Origin: Chitinophagaceae bacterium
GTDB taxonomy: Bacteria; Bacteroidota; Bacteroidia; Chitinophagales; Chitinophagaceae
DNA: 64,000 nucleotides
Assembly: GCA_004322425.1 (NCBI GenBank)
Contig: SCVJ01000024.1
Coordinates: forward strand, 1 to 64,000
Direction: 5' to 3'
The notes beneath the pieces are model-generated. The model saw only the letters and a program-made list of their open reading frames with translations, was not told the DNA's origin and did not search any database. Positions 1 to 64,000 of the stretch are shown here, one piece after another. The position numbers were made by a program, and so were the translations under genes. Within the stretch, counting starts at the first letter, position 1, and every line of letters begins with the position of its first letter.

Positions 1-342
1 ATTTTGCCAAGTCAGTTGATAAATAGTATCATGTAGAATAGTAATTCCTTCACCGAAAAATTTATTGTGTAATGAAATTTTGGCAATTGATTTTCCTGTG
101 AGTAAATCTACTTGCATCAATTTCGATTTTCCTTCATATTCTCCAGTTCCTTCGTAAAGAAGTCCATTATAAAAAGTCAATCCTTGTGTAAATGAAGAAG
201 TATCGTGCGGAAAGGCTTGCAGAATAGAATAGCTTAATACCGGAATTTGTTGCGGAGCTTCAGATGTTTGATCTTCTTCGCTAGAACAAGAAAAAAGTAA
301 AAGGGAGGAAACAAATGAAAGGGCTCCAAAATATTTATTCAT
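1..342 (-). CDS. Glutaminyl-peptide cyclotransferase (bacterial/plant-type), lipoprotein, partial
   Basis: This is the N-terminal 114 codons of a gene that runs off the left edge of the window. The protein opens with a hydrophobic signal and a lipobox-like LLLFSC, so it is probably an exported lipoprotein. The segment PHDTSSFTQGLTFYNGLLYE followed by GTGEYEGKS matches the start of the five-bladed propeller of the plant/bacterial glutaminyl cyclase family. These enzymes cyclise N-terminal Gln to pyroglutamate, a common modification of exported Bacteroidota proteins. It lies 21 nt downstream of lpdA on the same strand and may be co-transcribed with it. The family call rests on the N-terminus only. 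Confidence 0.75.
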   Translation of the reverse strand, partial: MNKYFGALSFVSSLLLFSCSSEEDQTSEAPQQIPVLSYSILQAFPHDTSSFTQGLTFYNGLLYEGTGEYEGKSKLMQVDLLTGKSIAKISLHNKFFGEGITILHDTIYQLTWQN

Positions 343-363
343 GAAACCGAATTTTTCAAAAAA

Positions 364-1767
364 TTATAAATGAATGGCTTCTCCGTACGCAACCTCAATT
401 GCATCTTTTATACTTTCACTAATAGTGGGATGCGGATGGATGCTATTTAAAACTTCGTGATAAGTTGTTTCCAGTTTTCGAGCCGTAACGGTTTGGGCTA
501 TCATTTCGGTTACATTGTATCCAATCATGTGTGTGCCCAACCATTCGCCATATTTGGCATCAAAAATAACTTTTACAAATCCTTCTGTATGGCCTGCTGC
601 CGAAGCTTTTCCGCTGGCACTTAAAGGAAATTTTCCTACTTTAATATCAAACCCTGCGTCTTTGGCTTGTTTTTCAGTAAAACCTACCGAGGCAATTTCG
701 GGATAACAATACGTGCAACCCGGTACATTGTTATAATCAATTGCTTCAGGTTTGTGGTTGTGTTTTTTTTCATTGAAGCCAATATTTTCTACGCAAATAA
801 TTCCTTCTTTTGAAGCTACGTGGGCCAATGCTTGTCCGGGTGCGCAGTCGCCAATGGCATAAATTCCTGATAGATTTGTTTGATAAAATTTATCAACCAA
901 AACTTTTCCTTTTTCTGTTTTGATACCAAGTTCTTCCAATCCCAAATTTTCAATATTGGCTGCAACGCCTACCGCACTCAACAATACATCAGCTTCCAAA
1001 ACTATTTCGCCTGTTGCTGTTTTTACAGTGGCTTTCACTCCAATTCCAGTTGTATCAACTTTTGTTACTTCACTATTGGTTAAAATATCAATTCCTTTTT
1101 TCTTAAAATTCTTTTCTAATTCTTTAGAAATATCTTCATCTTCCACAGGAACAATACGGGGTAAAAATTCCACAATAGTAACTTTCGATCCCAAAGAGTT
1201 ATAAAAATATCCGAACTCAACACCGATAGCTCCACTACCCACAACAATGATAGATTTTGGTAATTCTGGTAAAATCATGGCTTCGCGATAGCCTACAATC
1301 TTTTTGCCATCAATTTTCATAGTTGGTAGTTCGCGACTGCGACCACCTGTTGCAATAATGATATGCTTTCCTTCCACTACTTTTTTAGAACCGTCGGTTG
1401 CAGTTACTTCCACTTGCCCTTTTGCTTTCAGTTTGCCTGTTCCAAGAACAACATCAATCTTATTTTTTTTCATCAAAAATTGAACTCCTTTACTCATTTT
1501 ATCTGCAACACCTCTGCTTCTTTTTATTATAGCATCAAAATTCGCAGTACCACTGGCTTCAATTCCGTAATCTTTGGCGTGCTTGATTTCTTCCAATACT
1601 TGCGCACTTTTCAATAATGCTTTGGTAGGAATACAGCCCCAATTAAGGCAAATTCCACCCAGACTTTCCTTTTCAATAACTGCGGTTTTAAAGCCTAATT
1701 GTGCTGCGCGAATAGCAGCCACATAACCACCGGGTCCGCTGCCAATAACAACTATATCGTATGCCAT
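364..1767 (-). CDS. lpdA: Dihydrolipoyl dehydrogenase (E3)
   Basis: This is a 467-residue flavoprotein disulfide reductase, the usual length for E3. It reoxidises the dihydrolipoyl groups of 2-oxoacid dehydrogenase complexes and the glycine cleavage system, passing electrons through FAD to NAD+. Visible motifs are the FAD-binding GSGPGG at residues 9-14, the redox disulfide C40-LNWG-C45, a second dinucleotide fold GSGAIGVEFG near residue 176, and the C-terminal HPHPTISE catalytic His-Glu pair. No other subunit of a dehydrogenase complex is nearby, so it may serve several complexes. The intergenic region to rpmB (about 200 nt) must hold its promoter, but I see no clear TAnnTTTG on that strand. 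Confidence 0.97.
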   Translation of the reverse strand: MAYDIVVIGSGPGGYVAAIRAAQLGFKTAVIEKESLGGICLNWGCIPTKALLKSAQVLEEIKHAKDYGIEASGTANFDAIIKRSRGVADKMSKGVQFLMKKNKIDVVLGTGKLKAKGQVEVTATDGSKKVVEGKHIIIATGGRSRELPTMKIDGKKIVGYREAMILPELPKSIIVVGSGAIGVEFGYFYNSLGSKVTIVEFLPRIVPVEDEDISKELEKNFKKKGIDILTNSEVTKVDTTGIGVKATVKTATGEIVLEADVLLSAVGVAANIENLGLEELGIKTEKGKVLVDKFYQTNLSGIYAIGDCAPGQALAHVASKEGIICVENIGFNEKKHNHKPEAIDYNNVPGCTYCYPEIASVGFTEKQAKDAGFDIKVGKFPLSASGKASAAGHTEGFVKVIFDAKYGEWLGTHMIGYNVTEMIAQTVTARKLETTYHEVLNSIHPHPTISESIKDAIEVAYGEAIHL

Positions 1768-1930
1768 ACTAAATTGGATTGATTATTATTAATTGAAAAT
1801 GAAGGGCGAAGTTACTTTAAACGGGATAATTGGCAAAGGCCATCTGTTTAACATATTTAACTTACACTAAAAAAGAGAGTGTTTATTAATATTAATTTTG
1901 ATTGAACTTTAGTTTTTCCATCTTTTCCCT

Positions 1931-1938
1931 TACCTTTG
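1931..1938 (+). promoter_or_regulatory. Promoter -7 element of the rpmB cluster
   Basis: TACCTTTG is a perfect match to the Bacteroidota -7 consensus TAnnTTTG. It lies 38 nt upstream of the rpmB ATG. The -33 region is only a partial match (a TTTA-like stretch). Transcription would start around 1943-1946. Confidence 0.7.
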
Positions 1939-1941
1939 CCT

Positions 1942-1956
1942 CCCGAATTTTTCGGG
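1942..1956 (+). promoter_or_regulatory. Small hairpin in the rpmB 5' leader
   Basis: CCCGAA-TTT-TTCGGG is a perfect 6-bp inverted repeat. It lies just downstream of the predicted -7 element, at or very near the start of the mRNA. It is not followed by a T run, so it is unlikely to be a terminator. A role in mRNA stability or r-protein autoregulation is possible but is inference. Confidence 0.4.
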
Positions 1957-1975
1957 CTTAAAATTTCGAATCATT

Positions 1976-2212
1976 ATGGCTAGAGTATGTCAAGTTACAG
2001 GTAAAGTTCCAGTAACAGGTAACAGAGTTTCTCACTCTAATATTAAGACTAAGCGTAGGTTTTTACCCAACTTACAAGTTAAAAAGTACTATTTGGCAGA
2101 AGAAGATAAATGGATCACAATAAAATTATCTACAACCGCTATCCGTACCATCAATAAAAATGGTCTTTACTCCGTAGTAAAACAGTTAAGAAAAGAAGGA
2201 CAACATATTTAA
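1976..2212 (+). CDS. rpmB: 50S ribosomal protein L28
   Basis: This 78-residue basic protein begins [16 protein letters not shown] and continues with [16 protein letters not shown], the conserved L28 core that binds 23S rRNA. Its length matches the Bacteroidota family. It is the first gene of the conserved cluster rpmB-rpmG-DUF4295-ftsY-rimO, with rpmG starting 21 nt after its stop. It has a strong TACCTTTG promoter upstream. It lacks the zinc-binding cysteine pairs found in C+ paralogs, with a single Cys at residue 5. Confidence 0.97.
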
Positions 2213-2233
2213 ATCGATTAAAGAACTAAGGCA

Positions 2234-2416
2234 ATGGCAAAAAGTAAAAACAGAGTACAGGTAATTTTGGAGTGTACGGAACACAAAAATAGTGGTCAGC
2301 CGGGCACTAGCCGTTACATTACCAAAAAGAATAAAAAAAATAATCCGGAGCGGTTGGAATTGAAAAAGTTCAATGCCATCTTAAAAAAAGTAACGGTTCA
2401 CAAAGAAATTAAATAA
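2234..2416 (+). CDS. rpmG: 50S ribosomal protein L33
   Basis: This 60-residue basic protein contains the L33 signature [14 protein letters not shown] and the stretch [20 protein letters not shown]. Only one Cys is present, so it is the zinc-free (C-) form. It follows rpmB by 21 nt and is followed by the DUF4295 gene at 47 nt, an arrangement I know from Bacteroidota genomes. It is a component of the large ribosomal subunit near the E site. Confidence 0.97.
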
Positions 2417-2463
2417 GCATTGGTTTTTTCCGAATTCAAAAACTAGTATTCAAATAAATAATT

Positions 2464-2637
2464 ATGGCAAAAGCAGCAAAAACGGCAATCAAAACAAAAG
2501 ATCAGAAGGCAGCAGCCGAAGCAAAAAACTGGACAAAGGTTATTAAAGTGGTGCGAAGTGCCTCGTCAGGTGCTTATACTTTTAAGGAGCAGATTGTACA
2601 TAAGGATAAAGTAAAATCGTTTTTGGCGCATAAATAA
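2464..2637 (+). CDS. DUF4295 family small basic protein
   Basis: This is a 57-residue, lysine-rich protein starting MAKAAKTAIKTKDQKAAAEA. It matches the small Bacteroidota-specific DUF4295 family, which is almost always encoded immediately after rpmG. Its size, basic composition and position suggest a ribosome-associated protein, but its function is not established. Translation ends in the segment VHKDKVKSFLAHK. It is too short for many gene callers; the start at ATG 2464 is the only plausible one, and the reading frame is open with no overlap of neighbours. Confidence 0.85.
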   Translation: MAKAAKTAIKTKDQKAAAEAKNWTKVIKVVRSASSGAYTFKEQIVHKDKVKSFLAHK

Positions 2638-2663
2638 TTTAATGGGAAGGGTTAATGTTTAAG

Positions 2664-2695
2664 AGCTATCACCATAAAAAGTGATAGCTTTTGTT
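2664..2695 (+). terminator. Hairpin between DUF4295 and ftsY
   Basis: AGCTATCAC (2664-2672) and GTGATAGCT (2681-2689) form a perfect 9-bp stem with an A-rich 8-nt loop, followed by TTTGTTATTTT. The T tract is interrupted, so it may be a partial terminator or attenuator that lowers ftsY expression relative to the ribosomal genes. Confidence 0.6.
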
Positions 2696-2758
2696 ATTTT
2701 ATTGGAAATTTGAATCTAGAAGTAAAACCTGAAAATTATAAAAGTGATAGTTTAAAGC

Positions 2759-3727
2759 ATGAGTTTTTTTAGCAACATATTTGGGAAAAAGGAAAAAGAG
2801 AGTTTAAACCAAGGCTTGGAGAAAACTAGTGAAGGGTTTTTGTCGAAAATAAAAAAAGCCATTGCAGGAAAAAGCAAGGTGGATGATGAAGTGCTAGATG
2901 CATTGGAAGAAGCTTTAGTAAGTGCCGATGTGGGTATTGATACAACAGTAAAAATTATTGAACGGATAGAAAAAAGAGTTTCACAAGATAAATATCTGGG
3001 TAGTGGAGAATTAAATAAATTATTACAGGAAGAGATAGAAAGTTTGTTGGAGAACACTGCAACTTCTTATTCATTTAGTACAGAGCTTCCTCAAAAGCCC
3101 TATGTGATATTGGTTGTTGGAGTAAACGGTGTAGGCAAAACAACAACCATTGGAAAGCTGGCTCATAATTTTAAGAATGCAGGTAAATCTGTTTTGTTGG
3201 GCGCTGCCGATACATTTCGTGCTGCTGCTGTTGATCAACTTACAATTTGGAGTGAAAGAGTAGGTGTATCTATTGTAAAACAAAATATGGGAAGTGATCC
3301 TGCAGCTGTTGCTTTTGATACAGTGCAAAGCGCTATTTCCAGAGGTAGTGAAATAGTTTTAATTGATACAGCTGGTCGTTTACACAACAAAGCTCATTTA
3401 ATGGATGAGTTAGGAAAAATAAAAAGAGTTATTCAAAAACTTATTCCTGATGCTCCACATGAAGTTCTGTTGGTTTTGGATGGCAGCACAGGGCAAAATG
3501 CATTGGAGCAAGCCAAACATTTTACAGCAGCTACCAATGTTACTGCATTAGCAATTACTAAATTGGATGGAAGTGCAAAAGGTGGAATTGTTTTGGCGAT
3601 TGCCGATCAATTTAAAATTCCTGTAAAGTTTATTGGTGTGGGTGAGAAAATGGAAGACTTGTTAATTTTTGATAAACACGAATTTGTGGATAGTTTATTT
3701 AGTTTGGAAAGAAAATCTGGAGCATGA
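2759..3727 (+). CDS. ftsY: Signal recognition particle receptor FtsY
   Basis: This is a 322-residue SRP GTPase that docks SRP-ribosome complexes at the inner membrane for co-translational insertion. The N-terminal helical domain (about residues 15-105) is short and lacks the long acidic A domain of E. coli. The NG domain shows the P-loop GVNGVGKTTT at 121-130, the DTFRAAA and DTAGR motifs, and TKLDGSAKGG near the C-terminus. It follows DUF4295 after a 121-nt gap containing a hairpin, and overlaps rimO by 4 bp (ATGA), indicating translational coupling. Confidence 0.97.
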   Translation: MSFFSNIFGKKEKESLNQGLEKTSEGFLSKIKKAIAGKSKVDDEVLDALEEALVSADVGIDTTVKIIERIEKRVSQDKYLGSGELNKLLQEEIESLLENTATSYSFSTELPQKPYVILVVGVNGVGKTTTIGKLAHNFKNAGKSVLLGAADTFRAAAVDQLTIWSERVGVSIVKQNMGSDPAAVAFDTVQSAISRGSEIVLIDTAGRLHNKAHLMDELGKIKRVIQKLIPDAPHEVLLVLDGSTGQNALEQAKHFTAATNVTALAITKLDGSAKGGIVLAIADQFKIPVKFIGVGEKMEDLLIFDKHEFVDSLFSLERKSGA

Positions 3728-5034
3728 AAGTAAGAACACTTAAAAAAGATAAAGTCAATATCATCACACTCGGCTGTAGTAAAAATATGGTGGATAGCGA
3801 AGTGTTGAGCGGACAATTACTTGCCAACGATATTGGCGTTGTTCATGAGAATAAAAAATTAGATCACAACATTGTAATCGTCAACACTTGCGGATTTATA
3901 GAGAAAGCCAAAGAGGAAAGTATCAATACAATTTTGAGACAAGTAGACTTAAAACATAAAGGGAAGTTGGACAAGGTTTATGTAACGGGTTGTTTAAGTC
4001 ATCGCTATAAAGATGATTTGGCAAAAGAAATTCCCGATGTGGATGCTTGGTTTGGAACTATGGAATTGCCACTCATCTTAAAACAATTTGAAGCAGATTA
4101 TAAAACAGAACTGTTGGGCGAACGATTATTAGCCACTCCAAGTCATTATGCCTATTTAAAAATATCGGAAGGATGCAATCGCACTTGTTCTTTTTGTGCT
4201 ATTCCGTTGATGCGCGGGAATCATGTCAGCAAAACAATGGAAGACATTGTAAAAGAAGCCGAGTTGTTAGTAAAGCGTGGTGTAAAAGAAATATTACTGA
4301 TAGCGCAAGAACTTACTTATTACGGATTGGATATCTATAAAAAAAGAATGTTGCCCGATTTACTTCATCGCTTAGCGGATATAAAAGGGTTGGTGTGGAT
4401 TCGTTTACATTATGCGTATCCTTCTAAATTTCCAATGGAGATTTTGGATGTAATGAAAGAACGAGAAAATATTTGTAATTATCTCGATATGCCACTGCAA
4501 CATGCTGCTAATAATATGTTGCAAGCCATGAAGCGTCAGATTTCAAGAGAAGAAATGGAAGAATTGATATGGGCGGTTCGTGAAAAAGTTCCAGGTATTT
4601 GTTTGCGTACTACATTGATTGCCGGTTTCCCAGGAGAAACAAGAGAAGATGTTGAAGAATTGAAAATGTTTTTACAAAAACAACGATTTGATCGCGTTGG
4701 TATTTTTACTTACTCACACGAAGAAGGAACAACAGCTCATGCTTTAAAAGATAATTTGACGGCTGAAGAAAAAGAAGAAAGAGCCAATGAAATTATGGAA
4801 GTGCAGCAAGAAATTAGTCATGAGTTGAATCAAGAAAAAGTAGGTAAAGTCTTTAAAGTATTAGTAGATAAAAAAGAATCGGGTCGTTATTTAGGAAGAT
4901 CGGAATTTGACAGTGTAGAAGTGGATAACGAAGTAATCATCGCATCCGACAAAAAATTAGAAATAGGAGAGTTCTACAATGTAAAAATTACAAAAGCATT
5001 CGATTACGATTTAGAAGGTGAAGTAGTAAATTAA
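3724..5034 (+). CDS. rimO: Ribosomal protein S12 methylthiotransferase RimO
   Basis: This is a 436-residue radical-SAM methylthiotransferase. It adds a methylthio group to the conserved aspartate of ribosomal protein S12. The N-terminal UPF0004 domain supplies cluster cysteines C18, C56 and C90. The radical SAM cluster is C151-NRT-C155-SF-C158 within EGCNRTCSFCAIPLMRGNH. A C-terminal TRAM domain follows at about 370-436. The LGCSKNMVDSE opening distinguishes RimO from the MtaB paralog encoded at 26.8-28.1 kb. It overlaps ftsY at its start and the convergent S9 peptidase gene by 4 bp at its end. Confidence 0.96.
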   Translation: MKVRTLKKDKVNIITLGCSKNMVDSEVLSGQLLANDIGVVHENKKLDHNIVIVNTCGFIEKAKEESINTILRQVDLKHKGKLDKVYVTGCLSHRYKDDLAKEIPDVDAWFGTMELPLILKQFEADYKTELLGERLLATPSHYAYLKISEGCNRTCSFCAIPLMRGNHVSKTMEDIVKEAELLVKRGVKEILLIAQELTYYGLDIYKKRMLPDLLHRLADIKGLVWIRLHYAYPSKFPMEILDVMKERENICNYLDMPLQHAANNMLQAMKRQISREEMEELIWAVREKVPGICLRTTLIAGFPGETREDVEELKMFLQKQRFDRVGIFTYSHEEGTTAHALKDNLTAEEKEERANEIMEVQQEISHELNQEKVGKVFKVLVDKKESGRYLGRSEFDSVEVDNEVIIASDKKLEIGEFYNVKITKAFDYDLEGEVVN

Positions 5035-7481
5035 AATGCTTTTAATTGAGGTTTCGCTGAATTCTTTTCTACGCCTTTTACATATTTTTCCAACCAAAGG
5101 AATTGCTCATTTAGCATATGAAGAATATTCTCTCTTCCTGCATATCCGTGACTTTCATACGGAAGGCTCACGAATTTCACAATACCTCCATGGCCTTTTA
5201 TAGCATTAAACATTCTTTCACTTTGTATTGGGAATGTACCGGTATTATTATCGGCATCTCCATGAATCAATAACAAAGGAGTTTTTATTTTATCAGCGTA
5301 ACTGAAAGGGCTCATTTGATGATACAAGTCGGGTGCCTGCCAATAATTTCTATCTTCATTTTGAAATCCAAAGGGTGTTAATGTTCGGTTGTAAGCACCA
5401 CTACGCGCCAGTCCTGCTTTGAAAAGATTGGTATGTGCCAACAAGTTTGCAGTCATAAATGCACCATAGCTATGCCCGCCAACAGCAATTCTATTTCTAT
5501 CAGCAATACCCATTTCTGCTAATTTGTTAATCGCAGATGTAGCATTCATAGTGAGTTGTTCTATAAAATTATCGTTTGGTTTCTTATCTTTTCCCGTTGC
5601 AACAATGGGCATTTCCGCATTGTTTAAAACTGCATAACCTTGGGTAACATAAAAAATGGGTGAGCCCCAATTAACTAAAGTAAATCGATGTTCGCTTCCA
5701 CGAATTTGAGCAGCATCGGCTGCTGAATTATATTCTGCCGGATATGCCCAAATTAACAACGGAAGTGGAGCATCTCGCTTTGCATCAAAACCTTTTGGTA
5801 AATAAAGATCACCTGTAAGATCAACACTGTCTGCTCTTTTGTACGAAATTTTTTGTTTGGTAACTCCTTCAAGTTGACTGTAAGGATTACTGAATGTAGT
5901 CAGTTGACGATCTGAGTTAGATTTTTTTAATTCTTTTATCCAATAATTGGGCATTACTTTTTCGTTTTCACGGCGAGTAATAACTTGAAATTTGTCTGCA
6001 TCTAAAACTCTTGTAATGGTTTCAAAATATCCCTCTTGGCAACGCCAAATAATTTCTGTCTTTTTTGTTGTGAGATTCAAACTGGCTAAAAATGGAAGAT
6101 CACCTTTGGGAGATGCTCCAGTGGAATTGTTCATTAAAATGCTATTCCCATTATCGATTGTTTTTATAACATGCCTACCTAATTCATTTTTATAAGTGAT
6201 CGGGTTGCCAGGGTTTGAATAAGCATCTGTAGAATTTCTTTCAAACAATTGTATTATTTCTCCCGAAGTTGGATTGTAATGTGAAAGTTGAATTAGTTGT
6301 TTACTTGTTAATCCTTGAGTTACCAGTGCTACTTTATTATTCCCCCAAGTAGTATTTCGATAACGAAGTTTTGTTTTGAATAACTCTTTAGGGTTATCTG
6401 TAAATGGGGCTGATAGGGCATATACAGCGTCACGGAATTCAGCCGCGTTTTTAATCAATCCACTGTCAAGGGGCATGCAATAAATAATTGTAGCGGGTTC
6501 GTCATCTCTCCAATCAAATCCTCTTGCAACAAGTTGCACATTATCATTTCCTCCGGGTGCGGTTTCAGAAGTAGGAATTTCTGCAAGTTGTTTTATAAGC
6601 TTCCCGCTTAAATCTAGTAAGTTAATAGTTGATGGAAATCCTTGAGCCGGTACGATATAAGAAAATGGTTTATGTAATGTTCGAACCATTAAATATTTTT
6701 TGTCGGGAGAAATATTAATACTACTTTTTATGGATGGACTACCAAGCTTAGTTTCAACACCATTTGTATTTTTTACCAATTGAGTAGTGGAATAAAATTC
6801 AAAAAGCTGTTCATCAAATGGACTCTTGATTAAATCTTGATACGTAGGACGTGGTGAAGCTTTGCCTTCATTTTCCTGTGTGGTAGGCCCTTTGGGAACC
6901 AAAGGCTTTTGAGGTGCTTCTGTTGCAGGCTTCAAAATGGCTGAATACAAAATACTGTTATCGTCAATCCATTGATACGTATTATTGATAACATTTAATG
7001 TGCTTTTATTTAGCTTCAATGCTTTTTTACTTTCTATGTCAATTGTAAAAAGATCAACTTGGTTTGTTGAAGTTTGAGTAAACGCTATTTTTTTATCGTT
7101 GGGACTCCATTGAACTGCTCCTGCAAAAAGTGGAGTAGGTAAATTACTAATTGTAAATTCCTTTCCGGAAACAACATTTTTGAGGCGTAAGCCAGTAATA
7201 AAATTTTGTCGGCTTAATGCAAAGTTTGCAGGATTAATTCTCATTCCAGCAATTCGAAGTTCCGGTCTGGCTAATTCTTCTACTGAAGGATAGCTGCTAG
7301 TTTCCAATAACAACATCCATTCTCCGTTTTCTGAAACAGTTACTCCCGGAGTGGGTTTAGCTAACAACATTTCTGTAATTTCCTTCGGTGGAATTTTATA
7401 TCCTTCATCCTTTTGTGCAATCATTTGCAGCGTTGAAAATAGCAGGATAAAAATGGGAAGAATAATATGGATACGTTTCAT
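5031..7481 (-). CDS. Exported S9-family (prolyl oligopeptidase-like) serine peptidase
   Basis: This 816-residue protein has a cleavable signal peptide (MKRIHIILPIFILLFSTLQM then IAQ). A WD40/TolB-like beta-propeller spans roughly residues 60-500, followed by a C-terminal alpha/beta-hydrolase domain. The nucleophile is in GGHSYGAF (Ser about 671); the Asp lies in HGDADNNTG and the His in ESHGYAGR. This is the arrangement of dipeptidyl-peptidase/acylaminoacyl-peptidase S9C enzymes. It would trim proline-containing or acylated peptides in the periplasm. Its 3' end overlaps that of rimO by 4 bp, and it diverges from the sugar dehydrogenase gene. The exact substrate cannot be told. Confidence 0.9.
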   Translation of the reverse strand: MKRIHIILPIFILLFSTLQMIAQKDEGYKIPPKEITEMLLAKPTPGVTVSENGEWMLLLETSSYPSVEELARPELRIAGMRINPANFALSRQNFITGLRLKNVVSGKEFTISNLPTPLFAGAVQWSPNDKKIAFTQTSTNQVDLFTIDIESKKALKLNKSTLNVINNTYQWIDDNSILYSAILKPATEAPQKPLVPKGPTTQENEGKASPRPTYQDLIKSPFDEQLFEFYSTTQLVKNTNGVETKLGSPSIKSSINISPDKKYLMVRTLHKPFSYIVPAQGFPSTINLLDLSGKLIKQLAEIPTSETAPGGNDNVQLVARGFDWRDDEPATIIYCMPLDSGLIKNAAEFRDAVYALSAPFTDNPKELFKTKLRYRNTTWGNNKVALVTQGLTSKQLIQLSHYNPTSGEIIQLFERNSTDAYSNPGNPITYKNELGRHVIKTIDNGNSILMNNSTGASPKGDLPFLASLNLTTKKTEIIWRCQEGYFETITRVLDADKFQVITRRENEKVMPNYWIKELKKSNSDRQLTTFSNPYSQLEGVTKQKISYKRADSVDLTGDLYLPKGFDAKRDAPLPLLIWAYPAEYNSAADAAQIRGSEHRFTLVNWGSPIFYVTQGYAVLNNAEMPIVATGKDKKPNDNFIEQLTMNATSAINKLAEMGIADRNRIAVGGHSYGAFMTANLLAHTNLFKAGLARSGAYNRTLTPFGFQNEDRNYWQAPDLYHQMSPFSYADKIKTPLLLIHGDADNNTGTFPIQSERMFNAIKGHGGIVKFVSLPYESHGYAGRENILHMLNEQFLWLEKYVKGVEKNSAKPQLKAF

Positions 7482-7585
7482 AGCTTAATATTTACTTAAA
7501 ATTAGGGATGAAGTTTCAGTGTCGGATACCGTTCATAATTTATTTACGGGTAGCTCACTTAATAAATTTAGGAAGTAGTAAATTT

Positions 7586-8878
7586 ATGCCTAAAATCGAG
7601 TTTATGTTAATCTCCGCTCAGCGCACTTTTTTTATTGGCTCCTTACTGCTACTTAGTTTTTTTAATTGTAGCTCAGATTCAAAAAAAGAGAAAAGAAATT
7701 CAATGGCAGACATTAGTCTTCCAGCAGGGTTTACTTCAACGGTATTAGCCGATAATTTAGGATCGGCTCGTCACTTAGTTGTTAATGAAAATGGAGATGT
7801 GTATGTAAAACTTGAAGATTTGAATGAAGGAAGAGGAGTGATTTGTTTGAAAGATAAAAATAAAGACGGCATTGCAGAAGACATAAGTGGATTTGGAAAT
7901 TACGTTGGAACAGGAATCGCCATCAAGAAAAATTATTTATATACTTCATCTAATGATCAAGTGTTTCGTTACAAGATTCAGAATAATAATATTGTAAATC
8001 CTGATAAACCCGAACTCATCATCCAAGGCTTAGTTAATAAACGCCAACACGCATCAAAATCGATTTCATTAGATGATGCTGGAAATGTTTATGTAAATAT
8101 TGGAGCGCCTTCAAATGCTTGCCAGGAAAGGGATAGAAGGACAGGTTCAATGGGTATGGATCCTTGTCCTATTCTTGATTCTGCGGGTGGTATTTGGCAG
8201 TTTAAGTCAGATCGTCTTAATCAATCGTATCCTCAAGGGATTCGATATGTAACCGGAACGAGAAATATTGTAGCGCTGGATTGGAATAAAGAATTGAATG
8301 AACTTTTTGCTGTGCAACATGGTCGAGATGATCTTAATAGAGTTTTTCCGAATCAATACTCCATTGAAGAAAGCGTTGAACTTCCTGCTGAAGAAATGTT
8401 TCTGTTAAAAAAAGGAGCAAATTTTGGTTGGCCATATTGTTATTACGATCCATTTCAAAAGAAAAAAATACTTGCTCCTGAATATGGAGGCGATAAAAGG
8501 AAAACTGAAAGGTGTGATGGAATGGAAAATCCTATTTATGCTTTTCCCGGGCATTGGGCTCCCAATGGATTGCTCTTTTATACCGGAAAACAATTTCCTG
8601 AAAAATACAGAAATGGTGCTTTTATTGCTTGGCATGGTTCATGGAACCGAGCACCTCGCGAACAGCAAGGTTACTTTGTAACTTTTCTACCATTTAAAAA
8701 TGGCAAACCCAGTGGCGAATATGAAATTTTTGCAGATGGATTTGCTGGAGCCGTTAAAACTCCCCAAAGTGCTACTTATCGTCCGTGCGGATTGGCAGAA
8801 GGTCCCGACGGATCTTTATATATTTCCGACGATCAAAAAGGAAGAATTTGGAAAATAACGTATTCTGAAAAATATTAG
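7586..8878 (+). CDS. PQQ-dependent sugar (glucose/sorbosone-type) dehydrogenase, lipoprotein
   Basis: This secreted propeller protein of about 430 residues has the family hallmarks LPAGFTSTVLADNLGSARHL, WPYCYYDP, ENPIYAFPGHWAPNG and GLAEGPDGSLYISDDQKGRIWKI. Family members oxidise sugars or aldehydes with PQQ and pass electrons to a cytochrome. The frame is open from 7508, but the signal sequence LISAQRTFFIGSLLLLSFFN-C fits a start at 7586 or 7604. I chose 7586, where GGAAG lies upstream. A Cys after the hydrophobic stretch suggests a lipoprotein. The cytochrome c gene starts 1 nt after the stop, the expected electron acceptor. Confidence 0.85.
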   Translation: MPKIEFMLISAQRTFFIGSLLLLSFFNCSSDSKKEKRNSMADISLPAGFTSTVLADNLGSARHLVVNENGDVYVKLEDLNEGRGVICLKDKNKDGIAEDISGFGNYVGTGIAIKKNYLYTSSNDQVFRYKIQNNNIVNPDKPELIIQGLVNKRQHASKSISLDDAGNVYVNIGAPSNACQERDRRTGSMGMDPCPILDSAGGIWQFKSDRLNQSYPQGIRYVTGTRNIVALDWNKELNELFAVQHGRDDLNRVFPNQYSIEESVELPAEEMFLLKKGANFGWPYCYYDPFQKKKILAPEYGGDKRKTERCDGMENPIYAFPGHWAPNGLLFYTGKQFPEKYRNGAFIAWHGSWNRAPREQQGYFVTFLPFKNGKPSGEYEIFADGFAGAVKTPQSATYRPCGLAEGPDGSLYISDDQKGRIWKITYSEKY

Positions 8879-8879
8879 T

Positions 8880-9299
8880 ATGAAAAAAATAGCAGGACTA
8901 TTATTTATTTTAACAGGAGCATTGTCGCTTTTTGCATTTCAAATGAATCCAAAAGCGCCATCAAAAACAATTGACCGAGGTAAAATAGTGTATAACAATT
9001 ATTGTCTCAGTTGCCATATGCCAAATGGAGAAGGTGTTCCAAGAATGACACCTAGTTTATCAAAATCAAAATATGTGTTGGGACAAAAACCAAACCTGAT
9101 TGAAATCATTCTTCTTGGGTCAGAAGCATTAGCTAATGAGCCCAATCGGACTTTCAAAAATTTGATGGCGCCTTTAGACAACTTGACGGATCTTGAAATA
9201 GCCGATGCGCTTAATTATGTAAGAAATAGTTTCGGGAATAAAACAACATTTATTTATAGTAAAGAAGTAAAAAGTGTTCGATTAAAAGTAGGTATATAG
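8880..9299 (+). CDS. Exported c-type cytochrome
   Basis: This 139-residue protein has an N-terminal signal (MKKIAGLLFILTGALSLFAF) and one haem-binding motif, C42-LS-C45-H46, followed by MPNGEGVPRMTPSLS as in class I cytochromes. A candidate axial Met lies in KNLMAPLDNLTD. It is encoded 1 nt after the PQQ-dependent dehydrogenase, so the two form a two-gene operon in which this cytochrome probably takes electrons from the dehydrogenase. No terminator is evident before the trp promoter region. Confidence 0.88.
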   Translation: MKKIAGLLFILTGALSLFAFQMNPKAPSKTIDRGKIVYNNYCLSCHMPNGEGVPRMTPSLSKSKYVLGQKPNLIEIILLGSEALANEPNRTFKNLMAPLDNLTDLEIADALNYVRNSFGNKTTFIYSKEVKSVRLKVGI

Positions 9300-9328
9300 A
9301 TCTAATTCTAATTAATTTTTTAAAATAA

Positions 9329-9360
9329 TTTGTAAAATTCAAATTTCAGCATCATATTTG
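9329..9360 (+). promoter_or_regulatory. Promoter of the trp operon
   Basis: TTTG (9329-9332), a 20-nt spacer and CATATTTG (9353-9360) match the Bacteroidota promoter TTTG-N19-21-TAnnTTTG, with one mismatch in the -7 element. Transcription would start near 9365-9368, only a few bases upstream of the leader-peptide ATG at 9370. Confidence 0.6.
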
Positions 9361-9369
9361 CAATCAAGC

Positions 9370-9414
9370 ATGAATTCACAAACTAAATATTGGTGGTGGC
9401 ATATAGACTCTTAA
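9370..9414 (+). CDS. trpL: trp operon leader peptide (14 residues, three tandem Trp)
   Basis: The ORF encodes MNSQTKYWWWHIDS, with TGG TGG TGG at 9391-9399. It is followed within 50 nt by a strong terminator and then trpE. This is the architecture of ribosome-mediated transcription attenuation. When charged tRNA-Trp is scarce the ribosome stalls on the three Trp codons, which favours an alternative RNA pairing and lets transcription continue into trpE. The predicted transcription start is only about 2-5 nt upstream, so the peptide may be translated from a nearly leaderless mRNA. Confidence 0.85.
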   Translation: MNSQTKYWWWHIDS

Positions 9415-9486
9415 GGGTGCTGTATTGTTATTATCATATTTTGTATAAACATACGTAGATGCCCCGAAATTTTTCGGGGTTTTTTA
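9415..9486 (+). terminator. trp attenuator: antiterminator segment and intrinsic terminator
   Basis: The terminator is CCCCGAA (9462-9468), a short loop, TTCGGGG (9473-9479) and six T (9480-9485). An upstream segment can compete for its 5' arm: GGGTG (9415-9419) with TGCCC (9460-9464, two G-U pairs) plus GTAT (9422-9425) with ATAC (9451-9454). A further pairing, GGCA just after the Trp codons with TGCT at 9418-9421, would act as the 1:2 hairpin. These pairings are read by eye and fit the classical 1:2/2:3/3:4 model. Confidence 0.8.
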
Positions 9487-9498
9487 TTCCAAATAGCT

Positions 9499-10920
9499 AT
9501 GAATAAAATTGAAATTACAACAAGCTGTAAAAAATTATTGGCTGATATTTTTACACCAGTTGGTATTTACCTTCGGCTTCGGGATCGTTTTCGCGATACT
9601 ATTTTATTGGAAAGTACCGACCATCACGCTGCTGAAAATAGTTATTCCTTTATTTGTGTAAATGCAATTGGCGGGATTGAAATTTCAAATTCTCAACAAA
9701 TTGAATTTAAGCTTCCCGGACAAAAAACAGAAAAAATGGGAATAAAAAAAGGGGAAGATGTTTCCATTCTGTTGCAGAAATTCATGCAAAAATTTATTTT
9801 TCAAGAATCTAAAACAAAAGAGAAAAAATTTGGGCAAGGTCTTTTTGGTTACACAACTTATGACGCCGTTCAATTTTTTGAAACAATTAAAATAAAATCT
9901 TCCAGTGCACAACAACCAATTGAAATTCCTTTGTTGCGCTATAGATTTTATCAATATGTTTTGGCTTTCAATCATTTTAACGATGAACTTTATTTGTTGG
10001 AAAATAAAATTCAGGGATTGGATAGCGATGTGAATTTAGTTGAATCGCTAATTAAAAGTAAAGATGTGCCAGTTTATCCTTTTAAAATAAAAGGAGATGA
10101 GCTTTCTAATTTAACCGATAATGATTATTTGGAACTTGTAAATAAGGGAATTTGGCATTGTCGCCTTGGAGATGTTTTTCAAATTGTATTGAGCAGAAAA
10201 TTTCAACAAAAATATACAGGGGATGATTTTAATGTTTATCGAGCACTACGCAGCATTAATCCATCACCCTATTTATTTTATTTTGATTATGGCGATTATA
10301 AATTGATGGGATCATCACCAGAAGCACAAATCATTATTCAAAATGGGAATGCTACTCTTCATCCAATTGCTGGAACTTTTAAAAGAACCGGCAATGACGA
10401 AAAAGATGCTGAAGAGGCCACTCGATTATTAAACGATAAAAAAGAAAATGCTGAGCATGTAATGTTGGTTGACTTGGCGCGTAATGATCTAAGTAAAGTT
10501 TGTGATGATGTATCGGTAACGCACTTCAAAAAAATTCAATATTATAGTCATGTTATTCATTTGGTAAGCGAAGTGATAGGGAAAATACGCGAAGGATATA
10601 ATCCGTTTGACTTGTTGGCAAAAACATTTCCTGCCGGCACATTAAGTGGTGCACCAAAATTTAAAGCGATGGAATTAATTGATAGTTATGAGCCAACACC
10701 ACGTGGGTTTTACGGTGGCGCAATTGGTTTTATAGGATTTGATGGAAGTTGTAATCACGCAATTATGATTCGCACTTTTATGAGTAAAAATAATACACTT
10801 TCCTTTCAAGCGGGGGCTGGTGTAGTGGTAGCAAGTAATCCGGAAAATGAATTACAAGAAGTAAATAATAAATTAAATGCATTGCGAAAAGCAATTTCTT
10901 TTGCAGAAAATATAAAATGA
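9499..10920 (+). CDS. trpE: Anthranilate synthase component I
   Basis: This 473-residue chorismate-binding enzyme, with TrpG, makes anthranilate, the first committed step of tryptophan synthesis. LLES at residues 36-39 is the N-terminal motif of the Trp feedback-inhibition site. The catalytic C-terminal half shows DVFQIVLSRKF, SSPEAQ, HPIAGTFKRTG, DLARNDLSKV, FPAGTLSGAPK and QAGAGVVVASNPENE. The gene follows the attenuator by 13 nt and overlaps trpG by 4 bp. It is therefore regulated by attenuation and probably by end-product inhibition. Confidence 0.97.
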   Translation: MNKIEITTSCKKLLADIFTPVGIYLRLRDRFRDTILLESTDHHAAENSYSFICVNAIGGIEISNSQQIEFKLPGQKTEKMGIKKGEDVSILLQKFMQKFIFQESKTKEKKFGQGLFGYTTYDAVQFFETIKIKSSSAQQPIEIPLLRYRFYQYVLAFNHFNDELYLLENKIQGLDSDVNLVESLIKSKDVPVYPFKIKGDELSNLTDNDYLELVNKGIWHCRLGDVFQIVLSRKFQQKYTGDDFNVYRALRSINPSPYLFYFDYGDYKLMGSSPEAQIIIQNGNATLHPIAGTFKRTGNDEKDAEEATRLLNDKKENAEHVMLVDLARNDLSKVCDDVSVTHFKKIQYYSHVIHLVSEVIGKIREGYNPFDLLAKTFPAGTLSGAPKFKAMELIDSYEPTPRGFYGGAIGFIGFDGSCNHAIMIRTFMSKNNTLSFQAGAGVVVASNPENELQEVNNKLNALRKAISFAENIK

Positions 10921-11486
10921 AAATATTAGTTTTTGATAATTATGATTCCTTTACTTACAACCTTGTTCAAATGGTTGAAAAAATTATTTGCAAAAAAGTA
11001 GATGTATTTCGGAACAACCAAATTGATTTAGAAAAAATAAAGGAGTACGATAAAATTATTTTGTCTCCCGGTCCGGGAATTCCTGAAGAGGCAGGATTGT
11101 TATTGCCATTGATTAAAAAGTATGGCACCTCAAAATCGATACTAGGCGTTTGTTTGGGACAACAGGCGATTGCGGAAGCCTTTGGCGGTAAATTAAAAAA
11201 TTTAGAAAATGTTTTTCATGGTGTCGCAACAAGTTGCCTTTTGAAAAATGCAAGTTGCAAATTATTTTATGATCTTCCAGAAATTATTGAAGTTGGACGT
11301 TATCACTCATGGATTGTTGAGAAAGAAAATTTTCCCGATGAATTGGAAATTACGGCAGTTGATGAAGAAGGATATATTATGGCGTTGCAACATAAATTAT
11401 ATGATGTTCAGGGTGTTCAGTTTCATCCTGAAAGTATTTTAACGCCAATGGGAGAACATATAATTCAGAATTGGTTGAAAAGTTGA
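10917..11486 (+). CDS. trpG: Anthranilate synthase component II (glutamine amidotransferase)
   Basis: This 189-residue class I glutamine amidotransferase releases ammonia from glutamine for TrpE. The nucleophile is C79 in GVCLGQQAIAEAFGG; the His-Glu pair lies in VQFHPESILTPMGE; the oxyanion loop is SPGPGIPEEAG at 50-60. It is a stand-alone subunit, not fused to TrpE or TrpD. Its start overlaps the trpE stop (ATGA), and trpD follows after 29 nt. In some bacteria this subunit is shared with folate synthesis (PabA); that cannot be judged here. Confidence 0.96.
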   Translation: MKILVFDNYDSFTYNLVQMVEKIICKKVDVFRNNQIDLEKIKEYDKIILSPGPGIPEEAGLLLPLIKKYGTSKSILGVCLGQQAIAEAFGGKLKNLENVFHGVATSCLLKNASCKLFYDLPEIIEVGRYHSWIVEKENFPDELEITAVDEEGYIMALQHKLYDVQGVQFHPESILTPMGEHIIQNWLKS

Positions 11487-11515
11487 TTTTATAATTTGCA
11501 ATGAAACGGAAATAA

Positions 11516-12511
11516 ATGAAAAAAATATTACAATATTTATTTGAATACAAAACACTTACAAAGGAAACCGCAAAAGAGGTGTTGGTTAACATCGGAAAAA
11601 GTGTTTACAATGAACATGAAGTAACTGCTTTTATGACGGCATTTTTAATGCGAAGTATTACTATTGAAGAGTTGCAAGGTTTTCGTGATGCTTTACTGGA
11701 ACTTTGTGTACCAGTGGATTTAAAAGAGTTTGACACAGTTGATATTGTTGGAACTGGTGGCGATGGAAAAAATACTTTTAATATTTCTACACTAAGTTGT
11801 TTTATAGTTGCGGGTGCTGGCCAAAAAGTTGCCAAACATGGAAATTATGGTGCTTCATCAATTAGTGGTGCATCAAATGTAATGGAACAGTTGGGGTATA
11901 AATTCAAATCCGATAGTTCTAAATTAAAAACTGAAATTGAAGAAGCAAATATTTGCTTCTTGCATGCGCCACTATTTCATCCAGCATTAAAAATTGTGGG
12001 ACCGATTAGAAAAAATCTTGCAATGAGAACATTTTTTAATATGCTCGGGCCAATGGTAAATCCAGCGCATCCAAAATTTCAATTGATTGGAGTTTTTAGT
12101 TTAGAGATGGCAAGAATTTATAATTATTTATTGCAGCAATCTGAAAAATATTTTACTATTATTCATAGTTTGGATGGTTATGATGAAATCTCACTTACAA
12201 GCGATACTAAAGTGATTACAAACGAAGGAGAAAAAATTATGACACCTGAACAGTTAGGAAAACGATTGGTTGCTCCCCAAGATATACTTGGCGGCAATAG
12301 TGTAGAAGAAGCAGCAAAAATATTTTCAAAAATTTTACAATGCGAGGGGACTTGGTCACAAAATGCAGTTGTGTTGGCAAATGCAGCAATGGCACTAAAT
12401 TGTACTGGTAAATTTAAATCGTATGACGAAGCATATAATGTAGCAGTAGAAAGTTTTGAAAGTGGCAAAGCAAATAATTCTTTTCAAAAATTAATCAACT
12501 TGCAAGCATGA
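11516..12511 (+). CDS. trpD: Anthranilate phosphoribosyltransferase
   Basis: This 331-residue enzyme transfers the phosphoribosyl group of PRPP to anthranilate. The PRPP-binding GTGGDG is at residues 79-84, followed by KNTFNIST, and KHGNYGASSISGASNVMEQLG forms the anthranilate-binding region. Length is normal for the family. It overlaps trpC by 4 bp (ATGA at 12508-12511). Confidence 0.97.
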   Translation: MKKILQYLFEYKTLTKETAKEVLVNIGKSVYNEHEVTAFMTAFLMRSITIEELQGFRDALLELCVPVDLKEFDTVDIVGTGGDGKNTFNISTLSCFIVAGAGQKVAKHGNYGASSISGASNVMEQLGYKFKSDSSKLKTEIEEANICFLHAPLFHPALKIVGPIRKNLAMRTFFNMLGPMVNPAHPKFQLIGVFSLEMARIYNYLLQQSEKYFTIIHSLDGYDEISLTSDTKVITNEGEKIMTPEQLGKRLVAPQDILGGNSVEEAAKIFSKILQCEGTWSQNAVVLANAAMALNCTGKFKSYDEAYNVAVESFESGKANNSFQKLINLQA

Positions 12512-13299
12512 ATATTTTGCAAAATATAATTGACTACAAAAAATTGGAACTCAAGCAATCGAAAACGCAAATTGGTTTTGCTGAGTTGGAGAAAAGTGAG
12601 TTGTTTTTAAAACCAACAATTTCTCTTCGCAAATCGTTATTGGATAAAACAAAAACAGGAATCATTGCAGAATTTAAAAGAAAATCTCCTTCAAAAGGTA
12701 TTATCAATAATGAAGCTGATGTAAACGAAGTTACTGCTGCGTACACAGAATTTGGAGCGTCTTGTTTATCCGTGTTGACGGATGAATATTTTTTTGGCGG
12801 TTGTAACAACGATTTGAAAGTTGCAAGAAAAAATTCTATTCCAATTCTTCGAAAAGATTTTATCATTGATGAATATCAAATAATAGAATCCAAAGCTATT
12901 GGGGCAGATGTAATTTTGCTGATTGCTGCTTGTTTAACAAAGAATGAGATTAAAAAATTTGCTGCGTTTGCAAAAAACATTGGAGTTCAGGTTTTGCTTG
13001 AGATTCACGATGAAAGCGAGTTTGATCATATTTGTGATGAAATTGAATTTGTTGGAATTAACAACCGTAATTTGAAAACTTTTGAATTAGATATTGATCG
13101 CAGTTTACGAATGGCTGAAAAAATTCCGAATAATAAATTAAAAATTGCAGAGAGTGGAATTAAAACTGTACAGGATGTTTTAATGTTTAAAAAAAATGGG
13201 TTTGATGGTTTTTTGATTGGAGAAAAATTTATGCAAGAAAAACAAACCGGTATTGCGTTTAAAGATTTTGTCAGAGAATTAAAAATTATGCAACAATGA
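12508..13299 (+). CDS. trpC: Indole-3-glycerol phosphate synthase
   Basis: This 263-residue TIM-barrel enzyme closes the indole ring from CdRP. Key motifs are EFKRKSPSKG (residues 55-64, catalytic Glu and Lys), LRKDFIIDEYQI, GINNRNLKTFELD and AESGI for phosphate binding. It is monofunctional; PRAI is encoded separately by trpF, whose start codon overlaps the trpC stop (ATGA). It is part of the trpEGDCFBA operon. Confidence 0.97.
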   Translation: MNILQNIIDYKKLELKQSKTQIGFAELEKSELFLKPTISLRKSLLDKTKTGIIAEFKRKSPSKGIINNEADVNEVTAAYTEFGASCLSVLTDEYFFGGCNNDLKVARKNSIPILRKDFIIDEYQIIESKAIGADVILLIAACLTKNEIKKFAAFAKNIGVQVLLEIHDESEFDHICDEIEFVGINNRNLKTFELDIDRSLRMAEKIPNNKLKIAESGIKTVQDVLMFKKNGFDGFLIGEKFMQEKQTGIAFKDFVRELKIMQQ

Positions 13300-13928
13300 A
13301 TATAAAAGTTTGTGGTATTACTCAATTAAAACAGTTGCAACAGTTGGATGCATTAGGAATTGATTTTGCGGGTTTTATATTTTGTATAGATTCTCCCCGC
13401 TATGCAAAAGATAAAATTATGCCAAGCGATGTTGCAGATGCAGATTTTGATTTAAAAAAAGTTGGCGTTTTTGTAGATATGGCTTTTGATGAAATAATGA
13501 AAATTGCTGATGACTATAAATTGGATTGTGTGCAATTACACGGAAATGAAAATCTAAAACTGTGTGATGCTTTATCAAAAGAGTTAGAGGTGATAAAAAC
13601 ATTTCATGTTCATAATTCTAGCATTGAAACCGTTAATAAATTTATAAATGATTATGATGTATGCGATTATTATTTATTTGATACGGCGTTAAAAGTTGGT
13701 TTGTCGGGTGGGACAGGTGTGCAGTTTGATTGGAATATTTTAAAGAACCTTAATATTGAGAAACCATTTTTTTTAAGTGGTGGTATTTCATTAAATGATG
13801 TTGAAAAAATAAAGTCACTTCGGCACCCCGATTTATTTGCAATTGATATTAACAGTCAATTTGAAACAGCCCCTGGTGTGAAAAATTTGACACAAGTTGT
13901 GCAATTTAAAAAAGAATTAAAAGGATAA
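13296..13928 (+). CDS. trpF: Phosphoribosylanthranilate isomerase
   Basis: This 210-residue TIM-barrel isomerase converts PRA to CdRP. KVCGIT at residues 4-9 contains the catalytic Cys, [11 protein letters not shown] follows, CVQLHGNE marks the central strand, and [11 protein letters not shown] is the phosphate-binding loop. The catalytic Asp is expected in LFDTALKVG. It overlaps trpC by 4 bp and precedes trpB by 2 nt. Sequence is more divergent than the other trp proteins, as is usual for TrpF. Confidence 0.95.
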
Positions 13929-13930
13929 AA

Positions 13931-15124
13931 ATGTTTCCAAATAAATATTTTGAACCTGACGAAAAGGGTTACTACGGCAAATTTGGTGGTGCCTATATTC
14001 CAGAAATGTTGTATAAAAATGTAGAAGAGCTTCGAGTGGAATATCTTAAAATTATTGAAAATGTTGCTTTTCAAAATGAGTATCAAAATTTATTAAAAGA
14101 TTATGCTGGTAGAGCAACTCCTTTATTTTTTGCAAAGCGATTAAGTCAAAAATACTCTGTTAATATTTATCTAAAACGGGAAGACCTTTGTCATACCGGT
14201 GCACATAAAATAAATAATACAATCGGACAAATTTTATTGGCGATTAAATTAGGAAAGAAAAGAATTATTGCAGAAACAGGCGCTGGTCAACATGGTGTTG
14301 CTACCGCCACCGTTTGTGCATTGAAGGGATTAGATTGTATTGTGTTTATGGGAGAAAAAGATATTAAGCGACAAGCTCCGAATGTTGCAAGAATGAGAAT
14401 GTTGGGGGCGAAAGTAATTCCTGCATCAAGTGGAAGTAAAACTTTGAAAGATGCAACTAACGAAGCAATTCGTTATTGGATAAATAATTCTGTGGATACA
14501 CATTATATTATTGGAAGTGTAGTTGGACCTCATCCATATCCAGATATCGTAACGCGATTTCAATCTGTAATCAGCCTTGAAATAAAATGGCAATTGAAAG
14601 AAAAAATTAAAACTGAATTACCCGATTATGTAATTGCATGTGTTGGTGGAGGAAGTAATGCTGCAGGTGCTTTTTATCATTTTTTAGATGTAAATTCTGT
14701 TCAGTTAATTGCAGTCGAAGCTGCAGGATTGGGTGTTGATACAGATTTTAGTGCTGCAACAACCCAACTTGGCACAATAGGAATTTTGCATGGAAGTAAA
14801 AGCTTGTTAATGCAAACTAAAGATGGTCAAGTTATAGAACCACATAGTATTTCAGCGGGGTTGGATTATCCGGGTATTGGTCCATTGCATGCACATTTAT
14901 TTGAAACTGGTCGTGCAAAATATTTAAGCGCAACTGATGATGAGGCCATTGCAGCAGCGTTTGAGTTGGCAAAATTGGAAGGAATTATTCCTGCGTTGGA
15001 AAGTGCACATGCTTTGCACGCATTAAAGTTGCTGAAATTTAAACCATCCGATAATGTTATTATTTGTTTGAGTGGAAGAGGCGATAAAGATTTGTCAACG
15101 TATATGAAAAAAATGGAGGAGTGA
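13931..15124 (+). CDS. trpB: Tryptophan synthase beta chain
   Basis: This 397-residue PLP enzyme condenses indole and serine to tryptophan. The PLP lysine is K93 in HTGAHKINN. The substrate loop [16 protein letters not shown], the phosphate-binding GGGSNAAG and the terminal LSGRGDKDL are all intact. It is the canonical TrpB1 type, encoded next to trpA (gap 4 nt), consistent with an alpha2beta2 complex with indole channelling. Confidence 0.98.
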
Positions 15125-15128
15125 AACA

Positions 15129-15908
15129 ATGAGTAGGCTTAAAAATTTATTTCAAAAAAAGCTGGCAGAGAAAAAATCTGTACTCAATATTTATTTCACA
15201 GCGGGTTTTCCGAAATTTGAAAGTACATTAGAAGTGATGCATGCGTTACAAGATAACGGATCAGATATTATTGAGGTAGGAATTCCTTATAGCGATCCTT
15301 TGGCAGATGGACCCGTAATTCAAGCTAGTAGTGCAATTGCATTAAAAAATGGGATGACAATTAAAAATCTTTTTGAACAATTAAAAGATTTCAGAAAGCA
15401 AATAAATTTGCCTGTTATTTTGATGGGTTATTTAAATCCTGTCTTGCAATATGGATTTGAAAAATTTTGTAGTGATGCAGCAGAAGTTGGAGTTGATGGA
15501 TTAATAATTCCAGATTTACCCGAGTATGAATTTGAATCTGAGTATCAATCAATAATTAAAAAATTCGGGTTAGATTTTATTTTTTTAATTACACCAGAAA
15601 CTTCGGAGGAAAGAATATTAAAGTTGGATAGTTTGAGTGATGGATTTTTGTATGCAGTTTCTTCCACATCAACCACTGGCAGTGAAAATAAAACTTCCAA
15701 TATTGGTTTATATCTAAAACGGTTGAGAAATTTTAATCTTAAAAATCCCCTATTGGTTGGTTTTGGGATAAAAGATAAATCAACTTATGAACTTGCTTGT
15801 GATTTTGCTGATGGCGCAATTATTGGGAGTGCATATATTCAAGCACTGAATAGTAATTGCGATACAAATGTTTCCACAAAACTGTTTTTAAAAGGGATAA
15901 GAGATTAA
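15129..15908 (+). CDS. trpA: Tryptophan synthase alpha chain
   Basis: This 259-residue TIM-barrel lyase cleaves indole-3-glycerol phosphate. EVGIPYSDPLADGPVIQ carries the catalytic Glu (49) and Asp (60). YAVSSTSTTGS and the GFGIKDK loop bind phosphate. It is the last gene of the trp operon, and I see no strong intrinsic terminator in the 80 nt that follow. Confidence 0.97.
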   Translation: MSRLKNLFQKKLAEKKSVLNIYFTAGFPKFESTLEVMHALQDNGSDIIEVGIPYSDPLADGPVIQASSAIALKNGMTIKNLFEQLKDFRKQINLPVILMGYLNPVLQYGFEKFCSDAAEVGVDGLIIPDLPEYEFESEYQSIIKKFGLDFIFLITPETSEERILKLDSLSDGFLYAVSSTSTTGSENKTSNIGLYLKRLRNFNLKNPLLVGFGIKDKSTYELACDFADGAIIGSAYIQALNSNCDTNVSTKLFLKGIRD

Positions 15909-15988
15909 GTCTGTTGTTCATGTCAATTTATTATTTTTACCGAAACACTAATTGAAAATTTATTTTTATATTCAATGAATATAACAGT

Positions 15989-17095
15989 ATGAAAAAAAAT
16001 CTATTATTATTTGTCTTTATCTCTGCTGTTCAATTTGGATTTGCGCAAGAACCATTGAAAACAACAGGATTTATAATTGTAGGGAGTATGTTAAATTTTG
16101 ATGATAGCACAACATTAACATTAGACAATGCCAATAACAACGAACAAGTTGCCAAAGGAATTATTTTAGGAGGAAAATTTACGTTAATAGGTAAAATTTT
16201 AGAACCCACTTTATGCTTGTTGAAAATAACAGGTCAACAACCTCAGTTTATTTATCTTGAAAATTCAAAAATTACAATTTCCGGCAGCAAGGAAAATTTC
16301 AGTAATATGTCGCTTGAGGGTTCTTCGTCGCACAATGACTTTGTTTTTTTTCAAAATAGTTTTAATCCTTTGGCAATGCGATTTCAATCGTTGGCTCAAC
16401 AAATAAATTCTTTGCCGGAAGGAATAGAGAGAACAAATAGTATGAATTTCTATGATAAAGTGTTGGATAGTATTCAACAACAAATTGATTTTTTTGTAAC
16501 CGATAGGAAAGATTCTTATGTGGCCCCTTTTGTTTTATTGGTTACCAATCAATTTTATGATGATATACTTCTTTTAGAAAAGCGATACAATAAATTAAGT
16601 GATAGAGTTAAATCATCGGGAATTGGTAATAATCTAATTCAGTATATAAATTATAATAAAGTGGGTGCGGTTGGTTCAGCAGCTATTGACTTTGCACAAC
16701 CTGATGTAAATGGGAAATCTATTGCGCTTTCTTCTTTCAAAGGGAAATATGTATTGGTTGACTTTTGGGCAAGTTGGTGCAAACCCTGTCGGTTGGAAAA
16801 TCCAAATGTGGTGGCTAACTATGAAAAATTTAAATCTAAAAACTTTACAATTTTAGGTGTTTCATTGGATAAAGTGGATCAAAAAAATAATTGGGTGCAA
16901 GCCATTAAAACCGATAAACTTTCTTGGACTCATGTAAGTGATCTTCAAGGTTGGAGTAATGCTGCTGCTCAGTTGTATCATGTATCTGGCATTCCTTTCA
17001 ATATACTTGTTGATCCAAGCGGAAAAATTGTAGCTCGTAATCTTCGCGGTTTCGATTTGGAAAGAAAACTATGCGAGTTGCTGGGTTGTAATTAA
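15989..17095 (+). CDS. Exported TlpA/ResA-like thioredoxin with N-terminal DUF4369-like region
   Basis: This 368-residue protein has a signal peptide (MKKNLLLFVFISAVQFGFAQ). The N-terminal part (about 25-130) resembles the DUF4369 beta domain found ahead of thioredoxins in Bacteroidota. A helical linker follows, then a thioredoxin fold from about residue 235 with the active site WASWC264-KP-C267. It is a periplasmic disulfide oxidoreductase, possibly reducing cytochrome c apoproteins or other secreted proteins. It is not close in architecture to the short TlpA at 53.5 kb. It stands alone between the trp operon and the convergent pdxJ. Confidence 0.85.
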   Translation: MKKNLLLFVFISAVQFGFAQEPLKTTGFIIVGSMLNFDDSTTLTLDNANNNEQVAKGIILGGKFTLIGKILEPTLCLLKITGQQPQFIYLENSKITISGSKENFSNMSLEGSSSHNDFVFFQNSFNPLAMRFQSLAQQINSLPEGIERTNSMNFYDKVLDSIQQQIDFFVTDRKDSYVAPFVLLVTNQFYDDILLLEKRYNKLSDRVKSSGIGNNLIQYINYNKVGAVGSAAIDFAQPDVNGKSIALSSFKGKYVLVDFWASWCKPCRLENPNVVANYEKFKSKNFTILGVSLDKVDQKNNWVQAIKTDKLSWTHVSDLQGWSNAAAQLYHVSGIPFNILVDPSGKIVARNLRGFDLERKLCELLGCN

Positions 17096-17114
17096 TAAGT
17101 TGGTTCAAAAAAAA

Positions 17115-17840
17115 TTATTTCAGTTGCCTTTTATATAATTGAATGGCATTTTCAAAACCAAGATAAAGGGCATCAGAAATTAAAGCATGACCAATGCTAA
17201 CTTCTGCTAAACACGGTATTGATTGTTTGAAAAATTTAAGATTAGTTAAACTTAAATCGTGTCCAGCATTTACACCAAGTTTTAGTTTATCTGCAAGCTG
17301 TGCGGCTAATAAATAGGATTCAATGGATGCTTGTTTATTTTCTTTTTCATAATTTTTTGCAAATCCTTCTGTGTATAATTCAATTCTATCAGTTCCTATT
17401 TCAGCAGCTCCTTCTATCATTTTCAAAATAGGGTCTACAAAAATTGAAACTCTAATTCCTGCATCTTGAAAAAATTTAATTTTTTCTTTTAAATAATTTT
17501 TGTGTGTGATAGTATCCCATCCGTGATCTGACGTGAGTTGACCAAGATTATCGGGTACTAATGTTACTTGATGAGGTTTTACTTCAAGAACAAGATCAAT
17601 GAATTTTTGCTCCGTGCAATTTCCTTCAATATTCAATTCTGTACAAATGATTTTTTTTATTTCTCTCACATCATCATAACGGATATGGCGCTCATCGGGC
17701 CTAGGGTGAACAGTTATTCCATCTGCTCCAAATCGTTGTGCATCTACGGCTGCTTTTACAACATCGGGGTTGTTGCCGCCACGGCTATTTCTAAGCGTAG
17801 CAAATTTGTTGATGTTGACTGAAAGTTTTGTCATATACAA
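17115..17840 (-). CDS. pdxJ: Pyridoxine 5'-phosphate synthase
   Basis: This 241-residue TIM-barrel enzyme condenses 1-deoxyxylulose 5-phosphate with 3-amino-1-hydroxyacetone phosphate to give PNP in the DXP-dependent vitamin B6 pathway. It opens with LSVNINKFATLRNSRGGNNPDV, nearly the family consensus, and shows TVHPRPDERHIRYDDV, QVTLVPD and GVNAGHDLSLTNL. It is encoded 10 nt downstream of the DUF1905 gene, so the two are probably co-transcribed. Confidence 0.96.
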   Translation of the reverse strand: MYMTKLSVNINKFATLRNSRGGNNPDVVKAAVDAQRFGADGITVHPRPDERHIRYDDVREIKKIICTELNIEGNCTEQKFIDLVLEVKPHQVTLVPDNLGQLTSDHGWDTITHKNYLKEKIKFFQDAGIRVSIFVDPILKMIEGAAEIGTDRIELYTEGFAKNYEKENKQASIESYLLAAQLADKLKLGVNAGHDLSLTNLKFFKQSIPCLAEVSIGHALISDALYLGFENAIQLYKRQLK

Positions 17841-17850
17841 ATTTACAAAT

Positions 17851-18357
17851 TCAATCTTTGTTTTTATTAAATCGCATCATTTGCGAGTAATCCAATTTAT
17901 GCGAAAGCGCATGCAGGGTTTGCACAATCCTTTTTGTTTTTGTTGGAACTGTTTTTGCTGCATCAATCCATTTGCTAAAATAATTTTGATGAGATTTTAC
18001 TAAACTATAAAAAAAAGAAGCTGCCTCAGGTTCATCGGCCAAGCATTCTACTAAATCTGTATTTAATGGATACACAGTTTTATCTCTTTCTAATTGAACA
18101 TTCAGCATCGCATTTTCTCTTTTGCCAATTTGCTTTCTATCGGATTTGTTTAATGGCATAATAAAACCACCACCTCGCAAAGGGAATATAGTTTTAGATT
18201 TAATTGCGTAGTTATCTAATTTTCCTTTTACTTGAAATGCTCTTCTGTTTTCGGAATTTAATCTTTGACTCAACTCTCCCGGAATTTCAATAAATACCCA
18301 ATGCGTTTTATCGGCTTTTTGTCCAAACTGTTTTATGCTTGCTTTGAACTCAATCAT
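17851..18357 (-). CDS. DUF1905 / YdeI-OmdA-like protein
   Basis: This 168-residue soluble protein has two parts. Residues 1-95 resemble the DUF1905 beta-barrel (FKASIKQFG, HWVFIEIPGE, FPLRGGGFIMPLN). Residues 105-165 resemble the helical YdeI/OmdA segment that often follows it (LADEPEAASFFYSL, SKWIDAAKTVPTKTKRI). The family has no settled biochemical function and has sometimes been linked to bacteriocin or antimicrobial resistance. It lies upstream of pdxJ on the same strand, after the ahcY terminator. Confidence 0.75.
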   Translation of the reverse strand: MIEFKASIKQFGQKADKTHWVFIEIPGELSQRLNSENRRAFQVKGKLDNYAIKSKTIFPLRGGGFIMPLNKSDRKQIGKRENAMLNVQLERDKTVYPLNTDLVECLADEPEAASFFYSLVKSHQNYFSKWIDAAKTVPTKTKRIVQTLHALSHKLDYSQMMRFNKNKD

Positions 18358-18385
18358 GAATGCAAGTTAGTGGGAACAATAAAAA

Positions 18386-18415
18386 GAAAACCCACTTTTT
18401 TTGAAGTGGGTTTTC
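18386..18415. terminator. Intrinsic terminator downstream of ahcY
   Basis: GAAAACCCACTT and AAGTGGGTTTTC form a perfect 12-bp stem with a T-rich loop. Its minus-strand transcript ends in a U-rich arm, so it terminates ahcY just before the DUF1905 gene. Confidence 0.85.
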
Positions 18416-18434
18416 AAAGCGTACATATTGTTTA

Positions 18435-19763
18435 TTAATATCTGTATTGTTCTGGTTTGTATGGACCCTCTTTTGGAATTCCAAGATAGCTGGCTTGTTC
18501 GGTAGTCAACTCTTCCAAAACAACTCCAACTTTTGCAAGATGTAAACGTGCTACTTTTTCATCCAAATGTTTGGGAAGGACATATACATTGTTTTCATAC
18601 TTGCTATTATTGGTCCAAAGTTCAATTTGAGCCAGCGTTTGATTGGTAAAACTATTGCTCATCACAAAACTGGGATGACCAGTAGCACAACCTAGATTTA
18701 CTAAACGACCTTCTGCTAAAATGATTATTTCTTTTCCGTTAATAGTATATAAATCAACTTGGGGTTTGATTGTATCTTTTGTAGAGCCATAATTGTTATT
18801 CAACCAAGCAATATCAATTTCAATATCAAAATGGCCGATGTTGCAAACAATGGCTTTGTCTTTCATATTGTGAAAATGATCTCCAGTAATTAAATCGCGA
18901 CAACCCGAAGCAGTAACTACAATATCGGCTTCTTTTACAGCATCAATCATTTTCTTAACTTCAAAACCATCCATGGCAGCTTGTAACGCACAAATTGGAT
19001 CAATTTCAGTAACAATTACACGGCAGCCAGCACCATTCAAAGATGCGGCTGAACCTTTTCCAACATCACCATAACCGCCTACTACAGCTACTTTGCCGGC
19101 AAGCATTACATCAGTAGCACGACGAATTGCGTCTACCAAACTTTCTTTACAACCGTATTTATTATCAAACTTCGATTTTGTTACTGAGTCATTTACGTTG
19201 ATTGCGGGAACCGGCAGGGTTCCGTTTGCAACTCTTTCGTACAAGCGGTGAACACCCGTTGTGGTTTCTTCCGAAATGCCTTTTACATGCTGTACAAATT
19301 CGGGATATTTATCCAAAACCATATTAGTTAAATCACCTCCATCATCCAAAATCATATTCAATGGACGATCGGATGATCCAAAAAATAATGTTTGTTCAAT
19401 ACACCAATCCGCTTCTTCTTGTGATTGTCCTTTCCAAGCAAATACACCAATGCCTGTTGCTGCAATTGCTGCTGCTGCATGATCTTGTGTAGAAAAAATA
19501 TTGCACGAACTCCATTTTACTTCTGCTCCTAATGCCGTCAGCGTTTCAATTAAAACAGCTGTTTGAATTGTCATGTGAAGACAACCCGAAATACGAGCAC
19601 CGCTTAATGGTTTGCTTACTCCAAATTCTTGACGAAGTGCCATCAAACCAGGCATTTCTGCTTCGGCAAGTTTAATTTCTTTGCGTCCCCAAGCTGCAAG
19701 ACTAATATCCTTTACTTTATGGGCTATTGAAAAGTCGATTTTTGATGCGGTCATTGTTGACAT
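18435..19763 (-). CDS. ahcY: Adenosylhomocysteinase (SAH hydrolase)
   Basis: This 442-residue NAD-dependent enzyme splits S-adenosylhomocysteine into adenosine and homocysteine, removing the inhibitor of methyltransferases. Visible are [11 protein letters not shown] (residues 91-101), the substrate region [10 protein letters not shown] at 140-149, [11 protein letters not shown] for NAD binding at 229-239, and the C-terminal [12 protein letters not shown] with the cofactor-contacting Lys/Tyr. Length matches the bacterial form. It has its own TACCTTTG promoter inside a perfect inverted repeat, and a strong terminator. Confidence 0.98.
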
Positions 19764-19770
19764 GTAGGTT

Positions 19771-19813
19771 TATTTTTAGAGCGACAAAGGTACAATTATG
19801 TACTCTAAAAATA
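19771..19813. promoter_or_regulatory. Perfect 11-bp inverted repeat flanking the ahcY promoter
   Basis: TATTTTTAGAG (19771-19781) and CTCTAAAAATA (19803-19813) are exact reverse complements separated by 21 bp. Between them, on the minus strand, lies TACCTTTG (positions 19785-19792), a perfect -7 element about 22 nt upstream of the ahcY ATG. The arms are about 32 bp centre to centre, near three helical turns, so a dimeric regulator could grip both sides of the promoter. The binding protein is unknown. Confidence 0.6.
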
Positions 19814-19828
19814 GAATAATTAATGATG

Positions 19829-20320
19829 TTATAATTCCTTTTCCATTACATAATCGGTCATGAAATATCCGTTGCCAATATCAAAATCGGCCGTTTCAAT
19901 AATTGAAAATCCCAAGTTTTCATAAAAGAGTTTTGCTTTGTTTTTACGGTGTACTTGCAATTTTAAAATTTTTCCATTTTCTTTTTTTATTATATCAATA
20001 ATATAATTAATAACATTTTTGCCAATTCCTTTTCCTTGTGCTTGGGGTAAAATATACAAACGATGTAGTTTCCAGATGGAAGTTTCCAGATTACTAAAAG
20101 AAGCATATCCACTTGGCAGTCCATCCTCGTAAAAAAGAAGGTACTGACATTTTTCTTCAGCAAGTTGCTTTTTGATGGATGCTTCACTGTACATCAATTC
20201 TAGCATAAAATCAATCTGCTCTTGTGTAAGTAATGCTTGGTAGGTTTGCGGCCATATTTGTAAACATAAACTTCGAATCAACGGGATATCAACTTCTGTA
20301 GCGTGTTTTATAGTCAACAT
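19829..20320 (-). CDS. GNAT-family N-acetyltransferase
   Basis: This 163-residue protein has the GNAT fold. The acetyl-CoA loop is LPQAQGKGIGKNVINYIIDI at about 93-112, and the C-terminal NKAKLFYENLGFSIIE is typical. The substrate cannot be deduced. It is a single gene between the ahcY promoter region and the divergent outer-membrane metalloprotease-like gene. Confidence 0.85.
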   Translation of the reverse strand: MLTIKHATEVDIPLIRSLCLQIWPQTYQALLTQEQIDFMLELMYSEASIKKQLAEEKCQYLLFYEDGLPSGYASFSNLETSIWKLHRLYILPQAQGKGIGKNVINYIIDIIKKENGKILKLQVHRKNKAKLFYENLGFSIIETADFDIGNGYFMTDYVMEKEL

Positions 20321-20396
20321 AGTTTTTTCAAAATGTAAACGTGATTTAAAAATTCATTGCAAATTAACATGTAACTTTCGCATTATTTTTTTTTGA

Positions 20397-23180
20397 ATGA
20401 AAAAATTACTCGGGGGATTATTACTAATTCAATCTTGCTCACTTTTTTCTCAGCAATTTGGTGGCAATCCGCCATCACTTCAATGGAAAAAGATCGATAC
20501 GGATACCGCTCGTATTATTTTTCCGGTGGGGCTAGATAGCCAAGCCAATCGCATTGCATCTGTGGTTCATTTTTTAGCAGCACAAAATGCTTCCTTGGGT
20601 TCTCGATTACGGAAAGTAAATTTTTTGCTACAAAATCAAACCACTGTTGCCAATGGGTATGCAGGTCTGGGGCCATATCGCAGCGAATTCTTTATGACTC
20701 CATCGATGAATAATTTTGAATTGGGCAGTCTTAATTGGATAGATGCATTGGCGGTTCATGAATATCGGCACGTGCAACAGTATAATAATTTTCGGCAAGG
20801 AGCTGCCGATGCTGCATATCATTTTTTTGGAGAAGATGGGTTATCGTTAGCCGTTAATGCTGCTGTACCGGATTGGTTTTTTGAAGGCGATGCGGTTTAT
20901 AATGAAACCGTTCAAACGCAACAAGGAAGAGGTCGGATTCCATTTTTTACTAATCAATACAAAGCATTGTGGGAGGGAAATAAAAAATATTCCTGGATGA
21001 AATTACGTAATGGCTCGTTGAAAGATTATGTGCCTTCTCATTATCCACTAGGTTTTTTATTGCTTCATTACGGAAATGAAAAATATGGAACTGATTTTTG
21101 GAAAAAAGTAACAGGTGATGCCGTCAATTTTAAAGGAGTTGTATATCCATTTCAAAATGCTATCAAAAGATATGCAGGTGTTTCTTTCCAGCAATTCAGA
21201 GAAAATGCATTTAGTTACTTTCAGAAATCAGATTCCAGTAAAAGCAATTTACAATTGCAACCAACTGAGCATTCATTCTCCAATTTTACATATTATACAG
21301 ATTATTTTTTCCCTTTCCAACTGGAACAAGATTCAATGCTGTATTTAAAAAGCAGTTACCGTAATCGTCCTCAGTTTTTTATAAAAGATAAAACAGGTGA
21401 GCATTTCCTTTGCGAAAAAGATATTTCCCTTGATGAATATTTCAGTTTTCGAAATGGAAAAATTGTTTATGCAGCTTATCAACCCGATATCCGGTGGGGG
21501 TGGAGAAATTTTAGCAACCTAAAAATTATTGATATACAAACAGGGGTACAAAAAACAATAACACACAAAGCAAAATATTTTTCTCCCGATATATCTAATT
21601 CTGGCAATAAAATAGTTGCTGTACAATATGATGCGAATGGAAAATGTGAATTGCATATTTTAGATGCCAACAACGGTGCTATTTTAAAACGCATTGCCGA
21701 TACATCCATTAGTTTATTTACGGATCCCAAGTTTATAGATGAAAATTTCGTTGTGGCCGCTATTAGAAATCACGATGGGCGGATGGCTTTAGTAAAAGTT
21801 AAAATAGAGGATGGAAGCGTAGTTCCGCTCATTCCACTTTCTTACAATGTGTTGGGATTTTTATCAGTTGATAAAAATAAAATTTATTTTACGGCATCGT
21901 ATTCCGGAAATGATGAATTGTATGCGATGGATCTTTCATCACAAAAAATCTATCAATTAACCAATACTTCTTTGGGTAATTATTTTGTTTCAGCAAAAAA
22001 GAATTCCATAACATTCTCAGGTTTTAATGCTAATGGTTATCAGTTGCGGCAATCTTTATTGACAGATTTACTTTGGAAGGAAATAAATCCCAGCCAACTT
22101 TCTAATAGCACAAATAATAATTTAATTAGAGGAATTAACGGGAACGCTACCCATAAATTAACCGAAATTTCGCATAGAGATTTCGTCAGTAAAACGTATC
22201 GAAAAACAACTAATTTTTTCAATTTTCATAGCTGGCGGCCTAATTATGAAGATCCGGAATTAACTTTTTCTCTTTACGGAGAAAATGTGTTGAATACTTT
22301 TCAAAGTGATTTATATTATCTCTATAATCAAAATGATCGCACAAATGCTGTTGGTTTCAACGCAGTTTATGGAGCTTTGTTTCCATTCCTTTCTGCTGGT
22401 ACTCAGTTAACGTTGAATAAAAAAAGCGATTCACTTCGTTGGAATCAATTGGATAGTAGGGTGGGTTTTTCTATTCCTTTAAATTTTACATCAGGAAGAT
22501 TTTTTAGATACTTGAATTTTGGCAGTAATTATTTTTTAAGGAACGAATTTTATAAATCAACAACTTCTTCAACTATAAATTTTTCGTATCTCTCACATTT
22601 TATTACTTATAGCCAGCAGCTACAAAAAACAAAGCAGGATATTTTTCCTAAAAAAGGTATTGCCGTTTCATTGCATCGAACCCAAGCCCTTACTCGTTAT
22701 TCAGCTTATCAGTTTATTGGATCGGCAAGTGTCATGTTGCCGGGTGTTGTCAATAATCATCATTTAATTCTAAATGGTTCTTTTCAACAAAGAGATACTT
22801 TGAATCCCGGATTATTTAGTAATCGTTTTTCTTATTCGCGGGGATTTACAAAATATTATTTTTCAAGAATGTGGCGAGTGAGCAGTAATTATCATTTCCC
22901 ACTTTGGTTGCCCGATTGGGGAGTAGGGAATATAGTTTACATATCACGCATTCGAGCCAATGCATTTTATGATTACACTAAGCTGTATTCTAGAAATAAG
23001 CTGCAAACTATAAATCAACGAAGTGCCGGCGGAGAAATTTATTTCGACACAAAATGGTGGAATCAGCATCCATTAACTTTCGGTATTCGCTTCAGTTATT
23101 TGTTGGATAACGATTTAAGTACAGGCATGAAAGGCAGAAAAATTGAGCTTATTTTACCCTTAAATATTATTCCTAAATAA
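20397..23180 (+). CDS. Large exported protein: HEXXH metallopeptidase-like, propeller and barrel domains
   Basis: This 927-residue protein has a signal peptide ending near SLFSQQ. Residues 28-270 look like a gluzincin-type peptidase: H121-EYR-H125 followed by DWFFEGDA with E163 as a possible third ligand. Residues about 300-600 contain repeated strand motifs of a TolB/WD40-like propeller (YFSPDISNSGNKIVAVQYD, KIYFTASYSGNDELYAMD). Residues about 630-927 are rich in aromatic beta strands and end like an outer-membrane barrel. I infer a surface-anchored protease or peptide-processing protein. I do not recognise a named family for the whole chain. Confidence 0.65.
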   Translation: MKKLLGGLLLIQSCSLFSQQFGGNPPSLQWKKIDTDTARIIFPVGLDSQANRIASVVHFLAAQNASLGSRLRKVNFLLQNQTTVANGYAGLGPYRSEFFMTPSMNNFELGSLNWIDALAVHEYRHVQQYNNFRQGAADAAYHFFGEDGLSLAVNAAVPDWFFEGDAVYNETVQTQQGRGRIPFFTNQYKALWEGNKKYSWMKLRNGSLKDYVPSHYPLGFLLLHYGNEKYGTDFWKKVTGDAVNFKGVVYPFQNAIKRYAGVSFQQFRENAFSYFQKSDSSKSNLQLQPTEHSFSNFTYYTDYFFPFQLEQDSMLYLKSSYRNRPQFFIKDKTGEHFLCEKDISLDEYFSFRNGKIVYAAYQPDIRWGWRNFSNLKIIDIQTGVQKTITHKAKYFSPDISNSGNKIVAVQYDANGKCELHILDANNGAILKRIADTSISLFTDPKFIDENFVVAAIRNHDGRMALVKVKIEDGSVVPLIPLSYNVLGFLSVDKNKIYFTASYSGNDELYAMDLSSQKIYQLTNTSLGNYFVSAKKNSITFSGFNANGYQLRQSLLTDLLWKEINPSQLSNSTNNNLIRGINGNATHKLTEISHRDFVSKTYRKTTNFFNFHSWRPNYEDPELTFSLYGENVLNTFQSDLYYLYNQNDRTNAVGFNAVYGALFPFLSAGTQLTLNKKSDSLRWNQLDSRVGFSIPLNFTSGRFFRYLNFGSNYFLRNEFYKSTTSSTINFSYLSHFITYSQQLQKTKQDIFPKKGIAVSLHRTQALTRYSAYQFIGSASVMLPGVVNNHHLILNGSFQQRDTLNPGLFSNRFSYSRGFTKYYFSRMWRVSSNYHFPLWLPDWGVGNIVYISRIRANAFYDYTKLYSRNKLQTINQRSAGGEIYFDTKWWNQHPLTFGIRFSYLLDNDLSTGMKGRKIELILPLNIIPK

Positions 23181-23190
23181 TTGAATAGAA

Positions 23191-25821
23191 TTAAAGTGTG
23201 GCAATACTTTCTTGTAATAATTTAATCCTTGCTTCTGCATCTGATTTTTTCTTGCGCTCCGAATTTATAATTTCTGGATTTGCATTATTGACGAACTTAT
23301 CGTTGTTCAGTTTTTTTTCTACACTTCCTAAAAAGCCAATTTGATAATTCAATTCTTTTAATAAATCTTCTTTTTGAATTGACTTGTCAAGTTGTTTTTC
23401 TGTAGTAATAAAAAATTTATCTTGTTGTACTACGGCGGTAATGCTGTCTGAAACAGGTTTTGATACAAAATGGACAACCGATGCATTTACTTGCTTCGCA
23501 AGTATGTCTTTAAAAATTGTAAAATTTTCCTGTTTTTCTGTTTGAATAGATAATGTAATTGCATCTTTTGGAAATAACTTGTTTGAATTTTTCGAATCAC
23601 GAATAGTGGTAATTACTGTTTGCAACAATTGCCCTTGGTGACTTAGATGTGTTGAAATTATTTTATTTGGCAACGATTGTCGAATGGTAAGGTCGTTGCC
23701 TTCTTTTCTTTCGCTCAACAAATGATAAATATCTTCTGTAATAAAAGGCATGAAAGGATGCAAAAGATGCATCAGTTCTTCAAAGAAGTAAATTGTTTTT
23801 TGATAAACGAGGGAGTTAACGGGTTCATTCATTCCTGGTTTTACCCATTCCAAATACCAACTGCAGAAATCATCCCATATCAACGAGTAAATATTTTTTA
23901 GTGCTTCACTAAGTTTGAAATCTTTATAAAGTCCTTCCAGTTCTGATTTTGCTACGGTTAATCTATTTTCAAACCAGTCGATTGCAAACTGTACATTTAT
24001 TGCATCTTGTTTTTCTGAACTAATTTTTGCTTCCCAACTTTTTATCAACTTCAATGCATTCCACATCTTGTTGGTAAAATTTCTTCCTTGTACATTACTA
24101 CTTTCATCCCAGAGTAAATCATTTCCGGCAGGAGAGGAAATCATAATTCCAAATCGAATGGCATCGGCGCCGTAAGTGTCAATCAACGCTAATAAATCGG
24201 GTGAGTTACCCAAGCTTTTACTCATTTTCCTTCCTTGTTTATCCCGAACTATTCCTGTGAAATAAACTTCATTAAAAGGTTTTTGTCCTTTGAATTCGTA
24301 ACCAGCCATTATCATTCTTGCTACCCAAAAGAAAATAATTTCGGGAGCTGTTACTAATGTATTTGTTGGATAATAATATTTAAAATCAGCATTATTGGGA
24401 TTGCTCATTCCTTTAAAAACCTCCGAAGGCCAAAGCCAGGAAGAAAACCAAGTGTCCAAGCAATCTTCATCTTGTTTCAAATCAGTGAGTTTCCATTTCT
24501 TTGGGAAATCTTTTACTAATAATTGTAATGCTTCTTCTTTTGTTGCTGCCACTGTAAAATTTCCATCGGGAGTGTACCAAGCCGGAATTCTATGTCCCCA
24601 CCAAAGCTGGCGACTGATGCACCAATCTTTAATATTTTCCATCCAATGACGGTACAAATTTTTAAATTTTCCGGGATAGAATTTTATTTCATCATCGAGT
24701 ACAGCCGTTAAAGCTGGGGAAGAAATTTTTTTCATATCCACCCACCACTGCAGGCTTAATCTCGGCTCAACAACAGCATCTGTCCTTTCACTAAATCCTA
24801 TTTCGCTGGTATAGTCTTCGATCTTTTCAATGATTCCTTTTTCTTGTAATTCGGAAACAATTTTTTTACGCGCAACAAACCGATCTTCTCCAATATAAAT
24901 TTTAGCAGATGCATTTAGTGTTCCGTCTTCATTAAAAATGTCAATGATTTCTAACTTATGCTTTAATCCCAATTGATGATCATTAACGTCGTGTGCCGGC
25001 GTAATTTTTAATGCACCGGTTCCAAATTCCATTGTTACATATTCATCTGTAATAATGGGAATGCGACGATTGATTAAAGGAACAAAAGCAAATTTTCCGT
25101 GTAAATGTTTAAATCGTTCGTCATTTGGATGCACACAAATTGCCGTATCGCCCATAATAGTTTCCGGGCGAACAGTAGCAATTGTGATGTGTTCTTCTTT
25201 TGAAGAATCGAGTTTGTAGTTTAAAAAATAAAGTTTTTGCTGAGTTTCTTTTCGAATAACTTCTTCATCGCTCAACGCCGTTTTTGCTTTTACATCCCAA
25301 TGAATCATTCGCTTGCCGCGATAGATATATCCTTTTTGGTAAAATTGACAAAAAACATCGATGACGGATTTATAATAATCATCATCCATTGTAAAACTAG
25401 TGCGCTCCCAATCCAAGCTACAACCCAATTTTTTTAATTGATCCAGAATTATGCCGCCATATTTTTCTTTCCATTCCCAAGCATATTTCAAAAATTCTTC
25501 TCTGCTTAAAGACGCTTTTTGAATTCCTTTTTCGCGGAGCATCTGTACCACTTTTGCCTCAGTTGCAATAGATGCGTGATCGGTTCCTGGAACCCAACAA
25601 GCATTTTTTCCATTCATTCTTGCACGACGAACGAGAATATCTTGTATTGTATTATTGAGGCAATGGCCCATGTGCAAAACACCGGTTACATTGGGCGGGG
25701 GAATGACTACAGTATGAGGCTCACGGGCATCCGGCTCACTATGAAAATATTTTTTATCAAGCCAATGTTTATACCATTTTTGCTCCGCAGACTTAAACTC
25801 AAAATTTTTACTCAGTTCCAT
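23191..25821 (-). CDS. valS: Valyl-tRNA synthetase
   Basis: This 876-residue class I synthetase charges tRNA-Val. The HIGH motif appears as HMGH at residues 50-53 and KMSKS at about 532-536. The CP1 editing domain sits between them and a coiled-coil arm of about 65 residues closes the protein (INSERKKKSDAEARIKL). Length fits the family. Two tRNA-Val genes lie only 0.5-1 kb away, which may be coincidence. Its 3' end lies 10 nt from that of the convergent outer-membrane protease-like gene. Confidence 0.97.
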   Translation of the reverse strand: MELSKNFEFKSAEQKWYKHWLDKKYFHSEPDAREPHTVVIPPPNVTGVLHMGHCLNNTIQDILVRRARMNGKNACWVPGTDHASIATEAKVVQMLREKGIQKASLSREEFLKYAWEWKEKYGGIILDQLKKLGCSLDWERTSFTMDDDYYKSVIDVFCQFYQKGYIYRGKRMIHWDVKAKTALSDEEVIRKETQQKLYFLNYKLDSSKEEHITIATVRPETIMGDTAICVHPNDERFKHLHGKFAFVPLINRRIPIITDEYVTMEFGTGALKITPAHDVNDHQLGLKHKLEIIDIFNEDGTLNASAKIYIGEDRFVARKKIVSELQEKGIIEKIEDYTSEIGFSERTDAVVEPRLSLQWWVDMKKISSPALTAVLDDEIKFYPGKFKNLYRHWMENIKDWCISRQLWWGHRIPAWYTPDGNFTVAATKEEALQLLVKDFPKKWKLTDLKQDEDCLDTWFSSWLWPSEVFKGMSNPNNADFKYYYPTNTLVTAPEIIFFWVARMIMAGYEFKGQKPFNEVYFTGIVRDKQGRKMSKSLGNSPDLLALIDTYGADAIRFGIMISSPAGNDLLWDESSNVQGRNFTNKMWNALKLIKSWEAKISSEKQDAINVQFAIDWFENRLTVAKSELEGLYKDFKLSEALKNIYSLIWDDFCSWYLEWVKPGMNEPVNSLVYQKTIYFFEELMHLLHPFMPFITEDIYHLLSERKEGNDLTIRQSLPNKIISTHLSHQGQLLQTVITTIRDSKNSNKLFPKDAITLSIQTEKQENFTIFKDILAKQVNASVVHFVSKPVSDSITAVVQQDKFFITTEKQLDKSIQKEDLLKELNYQIGFLGSVEKKLNNDKFVNNANPEIINSERKKKSDAEARIKLLQESIATL

Positions 25822-25915
25822 AAGGTGGGCAAATTTACCTTGTTTTGTGTAGAATGAAAAAGCTGTTTTGTTGGAGAATTGAATGAGGTGTCATTCAATA
25901 AATGAACGAGAATAA

Positions 25916-26218
25916 TTAAGTAACAATAGATTCAATCGAAACACAAATACCTCTTTCTGAAATGGCATCGCATTGAGGTTTTAAGTCGTTATAGTCGCCA
26001 TTTTTTACTGCGTATTTCCCTTGCGTGTGAATAAGCAATGCACATTGTTCTGCTTGCTCTTTTGTATGACCACACACTTCCACCAAGGTTTCAATTACCC
26101 AATCAAATGTATTAACATCATCATTCCATACAATAAGTTGATAGGAGGCAGCCGTATTGGTCAACAAATCAGTTTCTTGTTTTTCTCTGGTGTCGGTATT
26201 TTGAAAATGGGGATTCAT
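25916..26218 (-). CDS. clpS: ATP-dependent Clp protease adaptor ClpS
   Basis: This 100-residue adaptor has a flexible N-terminus and the core YQLIVWNDDVNTFDWVIETL, then CGHTKEQAEQCALLIHTQGKY. ClpS docks on the N-domain of ClpA or ClpC and delivers N-degron substrates to ClpP. A TAAATTTG element on the minus strand (26226-26233) lies just ahead of the ATG, implying a very short 5' leader. It diverges from tRNA-Val(UAC). The partner ATPase is not in this window. Confidence 0.93.
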   Translation of the reverse strand: MNPHFQNTDTREKQETDLLTNTAASYQLIVWNDDVNTFDWVIETLVEVCGHTKEQAEQCALLIHTQGKYAVKNGDYNDLKPQCDAISERGICVSIESIVT

Positions 26219-26280
26219 GGAACAACAAATTTACTGCAAATATTTTTCAATAATCCTTCTCAAAACTATTCCAAGTCCCC

Positions 26281-26288
26281 TATCTTTG
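26281..26288 (+). promoter_or_regulatory. Promoter -7 element for tRNA-Val(UAC)
   Basis: TATCTTTG matches TAnnTTTG exactly and lies 13 nt upstream of the tRNA 5' end. The -33 position is only a weak match. Confidence 0.6.
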
Positions 26289-26301
26289 CACTCCTTAAAA
26301 A

Positions 26302-26376
26302 GGGAGTTTAGCTCAGCTGGTTCAGAGCATCTGCCTTACAAGCAGAGGGTCGGCGGTTCGAACCCGTCAACTCCCA
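26302..26376 (+). tRNA. tRNA-Val (anticodon UAC)
   Basis: The cloverleaf is complete. The acceptor is GGGAGTT/AACTCCC, the D arm GCTC-GAGC, and the anticodon stem TCTGC/GCAGA with loop CTTACAA giving anticodon UAC at positions 34-36. The T arm is GGCGG-TTCGAAC-CCGTC. The discriminator is A and CCA is not encoded. A terminator follows immediately. The last 28 bases of the gene are repeated 329 bp downstream beyond the GIY-YIG gene. Confidence 0.95.
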
Positions 26377-26381
26377 CAAAA
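26349..26381 (+). repeat. Left copy of 33-bp direct repeat (tRNA-Val 3' end)
   Basis: The repeat runs from the variable loop of tRNA-Val(UAC) through the T arm and acceptor strand plus five following bases. It is identical at all 33 positions to 26678-26710. Together the copies bracket the GIY-YIG gene, like att sites of an element inserted at a tRNA 3' end. Confidence 0.85.
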
Positions 26382-26405
26382 GATCTCAACTAGAGGTCTT
26401 TTTTT
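26381..26405 (+). terminator. Intrinsic terminator of tRNA-Val(UAC)
   Basis: AGATCTC, loop AACTA and GAGGTCT (7 bp with one G-U pair) are followed by six T. It ends 2 nt before the GIY-YIG start codon, so the nuclease gene lies directly behind a terminator. Confidence 0.8.
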
Positions 26406-26407
26406 AT

Positions 26408-26665
26408 ATGTGGACTTTTTATATTCTATACTCCGGTGCGAAAAATTCTTATTATATCGGATTCACGGGTGGCTTGCTATTAGAAAGACTTCGAAAACAT
26501 AATACACACCACAAAGGGTTTACAGGTAGTGTTGGCGATTGGGAAGTAAAATATACAGGGGTTTACCAAGCAAAAGAAGAAGCAACCAGGCGAGAACGAC
26601 AAGTAAAAAAATGGAAAAGCCGAAAACTGGTGGAAAAGCTCATTGGTTCAAAGCACTCCGACTGA
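26408..26665 (+). CDS. Small GIY-YIG endonuclease whose 3' end overlaps a tRNA relic
   Basis: This 85-residue protein is a stand-alone GIY-YIG domain. Motifs are FYILYS (4-9), YYIGFT (15-20), the catalytic Arg region LERLRKHN (R27) and EATRRERQVKKWKSRK with the metal-binding Glu near 63. Such small nucleases are common in Bacteroidota and their role is unclear. The last residues, KLIGSKHSD, are translated from sequence resembling the D arm and anticodon stem of a tRNA. No TAnnTTTG promoter lies between the tRNA terminator and this gene, so it may depend on read-through. The direct repeats on both sides suggest it arrived as a small insertion. Confidence 0.85.
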   Translation: MWTFYILYSGAKNSYYIGFTGGLLLERLRKHNTHHKGFTGSVGDWEVKYTGVYQAKEEATRRERQVKKWKSRKLVEKLIGSKHSD

Positions 26666-26705
26666 TAAGTCGGAGGAGTCGGCGGTTCGAACCCGTCAAC
26701 TCCCA
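26638..26705 (+). pseudogene. tRNA relic (lacks a matching 5' acceptor strand)
   Basis: From GCTC at 26638 the sequence follows tRNA-Val: the D arm (GCTC, TGGTTCA, AAGC), an anticodon-type hairpin CTCCGAC-TGATAA-GTCGGAG, then a T arm and 3' acceptor identical to tRNA-Val(UAC). The seven bases where the 5' acceptor strand should be (26629-26635) match only 3 of 7. The anticodon loop has an extra base if a normal 5-bp stem is drawn. It is therefore unlikely to be a working tRNA. The D-arm and anticodon part doubles as the coding end of the GIY-YIG gene. Confidence 0.7.
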
Positions 26706-26710
26706 CAAAA
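26678..26710 (+). repeat. Right copy of 33-bp direct repeat (tRNA 3' end)
   Basis: Identical to 26349-26381. It contains the T arm and 3' acceptor of tRNA-Val(UAC). Recombination between the two copies would remove 329 bp, including the nuclease gene, and leave tRNA-Val(UAC) intact. Confidence 0.85.
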
Positions 26711-26756
26711 AATGAAGGGTTTAAGAGGATAAAGACTTCTTAAACATATTTTCTTC

Positions 26757-26834
26757 TGGTGGAACCTACCGGGCTCGAACCGGTGACCTCTGCTCTGTCA
26801 AAGCAGCGCTCTGAACCAACTGAGCTAAGGTTCC
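26757..26834 (-). tRNA. tRNA-Val (anticodon GAC), CCA encoded
   Basis: On the minus strand the acceptor is GGAACCT/AGGTTCC and the D arm GCTC-GAGC. The anticodon stem CTGCT/AGCAG has loop TTGACAG, giving anticodon GAC (codon GUC). The T arm is ACCGG-TTCGAGC-CCGGT, the discriminator is A, and CCA is encoded. Its 5' end lies 1 nt after the mtaB stop codon, so the tRNA is probably also cut out of the mtaB transcript. Confidence 0.95.
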
Positions 26835-26835
26835 T

Positions 26836-28107
26836 TTATATTTTCCACTCCACAATTTCATTCTCCCATTCTTTTCGGTAGGGCGTTGAGATTTTTATGT
26901 AGTTATCGGTAAACCCCTCCATCATTCCTGTTTTATCTTTTCCTTCAAATAATACTTTCCGCGTTTGTTGAGAATGCTGCTCGGTAAAATATTGCATTTT
27001 CATATAAGAAAGATTACGCAATGTTTTATTTCTTTCGTGCCGTACATTTATTGGTACCACTGGTTTTATCGTTAATGCTTGCGTGTTGTCTCTTTCGCTA
27101 TATGTAAAAACATGCAAGTAAGAAATATCCAAAGAATGTAAAAAGTCAAAGGTTTCTTTAAAATCTTCATCAGTTTCTCCTGGAAATCCAACAATCACAT
27201 CAACACCAATACAGCAATGCGGCATTAAAGTTTTTATTCGATTTACTTTATCGACGTACAGTTCCCGTTGATAACGGCGACGCATTAATTTCAAAATTTT
27301 ATTGCTGCCGCTCTGCAAGGGAATATGAAAATGTGGCATAAATTTTTTACTGGTAGCCACAAACTCAATTATTTCATTGGTGAGTAAATTGGGTTCGATG
27401 GAAGAAATTCGATAGCGACTAATTCGCTCAATTTTTTCTAACTCTTGAATCAATGCATAAAAATCTTCTGCTTGATTTATTTCATTTTGTCTTTTCCCAA
27501 AATCGCCAAGGTTAACACCCGTCAAAACAATTTCTTTTACGCCGTGAGAAACTAGATGAGAAACATTTTGTAAAACATTTTCAATCGTATCGCTTCTACT
27601 TTTCCCTCTGGCCTGTGGAATGGTGCAGAAAGAACAGTTATAATCGCATCCATCCTGAACTTTTAAAAAAGTTCGCGTTCGATCATGTAAAGAAAAAGAA
27701 GAATGAAAGTCTGTCACTTCTTCAATATCGCAACTGCAAATTTTAGTAGAATCGCCTTTTGAAATTTCGTGAATGTGTTTTGTGATATTGAATTTTTCTG
27801 CAGCGCCCAACACTAAATCAACACCCGGAATGGAAGCTATTTCTTTTGGTTTTAATTGTGCATAGCAACCCGTAATGACAACCAAACTTTCAGGAGATTT
27901 TCGTTGAATGCGCCGAACCAATTGACGACATTCTTTGTTGGCATTTTCTGTAACTGAACAAGTATTGATTACATACACATCGGCTAGCTCGTCAAACTCT
28001 TTTTTTACAAAACCATCGTTTTCCAACAAGCGGGAAAGGGAGGATGTTTCGGAAAAATTAAGTTTACACCCCAGTGTTTGAAACGCTACTGTTTTTGCTA
28101 TTGCCAT
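26836..28107 (-). CDS. mtaB: tRNA t6A37 methylthiotransferase MtaB
   Basis: This is a radical-SAM methylthiotransferase converting t6A37 to ms2t6A in tRNAs reading ANN codons. It opens MAIAKTVAFQTLGCKLNFSET, as MtaB proteins do. The radical SAM cysteines are C154, C158 and C161 in CDYNCSFCTIPQARGKSRS. The frame is open 33 nt further upstream, but the start at 28107 gives the conserved N-terminus. It is distinct from RimO at 3.7 kb. Its stop codon is 1 nt from tRNA-Val(GAC), same strand. Confidence 0.94.
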   Translation of the reverse strand: MAIAKTVAFQTLGCKLNFSETSSLSRLLENDGFVKKEFDELADVYVINTCSVTENANKECRQLVRRIQRKSPESLVVITGCYAQLKPKEIASIPGVDLVLGAAEKFNITKHIHEISKGDSTKICSCDIEEVTDFHSSFSLHDRTRTFLKVQDGCDYNCSFCTIPQARGKSRSDTIENVLQNVSHLVSHGVKEIVLTGVNLGDFGKRQNEINQAEDFYALIQELEKIERISRYRISSIEPNLLTNEIIEFVATSKKFMPHFHIPLQSGSNKILKLMRRRYQRELYVDKVNRIKTLMPHCCIGVDVIVGFPGETDEDFKETFDFLHSLDISYLHVFTYSERDNTQALTIKPVVPINVRHERNKTLRNLSYMKMQYFTEQHSQQTRKVLFEGKDKTGMMEGFTDNYIKISTPYRKEWENEIVEWKI

Positions 28108-28219
28108 GGGCGGCAAAATTAAGATTTTGGCTGCCAGCATCCTTATAATTAATTTTAAAGTGAAAGAAGATAAATTAGATTTCCGAATATAGATTTGCTG
28201 TTCAATAAATAAGTAAACC

Positions 28220-28981
28220 GTGAAATTGCTGATTCAATCTCTTAAAGTTATATACTGTGTATACGCCTTCATCATTTTCGTCATAAGCTTATTAATTATT
28301 TTCCCTTTAGCCATTTTTTCCTCCTTGCTGGGGCGAATTATTGGCGGCAATCTCATTTATAAAATCTGTTTGTTTTTTGTCGATATTATGTTTGTTGTCA
28401 CATTTATCCGGCATAAAAATTATGCAGCGCAGCAACCGGATGCGCAACGGCAATATATTTTTGTAGGCAATCATATTTCTTATTTCGACGCTTTATTATT
28501 GTTGAAAACTATTCGACGACCTATTCGTGTTTTGGGTAGAATTGAATTAAGCAATTTGCCCATTTTCGGATTTATTTATAAAATGGTGGTGGTCGTGGTC
28601 GATCGGAGTGATGCAGAACACCGCGCAAAAAGCGTTCGCAATCTTAAATCAATTATTAATAAAGGGGTTTCCATATTAGTAATGCCCGAAGGAACTTTTA
28701 ATATGACGAATCGCCCGTTGAAAAGTTTTTTTGATGGAGCTTTTCGCCTTGCCATCGAAACACAAACTGCTATCAAACCGTTTTTATTATTGGATGCGTA
28801 TGATAGAATGCACTATCGCAATGTTTTTACATTGACTCCGGGTAAAAGCCGAGCAATATTTTTGGAAGAAATACCGGTTGCCGGTTTGGAAATTGAAGAC
28901 CTTCCTTTCTTGAAGAAAAAAGTTTACGACTTGATGGAAAAAAAATTAATTGAATATAAAGCAAGTTGGATTGTTGACTAA
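28220..28981 (+). CDS. 1-acyl-sn-glycerol-3-phosphate acyltransferase (PlsC-like)
   Basis: This 253-residue membrane protein has one or two N-terminal membrane segments (residues 8-35 and 47-63), then the acyltransferase fold. H85-ISYF-D90 is the HX4D catalytic motif, and VMPEGTFN is the PEGT motif that binds the phosphate of lysophosphatidate. It would make phosphatidic acid at the inner membrane. Substrate within the family (lyso-PA or another lyso-lipid) is not certain. It diverges from mtaB and precedes priA by 47 nt. Confidence 0.88.
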   Translation: MKLLIQSLKVIYCVYAFIIFVISLLIIFPLAIFSSLLGRIIGGNLIYKICLFFVDIMFVVTFIRHKNYAAQQPDAQRQYIFVGNHISYFDALLLLKTIRRPIRVLGRIELSNLPIFGFIYKMVVVVVDRSDAEHRAKSVRNLKSIINKGVSILVMPEGTFNMTNRPLKSFFDGAFRLAIETQTAIKPFLLLDAYDRMHYRNVFTLTPGKSRAIFLEEIPVAGLEIEDLPFLKKKVYDLMEKKLIEYKASWIVD

Positions 28982-29028
28982 GTAAAGTATTGCTTTGATT
29001 GTACAAAGTTTAGAAATTATTATAAAAA

Positions 29029-31479
29029 ATGTTTGCCGAAATAATTATACCACTCGCGTTACCTAAAAATTATACTTGGTCGGTTCCTGAGCATTTTCGG
29101 GAAAAATTAAAATTGGGTTGTCGAGTAGAAGTAAATTTAGGAAAGTATAAAAAGTATGCTGGAATTGTAAAGCGTATTCACAACCAAAAACCAGCAACAT
29201 TTGAACCAAAAGAAATTCTTAACATTTTGGATGAAATGCCCGTTGTGTTTGAACAACAACTGAAGTTGTGGGAGTGGATGGCTGCTTATTATATGTGTAC
29301 AGAAGGGGAGGTGATGGCTGCCGCATTGCCATCGCATTTTAAATTATCAAGCGAAACTGTTTTAATTTACAATGAAGCATTTGGTGAAAATTTTTCCAAT
29401 TTAGATCACGATGAATATTTGGTAGCAGAAGCACTTTTGATTAAAAAAGAGTTGGTGATATCGGAGGTGCAATTATTAATTCAATCATCACACACTTATC
29501 CGGTAACTAATCGGTTGCTTCAAAAAGGTGTTTGCTTTGTTTGGGAAACAATCAAGCAAACCTATGTTCCCAAAAAGGAAATATTTGTTTTGTTACACAA
29601 TCAATACGAAGATGAAACAAATCTGGAAAAATTACTGAATGAGGACAAGAAACTACAACGTGCAGAAAAGCAAATGGAACTATTGCTCAGTTATCTTCAT
29701 TTGCAAAAAGTAGAAGGAGAAGTTACAAAATCATCCTTGCTTAAAAAATCAGGAGCTACAGATGCACAACTAAAAGGGTTGGTAGAGAAAAATATTTTAT
29801 TGGTGGAAAAAAGGGTTGTTGATAGAATTAACTATGGCTCAAAAAATATACAACTTGATGTTGAATTAACGGAATTGCAGTTACAGGTTGTGGATAAAAT
29901 CAAAAAAAGTTTTTCGGAAAAGCCAGTTTGTTTATTACATGGAGTGACGGGAAGTGGTAAAACCTTAGTATATATTCAACTCATTGAAGAATTACTTCGT
30001 AACGGAAAGCAAGTACTTTATTTATTACCCGAAATTGCTTTAACTTCTCAAATCATTCGAAGACTGCAAAAACATTTTGGAGGAAATGTAGGTGTGTATC
30101 ATTCGCGGTTTTCGCAAAATGAAAGAGTTGAAATTTGGAATAAAGTAAAAAGTGGTGAAATAAAAATTGTACTGGGAGCTCGTTCCTCAATTTTTTTACC
30201 ATATCAAAATTTAGGACTTGTGATTATTGATGAAGAGCACGATAGTTCATTTAAGCAACAAGATCCGGCACCACGCTATCACGGTCGTGATGTTGCTGTG
30301 TATCTTTCTGCTTTATTTGGTGCAAACACATTATTGGGAAGTGCCACTCCTTCATTAGAAACATTTAGCAATGCTATTTCTTCAAAATTTGGTTTAGTAG
30401 AATTATTGGAAAGATTTGGTCCCGTAGAACTTCCATCTATTGAAATAATCGAAACAAAAAAAATTGCTGCCAAAGAAAAAGGCAAAATAATAGTTTCTCC
30501 AATATTGGCAGAAGCCATCAACAAAGCATTGCAGAATAAAAAACAAGTGATACTTTTTCAAAATCGACGCGGATATTCACCGTTGCAAATTTGTTCCCTT
30601 TGCGGATGGATACCTCAATGTAAACATTGCGATGTATCTCTTACTTTTCATAAGTTAACAAACAAATTAATTTGTCATTATTGTGGCACCAATTATCCAC
30701 CGCTTCAAACCTGTACGGCTTGTGGTAGCCATAAATTTCTACAAAAAAACTTTGGAACGGAAAAAGTAGAAGAATTATTAGTGGAAAAATTTCCTAATGC
30801 AAGAGTTGCAAGAATGGATTTGGATACTATGCGCGGTAAAAATGCGCACGAAGCTTTAATTCAGCAATTTGAACAACAACGAATTGATATTTTAGTTGGA
30901 ACACAAATGGTGGTAAAAGGATTAGACTTTGATCATGTGGATTTGGTAGGTATTTTGGATGCCGATGCTTTGCTTAATTTTTCTGATTTTAGAGTGAATG
31001 AAAATGCGTTTCAAATGATGGAGCAAGTAAGTGGGAGAGCTGGAAGAAAAGGATCCACTGGAAAAGTTATGATTCAAACTATGCAGCCGCATCATTCTGT
31101 TTTGCAGTTTGTAATTGAACATAATTTTCGAAATATGTATGTTTCGGAAATTGAAAAAAGAAAACAATTTTTTTATCCTCCATTTTCTCGTTTAATTCAT
31201 TTGCGATTTAAGCATAAGCTAAAAGAAGTTGTACATGAAGCAGCCACGATTTTTTCTGAACGACTTTCTTTAAAATTTAAAAAGTATTTAATAGGCCCGG
31301 CAGAGCCCATTGTGAATCGAATTCGCAATCAATATTTAGTGGAGCTTTTATGTAAACTACCTAAAGACACGAACACAATATTGCTTTGTAAAAATGAGAT
31401 TCATGAACAAATTGGCACTCTCCAAAACGAGAAAAAATATAAATCTGTTTCAGTAATCATCAACGTTGATCCATTATAA
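29029..31479 (+). CDS. priA: Primosomal replication protein N' (PriA helicase)
   Basis: This 816-residue DEAD-like helicase restarts stalled replication forks. Walker A GVTGSGKT is at 305-312, and the box II motif is DEEH in IIDEEHDSSF. The zinc module shows CSLCGWIPQCKHCDVSLTF then CHYC and CTACGS, giving eight cysteines. Motif VI lies in QVSGRAGRKG. The N-terminal 3'-DNA-binding domain begins MFAEIIIPLALPKNYTWSVP. Length is slightly above E. coli PriA, as usual in Bacteroidota. murB follows after 26 nt. Confidence 0.96.
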   Translation: MFAEIIIPLALPKNYTWSVPEHFREKLKLGCRVEVNLGKYKKYAGIVKRIHNQKPATFEPKEILNILDEMPVVFEQQLKLWEWMAAYYMCTEGEVMAAALPSHFKLSSETVLIYNEAFGENFSNLDHDEYLVAEALLIKKELVISEVQLLIQSSHTYPVTNRLLQKGVCFVWETIKQTYVPKKEIFVLLHNQYEDETNLEKLLNEDKKLQRAEKQMELLLSYLHLQKVEGEVTKSSLLKKSGATDAQLKGLVEKNILLVEKRVVDRINYGSKNIQLDVELTELQLQVVDKIKKSFSEKPVCLLHGVTGSGKTLVYIQLIEELLRNGKQVLYLLPEIALTSQIIRRLQKHFGGNVGVYHSRFSQNERVEIWNKVKSGEIKIVLGARSSIFLPYQNLGLVIIDEEHDSSFKQQDPAPRYHGRDVAVYLSALFGANTLLGSATPSLETFSNAISSKFGLVELLERFGPVELPSIEIIETKKIAAKEKGKIIVSPILAEAINKALQNKKQVILFQNRRGYSPLQICSLCGWIPQCKHCDVSLTFHKLTNKLICHYCGTNYPPLQTCTACGSHKFLQKNFGTEKVEELLVEKFPNARVARMDLDTMRGKNAHEALIQQFEQQRIDILVGTQMVVKGLDFDHVDLVGILDADALLNFSDFRVNENAFQMMEQVSGRAGRKGSTGKVMIQTMQPHHSVLQFVIEHNFRNMYVSEIEKRKQFFYPPFSRLIHLRFKHKLKEVVHEAATIFSERLSLKFKKYLIGPAEPIVNRIRNQYLVELLCKLPKDTNTILLCKNEIHEQIGTLQNEKKYKSVSVIINVDPL

Positions 31480-31505
31480 TAGAAATAAATTGTGAGATTT
31501 ACAGT

Positions 31506-32534
31506 ATGAAAATTCATGAAAATTATTCTCTTAAGAACTATAATACGTTCAGGATTGATGCTGCGGCAAAATATTTCTCATGTTTTAATGATAGTGAAGA
31601 ATTAAAGCAGTTACTGGATTTTCATCCTAGTATAAAAAAATTAATTCTTGGAGGAGGCAGTAATCTACTTTTTACTAAAAATTTTGACGGCTTAGTTTTA
31701 AAAAATGAAATAAAAGGTATTGAAATACTTAACGAAACAGAAGAATATGTTGATCTAAAAGTTGGGGCTGGCGAAAATTGGCACGAATTTGTTTTGTATT
31801 GTATTGAAAAAAATTGGGCAGGTGTAGAAAATTTATCATTAATTCCCGGCACAGTGGGTGCAGCGCCCATTCAAAATATTGGAGCTTACGGGGTGGAGTT
31901 TCAGGAAGTTTTTTTAAACGTAGAAGCTTTTCATTTTGATGAAAATTGGGTTCAAAAATTTTCTTTACAAGATTGTTGTTTTGGTTATCGGAATAGTATT
32001 TTCAAAAATAAACTCAAAACTTACATTGCAATTCTTAATGTATCAATGCGTTTAAAAAAGCAGCCCATTTTTCAACTGAGTTATGGTTCCATCAAAGAAG
32101 AACTTGAAAAAGCTGGAGTAAAAGATCTTTCAATTAGAGATGTTTCTAATGCTGTAATAAAAATTCGCTCTTCCAAACTTCCTGATCCCACTAAAATTGC
32201 AAACGCCGGAAGTTTTTTTAAAAATCCAGAAGTTACCGATCAACAATACAAATTATTGAAAGAATTATTTCCGCAAATTGTTTCATTCCAATTGCAGAAT
32301 GGGAATCAGAAATTAGCTGCAGGTTGGTTAGTTGAGCAATGTGGCCCACAAACCAGTGTAAGCTGGAAGGGATATAGAGATAAAGATGCCGGTTGTCACG
32401 AAAAGCAAGCCTTGGTTTTAGTTAATCACAATCAAGCAACAGGAAAAGATATTTATGATTTGAGTGAAGCAATTATTCAAACTGTGCAAAAAAAATTTGG
32501 AATAATGCTGGAGCGTGAAGTGAATATTGTGTAA
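31506..32534 (+). CDS. murB: UDP-N-acetylenolpyruvoylglucosamine reductase
   Basis: This 342-residue flavoenzyme reduces UDP-GlcNAc-enolpyruvate to UDP-MurNAc. It is the longer type I form, as in E. coli. The N-terminus LKNYNTFRIDAAAKYF, the FAD loop LILGGGSNLLF, SLIPGTVGAAPIQNIGAYG and AGSFFKNP, with the proton-donating Ser (about 236), are visible. It ends at a strong terminator shared with the convergent DUF2723 gene. Confidence 0.97.
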   Translation: MKIHENYSLKNYNTFRIDAAAKYFSCFNDSEELKQLLDFHPSIKKLILGGGSNLLFTKNFDGLVLKNEIKGIEILNETEEYVDLKVGAGENWHEFVLYCIEKNWAGVENLSLIPGTVGAAPIQNIGAYGVEFQEVFLNVEAFHFDENWVQKFSLQDCCFGYRNSIFKNKLKTYIAILNVSMRLKKQPIFQLSYGSIKEELEKAGVKDLSIRDVSNAVIKIRSSKLPDPTKIANAGSFFKNPEVTDQQYKLLKELFPQIVSFQLQNGNQKLAAGWLVEQCGPQTSVSWKGYRDKDAGCHEKQALVLVNHNQATGKDIYDLSEAIIQTVQKKFGIMLEREVNIV

Positions 32535-32535
32535 C

Positions 32536-32568
32536 AAAAAAAGCCCTCTCTTTTTGAGAGGGCTTTTT
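32536..32568. terminator. Bidirectional terminator between murB and the DUF2723 gene
   Basis: AAAAAGCCCTCTC and GAGAGGGCTTTTT form a perfect 13-bp stem around a T5 loop, with A and T tracts on both sides. It serves the convergent murB and DUF2723 genes. Confidence 0.92.
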
Positions 32569-32583
32569 AAATAGTAGGATTAT

Positions 32584-35500
32584 TTATTTCGTTTGAGCTC
32601 CAACTGGAGTTGCATTTGCTGGGATGTAATGTTTTATTACTGCATCCAAAACAACTTGCAATCTGTTGTTTACATCGTCTTCTTGAATCACAGTTTGGTA
32701 CAGTTTTTCTTTTTCAGATTTCAAATAATCGTAATAGCTTTTTTGCTGTTTCAAATCTTTTTCAAGAGCAAGTTTAACTTTTTCAGCTAATTCATTCATT
32801 CCTGCTTTATAAGCTGCCTCTAAATAAATCAGCGAATAAATATTATGAGAGTTGTCGCGGCTTGGTCTTGCGTAAGGAAGATTCTCGGGATGAATTAATG
32901 TTTCGCAGCGCTCCAATAATTTTTTCGCTTTTTCTTTATTCCCATTATCTGCCATATTGCCGGCAAGTTCTGCAAAGTCGCCTCTAATACTCATTAGATG
33001 TCTTCTGTTTTCTTCATCAAAATAAACTCCTTTTTTGTTAGCACCACCTGCAGAAAATTTTTCCATCATATTGCTATACATAAAATCGAGATTATTGTCA
33101 CGAATGCTGGAACCTCCCATCATCACGTCTTGTAATGCTTTATCGACAATCCAATTTTGTTGTGGAAATTCAGGTTTAATTGGGACCAAACGATAACTAA
33201 GTCCATCTTTTCGAAGAAAATGACCAAACCCTAATTCTCCATAAGGCGCTGTAAAATAAATTGGGCGTTTCCAATTATTCGATGCAAGAATATTAAGGAT
33301 CATTAATTGAGATCGATCCAAACCACTTTGTTTTTCGGGTAGTTCAAAAAGAAAAGTACTTAAAATGGAATCATTAGGATTAACAGTACCATTTGCAAGA
33401 AGCGTTTCCTTTTCAATTGGAATTATAAATCGTTTTACAGGATATGACTCAATTGTTTCTCCCACACCCACAACGTTTTTCATAACGTCGTACAAATCAT
33501 AAAAATTTTCTTTTGAAACATTTGCTGGAGGAGCATAGCGAATGTAGGCTCTGTTGTTGCCACGAATTTGTTCCGGTGTCCACAGCACATCAATTGAATC
33601 ACTCTGATTTACTTTGTAACGCAGTTGGTTGATATACCAATCTATTCCCAATAAACTTGTGTTGATAATTCTAATATCGGGACGAACATTTTCTACTTCT
33701 TGTGCATACCAAAGTGGGTATGTGTCATTATCGCCAAAAGTAAATAGAATGGCATTGGGTGCGCAACTTTCCAAATAATTTTTTGCATTATCTCTTGCCA
33801 ATGTTTTTTTACTCCGATCATGATCATCCCATTCTTGTGAAGCCATTAAAAAAGGAGCAGAAAAACAAATGACTCCCGCTGCAATTACTGCAACAGTTTC
33901 TTTGTTGCCATTTTTGGAAATTATTCTTAATAAGTAATATATTAAACCAACGATTCCTGCAAAAAGCGCTGTAACTGTCAATGAAGTTAACAGCATGTCT
34001 GTGCCTGGAAAATTAGTAAGGCTAAAGGCTGTAATAACAAACGTCAACAGCGATCCATAAAGCATTGTAGTTGAAAATACTTGCTTTGATTCTTTTACCA
34101 ATTTAACGAATGAAGCAACCGCCAATCCAATCCAGACAGCAAATGCATAAAAAGATCCAACATAAGCATAATCTCGTTCCCGTGGTTGATTACCGGGTTG
34201 ATTCAGATATAATACAATTGCGATTCCAGTAAAAAAGAATAGCAAAAAGTTTACAAACCAATCTTTTTGATGCTTGAGAAAATGATAAACACATCCAAAA
34301 ATTCCTAAGATGAATGGAATTAGATATAGTTTATTATTTGCTTTATCATTTTTAAGTGCATCGGGCAACTTTTCCTGATTTCCTAAAATTCTATTATCAA
34401 CATTGGAAAAACCAGAAATCCAATTGCCATCTCGCTTATTGCCATAACCTTGCAAATCGTTTTGCTTACCAGCAAAATTCCACATGAAATAGCGCCAATA
34501 CATCTGCCCCATTTGGTAGCTAAAAAACCAATTAATATTATCGGCATAATTGGGATCTTCATATTTTACTCTTCCTGTTTGTTGATCTTGATATTGTGAT
34601 TTTCCAAGCCACTGTGCATAAAAGCGAACGTGATCTTGCTGATCTGTAACATCCCATATTCTGGGAAAAAGCATCATATCTTCTTTATCGTAAATCGGGT
34701 CAAATCCTTTTCCTAATTCAATATATTTCTTATCGCCTTTTCCATATTTCATTCCTTCCTCATTGTAATCGTAATAACCATTGCCATCTTCGTCAACTTG
34801 ATCTGCTGTAAAATGAGGGCCATACAAAAGCGGCTGCGATCCATACTGATCTCTACCTAAATAGTACACTAAACTCATAGGATCTTCCACATTGTTCATA
34901 TCAATGGATGGATTGGCATTTGATCTTACAAGCGTTGTGATGTACGTAGAATATCCCAACAGCATAAACACAATACACCATAAACTCAAGCGAAAAAAAG
35001 CCCAACCATTTTTATCGGCCCATTTAAATCCAAACCAAATAAGTACAGACAACAAAACAAGAAAGAAAATAAATCCTGTAAAAAAAGGAAGTCCAAAACT
35101 GTTTACAAAAAGTATATCGAATTTTCCGGCAAACAAAATAGAACTTTTTATAACTATAACTTGAACAAGTCCGGTAATAATACAACCAATAATAAAAGCC
35201 CAAGCAGCTCCACTAAAACTGTATTTGTATCTGCGGAAATAATAAATCATTACAACTGCGGGGATGGTCAACAAGTTTAATAAGTGAACGCCAACGGAAA
35301 GTCCCATCATAAAAAAAATAAACACAATCCATCTGTCAGCGTGATTTCGTGCAACTTGGTTATCTCCTGCACGTTCATCGGCGTGTTCCCATTTCAACAT
35401 GGCCCAAAAAACCAAGGCAGTAAAAAAAGAAGAGAGCGCATATACTTCACCTTCCACAGCACTAAACCAAAACGAATCACTAAAAGTGTAAGCTAATGCT

Positions 35501-35880
35501 CCTACAACTCCAGAAATCATTACAGTTAGTGTTTGCGAAAAAGTTAGAACTTCTCCAGTACTGACAAACATTTTTCTGGTAAAATGAGTGATTGTCCAAA
35601 AAAGAAAAAGTATAGTAAATCCACTTACCAATGCACTCATGGTATTAACGGCAAACGCTGCATTGGCAGGATTGTCACCAAAAAATATAATAAATACTCT
35701 TCCCAATAAAACAAAAAGTGGTGCTCCGGGAGGATGAGGTAATTGTAATTTATAAGCACTGGCAATAAATTCACCCGTGTCCCATAAACTTGCTGTGGCT
35801 TCTGCAGTTAAAATATAAGTGGCACAAGCAATCAAACAAACCATCCAACCTGTTATGTTGTTTATTTTTCTGAAATTCAT
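32584..35880 (-). CDS. DUF2723 family membrane protein (GT-C / O-mannosyltransferase-like)
   Basis: This 1098-residue polytopic protein has about a dozen membrane segments in residues 10-670 and a large soluble C-terminal part (about 700-1098) with TPR-like helices near the end. The N-terminal TAEATASLWDTGEFIASAYK and LPHPPGAPLFVLLGR are hallmarks of DUF2723, which carries the acidic residue pattern of GT-C glycosyltransferases. A human DUF2723 member (TMEM260) is a protein O-mannosyltransferase. A role in O-glycosylation of exported proteins is therefore likely but inferred. It is a single-gene unit ending at the shared terminator. Confidence 0.88.
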   Translation of the reverse strand: MNFRKINNITGWMVCLIACATYILTAEATASLWDTGEFIASAYKLQLPHPPGAPLFVLLGRVFIIFFGDNPANAAFAVNTMSALVSGFTILFLFWTITHFTRKMFVSTGEVLTFSQTLTVMISGVVGALAYTFSDSFWFSAVEGEVYALSSFFTALVFWAMLKWEHADERAGDNQVARNHADRWIVFIFFMMGLSVGVHLLNLLTIPAVVMIYYFRRYKYSFSGAAWAFIIGCIITGLVQVIVIKSSILFAGKFDILFVNSFGLPFFTGFIFFLVLLSVLIWFGFKWADKNGWAFFRLSLWCIVFMLLGYSTYITTLVRSNANPSIDMNNVEDPMSLVYYLGRDQYGSQPLLYGPHFTADQVDEDGNGYYDYNEEGMKYGKGDKKYIELGKGFDPIYDKEDMMLFPRIWDVTDQQDHVRFYAQWLGKSQYQDQQTGRVKYEDPNYADNINWFFSYQMGQMYWRYFMWNFAGKQNDLQGYGNKRDGNWISGFSNVDNRILGNQEKLPDALKNDKANNKLYLIPFILGIFGCVYHFLKHQKDWFVNFLLFFFTGIAIVLYLNQPGNQPRERDYAYVGSFYAFAVWIGLAVASFVKLVKESKQVFSTTMLYGSLLTFVITAFSLTNFPGTDMLLTSLTVTALFAGIVGLIYYLLRIISKNGNKETVAVIAAGVICFSAPFLMASQEWDDHDRSKKTLARDNAKNYLESCAPNAILFTFGDNDTYPLWYAQEVENVRPDIRIINTSLLGIDWYINQLRYKVNQSDSIDVLWTPEQIRGNNRAYIRYAPPANVSKENFYDLYDVMKNVVGVGETIESYPVKRFIIPIEKETLLANGTVNPNDSILSTFLFELPEKQSGLDRSQLMILNILASNNWKRPIYFTAPYGELGFGHFLRKDGLSYRLVPIKPEFPQQNWIVDKALQDVMMGGSSIRDNNLDFMYSNMMEKFSAGGANKKGVYFDEENRRHLMSIRGDFAELAGNMADNGNKEKAKKLLERCETLIHPENLPYARPSRDNSHNIYSLIYLEAAYKAGMNELAEKVKLALEKDLKQQKSYYDYLKSEKEKLYQTVIQEDDVNNRLQVVLDAVIKHYIPANATPVGAQTK

Positions 35881-36008
35881 AATACCTTATTTTGAGGGTA
35901 ACAAAAATAGGATATTAGGGCTAAAGCAAACTAAGATCTTCTACAAGTTGGCAATAGGTTTAGGCAAATAAATAATTTGAAAAGAGAGATGTTTACTTGG
36001 CTAATTTA

Positions 36009-36824
36009 TTATTCGAAGTAAACTCTTACGCTTTGATAAAATAACTGATTTTGTAATACTTGACTTTTTTCAGAAAAGCCTTTGAGACCTAATAAACCGG
36101 CTGCGTTAGCTTTATTGATGGCAATTTCTAAATATCCGGCACTATTAAAGAAGGCTAATTTTTCTCCTTCAGCAACATCTGCATAGGACTCACTTATTTT
36201 CTCGATAACCATATTATGTTTAAAGGCAATTTTGAATTTTCTGCCTTTTCTCATTTCTTCAAATTGACTACGGGTGATGTTGATAATTACGTTTTCAAAA
36301 TTATCGATGAAAATAATCTGACCTTCAATCCAAGTGTTATCAAAGCTGGGATACAATGGTTTTCTTTCTACATAATTTGTATCGGGCAAACCAATATTTA
36401 AGATCGGCTCACCGGCTACTAATTGGTTGATAACTTTTCCAAAAATTTGGGCAAAATCGATTGCGCTTTTAGGCGTATTATTCTCAAACAGAATGCCTGT
36501 AACCATTTCCGGTTTTTCTTCCAGTATCATTGTCAACAATCCGTTATCGGCACAAAGAATGTATTGGTGATTATGAAATGCCAATAAAAGTTGTTCCGGT
36601 TTTTTGTCGAAAAGATTAACCATTATGATATGAAAAGTGAAAGCCGGGAAATTCTTTATTGCATTTCTACAGACATACGCTGCATGCGGATAATTGAAAG
36701 GCGCAATGGCATGTGAAATGTCGACAATGGAGAATTCAGAATTGGCTTGTAGTAATTGTCCCTTTACAGCTCCCACTAAATAATCGTGTGGGCCAAAATC
36801 GGAACTAAGGGTTACTAAAGCCAT
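36009..36824 (-). CDS. SAM hydroxide adenosyltransferase (DUF62 / chlorinase-fluorinase family)
   Basis: This 271-residue protein starts MALVTLSSDFGPHDYLVGAVKG, the strand and Asp motif of the fluorinase-like family, and contains VDISHAIAPFNYPHAAYV and YILCADNGLLTMIL. Most bacterial members hydrolyse S-adenosylmethionine to adenosine and methionine rather than halogenating it. The halogenase loop cannot be judged by eye, so I call it a SAM hydrolase. It follows the SDR gene by 39 nt on the same strand and could be co-transcribed. Confidence 0.85.
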   Translation of the reverse strand: MALVTLSSDFGPHDYLVGAVKGQLLQANSEFSIVDISHAIAPFNYPHAAYVCRNAIKNFPAFTFHIIMVNLFDKKPEQLLLAFHNHQYILCADNGLLTMILEEKPEMVTGILFENNTPKSAIDFAQIFGKVINQLVAGEPILNIGLPDTNYVERKPLYPSFDNTWIEGQIIFIDNFENVIINITRSQFEEMRKGRKFKIAFKHNMVIEKISESYADVAEGEKLAFFNSAGYLEIAINKANAAGLLGLKGFSEKSQVLQNQLFYQSVRVYFE

Positions 36825-36863
36825 GGTTTGTTCAAAAAAATTCTGAAAAGGTTTTGCCTTTTG

Positions 36864-37673
36864 TTATTTTATCAAATTGCCGTTTTTATAAAAAAAGTTT
36901 CTCACCATTCTATCCGTTTTGTTGGGAAAAAATTTATTCATAAACACAGTTCGCATTCCTGTAAACGTCATTACCAATGTTCTCTTTCTTTTTTCAATTG
37001 AATTTAAGATACGAAGAGCACATTCGTCGGCACTCATCATAGCTCCTTCATCCATTGGCGTTTCGCCAAAGGGATTTCCAGTACTATCTAATGCAGCATT
37101 TCTAATATTGGAAGTTGTAAATCCAGGACACACCCACATTACATTTACACCGCTATCAAGCAATTCTGTACGTAATGATTCCAACCAACCTTGTAACGCA
37201 TGCTTTGATGCTGAATATCCACCTCGACCGGGCAAACCACGAAAACCAGCTATAGACGAAACTCCAACTATAGTTCCTTTGTTTTTCAAAATAAAAGGCA
37301 GTGCCATTTTGGTGCAGTATAATGCTCCGAAAAAATTTATATCCATCACTTTTTTGTACACATCTACAGAAGTGTTAATCAATTCAGCTCTCATAGAAAT
37401 ACCCGCATTGTTTATGAGGATATCAATGGTTCCAAATTTTTTTACTGTTTGCTCAATTAATTGTGCGCAATCATTCTCCTGGCTAATATCAGCAACCGTT
37501 GTAAATAGAGGGGAGGAGTTGTTTTGTAATTGAAGTTGGTTTAGTTTTTCAAGATTTCTTCCACAAGTGGCAACTTGAGCTCCTGCTATAAGTAGTTTTT
37601 GAACAAGTGATTTTCCGATTCCGTCGGTACCACCAGTTACAAGAACAACTTTGTTTTTAAAATAGGCTTCCAT
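36864..37673 (-). CDS. SDR-family oxidoreductase
   Basis: This 269-residue classical short-chain dehydrogenase has the cofactor loop TGGTDGIGKS near residue 14, NNAGIS, the catalytic Ser in VSSIAGFRG and the YSASKHALQG Tyr-Lys motif, then PGFTTSNI. The C-terminal region is longer than minimal SDRs and rich in Arg/Lys (RKRTLVMTF, MRTVFMNKFFPNKTDRM), as in DHRS7B-like lipid or ketosphinganine reductases. The substrate is unknown. It precedes the SAM hydrolase gene on the minus strand. Confidence 0.88.
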   Translation of the reverse strand: MEAYFKNKVVLVTGGTDGIGKSLVQKLLIAGAQVATCGRNLEKLNQLQLQNNSSPLFTTVADISQENDCAQLIEQTVKKFGTIDILINNAGISMRAELINTSVDVYKKVMDINFFGALYCTKMALPFILKNKGTIVGVSSIAGFRGLPGRGGYSASKHALQGWLESLRTELLDSGVNVMWVCPGFTTSNIRNAALDSTGNPFGETPMDEGAMMSADECALRILNSIEKRKRTLVMTFTGMRTVFMNKFFPNKTDRMVRNFFYKNGNLIK

Positions 37674-37765
37674 ATAAAAAAGTACAGCAAACCTAATTTA
37701 AAAAACATAAATAGTACAATTTGAACGTTTTCAAATTCATTTATTTCAGATTAGTAAACTATTTA

Positions 37766-37797
37766 TTTGGCATATAAGTTACGAGGGCTTATTTTTG
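37766..37797 (+). promoter_or_regulatory. Promoter of tRNA-Lys
   Basis: TTTG (37766-37769), 20 nt and TATTTTTG (37790-37797) match the Bacteroidota promoter exactly. Transcription would begin about 20 nt before the tRNA, close to the palindrome CCGTTTT-T-AAAACGG (37802-37816). Confidence 0.75.
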
Positions 37798-37823
37798 CGT
37801 CCCGTTTTTAAAACGGTGACGAT

Positions 37824-37896
37824 GATCTTGTAGCTCAGTTGGTAGAGCACAACACTTTTAATGTTGGGGTCCTGGGTTCGAGTCCCAGCGGGATCA
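37824..37896 (+). tRNA. tRNA-Lys (anticodon UUU)
   Basis: The acceptor is GATCTTG/CGGGATC with two G-U pairs. The D arm is GCTC-GAGC, the anticodon stem CAACA/TGTTG with loop CTTTTAA (anticodon UUU), and the T arm CTGGG-TTCGAGT-CCCAG. The discriminator is A and CCA is not encoded. Confidence 0.95.
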
Positions 37897-37920
37897 CTTC
37901 AGTTGCTAGTAATAAGCTAA

Positions 37921-37959
37921 AAAAAACTCCGATTCTATGTGATATCGGAGTTTTTTTTT
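37921..37959. terminator. Terminator downstream of tRNA-Lys
   Basis: AAAAAACTCCGAT (37921-37933) pairs with ATCGGAG plus a T run (37944-37959) across a 10-nt loop. It can serve both tRNA-Lys and the convergent PBP1A gene, which ends at 37992. Confidence 0.85.
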
Positions 37960-37991
37960 CAAAAAGAATTAACAGTGCTAGCAGAGCCCTC

Positions 37992-40424
37992 CTAATTATT
38001 TTTCCGTTTCTTATCAAGCAGGTTTTTTAACCGTTTACTTCTTGTCTTTTCCACTTCTTTTACGGGATCACCAATTTTAGGTGAGTTTGTAAGAATTGTT
38101 GTACTTGAACTTGTATCTTTTTTTGGAGGCTTTTGTTTTCCATCTTCAATTAAAGGCTTGCTTTCCGGACCGATATATTCTGTATTTTTTAATACATTAA
38201 AATCGGCTTCCGAACCTGCACCTTGATCCTCTCCTTCAGCTCCAGGCGGCGGTAGTTTATCTATTAGTTCTGTAAAATCAGTATTATGAATTGTTGTATT
38301 CAACTCTGCGGGTTGGGAGAATTTGGCATCGCGTTCAATTCCTAATTTTCTATCGGCATAAACCTTTGCATAAAATTTTTCCCAAATAGGTAATGCTGCG
38401 TAACCTCCGTATCCTGCGGAATTGTTTTTATTAAGTCTAACAAAACGATCATCGCACCCCACCCAAACACCTGCCATCAATTGCGGAGTATAGCCTAAAA
38501 ACCATGCATCGCTATTTTCATTTGTTGTTCCAGTTTTTCCACCCATTTCAGAAGCTCCTAATCTAGATCGCAAACCAGCAGCAGTTCCTCTGTCAACTGT
38601 TCCCTGCATCATGTTCACCATTCGATAAGCTGTTGCTTCACTTATAACTTCTTTCCTGTTGACGATGTAATCAAATCGTTTAATCACATTCCCATTTCTA
38701 TCTTCGATACGTGAGATGTACCAAGGACGTGTAGTAAAACCACGACCGGCAAACATGGTGTAACTCCAAAGCATTTCGTACAAAGAAAGGTCGCAGGCAC
38801 CCAATGCATTGGAGGGATGTGGGCCAATATTTGTGGGAATACCAATTCGAGTAATAAATTCTGCAAAAGATTCCGGTCCTACTGCTTTCATAACATATGC
38901 ACTGGCACAGTTATCGGAGTGCGCTAATGCTCCCGCCATACTTATAGTTCCTCCTTTACAATTTTTCTGTGACGGCACCCAGCCTTTTCCTTCAAAAAAT
39001 TGAGCCTCTCTGGTGCAAATTGTTTCTTCAGAAAATCCTCTTTCTTCCATTGCTTGCGTGTATAAAAGTGGTTTAATGGAAGAGCCAACTTGTCTTTTTG
39101 TTTTAATATTTACATGATCGTATTTATAAGTTTTAAAATTTATACCGCCCACCCAAGCTTTTACTTCACCGGTTACAGGGTCCATTGCCATAAAAGAAGC
39201 TTGCATCATTTGGCGGTGATACTTGATCGAATCGAGCGGCGTCATAGTTGTATCTTTTTCACGATTTGCATTCCATGCAAAAACTTTCATTTTTGTTTTT
39301 TGGTTGAATGAGGCTCGGATTTCTTCATCAGAAAAACCTTCATCTTCCATATTTCTCCAACGATCACTTTGCTTTATGGCAGCTTCGAGTACATTTTCAA
39401 ATCCTTTCCATACTTTACCATTTTTTATATTTCCCGTAGCGTTAAGAACTTTTTGCATTGTGGGCATCCATTCGGCCATAGCTTCTTCTGCATATTCTTG
39501 CATGCGGGGGTTAATAGTTGTAAAAATTTTTAAACCATCATCATAAAGATTGTACTTGTCGCCATTTGATTTTTTTAAATCTTTAAGAATTGACTTTAAT
39601 TCTTCACGCAGTTGTTCTCTGAAATAAGGAGCATATCCATTGTTTTCATCCAATCTTTTAAAGTTGAGTTTTATGGGCTGCACTTTTAAAAGCGTGGCTT
39701 CTATAGAATTTAATTTATTATTTTTTACCATTTGATTCAATACCACATTTCGTCTATCAAGCGATGCTTTGGGGTTGCGAAGTGGATTGTATAATGTGTT
39801 TCCTTTAAGCATACCCACCAACATGGCAGCTTCTTCTACTTTTAATCGATCTGGTTCTTTCTGAAAAAATGTAAGACTTGCATTTCTAATTCCATACATA
39901 TTACCCCCAAAGGGAACCGCATTGAGATACAAGGCAATAATTTCTGCTTTTGTAAAATTTCTTTCCAACTTTACAGCAATGATCCATTCTTTCAGTTTTT
40001 GAATTACGCGAAAGGCTTTATTTCTGCCTTCATGATCTAATAATGCTTTGGCTAATTGTTGGCTAATCGTACTTCCACCGCCTTCTCTCCCCAACAAAAC
40101 AATTGCTCTGAGTGTAGATTTAAAATCGATTCCGGAATGATCATAAAAACGTTCGTCTTCAGTGGAAACTAGTGCGTCCACTAAATGAGGAGAAATATCT
40201 TTATACTTTACATTACTTCGATTTCCTTTATCAACATAATATTTTCCCATCAAAGTACCGTCATCGGCATAAACTTCAGTAGCTGATAAAATGGAAGGAT
40301 TTTCCAATTTTTTTAAAGAGGGCATACTGCCAAAAACACCCAATGCTGCTAAAAGAACAATGAGGATAAAAGCAATGAAGCCATAAAAAAACCATCGCCA
40401 AAAAAATCGAACTGTGCCACTCAT
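37992..40424 (-). CDS. Class A penicillin-binding protein (PBP1A-type)
   Basis: This 810-residue bifunctional peptidoglycan synthase has a short cytoplasmic tail and a membrane anchor at about 10-32. The GT51 glycosyltransferase domain shows EDERFYDHSGIDFKSTLRAI, GGGSTISQQLAKALL and ALYLNAVPFGGNMYGI. The transpeptidase domain has SSIKPLLYT (SxxK), SDNCASAY (SxN) and GKTGTTNENSD (KTGT). A Lys/Ser-rich C-terminal tail of about 90 residues follows. It makes and crosslinks glycan strands at the inner membrane. It is probably a single-gene unit. Confidence 0.95.
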   Translation of the reverse strand: MSGTVRFFWRWFFYGFIAFILIVLLAALGVFGSMPSLKKLENPSILSATEVYADDGTLMGKYYVDKGNRSNVKYKDISPHLVDALVSTEDERFYDHSGIDFKSTLRAIVLLGREGGGSTISQQLAKALLDHEGRNKAFRVIQKLKEWIIAVKLERNFTKAEIIALYLNAVPFGGNMYGIRNASLTFFQKEPDRLKVEEAAMLVGMLKGNTLYNPLRNPKASLDRRNVVLNQMVKNNKLNSIEATLLKVQPIKLNFKRLDENNGYAPYFREQLREELKSILKDLKKSNGDKYNLYDDGLKIFTTINPRMQEYAEEAMAEWMPTMQKVLNATGNIKNGKVWKGFENVLEAAIKQSDRWRNMEDEGFSDEEIRASFNQKTKMKVFAWNANREKDTTMTPLDSIKYHRQMMQASFMAMDPVTGEVKAWVGGINFKTYKYDHVNIKTKRQVGSSIKPLLYTQAMEERGFSEETICTREAQFFEGKGWVPSQKNCKGGTISMAGALAHSDNCASAYVMKAVGPESFAEFITRIGIPTNIGPHPSNALGACDLSLYEMLWSYTMFAGRGFTTRPWYISRIEDRNGNVIKRFDYIVNRKEVISEATAYRMVNMMQGTVDRGTAAGLRSRLGASEMGGKTGTTNENSDAWFLGYTPQLMAGVWVGCDDRFVRLNKNNSAGYGGYAALPIWEKFYAKVYADRKLGIERDAKFSQPAELNTTIHNTDFTELIDKLPPPGAEGEDQGAGSEADFNVLKNTEYIGPESKPLIEDGKQKPPKKDTSSSTTILTNSPKIGDPVKEVEKTRSKRLKNLLDKKRKNN

Positions 40425-40515
40425 AATTTATGTTGATTTAAAACGGTTGTTTGTTTCATATTATGAAAGTGTTTCAAAGCTAATGAATGAAAAATAGATT
40501 GTGCTAAACAAAACC

Positions 40516-43392
40516 TTAAAATTTTCCAGAAAAATGCTCTTCTATAAATTTTTGGTAACGCAAAACGTCTTTCTGGGTTTTCAGAATTTCCAAATTAGAG
40601 GCAGTAATAAGTGAATAACTGTATTTGTCTGCTTTCAGCCAAGGTATTATTTGTGTTGCAGTCACTGGCTTTGCAATATTTATATAGTCCACAGCTGCTT
40701 GTGCATTGTCGAAACTACTAATCAATAGCAATTTATATTCCTTGCTAACTTCAATGATGCTCAAGTCGAATAACTTGTTGTAATATTTGCTGCGATTGTA
40801 AAGGAAAAAAGCATTTTTGGTTTCATTAACCCAAACAGGATCCACATTATTTAAGAGAATTATTACCGAATGCTTTTCCGTAGCATCGAAGAGAAAAGGA
40901 ATAATTGGTTTAGCCGTGATTATTTTTTCTGGAACTTGTTTGCTGACCTCTTTTTTTACAAAATTTAAATTACTAATTGTGTCTATTTTTTTGGATTCTT
41001 CAATTTTAATTGGAGTAATTTGTAGTTGATTAATTTCATTTTCAATCTCCGCTCTTCTTCCTAAAATGGAAACTAGATGGGCTGCTTTTTCTGCCATGGG
41101 TGTGCCTGGAAAAAGCGCATTGATTGTACTTAAATTCTGAAAAGCTCTGCCTTCTTCTTTTTGTTTTACGAAATAAACAGCTTCAATGTAAAGAAGTTGT
41201 GGAGTCCAATAATGTGTGCCGTATAAACTATCAGCTATCATTTTTTCTTTATTGGCTTGATAAAAATTGCCTTCAATAAATAGTTCATAAATATTTTCAT
41301 AAAGTCTACTTGCTTCTTTGCTGATGCTTTTGTCTTGTAAGTTTTTGCCCGTAGTTACAATCAAGGTATAATTGCTGTTGGGAAAATTTGTCTCAAGATT
41401 TTTTTTAATGGAATTTGCTATTTCAGAATCACCCAACTTAGTGTAACAATAATAAAGCATAAAAAGTGCTTCATCATTTTTTAAATAGGAGGGGAATTGA
41501 TTTGATAATCGCTCCAGCACACGTATTGCGGATTGAAAATCTTCTACTTCTTCTGTTAATGATTTGCCAAGTATAAAAAGTGCTTGACTGATGGAGTCGT
41601 GAGAAATTTTTATTTTTTCTTCAGTTAATGGAATGTTTTCATAAAGTGCATCAAAACTGATTTCTGTCTGTGGGTTGTTTGAAATAGTTTTTGAATTTGG
41701 CGCTTCGGAAGATTTTCGATTGGCTTGAGAAATATTAATATTTCCTAATCGTCTCCAGTTATCAGCATTTGGACGATTACCCCATTTTGATTTAAATTCT
41801 TCTAAACCTTTTCTTCGTAAGGTGGTGTTATAAAAATACCATTCTGCTTTTGCTGATAATGTAGCAAATAAATCGGGTTGAACTGTAGTTGCGCCAATAG
41901 GAGTTAATGTTGGTATTTCTTCATTTAATCCTTGTGCCTTTCTGATTTGCTTTACCAATGTTTTTACTAATTCCTGTAATTCAAATTCGGGAAGTAAGGC
42001 AATTCTTAAAAGGCTATCCTGTCGCTCAATTATATCTATTTGCTGCGCTATTATTTGCAGCATTTCTTTTTGACTATTTATTTGAGTCGTGTTTTTAAAA
42101 TCTGGAATGTTTGTATTAATACTATCATAGCAATTAAAAGCTTGTTTGTAATTTTTTTCCAGTAAGGCAAGTTCTGCTAATTGATACCAAGCTAAATTTT
42201 TCAAACTCACATTATCGGATACAACTGATACACACTTTTTTAAATGAGTTTGTGCAGCAGGTAATTGCTTTCTCTCTATTTCCATTTGTGCGGCTGTATA
42301 GTAGATTATATCTTGAAAATTTGAATACTTATCTCGTAAAACCATTTTCATTAAAGCAGCAATACTGTTTTCAATTTGATTTCCGCTTTCATCTTTGTTA
42401 GTCTGTATTGAATTCAATCGAGCATAAATTTCCATCACGGGATCTGTTGTATTTTTTACGGCTTGATTGTAAAATTTAGATGCGTTTTTGAAATCTCCAC
42501 TTTTTTGATAGAGTTGTGCAGTTAAAAATTCCCATCTTGCTTTTTCTCTTTTTGTAGGAGCAATAGACAATGCTTTGCTGAGATGAAACGCAGCACTGTC
42601 ATACATATTATTTTTATAGAACCAAAGTGCTTGAATCTCTTCCAACTCAATAAGAAGACGCTTTGGAAATTGAATATCATTCTTTAATGCGGCTATTAAG
42701 CTGGCAGCTTCGGCATAATTTTCTTCGGCTATGTTGGTTCGAATCAACCAAAGAAAAGCATCATTGCGACTGGGCGGTTTGTTGAATATCTTTTGCGGTA
42801 ATCCCTTTTTTTCTTTACTCACAATAGAGAAAGCATTGTTGCCATCCAAATTACTTCCAATGGTTTTATAATAACCGTCTTTTTCTTTATCGGCAAAAGC
42901 AAAATTGATAAATTGAAAAGTCATCGAGGCAGAATCGAATTGTTTTCTTAAATAATATGCAGCTCCCATCAGTAAGTACATATTATCTACCCAATCACTT
43001 CTAAGATCGTGCAATACAATTCCAGTGGTGGTTTTGTAAATAATGGAATCTAGCTGGGTTTTATTTTGCGCAGTTACATCGAGACTATAATTATAAAAAG
43101 GAAGTAAAGTTGTATAATCTTCGCGATGCATTCTTTTGGCATCTTCAATAACGTCGTTTAGTTTATTTTGAGCATTGAAAAAATAATTATAATGCGTAAA
43201 GCTATTTTGAACCAACCTTCGAGGTAATGTGAATTTCTTCGAATCTGATTTCTCAGATTCCAACAGTCGGTCGTCGTATTGAGTAGGTTTTTTAATGTCA
43301 AATGAAAATCCCAGTTGAGCCCAAGTAGGTGTTCCTATCTGGCAAAAGAGTAGGAGCAAAAGTGAAGTAAGAATGAATTTGGCTTTTTGCAT
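40516..43392 (-). CDS. Exported TPR protein, PorW/SprE-like (type IX secretion/gliding)
   Basis: This 958-residue protein has a signal peptide (LTSLLLLLFCQIGTPTWA, possible lipobox near LLLFC). Multiple tetratricopeptide-like repeats span residues 90-830. The segment NSFTHYNYFFNAQNKLNDVIEDAKR and the chain of TPRs resemble PorW/SprE, the periplasmic lipoprotein needed for type IX secretion in Bacteroidota. A C-terminal region (about 850-958) has HSVIILLNNVDPVWVNETK. If the call is right it supports motor-driven T9SS function. The assignment rests on recalled sequence character and is only moderate. Confidence 0.6.
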   Translation of the reverse strand: MQKAKFILTSLLLLLFCQIGTPTWAQLGFSFDIKKPTQYDDRLLESEKSDSKKFTLPRRLVQNSFTHYNYFFNAQNKLNDVIEDAKRMHREDYTTLLPFYNYSLDVTAQNKTQLDSIIYKTTTGIVLHDLRSDWVDNMYLLMGAAYYLRKQFDSASMTFQFINFAFADKEKDGYYKTIGSNLDGNNAFSIVSKEKKGLPQKIFNKPPSRNDAFLWLIRTNIAEENYAEAASLIAALKNDIQFPKRLLIELEEIQALWFYKNNMYDSAAFHLSKALSIAPTKREKARWEFLTAQLYQKSGDFKNASKFYNQAVKNTTDPVMEIYARLNSIQTNKDESGNQIENSIAALMKMVLRDKYSNFQDIIYYTAAQMEIERKQLPAAQTHLKKCVSVVSDNVSLKNLAWYQLAELALLEKNYKQAFNCYDSINTNIPDFKNTTQINSQKEMLQIIAQQIDIIERQDSLLRIALLPEFELQELVKTLVKQIRKAQGLNEEIPTLTPIGATTVQPDLFATLSAKAEWYFYNTTLRRKGLEEFKSKWGNRPNADNWRRLGNINISQANRKSSEAPNSKTISNNPQTEISFDALYENIPLTEEKIKISHDSISQALFILGKSLTEEVEDFQSAIRVLERLSNQFPSYLKNDEALFMLYYCYTKLGDSEIANSIKKNLETNFPNSNYTLIVTTGKNLQDKSISKEASRLYENIYELFIEGNFYQANKEKMIADSLYGTHYWTPQLLYIEAVYFVKQKEEGRAFQNLSTINALFPGTPMAEKAAHLVSILGRRAEIENEINQLQITPIKIEESKKIDTISNLNFVKKEVSKQVPEKIITAKPIIPFLFDATEKHSVIILLNNVDPVWVNETKNAFFLYNRSKYYNKLFDLSIIEVSKEYKLLLISSFDNAQAAVDYINIAKPVTATQIIPWLKADKYSYSLITASNLEILKTQKDVLRYQKFIEEHFSGKF

Positions 43393-43469
43393 TTGTTTCG
43401 CAAACTAAAGTCTTAATAACTGAAAATCAAATATTTTATTTCGTTAGAAATCATCTTTTTATAAGAAAT

Positions 43470-43913
43470 TTGGGTATTACAGTTGCTATTTCTTTATTTT
43501 TAAGCTCGAAAACTTTTTGCGTGAAAATTGATACACAGGCCACTTTTAAGCGATTAAGAAATCGTTATCGGTTAGTTGTAATGAATGACGACACATTTGA
43601 AGAAGTGGTAACGTTTAAATTATCACGACTAAGCGTATATGTGATGTTAAGCATGATTTTTGTATTATTGGTGGGGCTTACAGTAAGTTTGATTGTTTTT
43701 ACACCTTTGAAATATTATATTCCGGGTTATGATGAATTAAAAATTGGGAGAGAATATCGACAATTAAAATACCGAACAGATTCGTTAGAGATGCAAACAA
43801 AAAATCAAACCCAATATATTGAAGGATTACAAAAAGTGTTGAAAGGTGAAGTAACAATGCAAATGGATACAGTCGCCATAAATGTTCCCATTGAAGAAAG
43901 TATTAATAATTAA
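43470..43913 (+). CDS. Single-pass membrane protein of unknown function
   Basis: This is an up to 147-residue protein with one clear membrane helix (VYVMLSMIFVLLVGLTVSLIVF, about 73-94), a short coiled-coil-like periplasmic stretch and no enzymatic domain. The core (RLRNRYRLVVMNDDTFEEVV, LSRLSVYVML, YYIPGYDELK) resembles what I recall as the N-terminal region of some Bacteroidota M23 peptidases, but the peptidase domain is absent. The true start may be the GTG at 43521. It precedes the bactofilin gene by 12 nt, and a role linking bactofilin to the envelope is a guess. Confidence 0.65.
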   Translation: MGITVAISLFLSSKTFCVKIDTQATFKRLRNRYRLVVMNDDTFEEVVTFKLSRLSVYVMLSMIFVLLVGLTVSLIVFTPLKYYIPGYDELKIGREYRQLKYRTDSLEMQTKNQTQYIEGLQKVLKGEVTMQMDTVAINVPIEESINN

Positions 43914-43925
43914 AATAATAAAATC

Positions 43926-44333
43926 ATGTTTACAAACAAAAAACAAACATTTGAAATGAATGTTGAAAAGCCTACCGGAACTACAATTATTGGTGCTGGT
44001 ACAACACTAAAAGGTGATATAACAAGTAATGAAGATTTACGAATTGACGGATCTATCATTGGCAATGTCAACAGTAATGCAAAAATTGTTATTGGCACAA
44101 ATGGTTCAGTGGAAGGAGATATTTTTGGCAATAATGCCGATGTGATTGGAAAAGTTTCGGGCAACATTCGCATCAAAGAGTTGTTGCAACTTCGTGGAGA
44201 TTGTGTAGTGAATGGAAATATTTTTGCCGGAAAATTACAAGTAGAACCTTCTGCAACATTCAACGGCCAATGCCATATGGGAGCCAATGTAGTAGATATT
44301 AAAAATAGTGAGCTTGCTCAAGCCATCCGATAA
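43926..44333 (+). CDS. Bactofilin family polymer-forming protein
   Basis: This 135-residue protein has the bactofilin beta-helix core, with repeated short strands: GTTIIGAGTTLKGDITSNED, LRIDGSIIGNV, KIVIGTNGSVEGDIFGNN and GKVSGNIRIKELLQLRG. Bactofilins polymerise without nucleotide and scaffold envelope or cell-shape proteins. No transmembrane segment is seen; the preceding membrane protein could provide one. Its 3' end overlaps the GTG start of the AtpZ-like gene by 26 bp. Confidence 0.93.
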   Translation: MFTNKKQTFEMNVEKPTGTTIIGAGTTLKGDITSNEDLRIDGSIIGNVNSNAKIVIGTNGSVEGDIFGNNADVIGKVSGNIRIKELLQLRGDCVVNGNIFAGKLQVEPSATFNGQCHMGANVVDIKNSELAQAIR

Positions 44334-44529
44334 TAAAAGTAAAAAGGAGTTACAGCGCTACGCTGGCTTGGCCACCTATTTACTGGTTGCTTTGAGTCTT
44401 GGTTTTTTTATCGGTGGCAAACTGGATCGTTGGTTGCAATTCCAAATTCCTTTACTCATCTGGATTTTTCCGTTGTTGATGTTGTTTGCAATTTTTTACA
44501 AAATTTATAAAGACACTTCCAAAAAATAA
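44308..44529 (+). CDS. AtpZ/AtpI family membrane protein
   Basis: This 73-residue protein starts at a GTG and has two membrane helices (about 21-36 and 46-66) with the intervening LSLGFFIGGKLDRWLQ, characteristic of the AtpZ/AtpI family. The family assists F-type ATP synthase c-ring assembly or Mg2+ transport and is normally encoded just upstream of atpB. It overlaps the bactofilin gene by 26 bp. ATP synthase structural genes do not follow here. Confidence 0.85.
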   Translation: MSLLKPSDNKSKKELQRYAGLATYLLVALSLGFFIGGKLDRWLQFQIPLLIWIFPLLMLFAIFYKIYKDTSKK

Positions 44530-44532
44530 GGT

Positions 44533-44928
44533 ATGAAAAAAACTTGGGCAAAATCTGGTATGATTGTTCTTCTTTTTATTTTTTTAAACACGATTGGGTT
44601 TGTATTCGCTAATCAGTTAAAAGAATGGGGTTTTGACTTGACGGTTCTTTTTTACGGCAATCTTTTACTTTTCTTGGTGAGCTATACTTCTTTTTCGATG
44701 AGTACAAAGGGAATTAGTTCAAAAAGTAACCCTGTTTTTTTTAGATGGATTTATGGCAGTTTTATGGTAAAGTTATTTCTACTGGCTGGCGTTGCTTTGG
44801 GATATATTATGCTTGTAAAAGAGCAAGTCAACAAACCAGCGATCATCATTTGTATGATTCTTTATATTGTGTATTCTGCATTTGAAGTAGCACTTTTAAT
44901 GAAAATGTTAAAAAGAAAAAATAATTAA
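44533..44928 (+). CDS. Four-helix membrane protein linked to AtpZ
   Basis: This 131-residue polytopic protein has four predicted membrane helices (about 9-28, 38-55, 72-93 and 101-122) and a basic C-terminus (LKRKNN). It starts 3 nt after the AtpZ stop. Its size and place match the small AtpI-like protein between atpZ and atpB in Bacteroidota, and it may help assemble the ATP synthase membrane sector. No sequence motif proves this. The next gene is an unrelated lipoprotein. Confidence 0.65.
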   Translation: MKKTWAKSGMIVLLFIFLNTIGFVFANQLKEWGFDLTVLFYGNLLLFLVSYTSFSMSTKGISSKSNPVFFRWIYGSFMVKLFLLAGVALGYIMLVKEQVNKPAIIICMILYIVYSAFEVALLMKMLKRKNN

Positions 44929-44992
44929 GCGGTTTAGTTTTTTTGGTAAATTGAGAGTGTAGTGGTAAATTAGTATTCTAACATTAAACCAC

Positions 44993-45595
44993 ATGAAAAA
45001 TTCATTTATCACAGCAAGCGTAATTGCCATTTCAAGTATTTTGTTTTTATCTTGTAATAAGAGCAATGAAAATGCTGTAGCTGTTGACTTTAGTAACATG
45101 AAAATTGATTTGAGTCAATCTAAATTGGGTAAATTGATGACCCTCGTAGAGTATAATAATATTGAAGATCTGAGTGGCAAACTAAATAATCAGGTTAATC
45201 TAATGATTAATGACTCTAGAGAATTAATTGTGGATACGCCGAGTATTTCAAATGTTATGGTTACAATAAATTTTTCCAGCAACAAAGCAGTTATAACCAG
45301 TTTTTACTTTTTAAATGAAAAAAATAGGGGGTTGTCTTATGGTTATGTTTGGGATAATGTTACCCAAGCCTATTTACGAGTAGGAGAGGAAGGTGGTGAT
45401 GGTGATGCTCCGAGTTGCCCAGCGGGTTATACAGAATTAGCAGTATGCGGTAATTTGAGCAATCCAGAAGCTTGTGTTGCAGCGGCTATAACAGCTTATT
45501 TAACTGCTAATCTTCCTCCGGTTCCAGGCAGTTGTGCCAATGTGCAGGTTATTGTAGGGACTTTTAAAACAACGGTATGTGGTAAAAAATGTTAG
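44993..45595 (+). CDS. Lipoprotein with Cys-rich C-terminus, unknown function
   Basis: This is a 200-residue protein with a lipoprotein signal (ISSILFLSC, Cys 21). The middle part is rich in Asn/Ser beta-type sequence. The last about 70 residues start after an acidic Gly-rich linker (EEGGDGD) and contain six cysteines, ending CGKKC. That pattern suggests a small disulfide-bonded or metal-binding domain carried on a surface lipoprotein. I do not recognise a family. It is a single gene after the AtpZ cluster. Confidence 0.7.
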   Translation: MKNSFITASVIAISSILFLSCNKSNENAVAVDFSNMKIDLSQSKLGKLMTLVEYNNIEDLSGKLNNQVNLMINDSRELIVDTPSISNVMVTINFSSNKAVITSFYFLNEKNRGLSYGYVWDNVTQAYLRVGEEGGDGDAPSCPAGYTELAVCGNLSNPEACVAAAITAYLTANLPPVPGSCANVQVIVGTFKTTVCGKKC

Positions 45596-45659
45596 TTTAA
45601 AAGAGACAAAATAAACTGCATAATTGAAGTATAAAAATTGGCAAGTTGATTTCAGTAAT

Positions 45660-46142
45660 TTACAAGCGCCGTATCATCCACATACTACAACCTGTATGTC
45701 CGCTATTTCCCATCGGACCATTTAAATATTCAAAACCAAACTTGGCATACATTTTTAAAGCGTCTTTCAGTTCCGGCATCGTTTCTAAATAAATTTTATT
45801 GTACTTCAATTCCTTTGCTGAAGCAATACATTTTTCAATCAGCATTCTTCCAATTCCAAGTCCTCTTGCTGTAGGTAATAAATACATCTTTACCAATTCG
45901 CAAATGTCGGATGGTAATCCTTCTGTTGGATAAATTCCTGCGCCACCAAGGATTACACCGTTTTGTTCAATTACAAAATAAGTGGATCGAATGGTTTCGA
46001 ATGTTTCAAATAAATGGTCTGTTCGAGGATCGAAGTAAACGGTATTGGGATGATTAGCGCCAAATTCTGCTAAAGTATCTCGTACAATTTTTGCTAAAAA
46101 GGGATTATCGCTTTGTTGAATATTTCTAACTAAAATGTTCAA
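45660..46142 (-). CDS. GNAT-family N-acetyltransferase
   Basis: This 160-residue GNAT protein has the acetyl-CoA loop LPTARGLGIGRMLIEKCI at about 108-125 and the C-terminal ALKMYAKFGFEYLNGPMGNSGH. The ending GHTGCSMWMIRRL resembles amino-acid-type acetyltransferases of Bacteroidota. The substrate is unknown. It starts 15 nt downstream of the fRMsr gene, same strand, so the two are probably in one transcript. Confidence 0.87.
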   Translation of the reverse strand: MNILVRNIQQSDNPFLAKIVRDTLAEFGANHPNTVYFDPRTDHLFETFETIRSTYFVIEQNGVILGGAGIYPTEGLPSDICELVKMYLLPTARGLGIGRMLIEKCIASAKELKYNKIYLETMPELKDALKMYAKFGFEYLNGPMGNSGHTGCSMWMIRRL

Positions 46143-46157
46143 TTTGCTTTTCTTAAA

Positions 46158-46631
46158 TTAAAAATGTAACATAGAAACTATTTGTTCAAGATATAATTGA
46201 TCGATTTCATCAAAGTGATTGAAGCTATCACTATCTACATCTAGCACGCCAACTACTTCATTGTTTTGCAAAATTGGGATTACAATTTCTGATTTGGATA
46301 AACTACTGCAAGCTATATGTCCGGGAAATTTTTCAACATCAGGGACAATGATTGTTTCTGCTTTTTCCCAACAAGCACCACAAACACCTCTTCCTTTTTT
46401 AATTCTCGTGCAAGCAACAGGGCCTTGAAAAGGTCCCAAAACAAGTTCGTTGTTTTTAACCAAATAAAAACCAACCCAAAACCAACCAAACTGTTCTTTT
46501 AATGCCGCAACAACATTTGCAAGATTGGCAATTAAATCAATTTCACCGTGAACTAATCCTTTAATCTGTGGCAAGAGTGATTGGTATTGTTCTTCTTTTG
46601 TTCCTAGTTTAATTTGTAAATCTTCTGCCAT
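46158..46631 (-). CDS. Free methionine-(R)-sulfoxide reductase (GAF-type)
   Basis: This 157-residue protein is a single GAF domain with the fRMsr cysteine pattern: C74 in VACTRI, C84 and C87 in GVCGACW, and C108 in HIACSSLSKSEIVIPI. These enzymes reduce free Met-R-O using thioredoxin and protect against oxidative damage. The motif spacing fits a catalytic member rather than a sensory GAF. It lies between sucC and the GNAT gene on the minus strand. Confidence 0.9.
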   Translation of the reverse strand: MAEDLQIKLGTKEEQYQSLLPQIKGLVHGEIDLIANLANVVAALKEQFGWFWVGFYLVKNNELVLGPFQGPVACTRIKKGRGVCGACWEKAETIIVPDVEKFPGHIACSSLSKSEIVIPILQNNEVVGVLDVDSDSFNHFDEIDQLYLEQIVSMLHF

Positions 46632-46669
46632 AAAAAATAAGTGTTGAGAAGAAATAAAAATTTTTAAGA

Positions 46670-47881
46670 TTAAGCTACTGCTCGTTTTACTAATTCAGCA
46701 GCTTCGCTCAACAAAATAGCGCTTTGTACTTTTAGTCCACTTTCATCAATCAATTTTTTAGCTTCAGTTGCATTCGTTCCTTGCAAGCGAACAATAATAG
46801 GCACTTGAATATTACCCATATTTTTATAAGCGTCGATCACACCTTGTGCCACGCGATCGCAACGAACAATTCCACCAAAAATATTTATCAAAATTGCTTT
46901 TACAGCAGGATCTTTTAATATGATTTTGAATCCAGCTTCTACTGTTTGTGCATTAGCTGTACCTCCAACATCTAAAAAATTGGCAGGTTCGCCACCACTT
47001 AATTTAATCATATCCATAGTAGCCATCGCCAATCCAGCACCATTCACCATACATCCCACATTTCCATCTAATTTCACAAAGTTTAAATTAAACTTTCCGG
47101 CTTCCACTTCTGTTGGATCTTCTTCGCTAATGTCTCTTTGATTTGCAATTTCTGGATGGCGCATTAATGCATTATCATCCAAACTCATCTTACAATCTAC
47201 AGCTATAATTTTATCATCGGCAGCTTTGAAAAGTGGATTAATTTCCAACATGCCGCAATCAATATTTATGTATGCTTTATAAAGATTGGTGACGAATTGC
47301 ACACAATTTTTAAATGCCAGTCCGCTCAATCCTAAATTGAACGCTATTTTACGAGCTTGAAAAGGAAGCAATTCACCGGAAGGATTAATCCATTCTTTAA
47401 AAATTTTATCGGGAGTATTGTGGGCTACATCTTCAATATTCATTCCACCTTCGGTGCTATACATAATGACATTAACTCCTTTGCTGCGATCTAATAAAAT
47501 AGAGAGGTAAAATTCTTTGCGTTCACTAACTCCGTCATAATACATGTCCTGCGCCACTAAAACTTTGGATACAAATTTCCCGGCAGGTCCTGTTTGAATT
47601 GTAACTAAAGTGCCACCAAGAATTTTCTCACCAAAGTTTTTAATTTCTTCGGCCGATTTTGCCACTTTTACACCATTAATTCCTGTTTCCTTGATGGTTC
47701 CTTTGCCTCTTCCGCCAGCATGTATTTGAGCTTTTATTACAGCAAACGGGCTGCCAAATTTTGTTTTAATTTGACTGTAAGCTTCTTCAACTTCCGCCAC
47801 AGTACTACAAGCAAACCCTTCTTGAACAGGAACATTGAATTTTTTTAAGATTTCTTTGGCTTGATATTCATGAAGATTCAT
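46670..47881 (-). CDS. sucC: Succinate-CoA ligase (ADP-forming) subunit beta
   Basis: This ATP-grasp subunit of succinyl-CoA synthetase makes ATP or GTP from succinyl-CoA in the TCA cycle. It begins MNLHEYQAKEILKKFNVPVQ, the family N-terminus. The frame is open 60 nt further upstream, but the start at 47881 gives that canonical end (about 403 aa). AGGRGKGTIKETG binds nucleotide, ANFLDVGGTANA lies near the succinate/phosphate site, and NIFGGIVRCD is also conserved. The alpha subunit (sucD) is not adjacent. Confidence 0.95.
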   Translation of the reverse strand: MNLHEYQAKEILKKFNVPVQEGFACSTVAEVEEAYSQIKTKFGSPFAVIKAQIHAGGRGKGTIKETGINGVKVAKSAEEIKNFGEKILGGTLVTIQTGPAGKFVSKVLVAQDMYYDGVSERKEFYLSILLDRSKGVNVIMYSTEGGMNIEDVAHNTPDKIFKEWINPSGELLPFQARKIAFNLGLSGLAFKNCVQFVTNLYKAYINIDCGMLEINPLFKAADDKIIAVDCKMSLDDNALMRHPEIANQRDISEEDPTEVEAGKFNLNFVKLDGNVGCMVNGAGLAMATMDMIKLSGGEPANFLDVGGTANAQTVEAGFKIILKDPAVKAILINIFGGIVRCDRVAQGVIDAYKNMGNIQVPIIVRLQGTNATEAKKLIDESGLKVQSAILLSEAAELVKRAVA

Positions 47882-47992
47882 CCGGTGAAAATTTGCGGCG
47901 AAGATAGTTGTTCTTTGAAAATATTTTTTGATTGATTTCAATTAATTATTCGGCATTTATTTATACTGAATTCAAATTGCTATCTTCAAAAT

Positions 47993-48808
47993 ATGGTTCG
48001 ATTCTATGTTGCAGTATTTTGTATTCATTTGTTGGCGTGCAATACTGTTAAAAAAATTGAAATGCCGGTGAGAGCATCAACTCTTAGCGGTACAGATTTT
48101 TATAAAAAGGTAGTTTCAATGAACTGGCAACAAAGAGATTCCGTTGCAGTAAAAGAAATTTTTGCAGGAAATATGCCATCTTTTTTAGCGAAGTTCGAAA
48201 GAGTAAAAATAGAAATCAAGGATTCGATTTCAGGAAAAATAATAAATGCTTACATTTTTGTATCTATTGATTATTTATGCATTGGAACCGATGAAGATTG
48301 GGCTCGAGTTCCATTAACACCTATGTCGGCACAACAAATAGCTGATCGGTTTCATTGCTTTTTACCTACGAAGAAAATTGTGGATGAAATTTATAAAAGT
48401 GCTACTGTAAAATTGTCTCCCATTCCTATGTACGCTTTTCGTGATAGTTCAATAACCATGTGGCAACATCATTTAATGATTGAAGGTCAGCGCAAAACTA
48501 GAAAGGGTTTGATTGCAGGGGTTAAAAAAGATATAATATTGACAGATCGACTTGAACAAAATTCCAAACCAAATCGAGTTGCAATTTATGGTTGGCATAA
48601 ATTGGACGGGAAGCCCATTCAACCTGTCTATACCGGCCATGTAAATTGGTATGTAGATTACAGCCACGGTGTTCGATTGATTTATAATAAAGTTTTAATT
48701 AACAATCAATGGATACATTACGAAGATGTTTTAAATGATAAGGCGCTTCGCAAATTTTTATGCGATGAAGTGCTTTGCAATTGTTTCCGATATTCCTTTA
48801 AAAGCTAA
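47993..48808 (+). CDS. Conserved lipoprotein of unknown function
   Basis: This 271-residue protein has a lipoprotein signal (VAVFCIHLLAC, Cys 16). Strongly patterned segments are DYLCIGTDEDWARVPLTPMS, FHCFLPTKKIVDEIY, MWQHHLMIEGQRK, YGWHKLDGKPIQPVY and HVNWYVDYSHGVR. The density of His, Trp and Asp suggests an enzyme, but I know no established activity. I recall similar uncharacterised proteins in other Bacteroidota. It is a single gene upstream of punA, divergent from sucC. Confidence 0.75.
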   Translation: MVRFYVAVFCIHLLACNTVKKIEMPVRASTLSGTDFYKKVVSMNWQQRDSVAVKEIFAGNMPSFLAKFERVKIEIKDSISGKIINAYIFVSIDYLCIGTDEDWARVPLTPMSAQQIADRFHCFLPTKKIVDEIYKSATVKLSPIPMYAFRDSSITMWQHHLMIEGQRKTRKGLIAGVKKDIILTDRLEQNSKPNRVAIYGWHKLDGKPIQPVYTGHVNWYVDYSHGVRLIYNKVLINNQWIHYEDVLNDKALRKFLCDEVLCNCFRYSFKS

Positions 48809-48812
48809 GAGC

Positions 48813-48820
48813 TATATTTG
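48813..48820 (+). promoter_or_regulatory. Promoter -7 element of punA
   Basis: TATATTTG matches TAnnTTTG and lies 21 nt upstream of the ATG at 48842. An in-frame upstream ATG (48818) lies inside this element and so is unlikely to be used. The -33 match is weak. Confidence 0.55.
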
Positions 48821-48841
48821 TTCCTTATAATTTCAATTTTT

Positions 48842-49666
48842 ATGAGCAGTGATATTTTGAAAAAATTAAATGAAGCGGTAACTTTTTTAAAGAAAGACAA
48901 CTCCAATAATCCAACAGTTGGCATTGTTTTGGGTAGCGGGTTAGGAAAATTTGCAGAAGATATTGAAGTAGAAAAGGAAATAGCGTATAAAGACATTCCT
49001 CATTTTCCTGTTTCTACAGTAGAAGGGCATCAGGGAAAAATAATTTTTGGAAATTTAGCAGGAAAAAAAGTAGTGTGTTTATCCGGTAGGTTTCACTATT
49101 ACGAAGGTTATTCTGCTCAAGAAATTGTGTTTCCTATAAGGGTAATGGGAATGTTAGGCATCAAAACGTTGTTACTTTCAAACGCAGCTGGAGGAGTGAA
49201 TGCCAATTTTAAAGTTGGCGATATTATGTTAATCAATGATCATATTTCAATTGATATGGTTAATCCACTAATAGGGAAAAATATTAATGAGCTCGGTCCT
49301 CGTTTTCCCGATATGAGCGATCCTTATAAAAGAGAATTGTTACTGCAAGCAAAAGAGATTGCTAAAAAATTAAAGATTGACGTAAAAGAAGGAGTTTATT
49401 TTGGTGTAACCGGACCTAGTTATGAAACTCGGGCCGAATATAAAATGGTTCAAGTAATGGGTGGCGATGCTGTTGGAATGAGTACTGTACAAGAATGCAT
49501 TGCAGCCAACCACATGGGTATTTCTGTTTTTGCAGCCAGTGTAATTACAGATATGGGAATTCGCGAAGAAGATAACATTATTACACACGAGGAAGTTTTA
49601 CAATATGCAGCTGAAGCAGAACCAAAATTGGCCAGTATTTTTAAAGAATTGATTGCAATTCTTTAA
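48842..49666 (+). CDS. punA: Purine-nucleoside phosphorylase
   Basis: This 274-residue trimeric-type PNP phosphorolyses inosine and guanosine. The phosphate-binding loop is GIVLGSGLGKFAED, with SGRFHYYEGY, LLSNAAGGVNANF, YFGVTGPSYETRAE and GMSTVQECIAANHMG. The start at 48842 is preferred because 48818 lies inside the promoter element. It is a purine salvage enzyme without a nearby partner gene. Confidence 0.94.
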   Translation: MSSDILKKLNEAVTFLKKDNSNNPTVGIVLGSGLGKFAEDIEVEKEIAYKDIPHFPVSTVEGHQGKIIFGNLAGKKVVCLSGRFHYYEGYSAQEIVFPIRVMGMLGIKTLLLSNAAGGVNANFKVGDIMLINDHISIDMVNPLIGKNINELGPRFPDMSDPYKRELLLQAKEIAKKLKIDVKEGVYFGVTGPSYETRAEYKMVQVMGGDAVGMSTVQECIAANHMGISVFAASVITDMGIREEDNIITHEEVLQYAAEAEPKLASIFKELIAIL

Positions 49667-49720
49667 CGATTCACACACATCTCATTAATTAGATTTGCAG
49701 CACTAAAATTTGCAAAGAAT

Positions 49721-51781
49721 TTGTCAATAAGAATTCACACATATTTATTACTCTCATTTTTAATAACTGCTTTTTTTGCAACAGCGCAAGAGCGGCCAAT
49801 GAATATGCCCAAGTCCGGAGGAGCGATGCCCAGTTCTATTCCGGGAATCAATCAAATAAGTGGCCTTCAAAAATCATTTAGTGGAGGAGGGCAAGGTACC
49901 GATAGCTTAGCTCGTAGAGATAAGTTTGAAGATTCTCTGACTATTTCTTTCCAACTATTATCTTCATTACAAAGTCATAAACTAGATTCAACTATTTCCG
50001 ATTTTACGAAACGATTCCCAATTCCTGCTGATCATATTTTTTTAGGAAATATTGGAACAGCAACGAGGTCAATGTTATTTTCAACCGAAAAAAACATTGG
50101 TTGGAATCATGGCTTTCATGCTTTTGATGTGTATCGATGGAAACCAGAAGAAGTTAGATTTTTCAACACAACAAGACCGTATACAGAGTTAGCATATTTT
50201 TTAGGTGGAAGAACAGAGCAGCTTATTGAAACTCAGCACACTCAAAATATTAAACCCAATTGGAATATTTTGTTTCAATATCGATTAATTAATTCTCCCG
50301 GAACATTTAAAAATCAAAAAACCAACCACAATAATTATCTTGTTTCGTCTTGGTTTCAATCAGCGAATAAGCGGTACAATAATTATTTTATTATTCTTTC
50401 AAATAAAATTCAATCGGAAGAAAATGGAGGGATAAAAAACGACAAGGATTATCTTAATGATCCTATTTACTCGCAAGATCGTTTTAATATTCCTACGCAA
50501 TTGGGAGGGAATAATTATTTTACGCGTAATTTTTTCAACAACACAATTAATACAGGTAATAAATATGCGGATGCTTCTTTTATGGTACGTCAACAATATG
50601 ATTTCGGCAAAAAGGATTCTTTAGTTAGTGACTCAACAGTTATCCCACTTTTTTATCCACGTCTAAGATTTGAATACAGTTTCAATTATAATAAATATCA
50701 GTTTGAATTCATGGATAACAATGCTGATTCATTGTATTATAAAAAAAACTATGGATTTAGTATTCAATCGGCATGGGACACCGTTCTTAAAAAAGATACT
50801 TGGAAAGAAGTGGTGAATGAATTTTCAATTTATCAATTCCCCGACGCTAAAAATTTATTACAATTCATAAAAGCGGGCATCCGAATTCAAAATCTTCAAG
50901 GAAGTTTTTCAACTAGTTCTCCCTCATTCTATAATCTCGCATTACTTGGAGCCTATCAAAATGTAACTAAAAATAAAAAGTGGGATTTGGAAGCTAGTGG
51001 GATGTTCTATTTAAATGGGTTTAATTCTGGCGATTATACAACCTCTGTTAATTTAAAAAAGTTTTCGGGAAAGCAAGCAGCATACGTTGAACTTGGATTT
51101 AGTAACAGTAATCGTTCCCCTTCTTTTTTATTTGACAGAAGAAGTAGTTTTTATTTAGATGGATTAAAAGAGTTTAAAAAAGAAAATGATGTTCAATTGT
51201 CAGCTTCTTTTTTTATTCCGAAATATAATTTCAAATTGTCGGGCAATTATTTTTTAATTAGTAATTATCTTTATTACACTACTTTTTACAAACTGCAACA
51301 AGAAGCTACTCTGTTTCATCTTATTCGAATTACTGCGGAAAAGAAATTTAAAATTGGGAAAAATTGGGTTTGGTATGCTGATGTAACTGTACAACAAAAA
51401 TCATTGCAATCACCCATCAATGTTCCTTTACTATTTATCAGGAATAGATTTGGGTATGATGGAAATTTGGGATTCAAAAATTTGAACATTTCAATTGGCC
51501 TCGAATCTCGTTACCATTCAGCTTACAAAGCGTATAGCTATTCTCCATTGGTGGGGAAATTCTTTTTTCAAGATAGTGTTACAATAAATAATATTCCAGA
51601 TTTAGCGGCTTTTGTACATTTTCGAATTAGAAGTTTTAGGGCATTTTTGCGGGCCGAAAATCTCCATACTTTGGATCCTAAAGGCAACTTTAAATTTACC
51701 AACAACAGCTTGGCTGCTGCTGGATATCCTTATCCGGGAATGGTAATTCGTTTGGGCATTTATTGGAGTTTTGTTAACTGA
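49721..51781 (+). CDS. Putative porin (Porin_10-like outer-membrane protein)
   Basis: This 686-residue protein has a signal peptide (HTYLLLSFLITAFFATAQ). A Ser/Gly/Pro-rich linker is followed by many amphipathic beta strands from residue about 110 to the C-terminus, ending LGIYWSFVN as outer-membrane barrels do. Segments such as RPYTELAYFLGGRTEQ and NWNILFQYRLINSPGTFKNQ match what I recall of the Bacteroidota putative porin family PF14121. The start codon is TTG at 49721. Substrate specificity cannot be told. Confidence 0.78.
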   Translation: MSIRIHTYLLLSFLITAFFATAQERPMNMPKSGGAMPSSIPGINQISGLQKSFSGGGQGTDSLARRDKFEDSLTISFQLLSSLQSHKLDSTISDFTKRFPIPADHIFLGNIGTATRSMLFSTEKNIGWNHGFHAFDVYRWKPEEVRFFNTTRPYTELAYFLGGRTEQLIETQHTQNIKPNWNILFQYRLINSPGTFKNQKTNHNNYLVSSWFQSANKRYNNYFIILSNKIQSEENGGIKNDKDYLNDPIYSQDRFNIPTQLGGNNYFTRNFFNNTINTGNKYADASFMVRQQYDFGKKDSLVSDSTVIPLFYPRLRFEYSFNYNKYQFEFMDNNADSLYYKKNYGFSIQSAWDTVLKKDTWKEVVNEFSIYQFPDAKNLLQFIKAGIRIQNLQGSFSTSSPSFYNLALLGAYQNVTKNKKWDLEASGMFYLNGFNSGDYTTSVNLKKFSGKQAAYVELGFSNSNRSPSFLFDRRSSFYLDGLKEFKKENDVQLSASFFIPKYNFKLSGNYFLISNYLYYTTFYKLQQEATLFHLIRITAEKKFKIGKNWVWYADVTVQQKSLQSPINVPLLFIRNRFGYDGNLGFKNLNISIGLESRYHSAYKAYSYSPLVGKFFFQDSVTINNIPDLAAFVHFRIRSFRAFLRAENLHTLDPKGNFKFTNNSLAAAGYPYPGMVIRLGIYWSFVN

Positions 51782-51858
51782 TTCACAATTCTATTTAAAG
51801 GGGGAAGAAATTTTGGATAAAAAATTAGCGTTTGAATTTTAGATTGTAGCTTTGTGCT

Positions 51859-52245
51859 GTGAAAAAAGGAATTGCTTCCATATTTCTTGTATTCTATTTT
51901 GCTGCTACTTGTGGCATAGTAATTAATCTGCATTATTGCATGGACCGTATTGATTCGGTTCAACTGGGTTCTGTAAAATCTGAATTTTGTAGTGCTTGTG
52001 GTATGCATATGGATGAAGCAATGGATTGCTGCCAAAATGAAGTAAAGGTTATTAAACTTCAGATTGATCATCAAGTGAAAAGTTTGCAATACTCATTTCA
52101 TGAAACTAAGTATGCGAATGATTTTTTTGCAAAAATCAATTCAAGAGTTCCAGAAAAATATAATTCTGCACAAAATTTTATAGCACATTCTCCACCGCTG
52201 AATAAACACGATGTTTATTTGTTGAATTGCGTTTTTAGGCTATAG
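51859..52245 (+). CDS. HYC_CC_PP-type small Cys-rich protein
   Basis: This 128-residue exported protein starts at GTG with a signal segment (GIASIFLVFYFAATCGIVI). It shows HYC at 25-27, CSACGMHMDEAMDCC at about 44-58, and PP late in the chain. This is the pattern of the Bacteroidota HYC_CC_PP family, commonly found beside heavy-metal genes. Six Cys and several His suggest metal binding. A TAGCTTTG element (51847-51854) lies just upstream, so the mRNA may start at or near the GTG. HMA-domain genes follow on the same strand. Confidence 0.7.
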   Translation: MKKGIASIFLVFYFAATCGIVINLHYCMDRIDSVQLGSVKSEFCSACGMHMDEAMDCCQNEVKVIKLQIDHQVKSLQYSFHETKYANDFFAKINSRVPEKYNSAQNFIAHSPPLNKHDVYLLNCVFRL

Positions 52246-52345
52246 TATTTCCATCTGCCACTTTCATAAAGTGCGATTAAGTTAATCCTCGAATAATTTC
52301 GGGAGATTGTGTATTCTTTATTATTTCAAAATAAAAATTAAGTAT

Positions 52346-52867
52346 ATGAAATCAATTAAATTAATGACTGCTATTTTAATGGCATGTTGTTTTTCTGTAA
52401 CCGCTTTTGCACAACAAGCAAAAAAAGAAAGTTTTAAAGTTTGGGGCAATTGCGAAATGTGTAAATCAAAGATTGAAAAGGCGTCAAAAAATGCAGGCGC
52501 TTCTTATGCTGTTTGGGATGTAGATTCAAAGCAGCTAACCGTTAAATATGATGCCACTTCATCAAGTGCTGCTAAAATTCAGCAAGCCATCGCATTAGCT
52601 GGTTACGATACACCAACAGATAAGGCTACAACCGAAGCATATAACAAGCTACACTCATGTTGCAAGTATGACAGAGAAGTTGAAAAAAAATCTTGTTGCG
52701 ACAATGATAAATGTGGTAAAGAAGCAAACTGTTGTGCAAACATGGCTTCTTGTAAAGACAAAGAATGTTGTACCAATACAAACGACGGAAATAAAATGAG
52801 TTGCTGTAAAGAAGGAAAGTGCAACAAGGAAGGACACAGCGGTAAAGATTGTTGTAAGAAATCATAA
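52346..52867 (+). CDS. Exported HMA-domain protein with Cys-rich tail
   Basis: This 173-residue protein has a signal peptide (MTAILMACCFSVTAFAQ). A heavy-metal-associated domain spans about 28-95, with C36-EM-C39 in WGNCEMCKSKI as the metal site. The last about 70 residues carry 15 cysteines, including six CC pairs separated by Lys/Asn/Asp. This metallothionein-like tail is unusual. The start at 52346 gives a clean signal peptide; the frame is open 39 nt further upstream. It likely binds Cu(I) or another soft metal in the periplasm. It precedes a second HMA gene by 11 nt. Confidence 0.85.
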   Translation: MKSIKLMTAILMACCFSVTAFAQQAKKESFKVWGNCEMCKSKIEKASKNAGASYAVWDVDSKQLTVKYDATSSSAAKIQQAIALAGYDTPTDKATTEAYNKLHSCCKYDREVEKKSCCDNDKCGKEANCCANMASCKDKECCTNTNDGNKMSCCKEGKCNKEGHSGKDCCKKS

Positions 52868-52878
52868 AACAGATAGTT

Positions 52879-53424
52879 ATGAAAAATTTTATTATTATTT
52901 TATTTTTACTAGTTACTGTGCTAAACTCGGAAGGGCAGTTTTCAAAAGCTACTTTACAAGCCAGTGGATTGACTTGTTCAATGTGTTCCAAAGCCGTTAA
53001 AGTAGCATTGGAAAAAGTTGATTTTGTGAAAAGCGTTAGCGTAAATATAAAAGCCCAAGAATATATTCTGAATTTTAATCCGTCTAGTAATGTAGAGTTT
53101 GATAAATTAAAAGACGCTGTGGTTGACGCAGGATTTTCCGTTGCTTCACTCAAAGTAGAAGGAGTTTCACAAAATCTAAAAGTGGAAAAAGATAGTCACG
53201 AAAAGATTGACGGTAAAATCTTTCATTTTCTTAACGGAAGTGGGAAACAGATTCAGGGAGCCGTAACTTTTAAAATTGTTGACAAAGGGTTTCTTTCCGA
53301 CAAAGAGTTTAAAAAAATTAGCACGACTTCTAATATGGCATGCGTGCAAACCGGAAAGTCATCTACTTGTTGTGAAAAAGCAGGAGTGAGCGGAAACACT
53401 CGAATTTATCATGTAGTTATTTAA
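52879..53424 (+). CDS. Exported HMA-domain protein
   Basis: This 181-residue protein has a signal peptide (MKNFIIILFLLVTVLNSEGQ). An HMA domain at about 22-95 shows GLTCSMC (C33, C36), and a C-terminal domain of about 85 residues follows with MACVQTGKSSTCCEKAG. It would bind a soft metal ion in the periplasm or at the outer membrane, perhaps exchanging it with the upstream Cys-rich HMA protein. A hairpin terminator follows the stop codon. Confidence 0.85.
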   Translation: MKNFIIILFLLVTVLNSEGQFSKATLQASGLTCSMCSKAVKVALEKVDFVKSVSVNIKAQEYILNFNPSSNVEFDKLKDAVVDAGFSVASLKVEGVSQNLKVEKDSHEKIDGKIFHFLNGSGKQIQGAVTFKIVDKGFLSDKEFKKISTTSNMACVQTGKSSTCCEKAGVSGNTRIYHVVI

Positions 53425-53430
53425 AAAATT

Positions 53431-53459
53431 ACTTCTCCGTAAAGGCGGAGAAGTTTTAT
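53431..53459 (+). terminator. Hairpin terminator between the HMA gene and the TlpA gene
   Basis: ACTTCTCCG (53431-53439) and CGGAGAAGT (53446-53454) form a perfect 9-bp stem, followed by TTTATTATTTT. It lies 6 nt after the HMA stop and 14 nt before the TlpA ATG, so part of the transcripts probably end here. Confidence 0.7.
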
Positions 53460-53468
53460 TATTTTGTT

Positions 53469-53975
53469 ATGAAGAAAATTAAACTATTAATTTTAATAAT
53501 TGTTCTCGGATCTATAACACAACAGATTCAATCACAATCTGCGTTTGCGAATATCAGTGATCCTTCTTTGGATTTCACATTAGTGTCGTTGCAAGGAGAT
53601 TCAATCCGACTTTCTTCTATGAAAGGGAAAGTATTTCTTTTAGATTTTTGGGCTTCATGGTGTATTCCTTGCAGAGCTTCTAACAGACAATTGGTTAATC
53701 TCTATAATCATTATAAAGAAAAAGGATTTGAAATCTTGGGAGTTTCGTTGGATGAAAACATAAAGGATTGGAAAAGAGCAATTATAAAAGATAAAATTTC
53801 TTGGCTACAAGTAATTGATACAAATGGCTGGGATGCTGTTGCTGCATTAAAATGGAATATTGAAGCTATCCCGTCTTCATTTTTAATTGATCAACTTGGA
53901 AATGTAGTAGCCATTAATCCTGATAAAGAAAAATTAGAAAGTATAGTTAGGACATTAACGAATCTTAAAAAGTAA
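53469..53975 (+). CDS. TlpA-like periplasmic thioredoxin
   Basis: This 168-residue protein has a signal peptide (IKLLILIIVLGSITQQIQSQ) and a single thioredoxin fold with the active site WASWC65-IP-C68. It follows LVSLQGDSIRLSSMKGKVFLL. It is probably a thiol reductant for the Cys-rich neighbours or for cytochrome maturation. It lies 44 nt after the HMA gene across a hairpin and 3 nt before the next gene. Confidence 0.87.
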   Translation: MKKIKLLILIIVLGSITQQIQSQSAFANISDPSLDFTLVSLQGDSIRLSSMKGKVFLLDFWASWCIPCRASNRQLVNLYNHYKEKGFEILGVSLDENIKDWKRAIIKDKISWLQVIDTNGWDAVAALKWNIEAIPSSFLIDQLGNVVAINPDKEKLESIVRTLTNLKK

Positions 53976-53978
53976 TTT

Positions 53979-54806
53979 ATGTACAAGTTGCTCCTTGCTG
54001 TTGCATTATTTTTCTCAACAACATTGTTGGGACAAGAATTATATCCGGCTTCTGAACCCGCTTCAAATATGCCATCCAGATCCATTAGTTACAAATTGAA
54101 CACGATGTATGGCCAAGGCATGCATTCTACAAGAATGTTACAGCGATATAATCCCGAAGTTATGTTTGGTTTGAATAAAAATTGGATGCTACATACGAGT
54201 ATGAGTTTTTCAGATATGCACGATGAAAAATTTATCTTCGAATCAGTAAAAGCATATTTAAAATATCGATTTTTGTCTATAGACGAAGTCCACAAACATT
54301 TTAGGATGGCTGTTTTTACTTCGGCAGCCTATAGCCGAAATCATTTGGATCATAATGAACTGAGTTTATCGGGAGATCACAGCGGAATTCAATCTGGAAT
54401 AATAGCTACTCAGTTGTGGAATAAGTTGGCTATATCGGGCAACTTTAATTTTATTAGTTTATTAAATCCAAGGTATAAAGATTATAACGGCCAATATGAA
54501 TATGATGCATTGAATTACTCTCTCTCCGCTGGTTATCTTGTTTTGCCAATTAATTACACAAGTTATAATCAATTGAATCTAAATATTTATGCAGAATTAT
54601 TAGCAGGTAAAAATCTAAGCCATAATGAAGAAACCTATTATACAGATTTGGCGCCGGCGATTCAATTGATTTTCAAGAGCACCAGCAAATTAAACATTGG
54701 TTATAGATTTCAATTAAAGAGTGATATTGAAAGGTTGATGAAATCCAGTTTTATGATTAGTTACGAACATATTTTTCTGAATGCTTTAAGAAAGAATAAA
54801 AACTAA
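53979..54806 (+). CDS. Outer-membrane beta-barrel protein in a metal-associated cluster
   Basis: This 275-residue protein has a signal peptide (MYKLLLAVALFFSTTLLGQ) and regular amphipathic strands to the C-terminus (SFMISYEHIFLNAL), as in small outer-membrane barrels. It contains His-rich strands (HLDHNELSLSGDHSG, MYGQGMHSTRM), which may hint at metal binding. It starts 3 nt after the TlpA gene. The 3' end overlaps the convergent DtxR-family gene by 4 bp. I do not recognise a named family. Confidence 0.68.
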   Translation: MYKLLLAVALFFSTTLLGQELYPASEPASNMPSRSISYKLNTMYGQGMHSTRMLQRYNPEVMFGLNKNWMLHTSMSFSDMHDEKFIFESVKAYLKYRFLSIDEVHKHFRMAVFTSAAYSRNHLDHNELSLSGDHSGIQSGIIATQLWNKLAISGNFNFISLLNPRYKDYNGQYEYDALNYSLSAGYLVLPINYTSYNQLNLNIYAELLAGKNLSHNEETYYTDLAPAIQLIFKSTSKLNIGYRFQLKSDIERLMKSSFMISYEHIFLNALRKNKN

Positions 54807-55468
54807 GCCGGTTCTACCAGTATATTTTTTGTCACCTTCTCACTTAACGGGATTATTTTTTTTAGCAGCATAATCATTACAGAATTGTCGTATTGATTTC
54901 GACTCACTAATTTTATTTTTTTACCAGGCCGAATATTTAGTTTTTCTAAATATTGAAGAAAGACATCGTTTGTATCGGCAAGATTTAAAATTCGATAATT
55001 TTTTCCAGCTACAGCATTTTCAAGCGGTATTGATTCTTGAACTTTCAGCTTCCCTTTTTTGTCGGGGATAGTATCTCCATGAGGATCAACTGCTGGGAAT
55101 CCCAAATATTTTTCTAAACGATCCACCAAATCATTACTTTCAATATGTTCTAATTGCTCTGCTAAAACATGAACTTCGTTCCAGCTATAATTTAATTTTT
55201 CTGTTAAGAAAACTTCCCAAAGACGATGTTTTCGAATGATTAAAAGCGCCTTTTTTTCTCCACTTGGCGTAAGCTTTAGAGATTTATTCGGCAAAGTGGT
55301 TACTAGGTTTTTACCTACAAGTTTCCGAACCATTTCCAAAACGGTAGCTGGATTATGACCAATTAGCTGAGAAAGAGCAGTATTATTTACTTTTTTGACA
55401 GTACTGTAACTCAACTTGTACAAGGCTTTCAAATAATTTTCTTCTGAGTGATGTGTAAAATGCGCCAT
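54803..55468 (-). CDS. DtxR/MntR-family metal-dependent repressor
   Basis: This 221-residue regulator has an N-terminal winged helix-turn-helix (HHSEENYLKALYKLS, ALSQLIGHNPATVLEMVRKL). A helical dimerisation domain includes AEQLEHIESNDLVDRLEKYLG with the usual Glu/His metal ligands, and a C-terminal FeoA-like SH3 domain follows (RPGKKIKLVSRNQYDNSVMI). It would sense Mn2+ or Fe2+ and repress when metal-loaded. It is divergent from the di-heme oxidoreductase operon, and palindromes lie between the two promoters. Confidence 0.92.
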   Translation of the reverse strand: MAHFTHHSEENYLKALYKLSYSTVKKVNNTALSQLIGHNPATVLEMVRKLVGKNLVTTLPNKSLKLTPSGEKKALLIIRKHRLWEVFLTEKLNYSWNEVHVLAEQLEHIESNDLVDRLEKYLGFPAVDPHGDTIPDKKGKLKVQESIPLENAVAGKNYRILNLADTNDVFLQYLEKLNIRPGKKIKLVSRNQYDNSVMIMLLKKIIPLSEKVTKNILVEPA

Positions 55469-55487
55469 GTTTAATGGTAATTTGGAA

Positions 55488-55495
55488 CAAAAGTA
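55488..55495 (-). promoter_or_regulatory. Promoter -7 element of the DtxR-family gene
   Basis: On the minus strand TACTTTTG matches TAnnTTTG. It lies 20 nt upstream of the ATG at 55468, giving a very short 5' leader. Confidence 0.55.
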
Positions 55496-55501
55496 AAAAT
55501 A

Positions 55502-55540
55502 ATTTGGGAAACCAAATAAAAATATATAGGAATACCATAA
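55502..55540. promoter_or_regulatory. Two candidate DtxR-type operator palindromes
   Basis: Site A is ATTTGG-GAAA-CCAAAT (55502-55517), a perfect 6-bp palindrome with a 4-nt spacer. Site B is TATAGG-AATA-CCATAA (55525-55540), imperfect but with the same spacing. Their centres are 23 bp apart. Both lie between the DtxR -7 element (55488-55495) and the TAAATTTG of the di-heme operon (55538-55545). The GG-N4-CC core resembles DtxR half-sites. Confidence 0.5.
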
Positions 55541-55545
55541 ATTTG
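55538..55545 (+). promoter_or_regulatory. Promoter -7 element of the di-heme oxidoreductase operon
   Basis: TAAATTTG matches TAnnTTTG and lies 12 nt before the GTG start at 55558. It overlaps the end of candidate operator B. Confidence 0.55.
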
Positions 55546-55557
55546 TAAAAATAGAAA

Positions 55558-56760
55558 GTGAATAAAAAAATAAATAGTGTCGTTGGTGTTTTAGTGGCTG
55601 CCTGCGTCCTAGTTGTTAGTTGTGCAAAATTATTTCCTAAAGCACCGGAAGATGATGCAGTGTTGGATGGTCCAGTAGAAGGATTAACTGCCGAGCAAAA
55701 GGCAATTTTTATAAGAGGAGATGTAGCTTTTAATGATGAAATATTTACACCCGAAAAAGGATTGGGGCCATTGTTTGTCGCAACTTCTTGTGGCACCTGC
55801 CATGCCGGTGATGGAAAAGGTCATCCTTTTACTTCGTTAATTCGCTTTGGGCAAACTAATTCATTGGGGAATCAGTTTTTAAATCAAGGAGGGCCACAGT
55901 TACAAAACAGAGCCATTCCCGGTTTTTTGCCTGAACAAATTCCAATTGGTAGCACTTTTTCAAAATTTTTACCTCCAGCAACAACTGGATTAGGCTTTTT
56001 GGAAGAAGTATCTGATGCAACTCTTTTGTCTTTGTCAGATGAATTTGATGCCAATGGAGATGGAATTTCTGGACGCCCAAATTGGATTTCGATTCCGAGT
56101 TATGTAAATATCCGAAGAGATGCAATTATTCAAAACGGAAAATACATTGGCAGGTTCGGAAGAAAAGCTGCTGTTTATGATTTACGACAACAAACAGCAA
56201 ATGCCTACAATCAAGATATGGGAATAAGTTCAAACTTCGAAACTATCGATACCTATAGCGGACAAGTAGTAGATGCTGAAGTGGCGAATAAAACTATTCA
56301 TGACGTTGTAGGTTATTTACAAACTTTAAAAGCTCCCATTCAAAGAAATATAAGCAATCAAGAAATTATTTCTGGGAAACAAATATTTATAGAAACAGGA
56401 TGTGGAAAATGTCATACTCCTCAATTAACAACTGGCTACTCTTCCATAGCAGCGTTGTCTCGAAAGCAAATAAGTCCATATAGTGATTTGCTGTTGCATG
56501 ATATGGGTTCAGGATTAGATGATGGATACACGGAAGGTTCAGCACTTAGTTCTGAATGGAGAACAACGCCACTTTGGGGTTTGGGATTATCGAAACAATC
56601 TCAAGGAGGGCAATATTTTTTGTTGCATGATGGTCGAGCTAAAACAATTGAGAAGGCAATTCTTTTGCATGGGGGAGAAGGGGCGCAAAGTAAAAATGCT
56701 TTTCAACAATTAAATGCTCAACAAAAAAGTCAATTACTTAAATTTTTAGAATCATTGTGA
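55558..56760 (+). CDS. Di-heme oxidoreductase family lipoprotein (DUF1111)
   Basis: This 400-residue exported protein starts at GTG with a lipoprotein signal (VLVAACVLVVSC, Cys 22). It has two haem-c motifs, C78-GT-C81-H82 (CGTCHAGDGKG) and C282-GK-C285-H286 (CGKCHTP). Other hallmarks are GLGPLF, LGFLEEVSD, GRPNW, GRFGRKA, HDMGSGLDDG and RTTPLWGLG. The family is annotated as thiol or di-heme oxidoreductase; its physiological role is unclear, and it often neighbours metal-uptake genes. It overlaps the Rieske gene by 4 bp. Regulation by the DtxR-type neighbour is likely. Confidence 0.87.
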   Translation: MNKKINSVVGVLVAACVLVVSCAKLFPKAPEDDAVLDGPVEGLTAEQKAIFIRGDVAFNDEIFTPEKGLGPLFVATSCGTCHAGDGKGHPFTSLIRFGQTNSLGNQFLNQGGPQLQNRAIPGFLPEQIPIGSTFSKFLPPATTGLGFLEEVSDATLLSLSDEFDANGDGISGRPNWISIPSYVNIRRDAIIQNGKYIGRFGRKAAVYDLRQQTANAYNQDMGISSNFETIDTYSGQVVDAEVANKTIHDVVGYLQTLKAPIQRNISNQEIISGKQIFIETGCGKCHTPQLTTGYSSIAALSRKQISPYSDLLLHDMGSGLDDGYTEGSALSSEWRTTPLWGLGLSKQSQGGQYFLLHDGRAKTIEKAILLHGGEGAQSKNAFQQLNAQQKSQLLKFLESL

Positions 56761-57227
56761 TGAGTCTTGAAAAATCAAAAAACAGTCGACGAAAATTTAT
56801 TAGTAATACTTGCAAAGCTTGTGTGGCCGCAACTTTTCTTGGAACTTCCTTTAATTCATGCCAAACAATTCGTTATATAAATGCATCAATAAATAACGAT
56901 GGGTTGATGGTTCCTATTTCTGAATTTGTTGTACTAAAAAATAACAAACCGGAATTTAGACCATTTATCATTGTAAGGAACGAGAGCTTATTATATCCCA
57001 TTTGTATTTATCGAATGAATGAAAGAGAATATAATGCCGTTTGGATGAAGTGTTCACATCAAGGCACAGAATTAAAAGCTTCCGCAATGAAACTTTACTG
57101 CTCGGCACATGGAAGTGAGTTCAGCAATCAAGGAATTGTTTTGAATGGACCTGCTTCAGAAAATTTAAAAACATTTACAGTAACCGTTAACAAGAATGAA
57201 TTATTTATTGATTTAAGAAAGTCATGA
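56757..57227 (+). CDS. Exported Rieske [2Fe-2S] protein
   Basis: This 156-residue protein begins with a possible Tat-type or lipoprotein-like signal (NSRRKFISNTCKACVAATF; C35 at NSC). The Rieske cluster ligands are C99-S-H101 in MKCSHQGTELK and C115-SA-H118 in LYCSAHGSEF. It carries electrons in the periplasm, presumably to or from the di-heme protein encoded upstream. It overlaps both neighbours by 4 bp (ATGA), a tightly coupled three-gene operon. Confidence 0.9.
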   Translation: MMSLEKSKNSRRKFISNTCKACVAATFLGTSFNSCQTIRYINASINNDGLMVPISEFVVLKNNKPEFRPFIIVRNESLLYPICIYRMNEREYNAVWMKCSHQGTELKASAMKLYCSAHGSEFSNQGIVLNGPASENLKTFTVTVNKNELFIDLRKS

Positions 57228-58450
57228 AAAAAATAACTGTTTTTGCAATTGGATTGTGCGTTTCAATTCAACTTTCATCTCAAGTGAGTTCCGAATTATT
57301 GCGTCGTGGAGTTAGGGATTCCATTGGGTTGCCATTAAATATGAATGCAATTTATAACCGACCTTTTTTAAAATTGAATAAATTGCCATTGGCAATCGGT
57401 GGATATGCAGAAGCTAATTATCAATATGCTAAAGAAAACGGAATTGGTGAAGGGCATCAGTTTCAAATGAGGCGCATGACTTTATTTTTTTCTACTGCAA
57501 TTGCAAACCGATTTTCTTATTTGTCGGAAATAGAATTTGAAGAAGGCACCAAAGAAATTAATATTGAATTTGCAGCGCTGGATGTAGAGTTTACTTCGTT
57601 ACTTAATTTGCGCACAGGAATTATAATGAATCCTATTGCGGCCTTCAATCAAAATCACGATGGACCAAAATGGGAATTTGTCGATCGCCCAATTGCGGCT
57701 ACTCAATTGCTCCCTGCTACATTCAGTAATGTAGGAATGGGATTATACGGTAAAGGAAACCAAAATGATTGGAGTTATGGATATGAATTCTATCTAACCA
57801 ATGGGTGGAACGATAAAATAATTGCCAACGACGAGAATAAAACATTTTTGCCTGCCGTAAAAGAAAATAAAGATCGATTTGAAGAAAGTTTTAATGGTAG
57901 TTTATTAGCTACATCAAAAGTTTCTTTGGCAAATAGTAAATTCGGTGAGTTTGGATTATCCTGGATGGGCGGCGTTTATAATAAATTTCAGGATGATGGT
58001 TTTGTTCTTGATAAAAAAAGAAGAGCCGATGTGTTTGCTATTGATTTTAATACAAAAATTTCAAAGTTGCAAACTTCAATTGTAGCAGAATGGGCTTGGG
58101 TGATTGTAGATGTTCCGGCAACCTATACCGAACAATTTGGAAAAAAGCAAGTTGGAGGATTTGTTGATGTAGTGCAACCAATTTATAAAGGTAAAATTTT
58201 TGGTTTTGAAAATTCCATACTAAATGCTGCAATGCGCGTTGAATATGTTGATTGGAACAAAGGAAAATTTAACTCTACGAATGAAAATATTAGTGAAGAT
58301 ATTTTTTCAATTACTCCCGCCATAAGTTGGCGACCAACAGCCGAAACAGTATTTCGTCTTAATTACCGTTACCAATGGAAAACGGATCTTTTAGGTAATC
58401 CACCTTCCAAACAAGGGGCTATTCAAATTGGTGTTTCTACTTATTTCTAA
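57224..58450 (+). CDS. Outer-membrane porin, phosphate-selective O/P-like
   Basis: This 408-residue protein has a signal peptide (ITVFAIGLCVSIQLSSQ) and barrel strands up to the C-terminal GAIQIGVSTYF, ending in the aromatic residue typical of outer-membrane proteins. GGYAEANYQYAKEN and the pattern HQFQMRRMTLFFSTAIANR resemble O/P-type porins. It is the last gene of the di-heme-Rieske operon and could bring the substrate or metal into the periplasm. It ends 51 bp before the convergent TonB receptor, with a terminator between. Confidence 0.78.
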   Translation: MKKITVFAIGLCVSIQLSSQVSSELLRRGVRDSIGLPLNMNAIYNRPFLKLNKLPLAIGGYAEANYQYAKENGIGEGHQFQMRRMTLFFSTAIANRFSYLSEIEFEEGTKEINIEFAALDVEFTSLLNLRTGIIMNPIAAFNQNHDGPKWEFVDRPIAATQLLPATFSNVGMGLYGKGNQNDWSYGYEFYLTNGWNDKIIANDENKTFLPAVKENKDRFEESFNGSLLATSKVSLANSKFGEFGLSWMGGVYNKFQDDGFVLDKKRRADVFAIDFNTKISKLQTSIVAEWAWVIVDVPATYTEQFGKKQVGGFVDVVQPIYKGKIFGFENSILNAAMRVEYVDWNKGKFNSTNENISEDIFSITPAISWRPTAETVFRLNYRYQWKTDLLGNPPSKQGAIQIGVSTYF

Positions 58451-58482
58451 AAAAAAAATCCCCCGCAAAGCGGAGGATTTTG
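58451..58482. terminator. Bidirectional terminator between porin and TonB-dependent receptor
   Basis: AAAATCCcCCGC, loop AAA and GCGGaGGATTTT form a stem with one mismatch, flanked by A and T tracts. It serves the convergent porin and TonB receptor genes. Confidence 0.8.
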
Positions 58483-58501
58483 AATATTGTGAAATTGGTT
58501 A

Positions 58502-61500
58502 TTAGTTTAGAATATAACGAATTCCAAATTGCATGTAATAAGTTGAGAAAATACTTAGGTTGTCTCTGAAAGTTGTAGTAACAGGAGCTGTTCCAAAAGT
58601 TGCCAATCTATATGTTGGCGCTACAGTACCACCAGGAACTAAAGACGCGATGTTGGTGGGTACTAAAATAGAAGCAGCATTGATTGATTTTTGAATTCCC
58701 CATTTTGAATTCAGCCAGTTACCAAAATTCATTATATCCAAACTAACTTGAATTGTATTTCTGTGTTTTCCAATATTAGTAAACACATCTTGTAGAATTT
58801 TTATATCAAACTGATTGCGCCAAGGAACTTGTGCTCCATTGCGTTCTGCATACTGTCCTTTATGTTTTCTAAGATATTTATCTTGATCAATATAGGCGAA
58901 GAACATATCACTTTGCTGTTGAGCGGAATAAGTAGTTGTACCAATTGTATTGGATACAAATGTGATTTCGGAAGGATTATTAGGAATATAAATCAAATCG
59001 AAATTTGTTCCGTCTCTGTTAAAGTCGCCAGAATAAGTATACGAAAATCTTCCGTCAATTGATCCTGTGTACAACAAAGAAACAGTAGTTGCCATGTGCT
59101 TAAAGTATTCTTTCTTATAAGAGAAAGTACCAATAACACGGTCAGGAACTACAAATCCTGCATAACCCAAAACTGGGAAATTAGATCCATTAACAGTTGC
59201 TGTACTTTGGAAAGCAGAAAGAGGTTGATCACCACTACCATCAAATAAATTATTAGCAAAAGATTTGATATAAGCAAATGATGCAAACATTCCATTGCTG
59301 AATTGCTTATCAACCTTTGCAGATAAAGAAGCATACATTCCTTTGTCGCCATTATCCAAAACAATTGTATTGAAAGCTTGCGTACCGGCAGGGCTTGCTA
59401 AACCGGCAGTAGTCAAAGGATTAATAAAACGTTGTGTAATAACACTCGGATAAATCATTCTATTGTCAACATATCCAGGAACTGATAAAGGAGCTGGGTT
59501 CACTAAATTTGGATTTCTGAAAACAGCAGTGTTGATATCCTTATTATATATTCCTTCCAATGAAAATGTCATGTCCCAAGGAAGTCTTGTATCAATTGCA
59601 AGACTTGTCTTCATGGTTTGAGGCATTTTAAAGTCAGGATCAATAATTGTAATTGTACTAGGAATTACAGTTCCAGCTGCAGGAACAGAAGCTGGTCTGT
59701 AAGCACCAATATTTGGATTAAATGGTCCAGGAGTGTTTGCTTGTCCAACATAAGTTTGAGTAACCTGAAGCATTCCAGCATCACCCACTTGGCTAACTAT
59801 CCAAACAAAAGGAATCTTTCCAGTAAAAATTCCAGTTCCACCACGAATTTGTAAAGAACGATCTCCATAAAGATCCCAATTGAAACCAATACGAGGAGAA
59901 ACTAATGTTCTTTCTTTTGGTAATATTCCTGTATTCAATTGTTCTCCATTCGCAAAACTTAAAGCTGCCACCAATGGATGTTTCTTAATTTCTGGAAGAT
60001 CCGTTGGGAAACCTGGCTTGTCGAAACGAAGTCCAACAGTTACTTTTAATCTGTTGTTAAAAGATATTTCATCTTGTACGTAAAAAGATTTTTGTGTGAA
60101 TTCAAACTTAGGGTAAGCTTGTGCAAAGTCTGGTAACAAAGAATAAGTCAATGCAAAGTCACGAGGTTTTGCTCCGTTTACAAAATCATCCCAAGAATTG
60201 AAAGTATAATAGCTAGCTCCAAAACGCTGGAAACCGTTTTTAGTAGTGCTTAAATCAATTTGAGCACCAACGGTCCAATCATGTTTACCCAATCTCCAAC
60301 TTATATTGTCAACAAGAGAAGACATTTTTACTCTTCTCAAGTTTCCGAAAGAGAAAGGTTCGTAACCAAATGATGTGAATGGAGTTCCATCTTTTAAAAT
60401 ATCTACAAAAGGAAAATGTGTACTAGTTGTTGAACGAACGTCATCTTGTAAAGTACTAGTTCCTCTAAGTGTATTTGAAAAAATACCAAACTTTGAATTC
60501 AATTCAGCTGAAATAGATGTAAAGTTGGCTTCTTGAAAATAGTTTGAATTTTTAAACCACAAAGCATTGATATCGGTACGTCCTGCCCCGAAAGTATATC
60601 CGGAAAGTGGAGATCTCGATGTGCTTGGAGGATTCGGCTCACCACCTTCAACATTACTGTAACGAATGTTGAAACGGTGATTGTTATTTATGTTCCAATC
60701 TATGCGCATCAACATTTTCTTTCTTTCAATTTGAGTGGAATAGCCTTGATAAGGCCCCGTTTCGTACTGATAAGTATTTTTCAAGTATTGACTGATATTG
60801 TTTAATTCTGTTTCTGTTGGTCGAGCAATGTTTGACGCACTACCAAAAGGTTGAGAACCACTTGCAGCAACTCTTGTAGAAATTAATTTAGGTTGATTCT
60901 CTGTTTCATAGTTTACAAAATAGAATAATTTATTACGAACTATGGCACCGCCCACGCTAAATCCCCATTGGTCATATTCAAAAGGAGTAGGCACAATCTT
61001 TACTTTGTCAACTTTATCTCCCTGCTCTTTTTCAGTTCTGAAATAATGATACATTGAAATGTAAGGTTTGTTTTTACCAGAACGAGTAACTGCGTTTATA
61101 GCACTTCCAATAAAACCAGATTGGCGTACATCAAAAGAAGTAACGTTTACAGAAATTTCTTCAAGGGCATCAACAGAAATTGGTGAGCCGTTTGCTGGAA
61201 GGTTAGTTCCAATTCCGAAACTATTGTTGAAATCGGCTCCATCAATTGTGAAGTTATTTTGACGATAGTTACCACCACCAACTGAAGCACCATTGGCTTG
61301 TGGTGTTAAACGAGTGAAATCATTTATGTTTCGGCTAATGCTGGGTAATCGTTGAATTTCACGAATACCAACGTTTGTAACAGATCCGGTTCTGTTGGCA
61401 CTAAGTATTGCATTTCTCTTTTGAGAAGTAACAACAACTTGTTCCAAAACAGTTCCTGTTTTTACAAGATCGGCATTTGCTGTCAACGTTTCAGCCAATT

Positions 61501-61792
61501 TCAAATAAACATCATCCACGGATTGTGTTACAAATCCTACAAATGAAATTTCAATTTTATACGGACCTCCAACTTGCATGTTGAAGATGGTATATTGTCC
61601 ACCGGCACGAGTTACGGCAGAAAATTTCGTACCAGAAGGCGTATGTGTTGCACTAATCGTTGCACCCACAAGAGCTTCTTTAGTAGCAGGGTCTTTTACT
61701 GTACCCGTTAAACTACTGGTCGTAATTTGAGCCGTTAAAAAGTTACTAGCTATAAATAGCGTAATAAAAAACAAAACAATTCTCTTAAGCAT
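58502..61792 (-). CDS. TonB-dependent receptor with carboxypeptidase-regulatory-like domain (Oar-like)
   Basis: This 1096-residue outer-membrane protein has a signal peptide (VLFFITLFIASNFLTAQ). A CarboxypepD_reg-like beta-sandwich spans about 28-105 (GTVKDPATKEALVGATISA). The plug follows (SANRTGSVTNVGIREIQRLP, NNFTIDGADFNNSFG), then a barrel with repeated aromatic strands to the C-terminal FGIRYILN. The layout fits Oar-like receptors; the substrate is unknown. It is a single-gene unit. No perfect TAnnTTTG lies in the 198-nt upstream gap; the nearest candidate is TATATTTA. Confidence 0.9.
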   Translation of the reverse strand: MLKRIVLFFITLFIASNFLTAQITTSSLTGTVKDPATKEALVGATISATHTPSGTKFSAVTRAGGQYTIFNMQVGGPYKIEISFVGFVTQSVDDVYLKLAETLTANADLVKTGTVLEQVVVTSQKRNAILSANRTGSVTNVGIREIQRLPSISRNINDFTRLTPQANGASVGGGNYRQNNFTIDGADFNNSFGIGTNLPANGSPISVDALEEISVNVTSFDVRQSGFIGSAINAVTRSGKNKPYISMYHYFRTEKEQGDKVDKVKIVPTPFEYDQWGFSVGGAIVRNKLFYFVNYETENQPKLISTRVAASGSQPFGSASNIARPTETELNNISQYLKNTYQYETGPYQGYSTQIERKKMLMRIDWNINNNHRFNIRYSNVEGGEPNPPSTSRSPLSGYTFGAGRTDINALWFKNSNYFQEANFTSISAELNSKFGIFSNTLRGTSTLQDDVRSTTSTHFPFVDILKDGTPFTSFGYEPFSFGNLRRVKMSSLVDNISWRLGKHDWTVGAQIDLSTTKNGFQRFGASYYTFNSWDDFVNGAKPRDFALTYSLLPDFAQAYPKFEFTQKSFYVQDEISFNNRLKVTVGLRFDKPGFPTDLPEIKKHPLVAALSFANGEQLNTGILPKERTLVSPRIGFNWDLYGDRSLQIRGGTGIFTGKIPFVWIVSQVGDAGMLQVTQTYVGQANTPGPFNPNIGAYRPASVPAAGTVIPSTITIIDPDFKMPQTMKTSLAIDTRLPWDMTFSLEGIYNKDINTAVFRNPNLVNPAPLSVPGYVDNRMIYPSVITQRFINPLTTAGLASPAGTQAFNTIVLDNGDKGMYASLSAKVDKQFSNGMFASFAYIKSFANNLFDGSGDQPLSAFQSTATVNGSNFPVLGYAGFVVPDRVIGTFSYKKEYFKHMATTVSLLYTGSIDGRFSYTYSGDFNRDGTNFDLIYIPNNPSEITFVSNTIGTTTYSAQQQSDMFFAYIDQDKYLRKHKGQYAERNGAQVPWRNQFDIKILQDVFTNIGKHRNTIQVSLDIMNFGNWLNSKWGIQKSINAASILVPTNIASLVPGGTVAPTYRLATFGTAPVTTTFRDNLSIFSTYYMQFGIRYILN

Positions 61793-61990
61793 AAATTATT
61801 GATTTTGGATGTAAATATAGGTTGTCAAATCCGAGATAAATATAGGGAAATATTAACATTGTGTATATCTTGGTTATTCAGGCAATTAAATGGTGGATTC
61901 ACTTCGTTTTAAAAGACATATATTTTGGTCTAAATGCTGCAATTATTCAATTGATTCTAAATCCTTTTTTATTGAATTGTATAACTGAAA

Positions 61991-64000
61991 TTAATTTTTC
62001 TTACGAAAAAAGTCTGCCAATTTGTTGAACTCTCTTCGGTAAGTTAAACTGCCTCCAAATCGTTTTGATTTGTTGCCCGTTGTAGTATTTCCCGATAAAA
62101 AGTCGGCATTTTCTTTATGAAAAATGGTTGCTCTTACGCTTCCCGATTTATTGATGAGATATTCAATGGCAAAATTGGTAAGGAACTCGGTTTTTATTTG
62201 GGTTGTAGATTGGAATGGCAAATCAAAATTTCCTTCATACGTTAAAACAACTCTATCGTTGAAAAGCGTTTTTGCAACATTTACATTCAAATTGGTTCTG
62301 TCGTAACCAAGTCCCGGATTATTGGTAGTAAAAGGGTTGGGGTTATATAATGATCCAGAGAAATTGACATACAAACCGGGAATTTTTAATTTCTGACTTA
62401 ATAAATTATTAAGCACTCCATTTATTTGTCCTGATAAAAGTCCAGAAATACTGTTCACCACTAAATCAATTCCGGCAAGCGATGACGTAGTTCCCGATGG
62501 TGCGAAGCTGTTGAAAACAACTAGGAAGGCAACTTGCTTGTTAAGTTCATTTTCATTTTTCTGAAGTTGATTTAGTAGAAATGAAACCGCCATATCTTTT
62601 TGTGCGATGCTTTCGGGTGGAAAATCTAATTCAAATGAAATGGAAGGTTGAAACAAATTGCCTCTGAGTTTTGCAATTACATAAACAAAATCACGAAAAG
62701 ATGTGCTGCTGCTTGTTGTGGCCGATCCACCGGATGTTAACGGCGAAAAATCTACTTTTTTATCAGTCTTATAAATGGCATCAATATTAACAGTTGCCTG
62801 ATAAGGATCTCCATTCCATTCAATATAATTGTTAGCATTTTTTTTCAACTCGAAAGGTTTTTTAAAAAAAGATTGAAAAGTAAAAAGATAATTTCCTTCG
62901 TTAATCTGATATCGTCCATGGATGCTGAGCGGTTCAGTAGTTCCGGAAAGAATCCGTAGCGTTCCTTCACCTCGTCCGCGAATTTCATCTCCCGTAATTT
63001 CTTCGGGAATGATTCGAATATTAACCATGGGATTTCCCGTAACTACAACATCATATTTAAGTTTTATCCCGCCACTCTTCGCAACGGAATCGATAATTTC
63101 TCGTCCATATTTTTTCTCAACTAAAAAATCGGCTACACTATTTTTTCTTTGTTGAATGTTAGGAATTGTAACATAGGAACTATCACGTGACGAAGCAGTA
63201 GCCGCTACTTTTAATAATAAATCCGACTCGGGACCTGTAAATGAAAACGATCCAGTGCCCTTGGCATTGCCAAAAAAATCTTGATTGTCCTGTACTGTTG
63301 TATTTAATAATTGCATCGGTTGGTTATCCACTTGCAAGCGAATGTCATAATCCATATTTCTCCACGAATTATGTTTGATGATTCCTTTGCTGAGTGTTGC
63401 CGTATTTTGAGTAATGGGATCAATCAATTTCATTGTTCCCAAATCCAACATATCCTCGGTGAAGCGAATATCTGTATCCAAAATTTTATAAGAACACTGC
63501 GTAAATAAAACTTTCAGTCCTGCGTCGTGTGTTCGAAGTGTTCCAATATATTTTTGATTTCTTCCACTACCAACAATTTTTAAATTCCCTGTGGCATAAC
63601 CTTGTAAGTCTGTAAATAAATTACCAATAAACTGTTCTACAATTTTTATAGGATAATTCTCCGTTTCAATACTGATGCTATTTTCTTTTTTCAGTACAGA
63701 ATCTTTTATATTAAGATTTATAGCAAAACCAACTTTTTCTTTTTCATTCAAATTTTTCCCGGTTGCAAGCAGTTGGCCGGTGCTGCCATTATATTCGAAA
63801 TTGGATTTTACTTGACCAATGGAATCTGTTTCAAATCGTAACTCTTCGGTTTGCACATTACCCGATACAATAAATTTTTGTAAAGGATCTTCAATAGAAA
63901 CTGAGCCTGACACGAGCCCTACAATACTATTTGATTTTGTAAAATAGGGGATGAGGTCTCCCATATTTAGTTTTTTTAGCGAAACCAAAATGTCATTCCA
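61991..64000 (-). CDS. TamB-like translocation/assembly module protein, partial
   Basis: These are the C-terminal 669 codons of a gene whose 5' end lies beyond the right edge. The sequence is long beta-repeat, AsmA/TamB style (GTLRTHDAGLKVLF, GRYQINEGNYLFTFQS). It then has the DUF490/TamB C-terminal region with FSPLTSGG, FLLNQLQKNENELNKQVAFL and NVNVAKTLFNDRVVLTYEG. TamB homologues span the periplasm and move phospholipids to the outer membrane or assist barrel assembly. It reads into the edge without a stop, so the full length is unknown. Confidence 0.87.
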   Translation of the reverse strand, partial: WNDILVSLKKLNMGDLIPYFTKSNSIVGLVSGSVSIEDPLQKFIVSGNVQTEELRFETDSIGQVKSNFEYNGSTGQLLATGKNLNEKEKVGFAINLNIKDSVLKKENSISIETENYPIKIVEQFIGNLFTDLQGYATGNLKIVGSGRNQKYIGTLRTHDAGLKVLFTQCSYKILDTDIRFTEDMLDLGTMKLIDPITQNTATLSKGIIKHNSWRNMDYDIRLQVDNQPMQLLNTTVQDNQDFFGNAKGTGSFSFTGPESDLLLKVAATASSRDSSYVTIPNIQQRKNSVADFLVEKKYGREIIDSVAKSGGIKLKYDVVVTGNPMVNIRIIPEEITGDEIRGRGEGTLRILSGTTEPLSIHGRYQINEGNYLFTFQSFFKKPFELKKNANNYIEWNGDPYQATVNIDAIYKTDKKVDFSPLTSGGSATTSSSTSFRDFVYVIAKLRGNLFQPSISFELDFPPESIAQKDMAVSFLLNQLQKNENELNKQVAFLVVFNSFAPSGTTSSLAGIDLVVNSISGLLSGQINGVLNNLLSQKLKIPGLYVNFSGSLYNPNPFTTNNPGLGYDRTNLNVNVAKTLFNDRVVLTYEGNFDLPFQSTTQIKTEFLTNFAIEYLINKSGSVRATIFHKENADFLSGNTTTGNKSKRFGGSLTYRREFNKLADFFRKKN

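Follow-up and report, generated by a model that had tools for sequence, protein, structure and literature searches.

A GIY-YIG nuclease gene that stands behind a tRNA-Val gene in the genome of a Chitinophagaceae bacterium is, with a probability that we put at roughly two in three, the core of a minimal tRNA-targeted homing cassette, in which the nuclease would cut a tRNA gene, pseudo-tRNA sequences would act as homology arms, and an intact tRNA carried along would rescue the function of the gene that is cut. The locus lies in a window of 64,000 nucleotides (the whole stretch of DNA that was analysed, from contig SCVJ01000024.1), where only the right half of such a cassette is preserved, so that the window alone could not reveal the captive tRNA or the split target. 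Both are read here from related loci across the phylum Bacteroidota.

An earlier note on this DNA had described a perfect 33-bp repeat of the 3' end of tRNA-Val(UAC) that brackets a small GIY-YIG nuclease as the sole gene, and every coordinate of this description was recovered with ARAGORN, a repeat search, open reading frame analysis and Pfam (Table 1). The repeat copies are identical over 33 bp, or match over 36 bp with one mismatch, at a spacing of 329 bp; the runner-up direct repeat within 4 kb has 27 nt at 74%. The ATG of the nuclease follows directly on the T run of the terminator, and the same order of tRNA, terminator and ATG is found at loci L093, L005 and L253. The second repeat copy belongs to a longer, degenerate tRNA, here called PsiR, of which it forms the 3' part. 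PsiR overlaps the C-terminal codons of the nuclease and contains a hairpin whose loop has the TGA stop of the nuclease as its first codon. Rfam did not score this PsiR as a tRNA at E<=0.1. A left counterpart, PsiL, is absent from the window, where PsiR only is kept. The 329-bp unit defined by the repeat has its counterpart, in relatives, in a tandem unit of about 310-380 bp.

Table 1. Features of the tRNA-Val locus in the window
Feature	Position	Strand	Basis
Intact ("captive") tRNA-Val(UAC)	26302..26377	+	ARAGORN (TAC); Rfam RF00005, 70.5 bits
33-bp repeat, copy 1 (tRNA 3' part and AAAA)	26349..26381	+	Repeat search
Terminator-like hairpin and T run, 3' of the tRNA	26381..26405	+	Read from sequence
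85-aa single-domain GIY-YIG nuclease	26408..26665	+	ORF; Pfam PF01541, E=1.9e-13; PDB profile matches
PsiR, pseudo-tRNA right part without 5' acceptor strand	26637..26707	+	Sequence; anatomy of relatives
D-arm-like part of PsiR, AGCTCATTGGTTCAAAGC, coding the nuclease C-terminus	26637-26654	+	Sequence
Perfect 7-bp hairpin CTCCGAC-TGATAA-GTCGGAG at the place of the anticodon arm	26656..26675	+	Sequence; hairpins of relatives
T arm and 3' acceptor strand of PsiR	26678-26706	+	Sequence
33-bp repeat, copy 2	26678..26710	+	Repeat search
329-bp unit, predicted to be removable by recombination between both repeats	26382..26710	+	Repeat spacing of 329

A minimal nuclease element tied to tRNA genes and devoid of an integrase had also been proposed, and a survey of relatives supports this and shows that the element is recurrent. 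Among 195 genomes of the same family, with flanks retrieved for nearly all matches, 63 encode relatives of the nuclease, many of them in tandem with a period of about 330-380 bp, and 109 of the 131 copies stand behind a tRNA, either directly or within an array. Scanning contigs with Val-type proteins yielded 80 further loci, nearly all in Bacteroidota records; the few that carry other taxon names may be mis-binned. A profile search at the level of the phylum matched 224 of 395 Bacteroidota genomes at E<=1e-12, with at most 14 matches per genome, and 26 of the 30 best phylum-wide matches were likewise linked to a tRNA. When all copies were pooled and de-duplicated (260 nucleases), a tRNA of the same strand was found to end no more than 200 bp upstream for 163 of them, at a median of 49 bp to the domain; the remainder comprised 56 copies in tandem behind another copy, 11 at contig ends and 30 with no tRNA link. 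With a few dozen tRNA genes in the megabases of a bacterial genome, such linkage is far beyond chance. The elements use 14 tRNA classes and number from 0 to 14 per genome.

The anatomy of the element was studied in a sample of 152 loci with an intact tRNA. A tRNA 3' half downstream of the nuclease (PsiR) is present in 96 of the 147 testable loci, which bears out the earlier expectation that copies beside other tRNA genes would carry a matching 3' segment, and a tRNA 5' half upstream of the tRNA (PsiL) is present in 55 of 145; neither was found in shuffled flanks. The intact tRNA sits between the two halves. PsiL runs from the 5' acceptor strand through the D arm and a hairpin that takes the position of the anticodon arm into the T arm, without the 3' acceptor strand, and forms arrays of 1 to 7 units spaced about 65-110 bp apart. 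Hairpins of at least 6 bp occur in 89 of 112 PsiR (3.2 expected from shuffles) and in 89 of 97 PsiL. The part of the tRNA that the hairpin replaces differs between groups: it is the anticodon arm in the Val, Ala, Lys and Arg elements, the 3' side after the anticodon loop in one Met group, the stretch between anticodon loop and T stem in Asp, the 5' side of the anticodon arm in Asn, and the D arm in a Pro element (L111), with an additional hairpin in the T arm in L018 and the Ser loci. We infer that the replaced region marks the region that the nuclease cuts. Two counts weigh against a homing cassette, namely that both halves occur together in only 36 of 140 testable loci and that the copy numbers of PsiL and nuclease correlate weakly (Spearman 0.17, p=0.035). 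A strict one-for-one nesting, with equal numbers of PsiL and PsiR, was rejected, as it holds in few loci.

This geometry does not agree with the proposal that the tRNA 3' end is the target. In relatives, the insertion point lies in the interior of the tRNA (the anticodon arm, sometimes the D or T arm), PsiL and PsiR are mirror images of each other, and the outer flanks are the tRNA's own promoter side and terminator. The element does possess a tRNA tail, as had been suggested, but this tail is one half of a hairpin-marked pseudo-tRNA rather than a spare 3' end, and the complete tRNA appears to be borne by the element as a captive copy.

Across 33 relatives, the catalytic-type residues Y, YxG, R, H and E are invariant, and the nuclease, with a dN/dS of about 0.04-0.2 between species, is under purifying selection. 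Its clades follow the tRNA class and not the host: on a tree of 111 nucleases (75 columns, deep forks poorly resolved), the tRNA class requires 22 changes (minimum 13) compared to 63.8 in shuffles, none of 200 of which was as low. The Ala, Ser, Asn and Pro(ggg) nucleases form one clade each, and several elements in one genome fall each within the clade of its own tRNA class. The nearest solved structures by profile belong to UPF0213 and SLX1 proteins (PDB 1zg2, 1ywl, 7cq2). Proteins of the UPF0213/YhbQ type and SLX1 resemble the nuclease in their single GIY-YIG domain and are related to it by sequence; we know of no tRNA linkage for them, and the five tRNA-unlinked GIY-YIG proteins of the genomes studied here form a separate clade, which provides a natural control.

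Orthologous sites are occupied in some genomes and empty in others. The clpS/tRNA-Val(TAC) site is occupied in the window, G021 and G029, and clean-empty in G002 and G010, which have a single 5' half, a single 3' half and a terminator-like sequence and lack the hairpin. The nuclease is present at this site in the window and in G021; G029 has PsiL, the tRNA and PsiR there, and its contig bears an intact nuclease a short distance away. In G093, from the genus of the window, valS, clpS and tRNA-Val follow each other without a nuclease, but the contig ends 65 bp past the tRNA. The empty tRNA-Val site that the earlier note had asked for thus exists, although no exact pair of empty and occupied sites differing by 329 bp was found among close strains; recent near-identical transfer was not seen among the compared species, which are diverged. 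In one genus, 10 species share the outer flanks of the tRNA-Met locus and differ in its arrays. In locus L093 (G071), the promoter side is followed by three PsiL, the tRNA-Met, three nuclease-PsiR units and the downstream flank, with all six hairpins identical and one terminator shared by the nuclease-PsiR units; L253 has one PsiL, two nucleases and extra solo PsiR, and L252 has one nuclease. The tRNA-Met site of L259 (G202) holds a single tRNA and no nuclease, a state that may be a loss, because the upstream sequence resembles a decayed PsiL. From the comparison of empty with occupied orthologous sites, it follows that the insertion falls inside the bounds of a tRNA gene.

Whether the captive tRNA is foreign and the outer halves are the native, displaced gene can be read at few loci, as the acceptors of PsiL, captive tRNA and PsiR are identical (homogenised) in most. 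The outer halves of L152 form a better pair between themselves (GGGAGCT/AGCTCCC) than with the captive tRNA (GGGAGTT/AACTCCC), which, as far as acceptor pairing can tell, is suggestive of outer halves that would represent the split target. The same tendency is seen in L157, L155, L029 and L023, in a test that is informative in only about five loci. The PsiL of L260 has an acceptor of the type CGCGAA versus CGCGCGG in the captive tRNAs, and L152, L157 and L260 are the loci at which a foreign captive tRNA is suggested. A further peculiarity of L260 and of L261 (G203 and G204) is that the arrayed locus has two intact tRNA-Met genes at a distance of about 200 bp, a pairing that would fit a repair event that duplicated the captive tRNA.

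The mechanism that we propose starts with a nuclease that would recognise the DNA of one kind of tRNA gene (tRNA-Val(UAC) in the window) and would cut inside it, usually at the anticodon arm. The 5' tRNA end of the break would recombine with PsiL and the end with the T arm and 3' acceptor with PsiR. Both arms have the same tRNA sequence with the putative cut region swapped for the hairpin; they lack that region because the hairpin replaces it, and should escape cutting. Repair would then place a copy of the full cassette, from PsiL through the intact tRNA and the nuclease to PsiR, in the target and so might carry it from strain to strain. The target tRNA would be split, but the cassette carries a complete tRNA and function would therefore be kept, in a "home-and-rescue" design. 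If the captive tRNA were cut in turn and repaired from a sister copy, one more PsiL and one more nuclease-PsiR would result, and nested or tandem arrays on both sides would be expected because the rescue tRNA can be re-targeted. Recombination between halves could delete the nuclease and leave scars or an intact tRNA; in the window, PsiL may have been lost by recombination between identical 5' halves, or may never have been present. The captive tRNA is a problem for this scheme, since it is intact, looks cuttable and has no protection that we could find, so that an occupied allele would hardly escape cutting, unless the nested arrays are themselves the outcome of such cutting. The near-constant use of a strong hairpin as the replacement is also left unexplained by the mechanism.

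The closest system in its working is SegB, a free-standing GIY-YIG homing endonuclease in the tRNA region of phages T4 and T6 (PMC13096335; reviewed for T4 in PMC2988022), which likewise lies beside tRNA genes and forms tandem arrays. SegB cuts within tRNA genes in vitro, and recombination produces tandem arrays of tRNA and segB, with many tRNA isotypes in phages, an amplification that defeats a tRNA-cleaving defence (PMC13096335). The present element could by analogy be an amplifier kept for the benefit of the host, in which cutting in the tRNA region would drive amplification and thereby raise tRNA dosage or restore tRNAs after the action of tRNA-cleaving toxins or defences. Arrays are common in this family and the doubled tRNA-Met genes of L260 and L261 would agree with such a role, yet the arrays mostly multiply pseudo-tRNAs and nucleases around an intact tRNA that is usually single, dosage is not raised because the hairpins usually replace the anticodon arm, and the window protein had no match in PADLOC; we regard this explanation as unlikely. 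SegB also differs in being a phage protein for which pseudo-tRNA halves, hairpin-marked arms or a captive rescue tRNA have not been reported. The present element is set apart from SegB as described by its place in bacterial chromosomes, its 85-aa protein, its clades sorted by tRNA class and its arrays, which mostly repeat pseudo-tRNA and nuclease and not the intact tRNA, and the window protein has no close phage relative (no match by tblastn at E 1e-3 in 50,697 phage records and no PHROG family at 0.01). A phage origin was rejected on the same grounds, together with the finding that only three viral contigs encode relatives.

It is improbable, in our view, that the element is now immobile, i.e., an ancient, vertically inherited nuclease beside tRNA genes whose repeats arose by ordinary tandem duplication and gene conversion. 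The identical acceptors of PsiL, captive tRNA and PsiR in most loci are what local conversion would give, and a host function would agree with the purifying selection; a host gene would not, however, be expected to show patchy occupancy of orthologous sites, 14 tRNA classes with class-specific clades, copy numbers that vary as widely as those reported above, or locus-specific hairpins. Still less credible is a system at the level of RNA, in which the nuclease would have RNA as its substrate and transcripts of the pseudo-tRNAs would be its decoys or antitoxins. In the loci read, PsiL lies between the tRNA promoter and the tRNA and is therefore probably co-transcribed, and folding of the captive tRNA benefits modestly from the hairpins (mean native-pair probability of 0.38 with the hairpin versus 0.32 with the anticodon arm and 0.34 with shuffled sequence, n=48). 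This effect is small, and the captive tRNA folds worse with PsiL present than alone (0.79); the relatives with solved structures, UPF0213 and SLX1, are DNA structure nucleases, and neither the split-gene geometry nor the empty sites are predicted by an action on RNA. A role of the hairpin as an RNA insulator was discarded for the small size of the same effect. An integrase-type element at the tRNA 3' end (a satellite, an integron-like element or the remnant of an ICE) can be dismissed almost entirely: the duplicated tRNA 3' end does resemble att sites, but the nuclease is the single ORF of the 329-bp unit, the other tandem units, at about 310-380 bp, leave no room for an integrase, the split into PsiL and PsiR with an internal hairpin is unlike att structures, and relatives are almost absent from viral collections.

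Group I introns, some of which encode homing endonucleases, occur in bacterial tRNA genes (PMC3984707) and share with the homing cassette proposed here the tRNA gene as insertion target. They differ in that the functional tRNA is here uninterrupted and rescue would come from a second complete tRNA and not from splicing; a tRNA intron was rejected for the window locus, where the tRNA-Val is continuous and no Rfam intron matches. Nearest in logic are the mORFs of fungal mitochondria, in Allomyces atp6 and in Glomus atp6, atp9, cox2 and nad3, in which an endonuclease has entered a gene and supplied a substitute for its 3' end (PMC3630166). The target stays functional with the displaced native 3' end downstream, and the mORF of atp9 is of the GIY-YIG type (PMC3630166). 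Both kinds of element have duplicated parts of the target gene on either side of a nuclease, with one copy functional; the mORFs, however, inhabit mitochondrial protein genes and replace only the C-terminus, whereas the present element places a whole tRNA between hairpin-marked pseudo-halves, in bacteria. Free-standing homing endonucleases in general are matched by the conserved nuclease domain under selection (Pfam, invariant residues, dN/dS), by sites that are either occupied or empty (clpS/tRNA-Val and the tRNA-Met locus) and by the specific target that related nucleases share (22 versus 63.8 changes). Synthetic home-and-rescue gene drives place a nuclease and an intact copy of an essential target between homology arms, with the rescue copy recoded and cut-resistant. 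The cassette resembles them in combining a nuclease with an intact target copy between such arms and differs in that those drives are designed and their rescue resists cutting, whereas the captive tRNA looks cuttable.

Hairpin-marked pseudo-tRNA halves, a complete captive tRNA and a bacterial chromosomal family sorted by tRNA class distinguish the element from both SegB and the mORFs, and these phage and mitochondrial precedents were all that we found in a literature search whose scope left out preprints and most subscription journals. On balance, we lean slightly towards a natural home-and-rescue family that extends through the phylum, in which each nuclease lineage would be devoted to one tRNA gene, split its target, supply an intact replacement tRNA, carry hairpin-marked arms and repeatedly rewrite tRNA loci in more than half of the sampled genomes. 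If this is correct, the cassette, with one gene of about 85 codons and fragments of tRNA, would be among the smallest self-spreading DNA elements known, would live within essential tRNA genes throughout a bacterial phylum and would represent a natural counterpart of home-and-rescue gene drives. That it has escaped notice would be due to annotation, in which nothing but a small "GIY-YIG nuclease" appears beside a tRNA. It would also explain the pseudo-tRNA arrays and assembly breaks at Bacteroidota tRNA genes, and would make available small nucleases whose targets, specific to tRNA genes, are predictable and which could be assayed at once.

Several minor observations were made along the way. 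Draft contigs repeatedly stop exactly at arrays (L255-L258, L261-L264 and further contig ends); copy numbers are therefore counted too low, and Bacteroidota drafts may lack tRNA genes. The hairpin motif was dropped as a signature of the element alone, as hairpins of the form TCCCGA..TCGGGA are enriched genome-wide and some are terminators: the whole genome G199:C1 has 140 of them compared to 2 for a reversed control pattern, and near 3,651,000 several follow each other about 95 bp apart in the manner of a PsiL array. In L018 (1780-1835), L203, L127 and L087, the pseudo-tRNA tail has a hairpin in the T arm in addition to that of the anticodon arm. In L004 (G173:C4), the tRNA before the nuclease lacks the 5' half and ARAGORN names the tail tRNA-Ile(tat), which points to a decayed element. 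A nuclease-free pseudo-tRNA with a 5' acceptor, D arm, hairpin and partial T arm, resembling either a scar or a PsiL, lies just upstream of an intact tRNA-Val in L134 (G195:C447, about 190-320). Finally, in L135 (G196:C256, 2833-3150), from the genus of the window, a GIY-YIG nuclease begins a few bases after a tRNA-Val(GAC), with a PsiL-like hairpin upstream of the tRNA and the contig end close behind the nuclease.
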